Assembly: GCA_963965975.1 (NCBI GenBank) | Contig: OZ014419.1 | Span: forward strand, 6,342,150-6,406,149 | Direction of reading: 5' to 3' | Length of the DNA: 64,000 bases | Source of the DNA: Xestospongia bergquistia | Taxonomy: Eukaryota > Porifera > Demospongiae > Haplosclerida > Petrosiidae | In this document: one piece after another, positions 1 to 64,000 of the stretch | How the letters are laid out: every line of letters starts with the position of its first letter | How positions within the stretch are numbered: position 1 is the stretch's first letter | Notes under the pieces: generated by a model | Seen by the model: only the letters and a program-made list of their open reading frames with translations | Databases searched by the model: none | What the model was told of the DNA's origin: nothing | Translations under genes and position numbers: made by a program

Positions 1-571
1 AAGATCTCTGCATGCAAGCTCTCCCAGTTTATAGTAAGTTCTGCTGTAAGATTTTACGGATCAATTGTCATGTATTCACGAAGTTCTGTCACAATAAACA
101 GAGCATTTTAAAGTATTTTGCCAAGCCTAGCGTGACAGATACTGTAGTAACGATCGAGGCGGTCTATTAGCGGCGATCGACGTCGACGGTCTAGTTACAT
201 GACGTCATAGCACCGCAATGCAAGCAAATCCGAAAGTGCGTGTGTTATCCCTGTCTTATGGATTGTGCAAGGAAGGATTTTCCTATAGCCATCATTAGCT
301 TTGTGGTGAAAGTCTCCGGATCAAAGTCAATAGACTCTTTCTAGAAAATTTAATTACTAGCAAAGAAGACAGAGTTAGTAAATTAATTTCCTTCTGATCT
401 AGAGAGGGCACTCAAAGCAGAAGGCCTTAACCGACATCAATTTCTTGACGTAGATACATCTTTCCTCTCAAGGTCTTATTTTCACATGGTTGACAAATTT
501 GGTGTGGTGTGTTTCTAGTAAACTCAAAAACTTTATTTATTGAGTCAGAACAACAGCATTTTTTCCTGGCC
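1..571. other. Upstream non-coding region
   Basis: I see no convincing coding exon here. The stretch 130-250 is relatively CpG-rich compared with its AT-rich surroundings and holds a CRE octamer, so it may be the promoter of the NRPS-like gene downstream. The window may also begin inside a larger intergenic region or a long 5' intron. Confidence 0.4.
200..207. promoter_or_regulatory. CRE-like octamer
   Basis: A perfect palindromic TGACGTCA (CREB/ATF consensus) lies about 370 bases before the first candidate start codon. It is in the only CpG-containing segment of the upstream region. Its function is inferred from the motif alone. Confidence 0.35.
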
Positions 572-905
572 ATGGAAACCGTAAAGGATTTACTAACAGA
601 TGCAGGTCATTCTTCCTATACCATTAAGATAGGTATGTCATGTTGGCAATACAGTTAACAAATGTATCACATGATTATTACATCATATGTTAACAATTCA
701 CAGCTATAATTTGTTTCATCTTCAAGGACCCGCCACAATGTTTACTACTACCGGTTATTCCTCCTCAATACAGGCTGTTCATTTGGCTCGTCAATGTGAC
801 TTATTAATATCTTGTGACATGGCAAAAGGTGTTACACTTGATGTTTCACTTATCACTAAGACTGGTCATCTCAAATACCCTTCAAAGTTTAATGAAGAAG
901 ATTGA
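572..905 (+). CDS. Possible 5' exons of the NRPS-like gene
   Basis: An ATG at 572 opens a short exon (to 632) that ends in a good donor (G|GTATGT). A pyrimidine-rich acceptor ending TTCAAG at 726 leads into a second open segment, and the phase agrees across the splice. The joined peptide starts METVKDLLTDAGHSS and runs about 80 residues to a TGA at 903-905. It overlaps the long downstream frame but is in a different phase, and I find no splice site that would link the two. I do not recognise the peptide; it lacks the HHxxxDG motif expected at this place in a condensation domain. It could be a real 5' end broken by a frameshift, an unrelated small gene, or chance. Confidence 0.3.
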
Positions 906-3612
906 TGTGTCCACTGATCAATCCTATGTTGAATTAGTAAATGTAGAGAGAAGCTATCTCAACTCAAAACAGTCAGACATTGACAATAATTATTGGAATA
1001 AAGAATTTTCAACAATATCTCCTGATGTTAATCTATCAGTCCTTCCTAAAGCTGAGTCCACATGGAATGATTCCACAACATATAGAGCCAAGCATATTAG
1101 CAAAATTGTTCCTTCAAATACTCTTAAAGAAGTAGTCAAATGGTGCAATATTTTAGAGATAACAGAATTCCAATACTATCTGGCATGCACATCACTTGTG
1201 CTACAGAGATACCTTGGTGTCAATGAGATTACTCTTGCAATTCCAGTTAGCACTCGCACCGACATTTACCAGAATTCAGATGGGTCATTTGTAAACACTG
1301 TTCTTTTTAAAGTGAAAGTTGATTTAAACAAAACAATGAAAGAGTATGTTAAATCTGTCGCTAACAGTTGGATGGAGACACTTGCACACTCACAATATCC
1401 TCTCGACCGAGTAGCGGAAGCAGTATGGAAAGAACATGGAAAAAGTATCCACTCCTTTTGCTGTGTGATGTTCAACTACTATGCATCAAAAACAAAGCCC
1501 ACATGTGAGCTTAAAGTACATGCCAAGCATGCCAAAATGCCTTTAACATTAAATGTTTCACATTATGGTAACACAATAGAGGTTGTGTGTGAATGGTCAG
1601 CAGAGTTACTTGATGACAACATTGTAGGAAGGCTGTTTGATGGTGTCATTAGACTATATGATGTAGCATTAAATGTAGAGAATGACAAACTATGTGACAT
1701 TGATGTCTTGTCCCCACTTGAACATAAACTGCTGCAGTCATTCTGTCATGTCGAGTCTAGTCACCAAAAGACTTCTATACCGGTTCACAAAACATTCAAA
1801 GAGTACTCTACTATGTATCCAGATTCTATAGCAATTGTTTTCAATGATTTGACACTGACATACCGTCAACTCGATAATATATCCTCACAAATTGCTAATG
1901 AACTATATCAAAGAATAACTGACAGCAATGTTCTCAAAAGAAATCCTGTTGTCGTTGTAATGAAGAAAGATGAATATGCCATAGCTTCGATTTTGGGAAT
2001 CTGGAAAGCTGGGGGTCATTTTTTACCAGTTCCAATGAGTACTCTTTGTACTGTTTTGGACGACATTTTTGATAAATGCATACCAGCTGCAGTACTTCAT
2101 AACACTCCACTTAACGAAGAAGTTATCGAAAATATCACACGTCACAATTGTCCACTACTGAATGTAACCAATCTTGTTAAAGAATTGGACACTATGAAAC
2201 CCCAACAAGTTCAGCAAGACAATATAGCAAACTTGGATGTAGCTGCAGCAGATGATGACCTTGCATATATTATAAGGACATCTGGATCAACTGGCACACC
2301 AAAACAATGTAGAGTTTCACACAAAAGCCTCGGAATAATAGCAAATGCATGGAAAGATGCCTACAAGATGGATACCTTCTGCATCAACGTCCTTCAATGG
2401 GCACCTCTAACATTTGATGTATTCATTGGAGATTTAGTCAGGAGTCTGGTATGCTCGCCTGGCCAAATGACCATTTGCCCAGATGAATTTAGATTAGATG
2501 TAGCCCATATACTTAATCTCATAAAAGAAAGGAATATAACTATCGCTGAGGTGACACCTCAGTTTGGTTTGCAACTAGTCCAAAATGCTTGTAATAACAA
2601 GTTAGAGTCTCTAAAATTGTTTATTTTAGGCTCTGATGTGCTTCATAGTCATGTATATGAAAAGGTCAAAAACAGCCTAAAAGAAGGTCAAAGATTAATC
2701 AATAGCTATGGAATGACTGAAGCCACTATAGATTCAGCATTCTTTGAAGGAAATAACATTCCAAGAACAAGAACAGGAACTGTGCCAATTGGTCGGCCTT
2801 TACCCAGCGTAGCCATGCACATCTTAGATTCCACAACTTTACAACCATGTCCTGTGGGTACAATTGGTGAGCTGTATATCAGTGGTGACGTTTTAGCTTC
2901 AGGTGATCTCAACATTGTTCAATTGAGTGGTATTAATTGCAAAGGTCTGAAGACGGGTGATGCTGCTTGCTGGTTACCATCAGGTGACATTGAATTATTT
3001 GGTAGATTAGACAGCATGGTTAAAATAAGAGGTTTCAGAGTAAGTACTACAGAAATTGAAAGCAAGATCGTTCAGTTCGTAACTGGTGTTAAAGATGCTT
3101 GTGTTGTTCCCTTGAGTATCAGTGAGAGTACTGGCCACAATGAATTTTTATGTGCCTTTATAACTTTAGAAGATAGTACCGACAAAAATATAGTAAATCA
3201 ACCTGCAATGTATAACCAGTTGAAAGGCAAAGTTCCATACTACATGATACCAGATGTCATACATACATTAGACAAACTACCTTTGACACCTCATGGAAAA
3301 GTCAACTACAAAGCTCTTCCAAAGTTGTCTCAAATGTTGCACAAACAACTTTGTCCTGTAGAAACAGAATCTCAAATTCAATTAAGTTTAAGAGACCTGT
3401 TTTCAGAAGCATTAGGAGTATCAGATTCGAGTTGGATTAATCACGAACTGACTTTCATTCAACAAGGAGGCCATTCACTTGTACTTGTCTATTTTTGTTC
3501 ATTGATCAAACAGAAAATTAACTGTAATTTGGGAATTGCAGACGTTTTCTCTCACCCCAGCATCAAAACATTGGCATCTTATATAGAAGAAAAGAAAAAA
3601 CAAAAAAACTGA
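841..3612 (+). CDS. NRPS-like protein, partial C domain + A + carrier domain
   Basis: A single exon of about 923 residues with the architecture of a nonribosomal peptide synthetase module. Residues ~30-290 match the C-terminal half of a condensation domain (tryptophan motif near YWNKEF, then PVSTRTD), but the N-terminal half with catalytic HHxxxDG is not visible. Residues ~310-830 form an adenylation domain: A3 core SGSTGTPK, A4-like FDVFIGD whose Asp usually binds the amino group of an amino-acid substrate, A5 SYGMTEAT, A7 TGD, A8 GRLDSMVKIRGFR, and A10 LPLTPHGKVNYKAL with the catalytic Lys. Near residue 876 a carrier domain shows GGHSL, with the Ser that would take phosphopantetheine. No thioesterase or reductase follows. 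The first ATG is at 841; the frame is open a little further upstream. Base composition matches the neighbours, but the intronless 2.8 kb frame does not. Domain identity is secure; product, substrate and activity are unknown. Transfer from a bacterium or fungus is an inference. Confidence 0.85.
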   Translation: MFHLSLRLVISNTLQSLMKKIDVSTDQSYVELVNVERSYLNSKQSDIDNNYWNKEFSTISPDVNLSVLPKAESTWNDSTTYRAKHISKIVPSNTLKEVVKWCNILEITEFQYYLACTSLVLQRYLGVNEITLAIPVSTRTDIYQNSDGSFVNTVLFKVKVDLNKTMKEYVKSVANSWMETLAHSQYPLDRVAEAVWKEHGKSIHSFCCVMFNYYASKTKPTCELKVHAKHAKMPLTLNVSHYGNTIEVVCEWSAELLDDNIVGRLFDGVIRLYDVALNVENDKLCDIDVLSPLEHKLLQSFCHVESSHQKTSIPVHKTFKEYSTMYPDSIAIVFNDLTLTYRQLDNISSQIANELYQRITDSNVLKRNPVVVVMKKDEYAIASILGIWKAGGHFLPVPMSTLCTVLDDIFDKCIPAAVLHNTPLNEEVIENITRHNCPLLNVTNLVKELDTMKPQQVQQDNIANLDVAAADDDLAYIIRTSGSTGTPKQCRVSHKSLGIIANAWKDAYKMDTFCINVLQWAPLTFDVFIGDLVRSLVCSPGQMTICPDEFRLDVAHILNLIKERNITIAEVTPQFGLQLVQNACNNKLESLKLFILGSDVLHSHVYEKVKNSLKEGQRLINSYGMTEATIDSAFFEGNNIPRTRTGTVPIGRPLPSVAMHILDSTTLQPCPVGTIGELYISGDVLASGDLNIVQLSGINCKGLKTGDAACWLPSGDIELFGRLDSMVKIRGFRVSTTEIESKIVQFVTGVKDACVVPLSISESTGHNEFLCAFITLEDSTDKNIVNQPAMYNQLKGKVPYYMIPDVIHTLDKLPLTPHGKVNYKALPKLSQMLHKQLCPVETESQIQLSLRDLFSEALGVSDSSWINHELTFIQQGGHSLVLVYFCSLIKQKINCNLGIADVFSHPSIKTLASYIEEKKKQKN

Positions 3613-4039
3613 GGAGCATGTATATAATGATAGTGAAATCGAAACTGAAAAATATCACATGATGATGTCATAACTGGTGATCACGAAAGTACTACTTATA
3701 ACATTACCAATATAATTATTGTAACCGTTTATGATTCTAAGAGTTAGAAACCATTTTAAGATTGTATACAGATAACTACAGTGATGTATGCAATGTAACA
3801 AACAGATGAATTTTCATTATATTTAATTTTATTGTTTTATTAAGTATATTAATGCTAACACAATAATAATATTATACACAAAATTATAGAGAAAAAATCT
3901 GAAAATAAATATAAATGAATTAATTTAGACATCAAGTATATATCAGAGGAAAATAAAAAAATTGTCACAATTTTTAGCAGAAACTATAGCAAACAACAAA
4001 AGACTACAACAACAAAAACATTAAAAAATATTTTAAAAA
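3613..4039. other. Convergent intergenic spacer, AT-rich
   Basis: Very AT-rich sequence between the 3' end of the NRPS-like gene and the 3' end of the membrane-protein gene on the other strand. AATAAA at 3904-3909 is a plausible polyadenylation signal for the plus-strand gene. I see no other feature. Confidence 0.5.
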
Positions 4040-7000
4040 TCAAAACCACGATACAGACATTACTGGTGGTATGATAATTCTCAAAGTCACAAAAAGTAAA
4101 CCAATAAAAGTGCCACCTGCCACTAATGATGGATACATTGGAACCAATGCTATCTTAGCCTAAACAAACAAGACAAATCGATATCCCATTTAATGCATTG
4201 AAGTGTAAACAATAATATACTTACAGTATATCTTGTGGCATTAGTGTAATTTAAAAATATTTCAAGTTCTAAATCAGGAGTGTCTGAAAAGACGTAAGGT
4301 CGAGATGCTATTTCTAATCCTAATCTACGAATAGATTTGCCTTTTGAAGTTAAAATAGTTGCCTGAAGATAAAAGAACGAGAACATGTAATGTGAGCTTT
4401 TCTGAGTAGACAAAAAGTGGCACTTTGAATCTAATATTTAATAACAAGATTGTAATTATAATAAATATTTAAAGGTACTTCTATTGCAATGGAATACTGT
4501 ATGTGGAGCAAGAAAAATATTTAATTCTCAACTATATAGACAAATGAAACTCATTAGTTGTTACTGTCCACTATCTTCTTCTTATTTGTGTCCTCCATTT
4601 TTAACAAATAATAACTAATTCTTAGACCAGCCAATACAATATGCATTAAACTAAAGTAATGCTCTTTCTAATTACTCAATGAGTAGATATATTTACTCTC
4701 CTCAAAATGAAAAAAAAACAGTACTTATAAAAATGCATACATCAAATAAAATCACTTACTAACTGTCTGTGTCCTTACCATAATTATTGGAAAGGCTAGG
4801 GCCACCAACCACACTATCACATTAAGGAATCCAAGGACAATACTCTGTATATGTCCACTCCCTGTCTTACTTAGATCTAGGTAGGCTGTGTGAAAACAAA
4901 GTTTTAGACAAATGGTGGATGGACAGACAGCATGTACTTACAATAAATAACATTACCAACAAAAATAAAAATGATTAGTGTCATCACAAATGACAGTCGT
5001 CCATTCAACACCTTCAAGAATTCGTATATACGGTAAATTTCCTGTAACGAGTAAAATTAAAATAACTCCGTCAACTCTTTTGAATAATTTTGGGGGTTAA
5101 TTATAAACTCATAAAATGTTGCACACAAATGGAGTAATACTCAATGAGTCAGTATTAGGGTTACATGGCCTGATAGACTCAATAAGTTTATAATCTTAAG
5201 AAATCTTTAAAAAATGGCATTGAGACTGCAGCTCTAACTAATCCTAAAATCATCAACCATGCAAAGCATGACAGACAAAAGTCACATTAACATTCATTCA
5301 CCTTAGAGGCATCAGTTAGTGTCTTGTATCGTTTGTTTTCCACTTTATCTGTGACATTTTCAATGTAAAAAGAGAGTAGTTGACATTGTGAAACATAGTT
5401 AATAACAACAGCAATGTAGAGGAGATCAAAAAAGATAAAACCAAACATAGAAGTACAGACAAAAGCATAATGAAGACCCTCATATATATCTTTTGAACTA
5501 AAGAAATCATATAATATTATTAACATGAAATGTTCATACTTGATCTTTGTACTATTTTGCTAACCAAGCTCACATTTTTAATTGATTCCATTGATCATCA
5601 GCAGTTATATTATTAGTGAACCATTGAATTATTAAAGTTTTCTGATCCAGTTGAAGAACAAAGATGCGTAACACACTAGTAGCAAATGAAGCTATAAACC
5701 AAATAACTCCTGACACTAAAAAAGTCCTATTTTTAAAGGAAAGTCAGTCATCACAAAAATATTGAACTCACAATAATATGAAGACAGGTTTTTTACGAGA
5801 CTTGTTAACACTGGTATAATTATAGCTTAAAAAAACCTACATGGTACATTATGTGTTAGAGCAGCTTGCTTTCCCTTTCCCTCTCTATCCCGTACTTAAT
5901 GTTATCTTACTGTTTCTGATAAGGATGATAAGTGTTCTGGTTCCAAGAATCTAAAAATTAGTAGACCTCCGAGGTAAGATCCCAGTATGAGTACATATGA
6001 CACAACATCAGTACTGACAATGTGTTTATCACAGTCTAAGATAGAGAAGTTACCTCTTGGTATAGGAGGACGAGACTGAAAGACAACAGGTGTACAATAA
6101 TTGTTAATACTAATATTCATATACACTACAGTTTAATGTAAGGATTATGATATAGAACAATATATAACTATGTCCAATGTGTTCTCTGTTAATATCCAAT
6201 AAAATTTCTTATAGGTTTAGCATTAGGAAATGCATGTAAAAACATGTACAAGGACTTACAAGAATTTGTTAATAGTATTAGTAAGTAATTAGGGGTTTAG
6301 GGACTTTAATAATACAACAACTATGATTAATATCAAAAATAGATTTTTTTGGCTCTATTTAAAATTCTCTACTTTATAATCAAAAAGTTGACATTGTTCT
6401 GTCTCTGTAATTTGAAATTCTTATCCATTTAAATTAAAAATGCAGATTTTGTGATCGAGGTGAACAACAAGAAAATAAAGATGTATCATTAAAGCATATT
6501 ATAGCCATACTTACTAACCCTAGATCGAGAGAAACATGTGGTAATTTGAGAACCACAAGCAAATATTAACATTAAAAATATAAAAACAGGATAGACAACA
6601 TTGCAAATCTTCTTATACAAAGATGTGTGATCATATCGAGACCGAAAGGTACGCCATCCAATCTGTCGATGTAATTAATAAAATAATAATAAATAATAAA
6701 ATTTACATACCACTTTCAAGAAGAAATGATAAGGACCAAGAACATATTTCTTACACAAATCAAGAGCATTAGTAGTGGCTGGTTCATCCCAACCAAAAGA
6801 AGCCAGACCTGTCTACATTTGTAGTTGTAATAAAGATTCAAAAAGGAATAGTTTGTTTAATGCATCCAGTACTCTTACCAAGTTATCATATTCATTTTCC
6901 CCTTCTGACTCAATAAAACTTGTTGTAAATTGTCCTTCAATGATTCCACCTGAACTTCCTTCTTCTTCAATTTCTCTTTCCTGTCTACTATCGAGACTAG

Positions 7001-8396
7001 ATGATCTAGTGGGGACTTCCAACACCTCTATCTCTGCTCTACCATCCTCTCTATTAGACAAAAAAACATCAATAAGAATCGCCAATTAGTAAGAACTTGG
7101 TCAATATAACACACTATTTCAAATGTAGATGCTATCTAGGTGAAGATCTTGAAGCTTCAGTTTAGACATTAATAACAAAAATTGTCCTAAGAGTTTTAAT
7201 AAAAACAGTAAGATCAAGAAGCTAAGAACCATGTTATCAAGATTAATCATCACAATTTCCTATGAATATCTCACAGTCCCATCTTAATGTCATATGGGAC
7301 CGTGGGATTATGGACAACATAGGATCTTCCTAAATCGTAAAGATGGGATTGTGGGATTAGGACAGCATAGGACTTCCTCTAGATATTCCAATAGCAAACC
7401 ATGCATGGAGAAACAATGGTAAGAATGCAGAAATTAAACTATTTTTTGTTACAAGTTATAAGATAATAAAAAAACATTTTGGCATACAAAGTGTGCCAGG
7501 TAAATATGTTCCTATGGTGACTAGTCATTTAGTTACCTCATGATAATGGTGGACATTAATATATAATGTACTAATAACACTATTAATATATAATGTACTA
7601 ATAACACTATTAATTATAATGTACTAATAACACTATTAATATATAATGTACTAATAACACTATTAATATATAATGTACTAATAACAATATTAATATATAA
7701 TGTACTAATAACAATATTAATATATAATGTACTAATAACAATATTAATATATAATGTACTAATAACACTATTAATATATAATGTACTAATAACACTATTA
7801 ATATATAATGTACTAATAACAATATTAATATATAATGTACTAATAACAATATTAATATACAATTACAATTAATTACCTATGAGAATATAATGTAATACGT
7901 TGTATATTATTTTGAGATGGACGAGGACTCCTTTTATGAGTATGTCTACTATCTTGTGTCTTCTGGTATCTTAACCGACCTAAATAACCACTATTTTAAT
8001 GGATATGTTTTTTTAAAGCAATATAAATATTAATACTTTAAAGAGTTTATGGGAAAGCAATTTTAGTTGCTATCCCAGCACAATACTATGTGCATTGTTG
8101 TTTTGTTAAAGTTTATATAGGATGATTACTAAAATCAATTAAACATTTAATCGGATGTATCTTAACTTGTTAATATGTTAAAAGAAATCTTTCTAAAATG
8201 TGGTCATTTCTACTCTATAGCTATGAAAAGCAAATTGTTGGTTGTTTTATAAATTTAAAATACCAACACACACACACAGAGTCATTACATTATTGACTAA
8301 ATTTTAAGGGACACTTTCAAAAACCAGTAAAATCTATCAGTAATGAAACTGAAACTAAATTGCTAATTTAACTTTCCTTTAGTTCTAGTATTTGGA

Positions 8397-8432
<36 letters not shown>

Positions 8433-8668
8433 AGACCTCATCATATTTCCTCATCTTTTTTAATCATAAACATGACAGAGCATGCATAGTAACCTTTTCA
8501 CTTACCAGTCCACGTTTTTCTCTGGTTTTTTCCTTTCTTGTCTTCTGCTGGTGTTAGACTTACATAGCTGGCTCCTGAATTGACATTTGTATCGTCTCTG
8601 GTAAGAGCAGTACTCATTTCTTGAGTTTTTTCAAGAGAATCTGATTCCAATAATGGTCTTTTATCCAT
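4040..8668 (-). CDS. Multi-pass membrane protein, gustatory-receptor-like
   Basis: About ten exons joined from splice sites on the minus strand. The ATG at 8668 starts MDKRPLLESDSLEK; exon 2 lies near 7877-7982; an acidic cytoplasmic exon near 6890-7050 follows. Hydrophobic exons come next: GWRTFRSRYDHTSLYKK then VVYPVFIFLMLIFACG (near 6530-6660), VVSYVLILGSYLGGLLIF (5910-6075), GVIWFIASFATSVLRIF (near 5570-5720), FGFIFFDLLYIAVVINYV (5300-5510), FVMTLIIFIFVGNVIYC, IVLGFLNVIVWLVALAFP, and a last exon ending in TFIGLLFVTLRIIIPP. That gives about seven membrane segments. The INYVSQCQLLSFYIENV segment after a membrane span, and a last exon that leads straight into the final span, recall the gustatory-receptor-like branch of the insect chemoreceptor superfamily, which are ligand-gated cation channels. 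The long charged N-terminus is unlike insect receptors; PHTF-type proteins are an alternative. The gene is real with high confidence; the family call is an inference. Confidence 0.6.
7557..7858. repeat. 27-bp tandem repeat, about 11 units
   Basis: Eleven copies of a 27-base AT-rich unit, each containing GTACTAATAAC followed by A(C/A)TATTAATATATAAT. One unit is 25 bases. The copies alternate between two variants (AACACTA and AACAATA). The block sits in the second intron of the gustatory-receptor-like gene. Open frames across it are artefacts of the 27-base (9-codon) period. Confidence 0.95.
8397..8431. repeat. (GA)n microsatellite
   Basis: A run of GA dinucleotides in the first intron of the membrane-protein gene; on the coding strand it reads as a CT tract. 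Confidence 0.9.
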
Positions 8669-9322
8669 TTCACGTGATATCCTTTTGGGACAAACACAGT
8701 GCTCAAAGCAAGATTGTTATGAAGAAGTCCGTTGGTAGGAGGATTGTCTCGCGTGATCATAAATTTAAAAGGTCAACAGAACTAATAGCTGATATGAAGG
8801 TATATATATAAACTGCAACATTATTCTTGTAATAACTTTAGTTGAATAGAATTTACTGTGTAGTGTGTGATAAAGATAAAAGTATTATCAATTTTTCTTT
8901 ATTTTATTTAGTGTTGATCTTTAATTTTATTTGTTGAACTTTTTATTTAATAATTCTCTTAATTAAACCACAAATAAAGTCATTCAATATAATATATATA
9001 TATAATTATATTATAACTTCTACACATTAAGTCACCCACACCCAAGAACTGCATACAAAACTATATTTTCTTAGAGAAACAAAAAGAACAAAACACTACA
9101 GAATCAATTCCAATGAAAAAGATATAATAATTATAATAATTATAAATATAATATTATTATATACTTTTTCTTCTAAGCATAATATCTAACCTACATTACA
9201 TAAGAACAAACTTTATTTTATAACTTAGGATATATTTAAGAATATAAGAATTTCCAAGCTGGGAAAATTATGTATTTTTATCGAGTGCATGTCACATGAT
9301 GATGGAATAATCAAATTAACTG
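8669..9322. other. Spacer between membrane-protein gene and TFDP
   Basis: This holds the 5' flank of the membrane-protein gene and the 3' flank of TFDP, both on the minus strand. It is AT-rich with a short TATATA run near 8998. I see no additional gene. Confidence 0.5.
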
Positions 9323-12300
9323 TTAATACGATACTGAAGGATTGGAAAGGGTTAAAAATGAGTTAATAGAATTGCTTGCCTGTTCAATCTTTTCAGGTTG
9401 AGTTACGGGTGGTAATGGGTGTAGTTCTGATGGTACAGTGTTGCTAGGCAACCCATTAGATGGAGATGATAAAACTGGTGTCGTGCTTTCGTATTGAACT
9501 GGGTCATTATTTGATGTGGGTAACAAATGTTGTTGCCTTAAAAGGGATGACATCACATTTTGTTGCAAAGAAGCCAGGACTTCAGCCATGCTCACAGCAG
9601 GTAATGGTTGAACTGTTACCACTTTAGTACCAGGTGACTTACTCTGGGAAGCTAGGGCACCAGTAGTTGATGGAACTCCTTGTGCCTTTAATAATGGTGA
9701 TTGTGAGGTTTGACTAATAGGTTGTTGAGTACAAGGACGTATTCCACCTGAAAGAGGTGAAGGTGCAAAGTTTAAAGGTCGTGCTGTTACAGTGCCACCT
9801 CTAAACGATGTAGGAGATTGAGTAGGAGAGGAGAGTGATTGAGACACTGCCGCTGAAGACATTAAAGGAGAGGAGAGTTGCTGTTGTTGAAGTTGTTGAA
9901 TGGTAGAGAGAGCAGCAGCAACTGAGGCAGGATTCTGTGAATTAACAAGTGCAGCTGCTGCAAGAGCTAAAGGAGAATTAGCAGAGATTGTAGAGGATGT
10001 TCCATTGCTGTGCTCGCTCAAAAGAGGGGTGAGTAGAGTGGCTGCAGCATTAGCTGAAAGATGTGATGCAGGTGTTGATGTTTGAGGTGGGACTGGTGCA
10101 ACAACAGCTGGTAATGAAGTAGCTACTGGTGATTGAGGTACTGCATTATTTAACAGTGATATTTGAGCCATTTCTGTTTTTTTAAAAAATAAAAATTGTC
10201 ATTAGATTTTAGAATTGGCACTTTAAAAATTAATTACCAAGTTTGTCAAATATGTTATTGAAACAGAATATCAAATTCTTTGTTGATAAACATGAACACA
10301 TAAGTGATCGTGCACACTCATCTTGTGGGTGTGGCTTAGTGAGAAATGTCTATTTACAAGAAGTACTATATAACAATAAACCGACCACTCATTGTCTTCA
10401 ATAACAGTTAGTGTTACATCTAAAGACACATTCAACTGTCATTAATAAACACAAAAGCGTGCTAACTTCTATTATTACAAGTATGCATCTTATAATATGA
10501 GGCATTCACTGAAAGGACACATATTATATTCTTATTAAATGTGAATTTATGATATTCTGTATAAGTAGTGACATTTATTTACCATCAAGGACAGGCTCAA
10601 ATATCTTGGGTAGCATCCCTTTAGCAGTAGCCAGTGACTCAGCCGTACATTGACCTGACTGCAGGCCACAGTCCATACCCATTTTTTTGAGGACATCAAC
10701 ATCTTGATGCAACTCAAATGTATTATCGAATGTGAAGACGTACTCTGATCTGTTAATACAAAGATATAGTTAATATGTGTGTATACATTGTAAGTCATTT
10801 TCTTGTAGACAATATATACTTGTTACAAATTCAAGTCTCATTTAGTAGTCTTAATTTTTTACATATGATGTCATTATGACTCATATTATGAGATACATCT
10901 GTGCCTGATTATACAGTAATTTATCATACTTGTCACTGGATATACTGCAGTCAATGGTTGTCTGTTTGTTAGTGTTAACTAATATAAACGGGAGACCGAT
11001 AGCGGAGTGTTGACTAGGTGAATCACCAGCCTCAGCTCTCTCACGATTTCTCTTGATTAAATTCTTTAATGTAAGAATCTAATAGAAAATTAAACAAAAT
11101 AATTTTTTAGATAAAAAATTAGATATAGAAAAAATTATGATATAAATTTGACTGAGAGTAAATTCAGAATGTAAAGTTTTATAGAAAGTACATGAAAGAA
11201 AAATATTTATAAATTATGGAAAGCTAGCTTACTTGTATAACCAGTTCATGAAGTTCTGCTGTTTTCTTTGATATACGATCTTCATATGCTGACAACTCCC
11301 CCTGTAATAATATGTAATTAATATATCAAGTGACATGTAGTTATTAAAGGAGTGTGTCAGTGGGAGTGGTTTATAATCACCTGTATGTGTTCACATTCTT
11401 GTACTGAGTTTGTTGGTAACCCAATCCAATGTATTTCCTTCTTTTCTTTATTAATAATATTCATAGCCATTAGGACATTTAATGCATCATAGACACGCCT
11501 CCTAATATTCTTTTGATCAATTTGCTAAAATGAATAGAAAGGGCAGCACATTAAAATTAATATATTTTTAATTGCATTAGGTTTCTAGCTAATGCCATAT
11601 ATCCTAAATTTATAGACTCAATCTATGGTTTCACTAACCCCATCTTGTCCAGCCTTCCTCTCTGCTTCACCTAATTCTTTCACTAATTCATCAGCTACCT
11701 GAACAAGGTTAAAAATTTATTAAATATTCACACATCATACAAGCCACACAAATTAAATAAGTGCTGTCAAGTGCTCTTATTGTGGTATAAAAGAATGCAA
11801 TAGTATCTTCCTCTTGAGGTAAAAAACCATACTAATATTCTCCTTATACCCTCCTCCACAAATACTCACATCAAAGACAATGCTAATAACAGGAGGGCAT
11901 AAGATGACTATCAGCTGAATACACTTTACTTGCCACACCACAACCATAGTCACTATGTATACTGTAGCTATGAATCATAAGTTATCCTAAGATTGTGCTG
12001 ATGATTTAAAGAGTCAGCTAATAAAACAGGTTTGGTTGATCTTACAAATTCTTTGTGTCATCTATTAAAATACAACTAGCAACTTAATTATTACTATAAT
12101 TTAAAACAATTCTTAAGTTAGTGTATCTATTATATTAGCATAAGTTACTGCATGCCATGCCTACTACAGTCTGTTTTTAGAAGAACATGTATACTTGATA
12201 TGACAAGCACATCAAATATGACCTTTATATCGAGTTTTACAGTATCATAAAAATTAATATACTTTATTGAAAATAATTAGGATCCTTAACTACTTAAGTG

Positions 12301-14959
12301 AGTTATCTGTTTCTTGTACCTCATTGTAAGTTGTGACACCTTTCTCTCTGACCTTCTCACAAACTAACTGAGAGAAATGTCTCAATCCTTTATTTTGCTT
12401 CTCCCCAGTTCCTTTAGTACTTGTGTTAGTATTTTTCTTACGTTTGACACTACAGACAAGATGAACAATCAAGAAATAGCACATATTTTTTACTATATTC
12501 AGAACAATAGTTCTTACCTGTCTTCTTGATCTGATGCAGGGGGTCGACCTCTTTTACGACCACTCACAGGTGTGATTTGAGTGGGTGTGGTAACTGTAGG
12601 CACCAAAGAAGGTGAAACAGTTGGTTTAAGTATAGGTAGCCGTTGGGCAGAGCTTGTAGACGAGGAGACAGCAGCAGCAGCTGTTAAAACTTGTTGCTAA
12701 ACAAAAAAATGAAATACAATCATTACTTTAATAAAAAGTGATGACGTAATGTAAAAATTGTATGACAAATTTGACAACCCACCAAATTAGCTTGTCCAAG
12801 TTGATTACTGCCTAGCAAAGAATTCAGCAAAGATTTAGCATCTGTAATAAAAATAAAACAGAGTCTATTAAATGCAGTATAATATGACAGACATAGAAGT
12901 TAGAACACAACATCTACCAATGAACTATTGATAATTCTTAGATGTTTGATAGTCAAACAACAGATGGTATCATCACACATTATACAATGACAATATTAAT
13001 AAGTTTGTAAAACTAAATTGAGTAATTTAATCTCCTAAACCTCACCCTAGAAACCAAGTCTGACACAACCCAAACCAAAGCAACTATCATAGTAATTAGT
13101 TACGATGTTATGCTCAATACATATTATATTTCTAGTAAGTTACAATAAAAATCCCTCAAGCAAAGTCAAGTCAGAAGTGCAAAGACCTTAACAAAAAGAC
13201 ATTTAAAAAAAGCTTAACAGATTTGTTGAAAACATCTACTACTAAACAATAAAGACAACTTCTTCTCTGACTATAACTTTGACAATTTAACAATTACTTC
13301 TACACATCAATTCAAATGTAGAGTTAGTATTAACTTATATAACAGCTGGGATCCTTTACCACATTTTCAGTCTAATACCTAATTTATAGGTGCAAATCAT
13401 ACACTATATAATGTAGATTACTTCTCTATATACATAAATACAGTTTCCTTGCCTGATAGCTGAGCAAAGGCAGTAACAGACGAAGCATTAGAAGTGTCAA
13501 CAGTTGACAGTGAGGAACCATTTGTCATACTAGGTGTCTAATGGAAAGAACAACATAATTACATGTATACATTTAATATAACCGACCATGAGCAGTTAAT
13601 ATACTTAGATTATTGTATTATCTTGTGTTTCTAAAAGCTAAGAGTTTATAAATAGAGAGAGTTTGTATGTATATCTCTGTAAGCAATAATGGAAGGAGAG
13701 AGGAACTTCCTGGTAATAATATTGATAATTACATGTCTTCAATTTTGTGTTATTGACATAAGCAGCTGAATTAGAATTTTAAAGTCAGTGTAGAATGAGA
13801 TATACCTGAGATGCCAAATAATTATTATTGACAAAACAAGAGGTACTCAAATAATCTGGTGTAGAAATCTATCTAACAGTTCACTGTGTCAGTTTCACAC
13901 AGAGCTCTAATACCAGAAATCAATGAGGAAGGATAATATACCACTATTACACAGAGTCTTAATATAAGCTGTTAATGCTGTTAGAAGTGCTTAGTAATTT
14001 ACTCTATGCTGAGAACAGTGTGGTTTAACTAACAAGAGAACACAAATAATAAAGAGTACAGGTGTCGATCTCAAACTCAATTAATTTGACTATTCAAAGA
14101 AAGTGTACAAATGAAAAGCATTCAAATAACATATCATGTTAAAAATATAGTTTGTATATACTACAATAGAAGGATAGGCAACAGGAAACACTGTATGGTC
14201 ATATTTAAAATCAACACTCGCAACACATCATGAAATATCTCATGAGACTAAACAGTAACAATTTCAAACTTACAATTAAGTATTTTTTTGCTACAAGATG
14301 CTTTAACTAAACCAATAAGAATTATAAAACAAATGATCCATTAATTCCACTCCTACTAACTACATAACCTCAGTATTTAGTAGAGTCATGAGTCAGTAAC
14401 TAACAAACCCATCTATTTTAAAGTATTATACAACAACATATTAATACTAACTTACAATGTTCTGTGACGATGAACAAGTTGCTGCAGATACACCTAAATA
14501 AGAGTTAAAAAACACAAGTAGTATGTTACCAAGTAGAACTGGCTGTTATCGCTAGCCCTAATAATTTTTAACTTCTTCCATCATATATCAGATTTAACTG
14601 TGATTTAAGAGCTAAATAATAGGGTTCACATTTTCATGGAAAGTGATTGACGTACCAAGCAAAATATGTAGTTTATACATCATTGGATGATGGAGACAAC
14701 GTCCAATAATGTTTAATATAAAATATTATATATATTATAATATGACTCATGCACAGGCAGGCCCTCTTGTCATATTATTTACAATGGGAATATTTGTAAG
14801 GGAGTTCATATTTTATGTGGTTGTTAATTTTAAAACAGGGATACAACGGGTCAGAGTGTTAGACTACAAGTTGCTATATCTCTATGAATATGAGTGAAGG
14901 AGTGGTATGAAATAAAAATGTGACAGAGTTGGTTTACCACTTTCTGGCTGGTTAGCCAT
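9323..14959 (-). CDS. TFDP: Transcription factor Dp (E2F dimerisation partner)
   Basis: Dp proteins pair with E2F to bind E2F sites and control cell-cycle genes. The minus-strand exons give MANQPESG (14959), several low-complexity exons, then the winged-helix DNA-binding domain: [18 protein letters not shown] and TTYNEV (near 12300-12400), [14 protein letters not shown] (~11640-11700), and [20 protein letters not shown] (~11395-11525), which carries the Dp/E2F RRVYD motif. Dimerisation follows with [55 protein letters not shown] and [26 protein letters not shown] split over exons down to 10575. The last exon (to 9323) adds about 280 residues rich in Ser, Pro, Gln, Thr and Ala, unlike the short acidic tail of vertebrate Dp. 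The intron at about 12845-13452 appears to use a GC donor. It is divergent from TPP2. Orthology is strong; exact N-terminal exons are less sure. Confidence 0.92.
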
Positions 14960-15295
14960 CTTTGAAGAATCTCTTTTGAAGTATGTAGCTGTTGAATACA
15001 GTTACTACTACACTTAAATGTGATGGTAAAGTTCAGGGTAGCGGTGAAAGACGCTCCTTGGATTTGGGGTTCCGTGGAGAGGTGGCACAATCGTAGAAGC
15101 TGTTCTGTCCTGATAATTGACGTAAAAGAGGCCGTAGGGACTTGAGTTACCTGCAATGAGTCTCGTCAGGGAAGAGGTCTTTCAAATTTGAAATATAATC
15201 TCTTGTGGTAAAGAGATATATAAAGTTATAGAGTGCGTTGTTGGAGTAGACTCCTTACAAAAGAAGACAGCCTCCCTGTTGCTTTGGCTCCTTCT

Positions 15296-15304
15296 CCGCG
15301 AAAA
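15296..15304 (-). promoter_or_regulatory. E2F-like site
   Basis: CCGCGAAAA on the plus strand reads TTTTCGCGG on the minus strand, close to the E2F/Dp consensus TTTSSCGC. It would allow TFDP to be regulated by its own complex. It is a short motif, so chance is possible. Confidence 0.35.
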
Positions 15305-15310
15305 TTATAA

Positions 15311-15322
15311 TGCGCATGCGCA
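15311..15322. promoter_or_regulatory. NRF1 palindromic site
   Basis: TGCGCATGCGCA is a perfect 12-base NRF1 consensus (YGCGCAYGCGCR) placed between two divergent housekeeping genes. The rarity of CpG in the surroundings makes a chance match unlikely. Confidence 0.7.
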
Positions 15323-15441
15323 GTAAAGTGATGTATAATAGTATTGCTATGGCAATATAGGAATAATAGCTATTAATAGGGTTGAGGGAGGGGATTTCCC
15401 AATCAGCTGAGGTTACTCCTCCCATATTCTACAAGGAAAAG

Positions 15442-18400
15442 ATGGCCGCTGAAGAAGGATTTGGTTTAGAAGATTTGAAACCTTTTCCAGAACACTCTCT
15501 TGTACCCAAAAGAGAAACAGGAGCAGAAAGATTCCTCACTCGTTACCCCAATTATGATGGGAGGGGTACAGTGATTGCTATACTTGACACAGGCGTGGAT
15601 CCTGCAGCTCTAGGACTGCAGGTTAAAACTAAAATACCTTCACTTTTGGGGGATAATAAGCAAAATAGTAAAAGTCATATATTAGAAGACATTTTTACAA
15701 CTTTTTATACTATACAGTTAAGGAATAGTGCATAAAATATCTGTTAATACTGGTACTATAATTTGAGTTAAATTTTGGGGAGGGACATTGGGTTAATATT
15801 ATTCTGCTTACAAGACTATTTTGGCGTGTTTCTATATTTAGTTGTTTCATACTGTCATCATACTAACTCTATTTATAGTACACATCTGATGGACGTCCCA
15901 AAATTATTGATCTCGTTGATGTTAGTGGTAGTGGAGATGTTGACACATCTACCATTAGAACCACTGAAATTGAAACAGAGAGAGTCATCGATGGACTTAG
16001 TGGTAGGAAACTATTGGTAAATGACACACGCTATTAATTGTTATCATATCTTTTAATTTTGATTATGAATATATCTACTTACTCATACCATTTGTAAGGA
16101 TTTTATTTACCCTTGATCTTCATGTTTTATAGATTCCTGACAGTTGGAAGAACCCTTCTCAAACATGGCATGTTGGAATCAAGGCAGCTTTTGATATATT
16201 TCCAAGTGCCTTAAAGACAAGAATTCAAGTAAACAATTATGATTTTGATAATGTCCTTTTAGCAATGTACATGTAATTTACTTTATTCAACGATAACTTC
16301 TAAACTAAATTACATGTTGTTTCATAATAAACTCTGTTTTTGAACAGAAAGATTTTGTTGAGAAGGAGTGGACTCCAGTTCATACTCCTCTACTGACAGG
16401 AGCAGAGAAAGAACTACAAGAGTTTGAAGTAAAGAACAAAACGGAGACTAGCATAGTAAGTTGTTCCACCAAGATGATTTGTCACCTTTAATTACTTGTA
16501 GGAAACCAGCTGCTTGTTATTGTATTTTTTAACACTTGGCATTTCATTAGACATCATTTCCTTCTATACTTGTATGTATGTCACCATGGCAACACTCCTA
16601 ATCTAAGTAGCATTAGTGAACTAAACAACATTGACAATGCTTTATGATGTCAAACAATTCATAAGAAATTTATTAATGACTAATATAATATGCAACTTAT
16701 TGATATGAAATGTGAACTTTATCTCCTTCATATAATTATTAAAGGTTTTCGTCCTTATAGAAAACTCGTTTGGAGAAGGAGGAGTTTCAGGCTCGTGTAG
16801 ATCTTCTTACTAGTTTTAATAGTAAAACATCATTAGCAGGACCTGTGTACGATTGTGTAGTTTTTCATGATGGTAATTCATGGAGGTATGTGTTTATAAT
16901 ATTCTCTTTACTTTGTATGAGTTTTCAGCTGTTCACTCATTCTCTTTATCTTTCATTCTTTTTATCCATTTACTTGCTCTATTTAGTGCTGTAGTTGATA
17001 CATCAGAATCAGGTGACCTACAATCCTGTACTCTGTTGAAGCCATACAAAGAATCCAAGGAGTGGTCAAAATTTGGAACAAAAGGTCAGTTATTATTTTG
17101 ACACTACACACACATCATTATAATCAGGAGATGTTTTAATAATTTTTTAATTTTCAGATCAGTTTACTTACTCCATCAACATTTATGAAAATGGCAATGT
17201 TCTTAGTATTGTTACTAATGGAGGTTAGTTATATTCTAGAGAATGCAATAGAGTGTCACATGACATGAAAAATTATCCCACAATCTGTCACATGGACATT
17301 TATTAATACTTGTTTTTTAGGGTCACATGGTACTCATGTGGCTTCTATAACTGCTGGATATTTCCCAGAGACTCCTGAGAGAAATGGGGTTGCCCCTGGT
17401 GCTCAGTTGATTGGAATTAAAATAGGAGACACTCGTTTAAGTACAATGGAAACGTCTCCTTCACTTATTAGAGCTGTGAGTTATTTTTGTGTGTCTATTT
17501 ACCCACTCCAACTGTCCATTTCTGTTCATTATACATCCATTTTGATCCTTTATCTATCCATTTGATGTTATAGTGTTCAGTTATTGCCAGTGCTAAATGT
17601 GACTTGGCTAACTTCAGTTATGGTGAAGCCTCACATTGGACAAACAAAGGGTTAGTCCCTGGTTATTAGTAAAATTACTAGCAGCTGTTCTTTCCTCCCT
17701 TCAGAGCTGTGTTAGATCAGTTTACTTCTCTTGTACGTAAAAACAATGTGATATTTGTTTCTAGTGCCGGTAATAATGGCCCTGCCCTCTCTACCGTGGG
17801 TTGTCCTGGTGGTAATACTGAGGCTCTTATTGGTATGTTCATTCTATTCTATTCTAATTCTTATTTCATCCTTTGTCCTCATTCCCATTTTTTCTTATTC
17901 CTGTACCACTTCTGTTTATACTCGTTCCAAACCATATCATTGTATCCACATTCTTACACCACTCTATTCCCTATGATGTAGGTGTGGCTGCATTTGTGTC
18001 ACCTGATATGATGGCAGGGGCTTACTCTTTAATGAAGACTAAACCTGGTACTCCATATACCTGGAGTTCTAAAGGACCTACGTATGTATAATCAGAGACG
18101 ATGTTTTATTTATTTCCTATACAGTACTGATGGTGATTTGGGTGTGTCTATTGCTGCTCCTGGTGGCGCTTTTACATCTGTTCCAAACTGGACACTTCAA
18201 TGTAGTCAGTTAATGAATGGAACATCAATGTCATCACCCAATGCTTGTGGAAATATTGGTAATATCATAGTTTATTAATAAATATATGTACATATACTCA
18301 CTATCTTCCTTAGCGTTGCTTTTGTCAGCTCTCAAAGCTCATGGTCTTCAATACACTCCTGCTCTTATTAAGAGAACCATTGAAAATACAGCTATTCCTC

Positions 18401-18586
18401 TAGGATCACATGATGCTTTCTCTATTGGTCATGGAGTCCTACAGGTACTGTACCTTTAATACATGTACTTGTTCTATATTATATGTTACAGGTTGATAAA
18501 GCTTATGAGAGATTTTTAGAGATTGTTAATTTGTCAACTAGTCCTGTAGAATTCAAGGTACTTGTTATTTTGATTTTATACTTTAC

Positions 18587-18623
<37 letters not shown>

Positions 18624-21600
18624 GGTCTCTGTAATAGGACAACAAGGACAACAGTCAAAGTGTAGAGGGATTTATTTAAGGGAACCTCATCATTTACAAA
18701 GAACTACACATCATGCTGTAACTATAGAACCTTCTTTTAATGATAATGCTCGTATGTTAAGAAGACAATACATGTTACATGATTACTTTGATTTCCATCC
18801 TCATTATCTATAGCTGTCAATCTTAAGCTAGAGTTCACTCAAGAGGTGGCACTTGTTCCTACTCAGCCGTGGGTACAAGCTCCTAAACATATCATTCTAA
18901 CTGCTTCAGGTACATAATATCAACTGATGTTTTGTCAGTCAAATGGATTCCAGTTATTATACCCACAATGTAACTTTGTAGAACTATTTGTACAATACTT
19001 GTATACTAATTTTAAGAAATCACAAATTTACACTGTTATATCTTATTAATAATAGCTCGTCAGTTTGGTGTGAGCATTGATGAATCTGGACTTGAACCAG
19101 GACCTCATTTTGCTGAGGTAGACATTCAGTCATATGTTTGTCATGTGACGTTGTTCATGTCATGTGATCATTTTATAATTTCATGTGATTCTCTTTATTT
19201 AGTTGTGTGGCTATAGTCTTAGAGACAGTCATAACAAAGGTCCATTGTTCCGAGTACCTATCACTGTCATTATACCATCACTTCTTAATGACAGGTACAT
19301 ACTCATTACACAGTAATGACAGGGTCGTGTATACTCATTACACAGTAATGACAGGGTCGTATATACTCATTACACAGTAATGATAGGGTCGTATATACTC
19401 ATTACACAGAGTCATACATTTTGTGCATTAGTGACAAGGTCACATTTGAGTGAGTGTTCAAATGTAATTAATGACACAGTCATATTTGAGTGAGTACTCA
19501 ATGTAATTGAGGTCATAGTTGAATTAGTATTCAATGTAATTGATGACACGGTAATGTTTGTATTGCAATAATTAAAGGATCATAGGTACATGTACTCATT
19601 TGGCACTAACTTTAGCTAGGATTTGAACCAAGAACCTTTTGAATACTAGTCAGATACTCTATCATTGAGCCACTGAAGCCTGGATAAGGAAGAGTAATTC
19701 ATACTCATATAATGAGCATAATCAAGTTTGACAATTACACTGAGATTCTCTCTCTTTAGTTACTAGTGTAATGTGTAACATCCCAGCATGTTTATCTAGT
19801 TGTCTCTCTCTAGTAATCTTTATATTTATTTTATAGAATGTCATATAAAGTGGAGAAACTAGAGCTCAATAATTCAGCAATTAAGAGATATTTCTTTCAT
19901 ATACCAACAGAAGCTACTTGGGCAGGTAATACATATAGTACATTTGATTTTATGTAATAATTCTATTTGCTAACAATATGAGGTGAATTTTTAACCTAAT
20001 AGCACCCTTTGTCATTTTCTCTCTATCTCTCTCTCTCTTTCTCTCTCTCTCAGAGATCTTAGTAGAAAATCTCAATGAAGATAAACGATCACGTCTTTGG
20101 ATCCATACTATACAACTCCTCTCTGAAAAAGCTTACCGAGAGAAAGAGACTTTGGATACTCTCCAATTAGAACCAGGTGCTAATAGTACTGTTGTAGTAC
20201 CTACTATGGTAAGTCAAGAACTATTGGTACACATATAAATTGTATTGTTACTGTGGTTATTTTTTAAGGGTGGTCACACAATGGAGCTATGTGTGACTCA
20301 GTACTGGTCAGAGCTCCACCCAGTATCAGTATCTGTTAATATGACATTCCATAGTCTCCGCCCATCCTGTGCTGAATTGTCTTTGGTAAGAACTACTTTA
20401 TTAAGTATTCATACAAGAATAATTATTATGTGAACAAAGGGTTAACAATGTAAACTAATGTAGATTAATTTATTATAATTATGATAGAGTCTTGATAAAA
20501 ATTCTCTGTTCTTTAGCATGCCAGTAAGTGTTGGACTCGACTAGATGTTAGTGGTAGTTATCAACTTGAAGAGCTGCACCCTGAGTTTAAATTAACTCAC
20601 TATGCTCAATCTAAAAGGTAAGTTTCCTTGTACATATCTCATTACTCTATCTGACATCCTATCCTCATTTGTTATTCCTTTCTTGTACATGTCTCATTAC
20701 TCTATTTGATGTCCCAATCATCCATTCAATCTTTCGTTCATTATTCTTTTCCTTTCAGACCGACTGAAGCAATCATCAAACCACTGGGATCATTAGATGT
20801 ACTACCTAATGGAAAACAAATGTATGAACTGCTACTTACATATACTTTCCACATAGTATGTGTATTACATTGTATTGTGTATATTACATTATGGTTCATA
20901 TTAGTCTAAGCCTGCTGAAGTGAGACCCAATGCATATCTATTGAGTGATCTCTTATATGAGAATCCTTATGGAGGTCAATTATGGATGATATATAATCAA
21001 CACAAACAATTAATGGGGTCTGGAGATGCTTACCCAAAAAACTACAACGTGAAATTGGAGAAGGGAGATTATACATTGCTAATGCAGGTTGGGTAATGGG
21101 TGACATGTAGCTACTGAGGTCTCTCTCTGTCTCTCTCTCAGGTTCGTCATGAAACAAAAGGGCAGTTAGATTCTCTCAAAGATATGCCTATAATGTTAGA
21201 AACAAAGTTATCTTCTACAATAACAATGGATGTAGCTGGTACACGTTGTGGTCAAACAAAATGGGGCTCAGCTATTAAAGTTAAACCTGGTAGCACTCTT
21301 CCTATATATGTAATGGCTGTCCCAGATGACAAGTGAGTTAATCGTTAGATATCAGTAATAACAGTATAGTGAGTCACTATAGAAATGATCTTAGTACTAA
21401 TATCTAACTCAATACAACTATATCTCCCTTCTATGTCACTAACATGTTCAATACTTCCTAACTAACTAAATTACTTGACAACTTCTGTCTTTACAGGTTG
21501 TTAAAATCCGTTGGATCACAGAGCCACAGTGGTGACATTTTATCTGGTACATTTACATTGAGTAAGAATGATGTTGTCAAGAAAAAGGTGATTTCTTCAT

Positions 21601-23175
21601 AACTAAGAAATACAGATTGAAAATATATACTTCAAAATTTATATTGTATTGTCATTTTTAGATTCAGTATCCTCTTCAGTACATTATTGGTCCTAAAGCA
21701 AATAAAACAAGTAGCAGTAATACTGGGACAAAGAAGAAAGAAAAGAAAGATGAATATGAAGTGGCTTTGAAAGATTTCAAACTTCAGTGGATGACGTGAG
21801 AGAGAGAGAGTTAATTCAATGTTTACTTACTTACTTACTCCAGGAAAGGATCTCTTGATCTATCTGACCTAGAGATAGAATATGATGATGACTTGGACTA
21901 TTTGATGGCTCGTCTCAAACTAATTGAAGGAGACAAAGAGGTAGCCCCTATCATTAGTGATTTCACCATTACATATATAATGTACACTTTTTTTACTAGG
22001 CCTCTTGGAGTGAGACTGTTGAGAGTCTTATTTCAAAGATGACTTCTCAGGTAAGATCAATATAATATAGTATCAAGTTACTATCTCTTTGGTAGCTCAA
22101 TATACAAGACATTTTAGCTCATCAAGGAACAAAGACTGATATATCACAAGAAGCAACTGAAAAATCAAGGTGAGGTGTGATTGCTGTCATTTCATATTTA
22201 ATAATTATAAATCTTCCCAACTTTGATGTCCTAACATTAAACTCCTATGATTGATCAATGTTTAATAAATATCAATGTCAATTCTATTTATAACTAATGT
22301 TTCTTTTAGTGAACTTGACAAACAGAAAAACATGTTGATAGAACTACGAATTCTTGAGGTAAAACTATACCAATCATGACTTTTAAAAGCACTCTTTTAT
22401 TTTTTACTACTTAATATAGTTTGTGAATGAATTCCTCAATTTTATTGATTACATTTCCAGTATCTTAAAACCATTTTTCTGTTTCTCCTCAGGGTTCATT
22501 ATTGACTCGTCAAGATCCCATTGATGTTCCAAGGCTAGAGGCAGTGTACACAGAGTTAAATAAACTATTAGATCAAAAAGATGCCAAGGTATTCTGACAA
22601 GCTAACTAATGATACACCACAAACCTCTTCTATACACATAATTATATGACAAATCTATTAGTCACATGTTTAGAGTATTATATTTGGTACACTCGTCTTT
22701 ACTGCCATCTCTCTTGACTACAGTTAAAAGGTTTTAAACAGAAGTTAGCAGAGGCTCTTGGTTTGTTAGGACTAACAGCAAAATTATTAGAAGAAGAGAT
22801 GAATGATAAAGGTTATAATAAGACCTCAGAAGAGAAACTAATCAAAGTATGTAAATAATGTATTAAATGAGAGCAGTAGAATAAAACTATATATGTATAT
22901 TATTGAAATGGTTTGAATATCAAACAAAGTCTTTAATCATAGTATTTCTTTAAATAATGTGTCTAGTTTAGTCCAATGGTATTCCATTACCATATCTTTA
23001 ATAATAAAATATTAAGACTATGTAGAGAACTTTGATATAGCAATAACAATAATTGTTTTATTGATGTATTTTTATTTCTCTTTAGCTTACCCGACAATTA
23101 GGATGGGAACATGTGGCAGTCTTAATGGAAGGATGGTTACCTAGAAAATATCCTGACAATTATCAATTGTTTTAG
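15442..23175 (+). CDS. TPP2: Tripeptidyl peptidase II
   Basis: A giant cytosolic subtilisin-family serine protease that removes tripeptides from N-termini of peptides, often after the proteasome. More than twenty exons are visible. The start [19 protein letters not shown] aligns with the animal TPP2 N-terminus. The catalytic Asp is in [11 protein letters not shown] (exon 1), the His in [16 protein letters not shown] (~17320-17370), the oxyanion Asn in [18 protein letters not shown] (~17760-17815), and the Ser in [13 protein letters not shown] (~18215-18250). Later exons match the TPP2-specific middle and C-terminal regions: [53 protein letters not shown], and the final [20 protein letters not shown] before the TAG at 23173-23175. 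All catalytic residues are present, so activity is expected. An in-frame start slightly upstream of 15442 is possible, but the homology begins at this Met. Neighbours are TFDP (divergent) and TRIM-NHL (206 bases downstream). Confidence 0.95.
18590..18622 (+). repeat. (CT)n tract before a TPP2 splice acceptor
   Basis: A CT dinucleotide run ending directly at a CTAG acceptor in TPP2, so it doubles as the polypyrimidine tract of that intron. Similar CT tracts precede the acceptors near 20050 and 21140. Confidence 0.8.
19295..19411. repeat. About 32-bp tandem repeat, 3-4 units
   Basis: Units carrying ACTCATTACACAGTAATGA and AGGGTCGTRTAT repeat three to four times in a TPP2 intron. Degraded relatives (AATGTAATTGATGACACGG) continue to about 19560, suggesting an older, longer array. 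Confidence 0.85.
19606..19680 (-). tRNA. tRNA-Thr(AGT)-like sequence, probably pseudogene or SINE head
   Basis: Read on the minus strand it begins GGCTTCAGTGGCTCAATGAT (A-box-like) and contains GGTTCAAATCC, a good RNA polymerase III B box. The 17-base anticodon arm folds with 4 of 5 pairs around loop CTAGTAT, giving anticodon AGT (Thr). The T stem has 4 of 5 pairs and the acceptor stem relies on G-U pairs with one mismatch. The wobbles and mismatches, and the location inside a TPP2 intron in antisense, favour a decaying tRNA copy or the head of a tRNA-derived SINE over a working tRNA. Confidence 0.6.
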
Positions 23176-23380
23176 TTGATCACATGACTTAATAGTGGAA
23201 CACTTTAATGAATTATTATTTAATTATCAAGTTATTTATGTAGAGTTATTCTTGGCCATTAGTCTTTTTCTATTTTTAACATTTTTCATAATATAAAAAT
23301 AACTACTTTAGTACAATAATTTCATTTCATAGTGATGTCATTGTTATAACAATATACTCGCATGATCTTTGACCTTCAAA

Positions 23381-25563
23381 ATGTCTTCCTCTACTGCTAG
23401 TGCACCTCTTAAACATGTAAGTAATGCATCATTAATATCATTTGATATGATCTCTACATACTTAGGTTAATATAACTTCTACCTGCTGTCTAAGGTGTAG
23501 TCAACCTTATCGTAACCCTCGTCTGCTCTCCTGTTGTCACTCCTTCTGTACTCAATGTATCCAGTCTCTTATCACTGAGACTAATTCCCTCACTTGTCCT
23601 TCTTGTCAACAGACTACATCTGTACCCAGTGGAGGAGTCACCTCTCTTCCTCGTAATCTTCACCTCAACAACAAACAGAGTGACATTCTTAATAAGATCA
23701 CATCTAACTCTCCTCCTCCATGTGACTCATGTGGTAAGGATCTTGCCATAGCATACTGTACTGAGTGTACAGATCTCCTCTGTAAACAATGTTGGGATGC
23801 TCATCAAATGGTACGTTTAACTCGTACACATTCTTCCTTTACTCTGGAAGAAGGTCAAAGGATGTCCAGAGACAAACTAACTAAAATGTTGCCATCTTAT
23901 TCTCTTACCTGTCAAGATCACGTTGATCAACAACTTGACTTTTACTGTGAGGAATGTACTATTCCCGTTTGTGTCAAGTGTACTATCATCAAACACAAAG
24001 ACCATCCTGTTACTGAGGTCAGTCAACAGGTCAACAAGAATAAAGAGGCTGTTTGTCACAATTTAAAAGGTTTACAAGTACTTCAACAAAAGCTTAAGAA
24101 AGTCTTGATATCAGGAAAAGAGGCAAAGGAGAAGATTAAAGCTCGTAAGAACGAAGTAGATACAATCATATGTCAGGCATTTGCAAATCTTCAACAACTT
24201 CTACATCAACGTGAGGAGGCTCTGTTAGCTAAGAATAGTGAGATAGCTAATGCTAAGGAGGCTCATTTGTCTCTTCAATTGGAGGGGATCCAACATCTCT
24301 TGGAGGCCATAACTCATTGTCAGAGTCTTGCAACCACTTCCATTGGAGAGTACAATGATGTTGAGTTACTATCAGTTGCCCACACACTGCAGACCAGAGC
24401 AAACCAACTACAACAACAGTTCTCTGAGACTTCTCTTGAACTCTGTGAGTCACCAACTATATCAGTGAATATTGATACAGATGAACTAACTACAAAGATA
24501 GCAAATGTGGGTGTTGTGTTTGATGCAACAGTAAAGGATATACCTTCTCAAGTTGAACTGGGTAGAGAATTAAATATTAAGGTAATATTCAAAGGAGATG
24601 GAATAGTTAGTGGTAGTTTTACTCCTGTTGGAGATAAGAGAACAGTGACTCAAGGTAAGACAACAGACTGTGGTGATGGTACTTACATTGTCTCTTTGAT
24701 GCCAAAGCAATTTGGTCAGCATAAGCTCTCTGTCATGGTCAATGGTCACTCTATTCAAGGCAGTCCCTTCAACCTCACTGTAAGGCGAGATTATGCATCT
24801 GTTAACAAACCAGTACAGACTATTACTGGAATATCTCGCCCAAGTTTCGTAGCCTTTTCTGACAATGGTGACATATTTGTCACTAGTAGAGGTGACCACT
24901 GTATATACGTATATGACAGGAGTGGAAGACAGAAGACTACCATTGGCTCATATGGAACTGGTCCACTACAGTTTAATAGTCCCAGTGGAATAGCTATCAA
25001 AGGTGATATAATATATGTGGCTGAACATAAAGGAAATAGGATTCAAATTAGAAGGAAGGTTTTTAGGTACTATTGGCAGTGAAGGAGTTAGTAACAAGCT
25101 GTTCCAACATCTATTTGCTGTATGTATTGGTCCTGATGGTAAGATATATGTTGCTGAATATAGTAATAATCGTATCCAAGTGTTTCATCGTGATGAAACT
25201 TTCTCTCATATCATTGATGGCAATGGCAAGCTTCAGGGTCCTGAGGGTCTCTCTTTTGACATCTCCGGTAATCTTCATGTGACTAGTTATAACTCTCACA
25301 CTATCATTGTTTTCACTCCAGAAGGTCAATATACTCATCAGTATGGCCCACCTAATTTATCCAGTCCAACTGGAATTGCTATTGATCCAGCTGGTTACTC
25401 ACTTGTAGTCAACAATGCTGGAAACTCTCTCACTATCTTTGATCCAAGTGGCTATTGTGTCAAATTAATAAAACAATTTATCTTTCCAAAAGGAGTAGCA
25501 ATAGCTCCCAATGGGTCAGTGTGGGTAGCTGATCAATATAATGATAGATTAGTTAAGTACTGA
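23381..25563 (+). CDS. TRIM-NHL protein (RING, B-boxes, filamin, NHL) with frameshift
   Basis: A ubiquitin-ligase-type TRIM protein of the TRIM2/3/71 architecture. Exon 1 starts MSSSTASAPLKH; a short intron ends near 23465 (TTAG). Next come a C3HC4 RING (CCLRCSQPYRNP, CCHSFCTQC, CPSC), B-box 1 (CDSCGKDLAIAYCTECTD), B-box 2 (CQDHVDQQLDFYCEEC, CVKCTIIKHKDH), a long coiled coil, a filamin-type Ig repeat (DCGDGTYIVSLMPKQFGQHK) and NHL repeats. After NRIQI at about 25045 the frame shifts by one base. The first frame stops at 25082, while the rest of the propeller continues in another frame to the TGA at 25561-25563 (AVCIGPDGKIYVAEYSNNRI, then GVAIAPNGSVWVADQYNDRL). No intron signals explain the shift. 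It is either a sequence error or a disabled gene; the remaining propeller is otherwise well kept, which favours error or a recent mutation. AATAAA lies near 25571. Confidence 0.88.
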
Positions 25564-25754
25564 TTGAACTAAATAAAAGTAGTTACCAATCTATACTATG
25601 GTGTGTTGAATGAATATAAATATGATATAACTTTTTTGTGATGTTCCATCACAGATAAAAACTGTATTTGTGTTAAAATAATTATAATTCCACTCCTTCT
25701 GATAAGCGCTGCCTCAATAACAACAAGCTTCCTTAAACAGGAAGTTGATTTTCA

Positions 25755-25813
25755 ATGATGTCTTCTTCTCGAGTTTTACTACTAGAAACAGCAGATCAGG
25801 TCATTCCTATAGG
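25755..25813 (+). CDS. Possible orphan first exon
   Basis: An ATG-ATG start gives MMSSSRVLLLETADQVIPIG and ends at a textbook donor (GG|GTAAGA). No coding sequence that could follow it is visible in the next several kilobases, which are repeats. It may be the first exon of a gene with a long intron, a remnant of a gene interrupted by the repeat island, or chance. I do not recognise the peptide. Confidence 0.25.
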
Positions 25814-25911
25814 GTAAGACTGTTATAGTGTACATGTACAATTGATTATGTCACTTCTTTCCATCATTACTAAATGGCATTTCATAGTGCAACAATGAGG
25901 AAAACTTATAT

Positions 25912-25944
<33 letters not shown>

Positions 25945-26091
25945 GTAATAATATATGAATATACCAATAATTTATGGTTGTGCTAGCAATAAAATATTGT
26001 ACTTTAAATATTTATTTTATACCTTAGATTCTAAGCCTTAAAACATGGGATTCTAAATCTATGACACTGTCACAAAAAATTTGGTCCTGGT
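25814..26091. other. AT-rich spacer with TATA/TATG microsatellite
   Basis: Mostly AT-rich, with a short (TA)n(TATG)n run at about 25913-25945. Apart from this run I see nothing functional. Confidence 0.5.
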
Positions 26092-26121
26092 GCAAAATTT
26101 GGACCTAGGTCCAAATTTTGC
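26092..26121. repeat. 30-bp perfect palindrome around GGACCTAGGTCC
   Basis: A perfect inverted repeat with no spacer: half-site GCAAAATTTGGACCT followed by its exact reverse complement. A partial copy (AAAATTTGGTCC) sits just upstream, at about 26076-26087. Related palindromes occur near 30160-30290. Confidence 0.9.
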
Positions 26122-27340
26122 AACGAAAAGGCTACAAAATTAATTCCATCTTGGACCCATGCAAGGGTATCAGACTTTATAATTCGGTGAAGAGAAATGG
26201 AACTCAACACATACAAATCACTTTATATTATACTTGTGTCTACTTAAATGGAGAGTTTTAGCCACCTGGGGAACTTTTCAAGTGTCAAAAAGACAATGTC
26301 ACAGCAGAGAGAAGATGGGAACCTGACTAATGAAGTAAAAAGGAGAAAGGCTGACAAACTAGCAATGAGAAAAGGAGAAATGTGTTATGAGAAGAAGTTG
26401 GGACAACTTTGTAATATTTTTTTCAGTTTCTTTTACTGTCTTACAATAAGTTATAATAGTATTTCTATTTTCAGTGGGCGAGGTATGTACAATTGTTTCT
26501 TGTAAAACTAAAGGAATAAATGATGCATAATGTTATGTTGTAATAACAATCAGTATAATTATAATAATACAACAGCAATGGTAAGTAAACTGATTGTAGT
26601 TGCTTATTAAAGATATAATATTAAAGATAAAAAGTATTACAGTTTCAGTTAAAGATGTATTACAGTTTGAAAAAGTTACAGTTTCAAAAGAAATTGAATT
26701 CTAAACTTATTCAAGAAATTCAATTCTAATTGAATTGTATAATAATTAACTTTAATATCTTTGAAACTAAAGTTAAGATTGACTTTAAAAAAATGTTTTT
26801 TAAAAAAACAATTAATATAAAAGATAAAAGAAAAATAACAAACTAAAAAACAAGCTATAAAAGAAATAAATAACAAGCTATAAATGAGAAAACAATATAT
26901 AAACCATAAAAGAGAAAATTAAGAAAAAAAATAAGAAAAAAAATATAAAAGAAAACAACAAATTATCAACAAATTATAAAAGAAAAATTATTAAAAAAAC
27001 CTTTGAAACTAAAGTTAAGATTGACTTATTTTAGTGAAAATTGTTTTTTTTAGAACAAACTATAAAAGATTAAAGACAAAAATAGTTTAAAAGAATTAAA
27101 CTATAAGAATAAACTTTGAAACTAAAGTTAAGATTGACTTATTTTAGTGAAAACTGTTTTTTAGAACAAACTATTAAAGACAAAACTATTAAATTTAAAA
27201 GAATTAAACTATTTCTTAAGAAAAAAATAAAACTATAAAAAAATTACAGAAAAAATACAAATGAAAAATTAAAAAATAAAAATTAAATAATTTAAAAAAA
27301 TATATATATATAAATCAAATAAAAACAAAAAATATAAGAT
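26122..27340. repeat. Very AT-rich repetitive stretch
   Basis: Long A-rich and T-rich runs. The phrase TTTGAAACTAAAGTTAAGAT followed by TGACTT occurs three times (about 26760, 27002 and 27115), the last two with a shared extension (ATTTTAGTGAAAA). A short open frame at 26248-26505 has no recognisable domain. No supported gene. Confidence 0.7.
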
Positions 27341-27750
27341 AAAACTATCTCTGTAGTTGAAGAGCCCCCAAGAAGTCCAGTGAAGGTCTCCAATCCACCA
27401 AGAAGTTAAGTCCAGTGAAGGTCTCCAATTCAACAATAGTAGAAAAAAGAAGATGGAGAGTTCCCAAGAGTCCAGTCAGTCCACCAGTTGAGAACATAGA
27501 GGGAGAAAGAGAAGAATAACAACTGGATCACTAAAGAATGGATGAAAAGTGGATGGATGGATGGAAAGACAGCTCACCTTTTTCACCAGTGCTGCTCCTG
27601 CAGGGAAAGAAAAAGAGAGTAGTTATGAACTGTTGGTGACAATGAATAGATAGAGAGTGAAGAGAGACAGAGGAAGCGAAAAAGGACCACCAACCTACAC
27701 ACACACACACAGCACACACACACGCACCCTAGAAGATCAGAGCTCCCCCC
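27341..27750. repeat. Purine-rich stretch with short direct repeats
   Basis: The phrase AGTCCAGTGAAGGTCTCCAA is repeated at about 27376 and 27411, then a GGA/GAA-rich segment and a (CA)n run near 27700. No gene supported; open frames on the minus strand here are low-complexity. Confidence 0.6.
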
Positions 27751-27755
27751 CGCCA

Positions 27756-27800
27756 CTCGGCGGCCTGAGATATTAAAAAAAAATTTTTTAGGCCGCCGAG
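27756..27800. repeat. GC-rich hairpin with A/T loop
   Basis: CTCGGCGGCCT (27756-27766) is the exact reverse complement of AGGCCGCCGAG (27790-27800). The 23-base loop contains a run of nine A followed by six T. A few more outer pairs (CCGC with GCGG) are possible with a bulge. It stands out sharply in an AT-rich region. Confidence 0.85.
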
Positions 27801-27967
27801 CGGCAGGAGGGAGATAATTTTTAGGGATTGTATGAGTGTGTGTATGGTGTATAGGCTGAATAGCCCAAAAAAAATAAAAATAAAAATAAAAAAGAAGAGG
27901 AAAGAAGGCTTGAAGGAAGTAGAGAGGAGAGAATGGACAGGAGAGCAACTCATCTTTTTGATCAAGA

Positions 27968-28540
27968 GAACACCAGAGAACTGAGAACAATCAATCCATC
28001 AGTGAACTGAGAAGAATCAAAACATCAGTGAACTGGAACAATCAAAATATCAGAGAACTGAGAACAATCAATCCATCAGTGAACTGAGAAGAATTAAAAT
28101 ATCAGTGAACTGGAACAATCAATCCATTGGAGAACTGAACAATCAAAATAGTGAAAACACAATCAATCCATTGGAGAACTGAACAATCAAAATATCAGAT
28201 AACTGAGAACAATCAATCCATCAGTGAACTGAGAAGAATCAAAATATCAGTGAACTGGAACAATCAATCCATTGGAGAACTGAACAATCAAAATATCAGA
28301 GAACTGAGAACAATCAATCCATCAGTGAACTGAAAAGAATCAAAATATCAGTGAACTGGAACAATCAATCCATTGGAGAACTAGTACTGAACAATCAAAA
28401 TATGAGAGAACTGAAAACAATCAATCCATCAGAGAACTGAGAACAAGCTAAGCAAAATATCAGAGAACTGAGAACAATCAAATCCATCAGAGAACTGAAA
28501 ACAAGCTAAGCAAAATACTGAGAACAATCAAAGACGAGTA
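27968..28540. repeat. Minisatellite with GAACTGA/ACAATCAA units
   Basis: Nested tandem repeats built from phrases GAGAACTGAGAACAATCAA, TCCATCAGTGAACTGAGAAG and TGGAACAATCAATCCATTGG. A higher-order unit of about 100 bases recurs roughly five times, with decay at the right end. Frames open across it are repeat artefacts. Confidence 0.9.
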
Positions 28541-29392
28541 GTAGCGACGAAGACCCACGGGGGTCTGTTACCTTGTATAACCTTGAAACATGAAGTCCTT
28601 TTATGTTATCAAGATATCTCTGTCATACTTCATTTTGACAAACACAAGGCACAAACCTGTGACAATTTCAATTTGGCGGGAAATTCTGGCACACTATTGG
28701 CTCGTCAGGCGTGTATCTGATATTTCCCGCCATAATAATGGTGGTCACGCGTTTCCTTGCTAGGTGTGTACACGTGCTCTTGGTTTAATAATTATTTATT
28801 TTAATCAAGTTGTATTTCCTTTAGGTATTAAAATTAACGTTTATTATTTAATTTGCTGTTTGTTAACAATTTAATTTTAGGGTTCAGTGTCTATCAATAC
28901 ACACAAATTTTATTTTTAATTACACACATATGATAAAATTGTATTGAAACACTTCAATTTACTAGTGCTGATGAAAAACATAGATGTGTGCTAACTGTGC
29001 TTTTTATTATTGGACTCTCCTTGACTAGACTGGAGACCTTTCAATTTTCCTGACAAGATCAACTCTGAAGCAAGAGCACCCACTATAGATACATAGATAC
29101 TTACCATTAGTATCATCAAACTGACAATAATTTTATGTTTTGTAAAATGATATTAAATATTCAGGATAAATTTGCAAAATCAAATTATTAACATATGTTG
29201 AGTAGACTGTTACTCTTGCTAATCAAACCAGAGACAAACACACCATTATCAGCATTAACTAGATCTAGATAGAGTCCAAAACAGAACTCTTCTGGACTGA
29301 TACCCATTCCAATGTGACATTAACAATGTCAAGAAAGAGTAATCTAAAATTGGTTTTGTTAAAGTGTACTTGGTCACTGATATAAATATTGA
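28541..29392. other. Repeat-island spacer with E2F-like inverted pair
   Basis: No supported gene. Apart from the paired E2F-type motifs listed separately it is AT-rich unique-looking sequence. Confidence 0.5.
28672..28732. promoter_or_regulatory. Inverted pair of E2F consensus sites
   Basis: TTTGGCGGGAAA (28672-28683), a classic E2F site, faces ATTTCCCGCCA (28722-28732). The shared arms TGGCGGGAAAT and ATTTCCCGCCA are exact reverse complements, 37 bases apart, with a CCAAT box on the minus strand (ATTGG) between them. This could be a cell-cycle promoter with no visible gene, or the inverted repeat of a mobile element. The function is inferred. Confidence 0.5.
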
Positions 29393-29466
29393 ACCCACAG
29401 TTTGCTACTGTTTATTAATAGCAGAAGTATTGCAAATTAAATCATTAACAGTAGCAAACTGTGGGT
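29393..29466. repeat. Inverted repeat, 20-bp perfect arms
   Basis: ACCCACAGTTTGCTACTGTT (29393-29412) and its exact reverse complement (29447-29466) flank a 34-base loop. The arm start (GAACCCACAG) is repeated once more at 29473-29482. Size and form resemble a MITE. Confidence 0.9.
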
Positions 29467-29482
29467 CCAATTGAACCCACAG

Positions 29483-29516
29483 TAAGTAGTATAAATATTA
29501 ATATTTATACTACTTA
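29483..29516. repeat. 34-bp perfect palindrome
   Basis: Half-site TAAGTAGTATAAATATT is followed directly by its exact reverse complement. It lies 16 bases after the previous inverted repeat and just before the decayed element ORF. Confidence 0.9.
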
Positions 29517-29524
29517 GCTCTTTT

Positions 29525-30067
29525 CCAATAGAGTGTGTGGATCCAACAAACAAGAAAAATGTCCCAACCATATATTGAATACAAGAATTAACACATTGTT
29601 TCTGTCAGACAGAAAATCATTGATCAATGATAGGTTGCTGAGTAACACAGTCATTACTGCTGCACAGAAGTTTCTGAAAGATGCCTATCCAAACATTGGT
29701 GGACATTTTGCAAATGTTTGTGAGGTTTTTCGTTAGCTTTTGCCACATCTCTTTGTGGATGGGCAAACCCCAACACAAATAATCTATATTCAACATCAAT
29801 TCAGGGACCACCTTTGTCACTGTCTTGAAAATAAGACAATTAACCCATTCCCCTGCCAGCGGTGAAAAAAGAAGCAAAACAACGTGTTGCTGATATTAAA
29901 TTCGGAGTATACTACAAGTGTTGTCAAGCAGAAGGGGGTAGAATGATTAAGTACAAAGGCTGCAAAGACTGATATTATGAAGATTGTGTTGAAATCTCAA
30001 GAGCCATTTGGCAGACCAAGAGGCACATATCATGGATATGTGGCACTTGTGTAAAAACTCTTAATTA
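29525..30067 (+). pseudogene. Decayed C48-protease/PHD-like mobile-element protein fragment
   Basis: Fragments in several frames resemble the Ulp1/C48-like proteins often carried by multicopy elements in sponges and cnidarians. First comes LINDRLLSNTVITAAQKFLK then DAYPNIGG, the start of the protease fold. Then, after frameshifts, IQHQFRDHLCHCLENKTINP and FPCQR from its end. Last comes a Cys-rich tail with YKCCQ, YYEDCVEIS and WICGTC that looks like a PHD-type zinc finger. The catalytic centre is missing, a TGA interrupts the finger before YYEDC, and several shifts are needed, so it is not functional. The family assignment is from remembered patterns, not a search. Confidence 0.5.
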
Positions 30068-30159
30068 ATTGTAACATTACCTATATTATTATATAACCTA
30101 TAATTACATAACATATGCTGTCTTTACTTAGATTATATGCTATCACAAGGATACCTAGG

Positions 30160-30290
30160 ACCAAATTTTGCTGCCAAAAGTGGACCTATCTCTGGGAAAA
30201 AATTTTGCAGTATAGGTCCAAATTAGGCAGCAAGATTGAGTCCTAGGTCCAAATTGAACTTGCATAAATTGGACCTAGGTCCAATTTTAA
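30160..30290. repeat. Cluster of GGACC/GGTCC palindromic motifs
   Basis: Several variants of (T)AGGACCAAATTT, AGGTCCAAATT and GGACCTAGGTCC, including a perfect 22-base palindrome at 30266-30287 (half-site AAATTGGACCT). They match the 30-bp palindrome at 26092 in core sequence. Confidence 0.85.
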
Positions 30291-30441
30291 CTAGGAACAA
30301 ATTTGCCATGACAACACCATAAGTTGTAGGATAGACACTTTGAACAAAGATTATTGGTTACATTCTAGTCTTCTTAGAAACATCAGAGTAACTAAATTAT
30401 CTTTCAAACCATGTGCCTTAATAACCAATACTATATACTAA

Positions 30442-31083
30442 TAATGGAGACACTGAAATATACATTACTACTACAGAACATAGGTGTGTCTATGTACTGA
30501 ACAGTGAAGAAGAGGTAGTTGAAAGAGATCACTTACCAAATTGTAAGTGTTTTAAATCTGACAAGTTCAAACTGAAAGCAGTCAGTGATACAGTACAGGT
30601 GTTACATTCTGATGACACTCCCTATTGTGTACTGAAAGGATTTGGTATGGTATCTGATATAACATTTACTGAAGATGACACAATCATGGTTGCTGATAGC
30701 TGGCGACGTGAGATTGTAGCAGTGCCTCTACTTCAAATACCATATAGTTTGTACATAAATGTATTCAAACAATTCTTCTTCATCTCAAGGAGTTACCTGT
30801 TTCGTTGTTACCTCCAAAACTTGCTTCACTTTTCACACAGTGGATGCAGGTTGTGAAAGTTAATGTAAAGTCTTTAAAAAAAACGTCAGCATCTGTGGAG
30901 CCTTTTTATTTAAAGTTAAAACCTGGCCTGGAATTTTATACAATACGCAGAATGATTCATAGACGTTCTGATAACTGGTCAGATATTGTATCAATATATG
31001 TGTGCGGCTGTCGACATCTTGTACCAAATCACTCTATATTGAGACCAGAATGGAGTCATTTAGAAGTCACATTTTTAGAGTGA
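30442..31083 (+). pseudogene. Unidentified coding-like fragment, possibly frameshifted
   Basis: An open frame (from about NGDTEIYITTTEHRCVYVLN to FGMVSDITFTEDDTIMVADS and WRREIVAV) vaguely resembles an NHL-type strand set. From about 30740 the sense continues in another frame (LKELPVSLLPPKLASLFTQW and onward) to LEVTFLE and a TGA at 31081. No splice site clearly joins the two. I cannot name it; it may be a broken NHL/TRIM-type copy or an unknown element gene. Confidence 0.35.
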
Positions 31084-31426
31084 AGACAACCTGATCAACA
31101 ACATTGCAGTATACATACATATAATATATAGAAAGAGAGAGAGAGCTCTGAACCTTTTTGATGCTCCAATGTTTTATATGTTTGTCAGTGACATCTAATA
31201 TTAGTCTACAATTAATACTGAAATAAATGTAGTGTATTAACTAAATATAAAAATGTGGTTAAAATGTGACAGTATATTGTCACTAACAATAGTCACACTA
31301 CAAAGAAAATATCGATCAATCAATCATTAGGACAAACTAAATACAATAATTACTAAGAGATTAACTGATAAATTTGAAAAGAAAAAAGGAATGGAAAAAA
31401 GGAACACAAAATAGAGAATTGTCCTA
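31084..31426. other. Spacer after the repeat island
   Basis: AT-rich 3' flank of the SHARK-type kinase gene with a short GA run at about 31130-31144. Nothing else is seen. Confidence 0.5.
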
Positions 31427-36183
<4,757 letters not shown>

Positions 36184-36538
36184 CTTGAATAAGAGAATAG
36201 GGAAGAGAGAACAACCTGAAAAATTATTCCTTCTCTTGTTTTATGATATCGATATTTGTACGACTGTTCTTGATTTTCTAAGGACAGCACTGCAATACTA
36301 CTGAATACATGTGTACAGTAGATATCGAGTAGTAATAACAGCTTAAAATAATCCCTTCTCCTGAAGAGGACTGCTGAGGGAAATCTCTAATTACAAGTGA
36401 CCACACCCCCTATAAAAAATGGAACTTATAATCAAGTTACGCTTTTAGTTGGCCACGCCCCAAGGTGGTCATGGTGGCGTCCCATAGTTGGGGGAATGAC
36501 CGAACTATAACTACTCCCACTTGTCTTTCCTAACAGTT
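36184..36538. promoter_or_regulatory. Divergent intergenic region, kinase and EPSTI1-like genes
   Basis: The 355 bases between the start codons of two divergent genes, probably a shared promoter region. I see no convincing TATA box or named site. Its right part (36400-36500) is richer in G and C. Confidence 0.45.
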
Positions 36539-37811
36539 ATGAGCTATACCATTCCTCCAAAACCTGCTCGCAGTGTGCAAAGGTGACCGCCTCCTGGCAC
36601 AGATACAAGGAGAGAAAAAGACCATCTTTATGATCAGTCATCTGATGATACTATACAAGATGGAAGCCTCCCACAGCTGAACCCACATTCAAGACGGAAC
36701 CATTAGTTAGTTAATAGCCACTAGACCTACTACCTATGCATAGAGTATGTAGTATACTGTAATCTGTGGACCAGATTTTGTCTATTTAATTTTAGTATGA
36801 GACTCAACTGCAATCCAACCTCAAGTCAAGCAGTTGTAATATATTTCAAATGCAGGTAGCAAAAGTCACAACTATGTGATCATTTTGCATGAAAAAATGA
36901 GGTACTTTAGCATTCATCCTTTACTATTAATATCCCATTATAATTATATAGCCTTCTTTATCATATCGTAGACATGTCTAACATATTGAATTAGTATTAC
37001 ACAACAATATAGGGATTGGTTTCTAGACTCAAAAATATTACCAGTTATATACTGATTTCATGTTAACAATATTCCTACTATCATTATAGTAACTAGTAAA
37101 TTTTGTTATGATATAGTGCTAGTGGTTATCATGTGATAGCTCCTGATCCCGTAAAGAACTCGAAACTCAAGCAAAGTAATCATTACTATTTCTATGATTC
37201 TTTATTAATGGCTGGATCATCTAGTGGCAAGAGATGAAGAAGAAGCTCACTTACAGCATCAACAACACAAAAAACATTTGAGGACCACTCATTTAAGTGC
37301 ACCCCCAAAAACATTGGGTATCTATGACACCTTTTTTTGTCTATATTATAATATTTGTGATGACAGGAGGACCTATTCTATCCACTGAAGAGATTGATGA
37401 TATGAGAGCAAAGCAGGAGAGGGAAGCACAAATAGAAGAGAAATATAGTGCCATTCGTCAAAAAGTAAAAGGAACATTACATTAAATAAGCTTTAGTCTT
37501 TTTTTCTCTCTCTGTTTGTGTGTGTCAAAGGTGAGGAGAGAAGAAAGAAAGAAAGAGGAACGAAGAAGAGAAGCAGAAAAGATTGAAGAACATAAGAGAC
37601 AGCAAAGAGAAAAGGCAAGTGATTCATTATTACCATCAGTTTATGCTAAAAACATATGACATATGTACTAGGGTGAGAGACTAGAGAGAAAAAAGGCTGT
37701 GGAAGAACCTATTAGACAAGATGAAATAAGAAGGTATGTAATATACTAAACATGCTTGTACTTTTGTATCTATTATACAGAGCAAGATTAGCATATTTTG
37801 ACACACAGTAA
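36539..37811 (+). CDS. EPSTI1-like coiled-coil protein
   Basis: A small six-exon gene assembled from splice sites: 36539 to about 36581, 37232-37317, 37367-37464, 37531-37614, 37672-37733 and 37781-37811. The phases agree throughout. The peptide starts MSYTIPPKPARSVQR, continues DEEEAHLQHQQ, then APPKTLGG, STEEIDDMRAKQEREAQIEE, KYSAIRQK, and a highly charged helix (VRREERKKEERRREAEKIEE), ending RARLAYFDTQ. The order (Y-T-x-I-P-P, a charged stretch, LGG, then a KY-containing coiled coil) is that of epithelial-stromal interaction protein 1, an interferon-induced protein in vertebrates. It is shorter than human EPSTI1. The intron after 37614 starts with GC (AAG|GCAAGT). The family call rests on pattern memory; coding status is well supported by the consistent splicing. 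Confidence 0.65.
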
Positions 37812-38086
37812 TATACATAATAAAGTAAAGTACATTTCTGGTTGTAGCTGTAGTGAACAAGTCAATTGTATTATATTGTTAAATTTTTACTTCTCAATAT
37901 TTTCTTTAAGCTGTGTTAAACATATAATCTATCAACATATATTGTGGTTGATTTCATATAATATCACATGTACATGTACATGACATATATAAGATGTGTA
38001 TAAAGATTAAGTTAATGCAATGAATGAAATACAAATTAATGATCAACATAATATAAATTTCACTATTCATGTACACACTATAAACT

Positions 38087-41000
38087 CTATAAGCCAGATG
38101 TTTCCTCTTCATCAGATTCAACATTAACAGAAGTAGGCCTACTGTATTGAGAGATTGATGAAGAAGGGAAATAATTAAGAGATTCACTAAGTCCCTTTTC
38201 GTAAAGTTTCTTAGTTCTTCCAGGACTTTTGTTTTGAGGTTTTTGAGGAACAGGTGGAGGAACTTTTTTATTAGAACCTACATTTTTGGGAGATGGAGTT
38301 TGTGTTTTTACTACTGATTCAGCTGTATCTTCAATTTCATGTTCCTTGTTAGCTAATCTGCTTCTCTCCTCTCTTGGCTGACCAGTTTGTTCATCTGGTT
38401 GATCTTGATCTGAATGAATAGATGTTTCTCGTAAAAGACGAGGCCTTCGTTGCCTCAGATTATCATCTGAGACTTTGGGCTCTTCAGAGGTCGAGAGTTG
38501 AGGAGAGAGTTTGTGAGGCTGCTGCAAAGGACTAGTTGATTCTGGTGATTTGTAAATTGAAGAGGAGAGAGGAGAGAGTGTAAAAGAAGAATGAACTTCA
38601 GCTGCTATAGTTAAAGGAAGCACTTCGTTCTCAAGACTTTGAACAGGAGAAACAGATGATGAGATAGGCCCAGGATAGGATATTGAGCTGCGTGGTGTAT
38701 CTAAGCCAGACTCTTCACCATCTGCATCAGTACTATTCTGTGGTACCACTTTCATTTGTCTTTTTTTCTGTTCACTTCGAGGCACTCTACGATGATGTTG
38801 AAGCATTGGTTTCACCTCTACTTCTTCACCTTCTTCATCCTTTTCTTGTGTAGCTTTTTGTCTGACTGAAGTATGTTCAAAAGGTTTTGCATCAGGAGAC
38901 TTCAATGTCTCATTGACAAAACCGACCATTTGCCTTGGGCTTATTGAGCTGGCTGATACAGGAACAGATGCTGCAGGTGATTGTTTCAGAATTCCTTTCT
39001 TTTTCCTCTCTTGAAGGGATGGGTAGAAGTCTTCAGTCTCTTTGAGGCTTAATGTAGTTGGACGTTTGTGCAACATGGGATTACTGTGTGGTGATGGATG
39101 CATGGGACTTTCTTGTTTAAGCTCAGAGATTGATGCAATATCATTTTCACCAGAAGAGACAGTGGCATCTGTTTCTCTTGCTGCTTCTAATATAACTGGG
39201 AAATTAGGGGGTTTTGAGTTTCGACGTTTTGCAGAGACTGCTTTTGCTTGCTGTTGTTGGTAGGGATCTTCAAGAGCTCGCCCAAAAGAAGGTACTATTC
39301 CAGTATCAAGAGACAGGCTAACATCAGTGGAGTGATACTCTGATACAGACTTCTGAGTAATGTGCAGTTCAGGGAGAAACTCTTTCTCAAGATTGTTCAG
39401 CAATTCTTGTTTGCTGAGAGAGACAGGATTTAGAGCACTGTTTTGGCTAAGGAAGGTACATTTTTGAAGGCAGTGCATGAGAGTGCTTCTAAGTGGTGGA
39501 ATATCATTAAGAGTGTTGCTTTGTTGTATGACAGTCAACTGTAGGAAAAAATTAACTATTACACTGAGAGTTTGTAGCATTAAACAATATTTATAGTATT
39601 AAGATATATGCCTAGAGTTCAAGGAATTGTCACTGAAATTAATTGACTACTAGCAAACTGACTATCAGAACTGGTTAGTCATGTTTTACCTGTTTTTCTA
39701 TGACATGGACAGTGTGCCATATGATTGGGAAAATAGGCACTCGTGAGAGAAGGAGAAATGTCTCCAAGAAATCAAGAAATATAGAACAGAAAAAGATATA
39801 CATCTCATTGGCATTATCTAGTAGGAAGAGGAGGAAAAAAGTCAAAATGTATATTTTTCAAATTTCATGATATCATTTACCTCCAAAGGCTGAATATCGA
39901 TGTGAACTGCCAAAATCTAAAATAAGTTACATGAGTCACATGACACAATTGTTAGGTTCTTCTACATTTATTATACATACCATATTTGGTCGCCAGAGTC
40001 AAGATTTCATGACCAACTTTTAACCACAATTCCAAGGAGAAATTTGCTTCATAAGCACAGATTAACACCTTAAGATCTAATTAACAAGAATACTGGTTAC
40101 CATGACAAGTACAAGTAGAGTTTCACCTGTGAAAAATCTTTTAATTTGGAGTTGGTTTGCTGACGATCGATATTTTATGATGTAATGAATTTGTTCTCCC
40201 ATTTGAAAGATTGTTTCCATTATAAATAGAATATCATCTTCATCAATGTAAGAAGAGTCTTCTACAGAATTGACAGATGAATGAGCAGATGGAGAATGAA
40301 TGGACAAGTACATCAATGAATGGGATTAATGAATGAAGTACCTCTTAATCCAATTTTGACTGCTAATGGTAGAAATAGCCTCTTCCAAACAAAAGAGCTC
40401 TCTGTGTCTTTGAAATGTAACTTACCAGAGAACAACGTCCGTAAGAACACTCTAAAATAGACATATTAATTACTACACTTATGAACAAGAAAATGTATAT
40501 AAAAATAGTAAAGAGAATATATGAATAGAAAAGGGAGAAAAACAGTGTATTAAAGTGTGGACAAGACAAACCTGTGTCTTCTATTGTGTGTAGTAGCTAA
40601 TGTTATAGATATTAAGTTAACAAGTACACAAGTGAACTCATATGGAGCATCAAAAATAAAGGGCTGAAATTGAGGTTTAGTACGAGTAGATGCAGAAGTA
40701 CTGAAAGTAGTGGAAGCTTTGACAATAAGACACATTTCTAGAATACTCTAAAAAAAGAGATATTTGAAATGATATTTTATTCTTCCTCTTTCCCACTTAT
40801 TGTCTTATTAGTACATTATTACCTTCAATTTAGTTAAAATAGCTTCATTGTCTGTTATCAATGAAGGATGCTTTTCAATGCACATACAAAAACATTTCAA
40901 AACTGTCTTCAAACCTTCCCAAACATAGTCACTCAAATGAACACGCTCTTTCTAAAAAATAAATTATAAAGTAAAGGAATCATATCACATTTACAATGAC

Positions 41001-42749
41001 TATACTTCTGGTTTTACCTGACTTTCAAGCTGGATTTTCTTGAACAATTTTACAGCTCGTTCTAATATGATAGTAAAAGCTCCAATATTTTCTGGAACCC
41101 ACTCCACATTTGGGAACAGGTCTAGTAATGTTGCTGTGAGACCTTTGCTAACTAACATATGATCACAATTCACTTTAGCACCAAGTCTAATAACTTTCTC
41201 AACAATGGATGCAAGATTCTGTTGTGAAGAGAGAGAGAGAATATAGAACGTAGAGCCATTAGACTAGTGAGCATTGGTACTTACTGCATTGACCTAGGAT
41301 AGCTACCATTAGTAACCTCTAGACTACTAAACTAACCACGCTGATTTAGGATAGCTATGATTAGTAAGCTATCACATCTTACCACAAGAGATGGTGTATC
41401 AAGTGGAGATCTCCTGTTAGTAATTATTGTGTCTGTTGGTAGTGTATGGGCTACAAAATAAGCAGCAATAGAAAGTAAGGAGTCACGTGCTATCCATAAA
41501 ATATCTTGATTGACATCGTTAATTCTTCTAGTCCTGATGAGAGAAGGAGAGAGAGTGAGAGAGAGAGAGCAGACAATGGTAAAAAAGTCAATAAATATTT
41601 ACCTAAATCCCTCATAGTACTTAGCATGCTCAACTGGAGGAAACTCAGAAACAGATCGATCACGAAAAGGACCAAGCTCTTGAGAGGTTCCTGAACGTTC
41701 CCGAAAAAATCTTAGCTGTTTCATAAAAGATGACATGCGATCATGAGTATCAATAGGTTGTTGGTGAGGATCAAAGTCAACTCCACCTCCTCCTTTACGT
41801 GCATACAAGAGATCACTCTTGATACCTTGATATCTAAAGAACAGTATGTTATAATGTTTAATAATTAATTATAATAGTTTTTAAAACTGACTTTTTAATG
41901 GCCTCACAGCCTTTGATAAGGGATTTAATGGAGTTCACTAAAACTTGATCTCTTTGCTCAAATTCTTTCACTAACAGGGGCATTAGATGATCCAAGAAGA
42001 CCTAGAGGGAGGGAGTCATAATGCTAATCCAATGTGCATTAAAAAACTCACTAAAACTTGCATTCCACGTAGTACCTCAGGATTATAGGAGGCAACGGTA
42101 ACACACAATGTTAACATTTGATCCAAATTATAAGAGGACCAATTTTTATTGTTCATGAAACAATATTTCACATGTTTGGGACAGGCACCCTAAAGTGTAA
42201 GTAATACATAAATGATCAATAAAACTCATCATATATAGTAAATGTCCTTTAAAACTTACCAAGATGTCCATATTATCATTAGGTATAGAGTCTTCTTCAC
42301 TGTTTAAAGAGCTCATTAATGCCATTGTTGCCTTCTCTAGTAAGTGCTGTTCTTCAAGTAGTCCATTGTCCACAAATTTCAATGGTGAGTAGTTAACACC
42401 CAATGATGTAGAGAGCACACTAACTTCAGGTTTAAATAAATTTGCTATTGAGGAAATAGCTTGGAGAAGGAAGACATTTTTATTGAGCCAGTAAAAGTGA
42501 ATCCAGACAAACTTGATAGCATCAGTCACCATTTTATTTCTAAGATGAAGAGCATATACTTGTACCAAACTTGGAACAATCATTTGGTAGCCATTTGCAC
42601 GGAAGACAGACTCAAATTTTGCAGCTGCTGTGAGGAGAGCAGCCAGTGTGGTTCTGAGGATAGTGTGGTCTTCGCTTTGGAGTAGCAAAGATCCATTGAG
42701 AACAGTGAGAAAAAGAATTATATTTTCATCGGGCTAGGAGAGGAGAGGG

Positions 42750-42818
<69 letters not shown>

Positions 42819-45130
42819 GAATAAATGAGACAAAACTGCAGGCAGGCAGACATAAATGACCACACCTACTAAGTACCTTATAATCTTTCATTTGCCCAAA
42901 TAAAGCAAGAATAAAGGTTGACCACACCCCTCGTAACATAGTATCAGCTACTCTGAGGTGCCATTTTTGAAGCGCTGCAGGTCCAACCTCATAAGGCACA
43001 CTATCAAGTGTTTTACGTGGGAAAGAGGAGAGCTTTAGTAGTTCCTCATATATGAAGACAGAATTAGGATCTGAAAACTAGAGAATTATATTGATCAATA
43101 AAAACACGCTCTATCTATTTCTGCTCTATCTGTTCACGTGAAAGTACATTCATTTACTTTACATATTAATTAAGAGCTCAGGACTTCTTAGAGGGTGAAA
43201 GTACATTCATTTACTTTACATATTAATTAAGAGCTCAGGACTTCTTAGAGGGTTAAAAATAACTATCATAGCTGTATTGTTCAGTTTCATATATTTCATC
43301 ATTGCTCAACACCACTTATCTGTCCATTGTCTGTCCATCCATCCATTTTTGTCTGTCTGTCCATCCATTCATTGACCCATTAATCCACCATACCCTTTGC
43401 GTAAGTGCAGTGTCAGTTTGTGAATCATTTAGCATTTGATGTACAAACATAACACGTGATATTTCTGCCATTTTGTGTGTTAGAAGCATTTGAAGTTGTT
43501 GAGACCATATGCCACCGTGGGTAGTAGAGCCTGCTTCATGAATACAAAAGACGGGATGTGACCCATCGGCAGCCACTGAATAATGATCTTGTATAATAAG
43601 ACTGCTTAGAACTGGAAGATCTATTTGAAAAAATCAAGCTTAAACTCAATACAAGTATCACTGCAATATACTAATAATATACTGAGATATGCAAAGAGTA
43701 TACTGAAAATATACTAACTTTTCTTCTCGTCAGTGAGATAATAGCTATGAAATGCACTTAAGAATTCAGGAGACGATGGATCAATATCTTGAACCTTTGC
43801 AATCAACAGGACAAATGTCATATCCTCTGACTCGATGGTAAACTCCTATATAGAATCAATAAAATACTGGTATAAAACATACTACAAATATAGTCTACTA
43901 AGAGCATGCATACATTAACATGAGATTATAAGCTGCACAATAGTGACACAACTAAACTGTAAGAGGTTATTAAACTATGTGGATAAAATTAATAGTGTCA
44001 TATATTTTTATTATTAGATAGGATAATGATTCTAGTTTTTCTATATGGACATCATGCTGTGTTCTAAGAGATCAATTGTGAACATGCTGTAATGACAATG
44101 ACTATCATTACAAGTAAAGACACATTCAAGATTGAATGTTTCTACAACAGATATATAATGCTCCCCCTCTCTTCCTCCTCCCTCCCCTAGCTAACTGACC
44201 GAAGGATCTTTTCCTTTTTCCAGAGGATAAGTCATTTGGACTTTCTCTATTCCTCTAATTCTAGCAGTGGTCAATATTGTTGTATAACAACTTTCTTTCT
44301 TTAATTGGTTCTTAAGTTCTTTCATTGAGAGATTACGAACACTGGGTACTACCTATAATAATAACAAACAACAATTGAGTCAATAATAAAGTTGAAACTA
44401 GGGCTGCATAAGTCTGAGTCTAAGGAACTGGACTCAGGACAAGACAAACTCGAGTTTTTCAAAGAGCTAGTCATCAAACTTACCATTCTCAATAAGCAAA
44501 GTAGACTCTGTAAAATACTATCTGACATTGGTAATGGTTGTTCTGTATGTCTCATAATAATACCAATTAAATGATTAAAGAGATAATGAGCAGCATTAGG
44601 AGGGATAGTGGAGAAATGACACAAGAGAACATGGAATGGTTTTAAGATGTCACCCTGTAATTAAAAAAAAATAAATTTGATAAATGGATGAATGGTTTAC
44701 CAGGAGATCTTCAGCAGTCTCTTCCACAGTTGAGTTAGGTCGTCTCTTCTGGTCTCTAACAATCTGGTAAAGTGTATTAAACTGGTTTAATAGAGGAGAA
44801 AACAAGCTTTGTGGGTGCTCCAACATACATTGTAAAAGTGCTTCTTCGGCAGCTTCAGCAGCTGTTAAAAAATAAAATCATTTTCTGGCCATTTCATTCA
44901 TGCATCCATTTCTACTATATGGACATTCAATCCTTACCTCTTGCAGGTGTACAAGGCATTATTGTAGTGGGTGTGGTCTCTGCATCAGTGGTTTCCATGG
45001 AAACATTATTGAGACTCAGTGCCCGTATAATGAAATTAATAAGAGGAAGAAGAGCGTTTGGAAATAGTGTAGTGAACTTGTGATATTCTTTAACAGTAAA
45101 AATACCTATAGAAGAAAAATAAAGGAGAGT

Positions 45131-45183
<53 letters not shown>

Positions 45184-46151
45184 CGACAACTATAACAACA
45201 GAAGAAACTTACAAAGTATCATTTCTAGTAAAAATACTGATATGTTACACTAATGTGATATGTCCAATTGTCAACTTACCTTGCTCATAGTCTTCTCTAT
45301 CTAACTCAAGTAAAGTTGATGAGCTATTGTCATCATTTTTGGGTAAGATATTAGTTTCTGTCACCGAGAAAGGTAGAACTTTCTTTTTGATCTCTGATAA
45401 ATGTATTAATGGTGCATGATGGGTAGACTGATAACACTATTAAAAATAGAGATAATTTGTATAATATGTGTGTATCATTAAACAATGCGTCTAGCTTTGT
45501 CTATCTTCCCATTCATCCATCCTTTTGTCTTACTTCAGCTAAACATTCTTCATCTGTGCATTTATGACTACAAACAGATTGGGGCTGCCATGGAGGATGA
45601 GGGAGCTTCTCCCCAGGAGATCCCATCAAATGAGATGGAAGGGAATAACCAATAGACTTAGAATCCTATGAAGAGAACAGGGTAGGTATAATAGTTAAGG
45701 CTATTTATTTGTAGAGCTATCCTAGGTTAATGTGGTAAGTATTGATGTTCACTAGTTAAGTTTACTAATAGTAGTTATTTTAGATCACTGTGGTAAGTAT
45801 CAATGTTGCCTAACATTAGTTTGTTTCTCATCTTCTTGGGTAAAGAGTGTGGGTGCTGAGTTTTCCATTCTTGGCCAAACTGAGTCTCTACAGCGCCACA
45901 AAACTTTAAACCTATCAAAAAAACTCTGTTAATAAATCATAAAACAGATGATTGGATGAATAAAAAATGGCTGTGTATGCAAGGATAATGGATAAATGAA
46001 TAGGATTTACCTAGTGATAGCATCTTTAACAGATTTTAGATTAGATAGTTTGACATTTCTTTTAACAATAGATTGCATATCTGAGCTACTTTCCTTCTCT
46101 TTAGCACAAGACAACAGGAAAAATGAGGCTATGAAGGGAAAGAATGAATAA

Positions 46152-46188
<37 letters not shown>

Positions 46189-49100
46189 ATATACCTGCAG
46201 CATCAGCACAATTATAATCACTATCTAACAAAGCTTCCCAAGCCACTTCTCTGATATCTTTGAACACTTGAGGGCTAAGAACAGGGCCAGCATATGTTAA
46301 CAAAGAGAAAGGTGCATGAAGAAGACCAGCTACTGAAGTAGTACAATATTCCAAGCGTTGTTGATTATAATCTGTCATGAGTTTCTCTAACGGGTAAGCA
46401 GAATCGATTTCAATGAGTTGATCAAGGGTGACCTCACTCTCCACTTCCATTTCGTTATTGAGACCTCCCCAAATGCTACCTTTCTCAAGCATGGACCTCA
46501 AACGAAGCTCAGAAAAATCCAACTTGGCCAATCCTTGCAATTTGGGACATGGTTTATTAGCTTTCTCATCACTCTGTGAAGAGTTGGGCATGGTAAAATG
46601 AAACGATCCAGTCACTGACCCAACAGCTAATCCAGCTACTGATCCAATAGCTGATCCAGTAGCTGATCCAGAAATTGTTGAGATTTGACTTTTTGGTGTA
46701 GTTAATGGTGTCAGAGGTGCTTCACTGAAAATATTGTTGACAGCAATACGTGACAATGGTCTAGGGAGAGTAGTGGATTTAATTGGACCATTGGTTACAT
46801 TCTCAGGTTCAGGAGGGTTGATTTCAAGGCTATAAATACGTTTTAATGCAATCATTAAATCGTTACAGCTTTGTTTACGTTTCAATTTCAATTCTGGATT
46901 TGCTTCATGAGCAGAGACAACGATATGTTGCACTACATCCAGCCAAGGAAAGTTGGTCCGTATATCTTCTAGTCTTTCATTAAATATGGTACTTTCTTGT
47001 TGTAGTTGGTTGTGTAGGATGCGACGATGTGTCGAGGGACTAGAACCAGCTGATGATGTTTGAGTTGTTGTGCTGGGTCTTTTTTTATTAGCACTAGCAC
47101 CATGTGGTCGACGTAAAGCAATTTGACGACCACGTTGGAACAATCCATTGACTCGACTGATCACAGATGTACGTTGATGTCTCTGTGAATGAACTTTTAA
47201 ATTATGTGATGCTGAGGAAGGAATACTTGGTTGACGTGTGGGCTGATGAGTATGAGGTTCTTTGTCTCTCTTGATATGATCGCGAGCACTACTCCCAGCA
47301 AAAGACATTCTGCGTTTTATATTGGATCCTCTGGTGATGTGGCCATGATGACGTATGCTTGAATTGTGAGTCTCAAAAGGTATAGATGTCTGATGATGGA
47401 CTGATGACATACGACGAACTAATTTATTTGGGGAATGACTGGGGCTTGTGACTCGATGATGATAGGTGTCTGAAGGGACCTCAACATAGCCAGGTCCTTT
47501 GCGATGTGTGACAGGTGGACCATGAGAATGTGGGTGTGTCTGACGACCATAACGGTTATTGACACGAAGAAAAATGGACACTTTACGAGAGGAAGGGTTA
47601 TTTTCTGTTGAAGACAATTGTTGCTCAACAGAAAGAAATCTCGGAAGATCTTCAAATCCTGCTCCACTAGAATGACGTACTATATGCTCAGAACTCATTC
47701 GACGGATTCCAGCTCGGCCTTCATTAGGATTAGGAAATGAACTTGGAGGAAAGAGAGTGTCTGAATCAATTGAAAGACTACTTACATTAGAATATTTTCG
47801 TTCATTAGAAGATGGCATCACAACAGTCTGTGGTTGTGCTGGAGGAGTGGGAGGGAGAAATCGAGGTGGTGGCTCGTGTAAGAATTTAGTGATTTCTAGC
47901 AAAAGAACACAAGCCATCATCTTGAGAGAATAATTAACAATGTAATGTTTATCTGAGAAAGAAAGAAAAGATGATTTTAGATAAATAGATGGATAAAGAC
48001 AGAAGTCTTTAGGAAAACAACTACAGATATACATGTATGTTATTGTGGATATATAAGTAAGTAGCAACTACAGATATACATGTATGTTATTGTGGATATA
48101 TAAGTAAGTAGCAACTACAGATATACATGTATGAAATGGGTTATTGTAGATATATAAGTAAGTAGCAACTACAGATATACATGTATGTTATTGTGGATAT
48201 ATAAGTAAGTAGCAGTGTTGGTTGGTTGCAAGAAATACCTAGACTTTTCTCTTCATCAGGAAATATGGGTTCCTCGATTAACTGAGATAAAATCTGGTCA
48301 TCCTCTGGTTTTCTGGTATTGAGTTTATTCAATAACTAATGGCAAATGATAATTGAGTACTCAACAACATTAATATAACACTGACCTCTTTTTCATTAAG
48401 TATGCAATCTTTTAGACCTTCTCCGATACCATCAGCCCATTTCCTTAAAAGATAGAAGATATCCCAGGAAGCAGTGGTTGGTTGATTGGATAACCACACT
48501 GTTGAACAGTCATTATTTAACTGATGTACAAATAAGGCACACTCCATTAGAACTAGAGCTCGAGGGACAACAGAACCATGAGGACCCTAAACAACAAGAA
48601 AATAATGAGAAATGTACAATATAAATATAAAGGTAAGAGTTATTGTCTGCTTGTTTTTTCCTTATACTGTGTCATACATCTCATCATCATACATAATTGT
48701 AATAATCCATCCAACATAAGCTATATTGTAATGGAATCAGTCTAGTCACTTTATTGTCACTGAAGTTAAGGAACCATGAGTAGGTGCATTTATGTGATGA
48801 GAGACTGACAGTATTGTGTGACTATGAAGTGAATTGAACTACATAGGACTAGAACAACTAACTCACGAATACTCTCTTTTCTGTCTCATATAATACAGAT
48901 TAGAGTACTTAATGCTAAGTCTGTAATATGTGTCTTCCTTACCACATGGAATAAAGATGAAAGGAGAGTCATGTCGGGTATAACACCAGGCTCACTCAAC
49001 TCCAGGAGAAGAGTAAGTCTTCGGATTCTCTGATGAAGAACACCAATTTTAAGACCTCTCCATTCCTCCTGAAACACAATACAAATTTATGCATATGACT

Positions 49101-52100
49101 GTGTCCGCAATCCAACCACACATCTGTCTTTTCTTAATAACAAATAAATAATACTTGATCAGTTGACTATAATCCTTAACAATCTGATAAGAAACAGAAT
49201 CTGTACGTATAAAAGTACTCCTTGATCCTCACAGACAAAAAAACTAAGTCAAGGTCAATTTATCTTGACTATCTATCTCAGCAAATAGTATAGTCTTTTA
49301 CTACTGTACATTATAAATCAAGTAAGCACATCATGTACCTTGAAAGCAGTAATAGCTGGATGTTCTTTTTGAGTACAAGCATCAGTCAATGGCTCGGGTT
49401 CTTTATGAAGACTGGCTTGTTTAGTTAAATTCCCCTTCCGTTGAGGCCGAGGATTCTTCTTCTAAAGAGACAGATAAAAGACACTTCAAAAAGGAAGGAG
49501 TTGACTTAGTATTGTGTAGTTATTTTGTGGATAATCTTAGTTGGTTACCATAATTTAATGATAATAAATTTGTCAACATATTATCCAACTGTTGGACTAT
49601 AATTTATTTAGTTCTATTGAAACTAATTTCATGGTACAATAAAAATGATTGAGAGTTATTATATATACATGTATGAAGACCTAATGCACTGGTCCTCTAC
49701 ACAATATAATCTACTCAACACAAGTAGTTCTATTGACCTTTATTGTGTATGAAAACTTAACAATAATATATAGGTCCACTAAACAATATAATGTTGTTGT
49801 ACAATGGGATAAAGGTCAGGGTCATCAATAGTTAGGAATTATTGGAGGGCACAAGCCTTGTTCTCTTTCCCATCAACAAGACCAAGGTGGTACAAAAAAT
49901 AATGTGAGGAGGAATGAGATAAAAATGTCAATTTAAGGTTTGAAAGCACCATTGTATTACTTAAATTTTCTTTATTCATTAATTCAACATAAGGACCATA
50001 AGTCCCTTTCAAAAATTTTTCACTACAATAGAAGTTAGGGTTGATACTCTCTTACAAATCTGAGTACACACAATGTTTAATTTATATATAATGGCTTTTC
50101 AAGTGCACTTGTGGGATACACTATCATAATTATGAATTCAGTTACAGACAAGGAAGACTTATACTACACAAAATGGAGGAGAAGGGTAATGTTGTCTCTT
50201 TATGATTTCTTATAACAATTGTGAAATGTTGATTATGTAACCATAAATTTAGAGGCAAGCATTTAGGTATAATTATTGTTAGCCATTTAGCATTTTAAAT
50301 GTTCACTGATAAAAAAGATCATCTACTGATTTCTTGTGATTTATTTCATCAATCTTCTTGTACTATTCACAATTAGACTAATACACTCAACGATCATCTT
50401 ATGTTGGCCAATTGATATGTAGTATTGACAATTTTCATGAAGCAAGCAAAATATTTCTCTCTGTGTTCCTCGTCAAATGAACTTGTTGAGAATTATAATA
50501 CTAAAACATTATTCCTATCTATCTATCCTATTACAAAACTTTTAATAAGTTCTTCATATTTAAGACCTAAGGTCCTTTCAATTTTTTTCTTTTTAAAGTA
50601 ACAACATTGTTGCATCACTGTTTAACACAACCTTAGTTAATATATTATTTGTACTTTTAAAGCAATTGTGAGATAATTAATAATAACTATGAATCATCAA
50701 TTACAACCTAGTTCACACCCCTTCATTAGGAACAATTTTTTTACAACTCACATGAGGTAAAGGAGATGAGGTAGCCTCAACAGGAGCACTAGATGATGTA
50801 AAAGTCTTCACTCTTTTCCGACCATCACTTGATTCTGATTCCTTCCTTTTATCTTTTCTCCGAGGGAAGGTCCCCATCTCTGACATATCCAGTGGGAGAG
50901 GTGAGGTCAGTGGCAGTTTGGATGGAGGAGGAGGAGGAGGTGGAAGGGGAAGTAAAATGGAAAGGGCAACACGTTGGACGTATTTGTGTAAATGATGAAA
51001 ACCCTTATTAATAATGAAGTCTTGATTAAACAGTGTTGTTGCAAAGTGAACAAAGGACAAAGCCTCAGGTATATTCTATTAACAATAAAAAACAATGTTA
51101 TTAATTCATCTATCCATCAATTCATTGATCCATTCAATCATCCAATCATTCATCAAATCATTCATTGATCCATCCATCCATTCATTCAATCACTCATTCA
51201 TTGATCCATTCAGTCATCCAATTATTCATTGATCCATTCAGTCATCCAATCATTCATCAAATCATTCATTGATCCATCCATCCATTCATTCAATCATTCA
51301 TTCATTGATCCATTCAATCATCCAATCATTCATTGATCCATTCAATCATTCATTCATTGATCCATTCAATCATCCAATCATTCATCAAATCATTCATTCA
51401 TCCATCCATTCATTCAATCATTCATTCATTCATCCATTCATTCATCCTCACATGTTGTAAAGCTGGTTCTGTTAAATCCAACAAAGCAAGTCGATCTATA
51501 ATAATACGAAAAACAGCTGCAGACATAACTATCAATGGATCACGTCGACTTGAAGAAGGATCAAGTGGATCACGTCGACCACCCCCACGAGGACAATACT
51601 GTAAAATAACATGAAGAAAATGAAAAACATGGTTTAAAGTTGATTGACGAGCAAATTCCATAGTGGTCATCCGAAATAAAAGAGGATTATTAGAATATAA
51701 TCGTTCCAATTGATGAATTAACTTGTTCAAATTTTGACTGGCACTACGTGAATTTCTCTGTAAAGAATATGTACCTAATAAACATCCATCAGAAGAGCAA
51801 CCAGTATAAGTTGAGACAGCACAATGAATGAGTGCTTTAATTGCATATTGGAGAACTAACTGAGAATAAGTATTAAAAAGTTTCCCATCTGGAGGCTGTT
51901 GATGGTACGATTTTTTCTGATCACGTGATCCATGCTTCTTGGAAGCATCCAGCCCAAAATCCATACAAAATTGAATAAGAGAAAAACATTTGCGACAAGC
52001 ATCCCAGGAATCTTCAGTCCATAAGGTTTGATTAGATGGTAAATGCAAAATGGCTTTTAATATGGCCAGAAGACTTAACCTGCCTTCACAATTCATACAA

Positions 52101-54290
52101 CTGTCTAGTTCTTTCATAATATCATCATCAGTGAGGACAGGTGCGTTAGAAGAAGGACGTGTTGGACTGGGACTACGTTGATATCCACGAGGCTCAGGGT
52201 TTTTTTGTCTTACAGGAGGCTCATCACTTCTGTCACTCTCCACATCGCTGAAATCTAAGGGACTTGCATGACCAGGAGTGGAGAGACCAGGTCGTCTGCT
52301 ATCTTCACCACTTTTAGGTGAAAGAGAGCGCTGGATAGGTGAATTAGACTGTGGAGATGGGTAATCAAGACAGGAAAGACTGGAAACAGGTTGGATAGAA
52401 GCAAGACCAAGTCTGAGAGTTCCAGGAGAGGGTTGACGTGCATTTCGATCTCTCTCACTACCAAAATGAAGAAAATCCTGTTCATCATTGGAAGAGTCAG
52501 ACTCAGAATGACTGCTTGATCTTCTCTTTTCCCTTTCTGGTGACTCTTCAGATATAGGCTCAATAAATGGGGTAATGGAAACTGTCATACTGGTCTTCCG
52601 TTTTGGAGAAGATGGGCGTGGACCAGATGGGCGTGATCCAGCCGAGTCACTTCTATTACGTGCAATCTCTTCTCTTGAGGGATGACTTGTGGTAACAGAG
52701 TGTCTCCTTGTTGGTACTTCACTTGGTGTTTCCATGATACTTCTTCTAATTCCATCAATTTTATCAGTAGATGTACCAGTCGCACCTTTTATAGATGATG
52801 TAGGAGAGTGAGATGGAAGTTGCAAAGGTGTTGTTGTCTCCTCTAGTTCTAGAGCAATTTGTTCCTCATGATGACTCACAGCTATTGAGGGTATGATAGG
52901 TGGGTGTGTCTGTTGTCCCGTTTCAGGGTTGATTCCTGGAATGGGTCCAGTTTGAGGTGGTAAGGTAACATCACTGAGTCCAACTACTAGTGGCCGGCCA
53001 TCCACTGCTAATTGAGGTAATTCTATGACAGAGCGTCTACTGACAGTGTCCTTACGTTTACGAAATGTAATACCACACCACCCAATCTCACTTTGTGTCC
53101 TAAGTGAAATCTCTAACCTGAAAGAAAAATACACCATCAAGAGCTTTAATAATTATATTAGTACAAGCATACATAATCAAAGGACTACAAAAATGTATAT
53201 AGTTATAATATATTAGTGCATTCTATCTTTGCCTGTGCTAATATGTAGGGATGATCCAACTGTCATCTCTTGTTTCTATTCTTTGTGAAGGACTGACATT
53301 AACCATCCCCATATTTACTCCATTTTCTAGAAATATTTTCTATTCTACTTGTCAGTAGGGAACATACATTTATAATGACTATTTTTATTGTGATGTGTGT
53401 TTATCTCTATAAGTCTCTATTTCACTATTTGTATGTCATTGATGTTCTAAATAACAGAAAAAAGGTCTAAAATTGATCTTTCTTGCATTTTATTAAAGTA
53501 GTAGAGAAAAGATCAATTGTCTCTTTCTAAAGTTAACTATTCCTTTCAATCATTTACTGTCTAATCTGACAGTTATTATTATTATTGATTTATATACCTT
53601 TTAGTCACTTCTGCTAGATAGTCCAGTGCCCAAACTATAGATCGAACATCTGTATTTTCTGTGACAGTTGAAAGAAACTTCAATATGGCTACATCACACA
53701 TACGAGCTAGCTGAGCAATAGGAACACTGCCAGATTCTGAAACCAGTTTGTCCTGATTTTCAGGATTCTCATCGGCAATGTAAGCAGGATTGACAGCTAT
53801 TCGACGAAACAATTTCATCTTGGGACATTTGTGAGCAAAGAGTGCTTCTGTGACTTCTATCTCAGTATGTCCACGTTGGCCAGAAGCAAATTTGGACTGA
53901 GCAAAGAGAGAAATAAATGAATTGACATAATCTTGATATCGAGCCGAAGGTGAGAAAGAGGACAAAGGAGTTACTGAAGAAGAAGATGCCAGATAGTCTT
54001 CAAACTCTGTATTTAGACGGCTCATGTCTTGCATAATTATATCAAATGCTTGGGGATTGGTAAAACTCTCTTTTAATGAGGCCTGCCATGCTCTGGCATG
54101 AGCTGGAGATAGGAGTTCAGAGAGGTCAAATGAAATGTTCTGAAAGTTCTTTTTAATGCGACGGTGACGGCCTATGTGAGTGCATATACGATAATAGATT
54201 ATTATGTACAACTGTTCACTTACCACCACGGTTCTTAGGAGGAGGGTTACGAGTCCCTATTGCAATGTTTTCAATGGTACTTGTAGACAT
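38087..54290 (-). CDS. UNC80: UNC80, NALCN channel complex subunit
   Basis: UNC80 is a very large cytoplasmic HEAT-like scaffold that binds UNC79 and keeps the NALCN sodium-leak channel active at the plasma membrane. The minus-strand exons run from MSTSTIENIAIG (54290) to SDEEETSGL (38087). Several blocks align in order with animal UNC80: MCDVAILKFLSTVTENTDVR with IVWALDYLAEV (~53600-53720), STLNHVFHFLHVILQYC (~51600), a PGVIPDMTLL segment (~48970-49000), WADGIGEGLKD (~48410-48450), KMMACVLLLEITKFLHE (~47880), AHYLFNHLIGIIMRH (~44550), LTVLNGSLLLQSEDHTILRT and NGYQMIVPSLVQVYALH (~42550-42700), and a long disordered tail. The N-terminus appears shorter than in human UNC80. Large low-complexity Ser/Pro/Arg-rich loops lie in the 46.0-48.0 and 51.4-53.1 kb exons. 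Introns hold many microsatellites. Identity is strong; individual exon borders are approximate. Confidence 0.9.
42736..42813. repeat. (GA)n microsatellite in UNC80 intron
   Basis: A long GA run between two UNC80 exons; on the coding strand a CT tract near an acceptor. Confidence 0.95.
43141..43254. repeat. 57-bp tandem duplication in UNC80 intron
   Basis: Two adjacent near-identical 57-base copies beginning AAAGTACATTCATTTACTTT and ending AGGACTTCTTAGAGGGT. The end phrase and following bases recur near 32556-32620 in the kinase gene, marking a dispersed repeat. Confidence 0.9.
45130..45191. repeat. (CAA)n microsatellite
   Basis: About 20 CAA trinucleotides in an UNC80 intron, with one CGA change near the right end. 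Confidence 0.95.
46155..46185. repeat. (GA)n microsatellite in UNC80
   Basis: A GA run beside an exon border; on the coding strand it reads as a Ser/Leu-type open stretch but is better explained as the CT tract of an intron. Confidence 0.85.
48017..48225. repeat. About 47-bp tandem repeat, 4 units
   Basis: Units containing ACTACAGATATACATGTATG and TTATTGTGGATATATAAGTA repeat four times in an UNC80 intron; the third unit carries a short insertion (AAATGGG). Confidence 0.95.
49500..50700. other. Long UNC80 intron without visible features
   Basis: AT-rich intron sequence between the exons near 49340-49460 and 50720-51060. I see no exon, RNA gene or clear repeat. Confidence 0.45.
51105..51450. 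repeat. ATTCATTCA/GATCCATTCAATC satellite
   Basis: A tetranucleotide-like CATT array with higher-order units (ATTCATTGATCCATTCAATC and CATCCAATCATTCAT). It begins inside an UNC80 intron and touches the edge of the large exon that starts near 51460, whose frame runs into it only by chance. Confidence 0.9.
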
Positions 54291-54479
54291 AGTGATCAGT
54301 CATGACCTAATGAGAAGAAAGAAGGAGAGAGAACACAGTTATACTTCTTTGTGTTATTGGAGTACATAGCCAAAGGCTTGTACTCTAGTGTTACAGAGGA
54401 AATTAAATTTATTAAAGATTTTATATAAAAACTACTATGAGAGTATGACACAGTAATGCACAAGTGTGTGTGTGCATGT

Positions 54480-54823
<344 letters not shown>

Positions 54824-55473
54824 ACAATGAGAACAATGAACAAGCTATTATATAACAGATGTGCATGTGTCTCTGACTGGTGAGTGTTGAAAGTCTGAAA
54901 ATATCATTAATAAGATAGATATTGTTACCATGTCAACTGATTCACCCACTAGTGAGGGACAGGTTATCAATTCTTGGTTATTATTACTGATCTTTTTAAA
55001 CTTATAATCAACAGATTAAATGTCATAGTAAATTGTGATGTAATAATGTACTAGTTTATCTATTGTAGTTCAGTTTACATTATTTTTGTAATATTGTAAT
55101 TATCCTGACTTGCAGCTGTCTCTCTCTCTCTCTCTCTCTAACAGACACACACACACACACACACTAATTATGTATTAATATATAATTATAGCAAGAAAAA
55201 AAATATAATTTAAATGTTACAATAAGCTATTATTGATCATATCATAAGTTATAAAGACATTGAAGGGAACACACAATAACTGACCACAGCTTTAAAAACA
55301 TTAGTAATATTAATTAAGATTAGGGTGAGTCAGTTGACATAATTCTAGACATTAAGAGTAATTTAGAAAATATCATTTATAAGATAGAGATCTCATTCAT
55401 TTTAACAGACAAACCTATGAGGTCACTAACATTGATTCATCTCAAAATATGTTTTCACACATCTCAGTCACAC
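54824..55473. other. Spacer between UNC80 and the secreted-protein array
   Basis: AT-rich, with short (CT)n and (CA)n runs at about 55118-55163. From about 55260 on it resembles the 5' flank seen before other array members (CTGACCACAGCTTTAAAAAC and onward). No gene. Confidence 0.6.
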
Positions 55474-55905
55474 TATAAATGTGAGCACTTCATTGTCTTA
55501 GATTCAGTCTATGAATCCAACGAAGCACTCAATAATGGAAATATATTCTCTATCATTATAGCACTATGGACTATGGCAGTGCTAGTTACTGCTTCTACTT
55601 CTACTACTTGTGATAATTCACAGCATCATTCTATTACCATCTTCACAAATAACATTAATATACTTGTTAATTTGACTCATAACAAGTCCTGTAACATTGA
55701 GACTAACTTGTAGCTCTTAATGATGATCCAATGATACAACATGAAATCAAAGAACTAGTCAAGAAAAAAGAGTTTGAAGATAAATATTAAACAACTTAAA
55801 ATGATAAGATCATTGGTTCAAGCTTTTAAAATTTAACAAGTGAGGAGCTAGTTTTGATGATGAAGATACTCTGATAGCTTTCTATACATTCACATGTTGT
55901 TTTGT
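55474..55905 (+). pseudogene. Array copy 0: truncated secreted-protein pseudogene
   Basis: A TATA-like element (TATAAATG, 55474-55481) precedes a recognisable signal-peptide segment (IFSIIIALWTMAVLVTAS, STTCDNSQ). Two bases are missing just after the expected ATG, putting it out of frame with the signal peptide. Coiled-coil remnants follow. Then the sequence jumps from LTSEE-like codons to the DDEDTL-like C-terminal end, so the fibrinogen-like domain is deleted. Confidence 0.8.
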
Positions 55906-55969
55906 AATGTTCTATAATTCAGTTGATGATTAAATTGACAACGATATCAGTAAATTTAAAAAATGTAAG

Positions 55970-56240
55970 ATAACCATTGATAAAAAGACATCATTAATAA
56001 TAATCAAGATTAAAAAACCTATCTCTCCTTAGGGGTGTGTCAGTTGATATAACTCTAGACATCAAGACTAATTTTGGTAAACCATTACTACATAGAAATC
56101 TCATTTACTTGATAAAGATCTTAATAATTTTAACAGTCAAACCAAATAAGGTCACTAAAAGCACCTTGGAGACGCACATGCCCTCCTGGGTCACTAAGAT
56201 CTATTTCTCACAAAACATTTTGATCATGTGACAGTTACAC
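55970..56240. repeat. Conserved 5' flank, type A (copy 1)
   Basis: About 270 bases starting near GATAAAAAGACATCATTAAT that recur almost unchanged before copies 3 and 5. They include CAGTTGATATAACTCTAGAC and the block GCCTTGGAGACGCACATGCC. It probably carries the promoter-proximal regulatory sites of the array. Confidence 0.85.
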
Positions 56241-56248
56241 TATAAAAG
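56241..56248 (+). promoter_or_regulatory. TATA box of array copy 1
   Basis: TATAAAAG, 61 bases before the ATG, preceded by the conserved TCATGTGACAGTTACAC, which contains a CATGTG E-box. The same arrangement is found at 60191 and 63218 (TATAAAAG) and, as TATAAATG, at 55474, 58110 and 62026. Confidence 0.75.
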
Positions 56249-56301
56249 TGAGCACTCCATCATCAGAATTTTAGTCTATCAAGTCTACAAAGTGCTCAAT
56301 A

Positions 56302-57423
56302 ATGGCCAATATATTCTCTATCATTATAGCATTGTGGACTATGGCAGTGCTAGTTACTGCTTCTACTTCTACTACTTGTGATAATTCACAGCTAGTAAAA
56401 TCTATTGCCGCTCTCGCTGATAAGATTGATATGCTTATTAACCTGACTCAATCATTTGTTGATCCTATCCCTCCTATAAAGGATGTAGGAAAAGACTCTT
56501 GTTCCTGTGAAAATAACACACAAGCAATTGAAGATAACACTGAAGAAATCGAAGAGCTAAAAATCAAGAATGAAGAGTTTGAAGATCAAATCAAATATCT
56601 TAACAGAACGACACAATTTTTGGTTCAGGCATTTAAAAATTTAACAAGACAACCAGATTACTGCGAAATTTTCTTCCCTCCACCAAAGTCCTGTCAAGAA
56701 ATCAAAGATAAATGTCCAAGTAGTCCCTCAGGTTATTATACTTTAGTAAGTGGTAATGTTTATTGTCATATGGAGGATCTATGTAACACTAGTGGAGGAT
56801 GGACAAGGATTGCCTATCTCAATATGTCCGATCCACATGAACAATGTCCTTCTGGATTTAAACTGTATAATCAAAATGGCATAAGAGCTTGTGGAAGAGC
56901 TGCATTACGACAACAATATTGTGAGTCACACAAGTTCTCCTCTAACATCCAATACTCTCAAGTTTGTGGAAAACTTATTGGATACCAGTATTGGTCACCC
57001 GATAGTCTTAGTACTGGTACTTCAGATATTAATAGCTATTATGTTGATGGAGTTAGTCTTACATATGGTAGTCCAAGAAAACATATCTGGACTTTTATCA
57101 CAGCTAATTCAGAAGATGGAAACACAGGCTCACATTGTCCTTGTGCTACGGAGAGTACATTGGCTGTTCCCTCTTTTATCGGAAATGATTACTTTTGTGA
57201 ATCAGGAAGTCCAACCACTCCAACCAGAAAATTGTATACTGATCCATTATGGGATGGTGAAAATTGTAGATCAAAGGAGAATCCATGTTGTCAGGTATCT
57301 GGTATACCTTGGTTTCATAAAACATTACAAATCTCCACAAACGATGATATAGAACTACGTATATGTAAAGATTATAATGATGAAGATACTCTAATAGGTT
57401 TCTATGATATATATGTGAAGTAA
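56302..57423 (+). CDS. Array copy 1: secreted coiled-coil/fibrinogen-like protein
   Basis: A single-exon protein of 373 residues. Residues 1-20 are a signal peptide (FSIIIALWTMAVLVTAS). Residues ~72-112 form a coiled coil (IEELKIKNEEFEDQIKYLNR). From residue ~131 comes a Cys-rich domain that begins like a fibrinogen-related domain (SCQEIKDKCPSSPSGYYTLV, VYCHMEDLC, GGWTRIAYLNMSD). It then continues in a way typical of a sponge-expanded family (CGKLIGYQYWSP, YYVDGVSLTYGSPRKHIW, HCPCA, CCQVSGIPWF, ELRICKDYNDEDT). Several N-glycosylation sequons are present (NLTQ, NNTQ, NRTT, NLTR, NTSG, NMSD). The likely role is an oligomeric extracellular recognition or matrix protein; this is inferred. All Cys of the domain look intact, and its own TATA promoter lies just upstream. 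No intron, unlike most genes in this window. Confidence 0.85.
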   Translation: MANIFSIIIALWTMAVLVTASTSTTCDNSQLVKSIAALADKIDMLINLTQSFVDPIPPIKDVGKDSCSCENNTQAIEDNTEEIEELKIKNEEFEDQIKYLNRTTQFLVQAFKNLTRQPDYCEIFFPPPKSCQEIKDKCPSSPSGYYTLVSGNVYCHMEDLCNTSGGWTRIAYLNMSDPHEQCPSGFKLYNQNGIRACGRAALRQQYCESHKFSSNIQYSQVCGKLIGYQYWSPDSLSTGTSDINSYYVDGVSLTYGSPRKHIWTFITANSEDGNTGSHCPCATESTLAVPSFIGNDYFCESGSPTTPTRKLYTDPLWDGENCRSKENPCCQVSGIPWFHKTLQISTNDDIELRICKDYNDEDTLIGFYDIYVK

Positions 57424-58109
57424 TACATTCACATGTTAGTTTTGTTGCTATTATTTTGTATTCCCCTTTTGATTTTTTGGTGATTTGAATTAGTAATTAT
57501 ATTATTAAAAACATAAACTAAGTCAATTTGTATTTTAGTTAAAGGTCACACAATTCTAGTTAAAGGTCACACTGAGTCACAGATTAGACCTTTTGATTTG
57601 GTTGAGTAGGTTGCAAAAGTGTTTATAAAATATTATGAAGTGCTTAATATAGGCAGATATGTATATGTTGGATAAGATAGGCCAGTTATGTCATCAGGAC
57701 TGATGGGATAGTCAAGGCCTGAGAATGGCCAAGAACCTACCACCAATTGGTCTTTCTTCAAACACCCAATAACTTTATATAAAATACATACACACACAAT
57801 CACATATAGTATGACATAATGCACGAGTTAATTTTAGCATCATGTAGTAAAGTCATATGACAAGTTATAGACACATTAAAGGGAACATACAATAACTGAC
57901 CACAGCTTTAAAAACATGAGTAATATAATTAAGATTAGATAACCAGTCTTTACTTATTGGGTGCGTCAGTTGATATAACTCTAGACATCAAGACTACTAT
58001 ATAAGACCTCATTTACTAGATAGAGATCTCATTTACTTTAACAGCCAAACCTATGAGGTCACTAACACTAATTCTTACCAAAATGTGATTTCCCACATGA
58101 CAGTTACAC
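57424..58109. other. Array spacer, copies 1-2
   Basis: 3' flank shared with copy 3 (TTGTATTCCCCTTTTGA and onward), then the 5' flank of a type-B copy (GTCATCAGGACTGATGGGAT, AGTCAAGGCC). The same two blocks recur after copy 3, so this is part of the duplicated unit. No gene of its own. Confidence 0.7.
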
Positions 58110-59400
58110 TATAAATGTGATCACTTCACTGTCTTAGATACAGTCTATCAATCCTACATAGCACTCAATATTCTATCATTATAGCACTGCGGACTATGGC
58201 AGTGCAAGTTGCTGCTTCTACAACTTCTGATAATTCACAGCTACAAAATTCCATTGCCACTCTCATTAATAAGATCGACATGTTTGTCAACTCAACAAAA
58301 AAAATCCTGGCAACATCGATAACTTGCAGCTCTCTATGATCCACATGACAATGATACAACAACATTCAACATTATTGGGATTGGTCCTATCCCTCCTAAA
58401 ACAGCTGTACCAAATCATAATTGTTCCTGCAAGAACAACACACAAGCAATCAAAGAATTGCAAGCTGAAAAAGACAAACTCAAAGATGAAATTAAATATC
58501 TTTAAAAAATGATACTAACAATTAAAACTTAAGTCCATTAGTCAATGTTCTTGTGAAAATAACACTCAAGAAATTGAAGAGCTAAAATTCAAGAAAGAAG
58601 ATCTTGAAGATCAAATTGAACATGGTAAATTAACAATAAATTTTTGTTTCAAGCTTTTAATAATTTAACAAGTGAAGAGCCTGAACCATCATCATAAGAT
58701 AACTGCAATGGAATTCCCTTCCCTCCACAAAAGTCATGTCAAGAAATCAAAGATAAATGTCCAAGAAGTCCCTCAGGTTATTATACTTTAGTAAGTGGTA
58801 ATGTTTATTGTCATATGGAGGATCTATGTAACATTGGTGGAGGATGAACAAGGATTGCCTATCTCAATATGTCTGATCAACATGAACAATGTCCTTCTGG
58901 ATTTAAACTGTATAATGAAAGTGGTGTAAGAGCTTGTGGAAGAGCTGCATTACAAAAAAGAAATTTCAAATCACTTAACATCACATCTAAGATCAAATAC
59001 TCTCAAGTTTGTGGGAAACTTATTGGATACCAGTATTGGTCACACCCATTGGTCTTAATACTGGTATTTCGGATATTAATAGCTATTATGTTGATGGAGT
59101 TAGTCTTACATATGGTAGTCCAAGAAAACATATTTGGATATTCATAACAGCTATATCAGAATGTGGAAATGCAGGCTCACATTGTCCTTGTGCTATAGGT
59201 AGTACATTGGCTGTTCCCTCTTTATCAGAAATGATTACTATTGTGAATCAGAAAGTCCAACCACTCCAACCAGAAAATTATATCTTGATCCACCATGGGA
59301 TGGCAAAAATTGTGGATCACTTGAGAAGTCATGTTGCCAGGTACCTGGATTACCTTGGTTTCATAAAACATTACAGACTTCCTTTTGGTGATTTGAATTA
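58110..59400 (+). pseudogene. Array copy 2 (type B): broken secreted-protein gene
   Basis: The TATA-like element is kept (58110), but a deletion of about 10 bases removes the start codon. The signal-peptide remnant, coiled coil and fibrinogen-like domain are recognisable in several frames. Breaks include a stop after EIKYL, a TAA before the DNCNG-like segment, TGA in place of the Trp of GGWTR, and further shifts after CGKLIGYQYWS and AVPS. Type B has an additional coiled-coil segment (KELQAEKDKLKDEIKYL) that type A lacks. Confidence 0.88.
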
Positions 59401-60190
59401 GTAATTATATTAATAAAAACATCAAGTGGGTCAATTTGTATTTTAATTAAAGGTCACACAGATTTGGCTAACACTGTCATCAGGATTGCATGGGTGAGTC
59501 AAGCCTCAAAATAGACAAGAACCCTATCACCAATTGGTCTGTCTTCAGACATCCAATAACCTTATATAAAACACACATAGACACATTTATATATAGCAAG
59601 ATGTAATGTATGAGTTAATTTTAGTATCTTGTAATAAAGTCATATGACAAGTTAAAGAAATATTGAAGGGAGCATAACAACTGACTACAGCTTTAAAAAC
59701 ATTAGTAATATTAATTAAAATTAGATAACCTGTACTTCCTTAGTAGGTAAGTCAGTTGATATAACTCTAGACATCAAAAGTAGTTTTAGTAAACCATTAC
59801 TACATAGAAATCTCATTTACTAGATAAAGATCTTAATAATTTTAACAGTCAAACCAATAAGGTCACTAAAAGCGCCTTGGAGACGCACATGCCCTCTTGG
59901 GTCACTAAGATCAATTTCTCCCATGTAAGATAACCATTGATAAAAAGACATCATTAATAATAATCAAGATTAAAAAACCTATCTCTCCTTAGGGGTGTGT
60001 CAGTTTATATAACTCTAGATGTCGAGACTAATTTTGGTAAACCATTGCTACATAGAAATCTCATTTACTAGATAAAGATCTTAATAATTTTAACAGTCAA
60101 ACCAATAAGGTCGCCTTAGAGACGCACATGCCCTTCTGGGTCACTAAGATCTATTTTTCCCAAAACATTTCGGTCATGTGACAGTTACAC
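59401..60190. repeat. Array spacer with doubled 5' flank
   Basis: After the copy 2 3' flank (AATAAA at about 59411) the type-A 5' flank appears twice: about 59755-59927 and again 59996-60165. The two are highly similar, including GGAGACGCACATGCCC or the close GAGACGCACATGCCC. Only the second is joined to a TATA box and a gene. Confidence 0.85.
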
Positions 60191-60198
60191 TATAAAAG
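60191..60198 (+). promoter_or_regulatory. TATA box of array copy 3
   Basis: TATAAAAG 61 bases before the ATG, preceded by TCATGTGACAGTTACAC, as in copy 1. Confidence 0.75.
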
Positions 60199-60251
60199 TG
60201 AGTACTTCATCATCAGAATTTTAGTCTATCGAGTCTACAAAGTGCTCAATA

Positions 60252-61397
60252 ATGGCCAATATATTCTCTATCATTATAGCATTGTGGACTATGGCAGTGC
60301 TAGTTACTGCTTCTACTTCTACTACTTGTGATAATTCACAGCTAGTAAAATCTATTGCCGCTCTCGCTGATAAGATCGATATGCTTATTAACCTGACTCA
60401 ATCATTTGTTGATCCTATCCCTCCTATAAAGGATGTAGGAAAAGACTCTTGTTCCTGTGAAAATAACACACAAGCAATTAAAGATAACACTGAAGAAATT
60501 GAAGAGCTAAAAATCAAGAATGAAGAGTTTGAAGATCAAATCAAACATCTTAAAAGAATGACAAAATTTTTGTTTCGGGCATTTAAAAATTTAACAAGAC
60601 CGGAACCTGAACCATCACTACCACCAGATGACTGCGGAATTACCTTCCCTCCACCAATGTCCTGTCAAGAAATCAAAGATAAATGTCCAAGTAGTCCCTC
60701 AGGTTATTATACTTTAGTAAGTGGTAGTGTTTATTGTCATATGGAGGATCTATGTAACACTAGTGGAGGATGGACAAGGATTGCCTATCTCAATATGTCT
60801 GATCCACAAGAACAATGTCCTTCTGGATTTAAACTATATAATCAAAATGGCATAAGAGCTTGTGGAAGAGCTGCATTACGACAACAATATTGTGAGTCAC
60901 ATAAGTTATCCTGTAACATCCAATACTCTCAAGTTTGTGGAAAACTTATTGGATACCAGTATTGGTCACCCAATGGTCTTAGTACTGGTACTTCGGATAT
61001 TAATAGCTATTATGTTGATGGAGTTAGTCTTACATATGGTAGTCCAAGAAAACATATTTGGACTTTTATCACAGCTATTTCAGAAAATGGAAACACAGGC
61101 TCACATTGTCCTTGTGCCACGGGGAGTACATTGGCTGTTCCCTCTTTTATCAGAAATGATTACTTTTGTGAGTCAGGAAGTCCAACATCCCCAACCAGAA
61201 AATTATATACTGATGATCCATTGTGGGATGGTGAAAATTGTAGGTCAAAGGAGAAGCTATGTTGTCAGGTATCTGGTATACCTTGGTTTCATAAAACATT
61301 ACAAACCTCTACAAATAATGATATAGAACTACGTATATGTAATGATTATGATGATGAAGATACTCCAATAGGTTTCTATGATATATATGTGAAGTAA
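60252..61397 (+). CDS. Array copy 3: secreted coiled-coil/fibrinogen-like protein
   Basis: A 381-residue, intronless close paralogue of copy 1 with the same signal peptide, coiled coil and Cys-rich fibrinogen-like domain. Differences are few. The hinge between coiled coil and domain is longer (RPEPEPSLPPDDCGITFPPP, where copy 1 has only RQPDYCEIFFPPP), NRTT in the coiled coil is lost, and scattered substitutions occur (HKLSCNIQYSQ gains a Cys where copy 1 has Ser). The frame is complete to TAA at 61395-61397. Promoter and 3' flank match copy 1. The near identity points to recent duplication or gene conversion. Confidence 0.85.
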   Translation: MANIFSIIIALWTMAVLVTASTSTTCDNSQLVKSIAALADKIDMLINLTQSFVDPIPPIKDVGKDSCSCENNTQAIKDNTEEIEELKIKNEEFEDQIKHLKRMTKFLFRAFKNLTRPEPEPSLPPDDCGITFPPPMSCQEIKDKCPSSPSGYYTLVSGSVYCHMEDLCNTSGGWTRIAYLNMSDPQEQCPSGFKLYNQNGIRACGRAALRQQYCESHKLSCNIQYSQVCGKLIGYQYWSPNGLSTGTSDINSYYVDGVSLTYGSPRKHIWTFITAISENGNTGSHCPCATGSTLAVPSFIRNDYFCESGSPTSPTRKLYTDDPLWDGENCRSKEKLCCQVSGIPWFHKTLQTSTNNDIELRICNDYDDEDTPIGFYDIYVK

Positions 61398-62025
61398 TAC
61401 ATTCACATGTTGGTTTTTTGCTATGCTATTATTTTGTATTCCCCTTTTGACTTTTTGGTGATTTGAATTAGTAATTATATTAATAAAAACATCAAGTGAG
61501 TCAGTTTGTATTCTAGTAATGGTAACATAGACTTGGTTAACAATATCAACTCCAAGCCTTAATATGACAAATAACGTGTTGTGTTGGATAAAGTAGGCTG
61601 ACATGTCATCAGGACTGATGGGATAGTCAAGGCCTGGGAATGGACAAGAACCCTATCACCAATTAGTCTGTCTTCAGACATCCAATAACCTTATATAAAA
61701 CACACATAGACACATTTATATATAGCAAGATGTAATGTATGAGTTAATTTTAGTATCTTGTAATAAAGTCATATGACAAGTTATAGACACATTGAAGGGA
61801 ACATACAATAACTGACCACAGCTTTAAAAACATCAGTAATATAATTAAGATTAGATAACCAGTCTTTACTTATTGGGTGCGTCAGTTGATATAACTCTAG
61901 ACATCAAGACCAATCTTATTGACCTCATTTACTAGATAGAGATTTCATTTACTTTAACAGCCAAACCTATGAGGTCACTAACACTAATTCTTACCAAAAT
62001 GTGATTTCCCACATGACAGTTACAC
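61398..62025. other. Array spacer, copies 3-4
   Basis: The same two blocks as after copy 1: type-A 3' flank, then type-B 5' flank (GTCATCAGGACTGATGGGAT and onward). It confirms that A and B were duplicated together. Confidence 0.7.
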
Positions 62026-62880
62026 TATAAATGTGATCACTTCACTGTCTTAGATACAGTCTATCAATCCTACATAGCACTCAATATTCTATCATTATTG
62101 CACTGTGGACTATTGCAGTGCAAGTTGCTGCTTCTACTACTTCTGATAATTCACAGCTACAAAATTCCATTGCCACTCTCATTGATAAGATCGACATGTT
62201 TGTCAACTCAACAAAAAAAAATCCTGGCAACATCGATAACTCTCAGCTCTCTATGATCCACATGACAATGATACAACAACATTCAACATTATTGGGATCA
62301 ATTCTTGGTCCCATCCCTCCTAAAACAGCTGTACCAAATCATAATTGTTCCTGCAAGAACAACACACAAGCAATCAAAGAATTGCAAGCTGAAAAAGACA
62401 AACTCAAAGATGAAATTAAATATCTTAAAAAAATGATACTAACAATTAAAACTTAAGTCCATTAGTCAATGTTCTTGTGAAATAACACTCAAGAAATAGA
62501 AGAGCTAAAAGTCAAGAAAGAAGAGTTCGAAAATCAAATTGAACATCTTTAACTAACAATTAATTTTTTGTTTCAAGCTTTCAATAATTTAACAAGTGAA
62601 GAGCCTGAATCACCATCACCAGATAACTGCGATGGAATTACCTTCCCTCCAACAAAGTCATGTCAAGAGATCAAAGATAAATGTCCAAGTAGTCCCTCCA
62701 GTTATTATACTTTAGTAAGTGGTAATGGTTATTGTCATTTGGAGGATCTATGTAACACCAGTGGAGGATGGAGAAAGATTGAATATCACAATATGTCTGA
62801 ACTATATAAAAAGGTGACCTTCCATGATTTAAACTGTATGATCAAAATGGCATAAGGGCTTGTAAAAAATACTGTGAACC
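62026..62880 (+). pseudogene. Array copy 4 (type B): broken, truncated secreted-protein gene
   Basis: Begins with the TATAAATG element and the same start-codon deletion as copy 2. One open piece (62118-62456) covers the signal-peptide end and coiled coil, ending in a stop after LTIKT. Further coiled-coil and domain pieces (NCDGITFPPTKSCQEIKDKC, SGGWRKIEYHNMSE) follow in other frames with stops. The fibrinogen-like domain ends abruptly near 62880; the C-terminal part seen in copy 2 is deleted and the next type-A flank follows almost at once. Confidence 0.88.
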
Positions 62881-63217
62881 ACTCGTGTTCTTGTAATAAT
62901 GTCATATGACAAGTTAAAGAAATATTGAAGGGAACATAATAACTGACCACAGCTTTAAAAACATCAGTAATATTAATTAAGATTAGATAACCTGTACTTC
63001 CTTAGAAGGTAAGTCAGTTGATATAACTCTAGACATCAAGAGTAGTTTTAGTAAACCATTACTACATAGAAATCTCATTTACTTGATAAAGATCTTAATA
63101 ATTTTCACAGTCAAACCAATAAGGTCATTAAAAGTGCCTTGGTGACAGACACACATGCCCTCCTAGGTCACTAAGATCTATTTCTCACAAAACATTTTGA
63201 TCATGTGACAGTTACAC
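62881..63217. repeat. Conserved 5' flank, type A (copy 5)
   Basis: Third occurrence of the type-A upstream block (GATATAACTCTAGACATCAA, then GATAAAGATCTTAATAATTT), joined to the end of copy 4 by a deletion. A small change splits the GGAGACGCACATG block (GGTGACAGACACACATGCCC). Confidence 0.8.
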
Positions 63218-63225
63218 TATAAAAG
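63218..63225 (+). promoter_or_regulatory. TATA box of array copy 5
   Basis: TATAAAAG 61 bases before the ATG with the same TCATGTGACAGTTACAC upstream element as copies 1 and 3. Confidence 0.75.
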
Positions 63226-63278
63226 TGAGCACTTCATCATTAGAATTTTAGTCTATCGAGTCTACAAAGTGCTCAATA

Positions 63279-64000
63279 ATGGCCAATATATTCTCTATCA
63301 TTATAGCATTGTGGACTATGGCAGTGCTAGTTACTGCTTCTACTTCTACCACTTGTGATAATTCACAGCTAGTAAAATCTATTGCCGCTCTCGCTGATAA
63401 GATTGATATGCTTATTAACCTGACTCAATCATTTGTTGATCCTATCCCTCCTATAAAGGATGTAGGAAAAGACTCTTGTTCCTGTGAAAATAACACACAA
63501 GCAATTAAAGATAACGCTGAAGAAATTGAAGAGCTAAAAATCAAGAATGAAGAGTTTGAAGATCAAATCAAACATCTTAAAAGAATGACAAAATTTTTGT
63601 TTCGGGCATTTAAAAATTTAACAAGACCGGAACCTGAACCTGAACCATCACTACCACCAGATGACTGCGGAATTACCTTCCCTCCACCAACGTCCTGTCA
63701 AGAAATCAAAGATAAATGTCCAAGCAGTCCCTCGGGTATTTATACTTTAGTAAGTGGTAATGTTTATTGTCATATGGAGGATCTATGTAACACTAGTGGA
63801 GGATGGACAAGGATTGCCTATCTCAATATGTCCGATCCACAAGAACAATGTCCTTCTGGATTTAAACTGTATAATCAAAATGGTATAAGAGGTTGTGGAA
63901 GAGCTGCATTACGAAAACAATATTGTGAGTCACACAAGTTCTCCTCTAACATCCAATACTCTCAAGTTTGTGGAAAACTTATTGGATACCAGTATTGGTC
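63279..64000 (+). CDS. Array copy 5: secreted coiled-coil/fibrinogen-like protein, cut by window end
   Basis: Open from ATG 63279 to the window edge (about 240 residues). It has the same signal peptide, coiled coil and first half of the fibrinogen-like domain as copies 1 and 3. The hinge has one more Glu-Pro pair than copy 3 (RPEPEPEPSLPPDDCG). SGYYTL becomes SGIYTL and IRACGR becomes IRGCGR. No stop or shift within the visible part. Whether the gene is complete cannot be judged. Confidence 0.82.
   Translation, partial: MANIFSIIIALWTMAVLVTASTSTTCDNSQLVKSIAALADKIDMLINLTQSFVDPIPPIKDVGKDSCSCENNTQAIKDNAEEIEELKIKNEEFEDQIKHLKRMTKFLFRAFKNLTRPEPEPEPSLPPDDCGITFPPPTSCQEIKDKCPSSPSGIYTLVSGNVYCHMEDLCNTSGGWTRIAYLNMSDPQEQCPSGFKLYNQNGIRGCGRAALRKQYCESHKFSSNIQYSQVCGKLIGYQYW

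Follow-up and report, generated by a model that had tools for sequence, protein, structure and literature searches.

A half condensation-adenylation-thiolation gene in a sponge nuclear genome: possible remnant of a bacterial-type PKS-NRPS hybrid

Sponge natural products are commonly credited to symbionts. A stretch of chromosome from the sponge Xestospongia bergquistia raises the question of whether the animal itself carries a gene for a nonribosomal peptide synthetase (NRPS) and, if so, what kind of gene it is and where it came from. Animal NRPSs are known from other phyla, and the main text of a survey of them contains neither 'Porifera' nor 'sponge' (PMC10531068). PKSs are stated to be present in all phyla investigated apart from sponges and ctenophores, and the same source reports no ketosynthase (KS)-containing proteins in sponge genomes besides the mitochondrial ones (PMC10764717). 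A sample of the open-licence literature yielded no description of such a host NRPS from a sponge. The window analysed here is the whole stretch of 64,000 nucleotides (C9:6342150-6406149; contig OZ014419.1 of assembly GCA_963965975.1, called C9 below), near the start of which an original prediction, made from the letters, had placed an NRPS-like gene.

The gene is an open reading frame with the following features, given in window coordinates:

841..3612, + strand: open reading frame, half C-A-T, 923 amino acids plus stop; start at ATG 841 or ATG 892
904..1734, + strand: C-terminal half of a condensation domain; motifs C4-C7 present, C1-C3 with HHxxxDG absent
1798..2904, + strand: large part of the adenylation domain (Pfam AMP-binding)
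3052..3300, + strand: C-terminal adenylation subdomain with the A10 lysine, aa 820 (Pfam)
3388..3585, + strand: carrier (thiolation) domain (Pfam), with Ser 879 of GGHSL at 3475-3477

The frame runs for 923 codons without a stop (934 codons when read open from 808), and the longest in-frame open run in 2000 mononucleotide shuffles of 892-3609 was 168 codons. Pfam Condensation is matched from profile position 168 to 455 of 456 (aa 22-298, E 3.5e-20), AMP-binding from 2 to 382 of 384 (aa 320-688, E 9.1e-52), AMP-binding_C at aa 738-820 (E 6.8e-07) and PP-binding at aa 850-915 (E 3e-08). The adenylation domain is an AMP-binding domain of the NRPS type with its ATP-binding cores and the A10 lysine; A1, A3-A5 and A7-A10 are present together with the carrier GGHSL, and A2 and A6 are degenerate. 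T480, S481, G482, T484, G485, K488, D707 and K820 are invariant over 22 aligned rows, as is S879 of the carrier. The protein is not a complete elongation module, as the condensation half has no HHxxxDG active site. Relative to bacterial rows, nearly invariant columns are changed in the adenylation domain (17 of 73, with the G of 'PKG' and the Y of 'YTSG' among the A3 changes), the carrier (4 of 10) and the half condensation domain (3 of 9). The original prediction of an NRPS C(half)-A-T gene is borne out by the Pfam matches to half a Condensation domain, AMP-binding and PP-binding in one open frame. Its statement that all main adenylation cores are present holds apart from A2 and A6, its single exon holds for the 2.8 kb of domain-coding sequence and not beyond, and its extent of 841..3612 is right for the open frame, although condensation homology begins only at ~904-946. 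The first ~20 codons cross a KS relic out of frame, so ATG 841, ATG 892 and a spliced upstream exon are all candidates for the start.

The relic and two weaker features beside it lie directly upstream:

696..875, + strand: ketosynthase relic around the active site; open frame 675-902, ending in TGA at 903-905
494..655, + strand: possible N-terminal ketosynthase piece '..QQHFFLAMETVKDLLTDAGHSS..' in a second frame, colinear; weak alone, 1.5 bits in one HMM
632..726, + strand: possible short intron (gtatgt...ttcaag), read by eye, that would join both ketosynthase pieces in frame

An HMM built from three bacterial ketosynthases gave 20.3 bits for the frame 675-902, the only match listed when the upstream 10 kb and window 1-3700 were searched; among 54,584 peptides from 300 block shuffles none scored above 5.5 bits. 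When the ketosynthase of a sponge gene on contig C15 (see below) was added to the HMM the relic scored 19.7 bits and the next match 2.8. The C15 ketosynthase as query finds the relic weakly, and the Pfam KS profile matches it below the cut-off (E 0.071). The homology is eroded to a match of ~60 residues in which the active-site cysteine is aligned to a tyrosine (TTGYSSS). KS homology ends at ~875 and condensation homology starts ~40 bases later, at ~916; the two frames are on the same strand and are offset by one base. A functional ketosynthase in the same protein, the mark of a PKS-NRPS enzyme, is missing, since the relic is in another frame and has lost its cysteine. The relic, which the original prediction did not contain, appears to explain the halved condensation domain. 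The simplest history would be a single deletion within a KS-...-C-A-T gene that removed everything from mid-ketosynthase to mid-condensation domain. The reading that we favour, with about even confidence, is that the sponge nuclear gene may be the surviving C-terminal end of a bacterial-type PKS-NRPS hybrid whose A-T part has been kept by selection. The half condensation domain would then serve as a folding platform for the adenylation domain and not as a catalyst.

Simulated neutral change breaks a frame of this kind fast: 7.5% of runs were stop-free at 0.02 substitutions per site, 2% at 0.03 and 0/400 at 0.05. Selection on the half C-A-T part therefore seems to be recent or present; the adjoining KS stretch lies in broken frames while the half C-A-T stays open. 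A doubtful but serious alternative is that the gene is a very young pseudogene, killed by the deletion of the ketosynthase and the catalytic condensation half and not yet decayed. The missing HHxxxDG, the ambiguous start codon and some changed A3 and A2 letters would fit such a pseudogene, but the open frame permits only ~2-3% neutral change and the KS relic is far more eroded. If both parts began to decay together, the ketosynthase seems to have been lost long before any release of the A-T part. The changes in nearly invariant columns (17 of 73 in the adenylation domain and 4 of 10 in the carrier) also count against a hybrid remnant under selection. No phosphopantetheinyl transferase (PF01648) was matched in the genome at E <= 0.001 by a search that does not join exons, a null result that is weakened because such a search is blind to introns.

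It is also possible, although we think it unlikely, that the frame belongs to a larger gene in which upstream exons are spliced on (e.g. from an ATG at ~571, with the possible intron at 632), or in which a one-base sequencing error hides an unbroken KS(dead)-half C-A-T frame. The gt-ag intron read by eye can join both ketosynthase pieces in frame, and the KS and NRPS frames are one base apart and abut within ~40 bases. However, the TGA at 903-905 closes the KS frame, and a C1-C3 half was not found in the 10 kb upstream. An HMM of 36 bacterial N-terminal condensation halves plus the corresponding half from contig C13, which recovers the C13 gene at E 1.6e-37, found no N-terminal half in those 10 kb or in window 1-10000 (best elsewhere 3.1 bits).

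Whether the gene was copied from another sponge gene depends on what else the genome holds. Domain counts in the genome are lower bounds, as the best candidates were scored and exons were not joined; on this basis condensation domains were found at two places, in the C9 gene and on C13. The C13 gene and a further megasynthase gene on C15 are, like the KS relic and the substrate pocket described below, new relative to the original prediction:

C13:4517195-4522509 (L011/L012/L013), + strand: NRPS, C-spacer-A-T-spacer-TE, with a probable intron following the C1 region
C15:3558072-3561710 (L033:4073-7711), - strand: AMP-ligase-like-KS-ACP gene of four exons with gt-ag sites

The C13 gene has a frame of 1748 codons with C, A, T and TE matches, to which a gt-ag intron seemingly joins a short exon further upstream that holds the C1 region (14.7 bits); ~250 aa before the adenylation domain have no assigned domain. 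What by eye had looked like a second half condensation domain there scored -1.5 bits, below the 3.9 bits reached by the best of 1000 shuffles, and was discarded. When the C9 protein was searched against the whole genome, the matches were the protein itself, the C13 NRPS (29% identity) and three weaker places that also match AMP-binding (41-49 bits); no intron-bearing source copy was among them, which tells against the retrocopy that had been offered as one origin of the gene. Retrocopying of a spliced sponge NRPS would account for the 2.8-kb domain-coding part without an intron, but we regard it as very unlikely: the sole other condensation-domain gene found, on C13, shares 29% identity over the matched part and has an uninterrupted frame of 5.2 kb of its own, and searches of the assembly found no source copy.

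Joined across three gt-ag introns, the C15 frames encode 1104 aa with no stop and comprise an AMP-ligase-like domain, which by context is a FAAL, a type I-like ketosynthase with residues C, H and H in place (by eye) and an ACP. FAAL relics upstream of the C9 frame were discarded as candidates, the spliced C15 protein giving chance-level matches there, the KS stretch excepted. The other KS profile matches are a tandem pair of two-exon genes on C4, mitochondrial-type in look (by eye), and a thiolase-like frame; C9:2458522, listed under ketoacyl-synt, was rejected as a ketosynthase because by eye it reads like a thiolase. The acyltransferase domain gave one weak match only. Carrier domains were found at six places, namely C13, the C9 gene, C15, two short C9 frames around 2.4 Mb and one of 30 codons on C12. 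The two short C9 frames (C9:2408931 and C9:2416200, + strand), each of 189 codons and ~7 kb apart, are perhaps duplicated acyl carrier proteins.

The contig, the flanking genes and the codon usage place the half C-A-T gene in the sponge nuclear genome. The assembly has 146,460,797 bases in 21 contigs, and the frame sits 6.34 Mb into the 7.49-Mb contig C9 (7,485,090 bases). Ten flanking frames were scanned with Pfam, of which six had an animal-type family match and four had none. Frames with EF-hand and Rab11-FIP3-like coiled-coil matches (the latter below the Pfam cut-off) lie upstream of the gene, and the rest of the window holds TRIM-type B-box/filamin/NHL, SH2-ankyrin, tyrosine kinase and UNC80 matches. 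The neighbouring genes are divided over several frames and therefore appear to be split by introns. The window also contains a tRNA-Thr (19607-19680, - strand), two SNORD61 matches above the Rfam cut-off (32555-32619 and 43231-43305, - strand), a long (CT)n/(GA)n run that is open in several frames (54299-54932), and tandem frames at 56275-57420, 60225-61394 and 63252-63998 (+ strand) that begin almost alike (MANIFSIIIALWTMAVLVTAS...) and form a local gene family. The RSCU correlation of the half C-A-T frame is 0.86-0.92 with five other host frames and 0.20-0.82 with 12 bacterial relatives. Nostoc (0.82) and Melioribacteraceae (0.80), both AT-rich groups, approach the host, so codon usage alone is a weak argument.

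The host is a sponge by its mitochondrial genome, contig C21 (18,997 bases), in which COX1 is open when TGA is read as Trp, ARAGORN finds 25 tRNA genes and a 78-codon frame reads as atp9. Among animals, mitochondrial atp9 is a sponge trait. COX1 pieces with stops at C6:3154917-3155898 and C6:3199148-3200446, on a nuclear contig, are probably mitochondrial insertions. The original prediction was right about a sponge and about host-like composition; its intron-rich animal neighbours stand as animal-type in six of the ten frames, with the intron splitting deduced from the multiple frames.

Relatives in bacteria are distant. The best bacterial match found has 350 bits at 31% identity, so no recent donor is seen; identity to the closest prokaryotic matches found is ~29-32% along the protein. 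This fits the old transfer that had been proposed. A phmmer search of PDB sequences put the linear gramicidin synthase LgrA first, with 98 sequences at E <= 1e-10. Plasmids gave 2014 matching records, the best place in each below 60% identity (26-31% among the 20 matches listed). No relative was confirmed among 14 stretches in a first GTDB scan with the protein alone, or among 4 stretches of viral contigs. A second GTDB scan gave 79 loci at 23-33% identity; they come from the top 80 of 589 confirmed candidates, of which 79 are distinct, and the bacterial sample therefore leans towards rows that resemble the query. In scans of the phyla of the Nostoc, Saprospiraceae and Paenibacillus loci, in which two candidates were scored in most genomes, matches at E <= 1e-95 occurred in 3/386, 1/395 and 1/398 genomes, the best with 334 bits. 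That the sequence comes from a bacterial symbiont or a chimeric assembly is highly improbable. Its domain types are bacterial and bacteria live in sponges, but it lies 6.34 Mb into the 7.49-Mb contig with animal-type genes adjoining it, its codon usage is host-like (weak alone, as noted), and no prokaryote in GTDB or in the 386, 395 and 398 genomes of the three phyla is closer than ~31-32%.

The amino acid that the adenylation domain would activate can be predicted from its substrate code:

2416..2733, + strand: nine substrate-code residues DVGEFLSID (aa 526, 527, 530, 570, 594, 596, 622, 630 and 631)

The tenth residue is Lys, aa 820, and the full code is DVGEFLSIDK. The letters were read by motif and alignment, with the numbering anchored on a GrsA stretch matching 1amu 274-334. 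The specificity prediction that had been suggested as a check thus gives an ornithine-like code of the type DVGE..SIDK. It agrees at 8 of 10 letters with DVGEIGSIDK, which has been read as the ornithine code in a PKS-NRPS hybrid of Streptomyces albus (PMC3992020), and in the ornithine-activating BacB the fourth code position is acidic (PMC10522769). The pocket looks set for an ornithine-like amino acid. Among 199 adenylation segments from 83 bacterial loci, the best 14, unlike the 15th, all carry DVGE or DVGD codes; the best segments of the five loci from the three-phyla scans also have DVGE codes. Trees were built from the best adenylation segments, with shorter and near-duplicate pieces left out. 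In a first quick tree (68 rows) the DVGE rows form one group, and the protein falls within 22 DVGE rows (support 100) and a set of 13 (95). After masking of 27 columns around the code (63 rows), it falls among 14 rows, every one of them DVGE (99/100), but the DVGE rows are then not one clade. An AU test rejects neither placement (with DVGE rows p 0.257, with other rows p 0.224), and the end branch of the protein is very long (1.76-2.18).

If the favoured remnant reading is right, the adenylation domain would use ATP to activate a basic, ornithine-type amino acid and load it onto Ser879 of its own carrier domain, from which it might be passed to a partner in trans, e.g. the C13 C-A-T-TE protein. 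Tentatively, and with low confidence, the sponge could make its own lipopeptide-like compound on a split line of three unlinked genes, the only large ones in which the searches found carrier domains: C15 would activate and extend a fatty acid, C9 would donate the carrier-bound ornithine-like residue, and C13 would carry out condensation and release. In that case the C9 gene would be a one-time hybrid enzyme reduced to a stand-alone aminoacyl donor. The chromosome-anchored C9 gene and the apparently spliced C15 FAAL-KS-ACP gene bear on the statements about sponges in PMC10764717. If the C9 gene is expressed, host-made peptides in sponges become directly testable.

Several known systems resemble the sponge gene in part. 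Bacterial NRPS elongation modules of the DVGE type (Paenibacillus, Melioribacteraceae, Nostoc, Saprospiraceae and Bacillus) share its order of C4-C7, A and T, the code DVGE(L/F)xSID and ~29-32% identity; unlike them, it is a single gene on an animal chromosome with a halved condensation domain, no further modules and no TE. The Streptomyces albus hybrid likewise has a ketosynthase upstream of C-A(Orn-like)-T, whereas in the sponge gene the ketosynthase is a relic, and AT-DH-KR-ACP, half of the condensation domain and a TE are absent (PMC3992020). Ebony and ACSF4-U26 are animal proteins that also combine A and T domains, but their other domains are not condensation domains (PMC10531068), whereas the sponge protein has half of one. 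In trees that contained no Ebony sequence, the sponge protein groups with bacterial NRPS adenylation domains. The nemamides of nematodes are made by PKS-1 and NRPS-1 with PKAL-1, an FAAL-like enzyme acting in trans, from genes that lie apart in the genome (PMC8363725). The sponge C15, C9 and C13 genes might form a dispersed animal hybrid system of this type, although the nematode PKS-1 and NRPS-1 are giant enzymes, complete and of known product. Lastly, antiSMASH has returned NRPS and NRPS-like hits on sponge assemblies, for example one NRPS and five NRPS-like in Geodia barretti, in a study that leaves the choice between contamination and transfer undecided (PMC10542158). In comparison with such counts, the present analysis examines the contig, the flanks and the introns of the sister genes.
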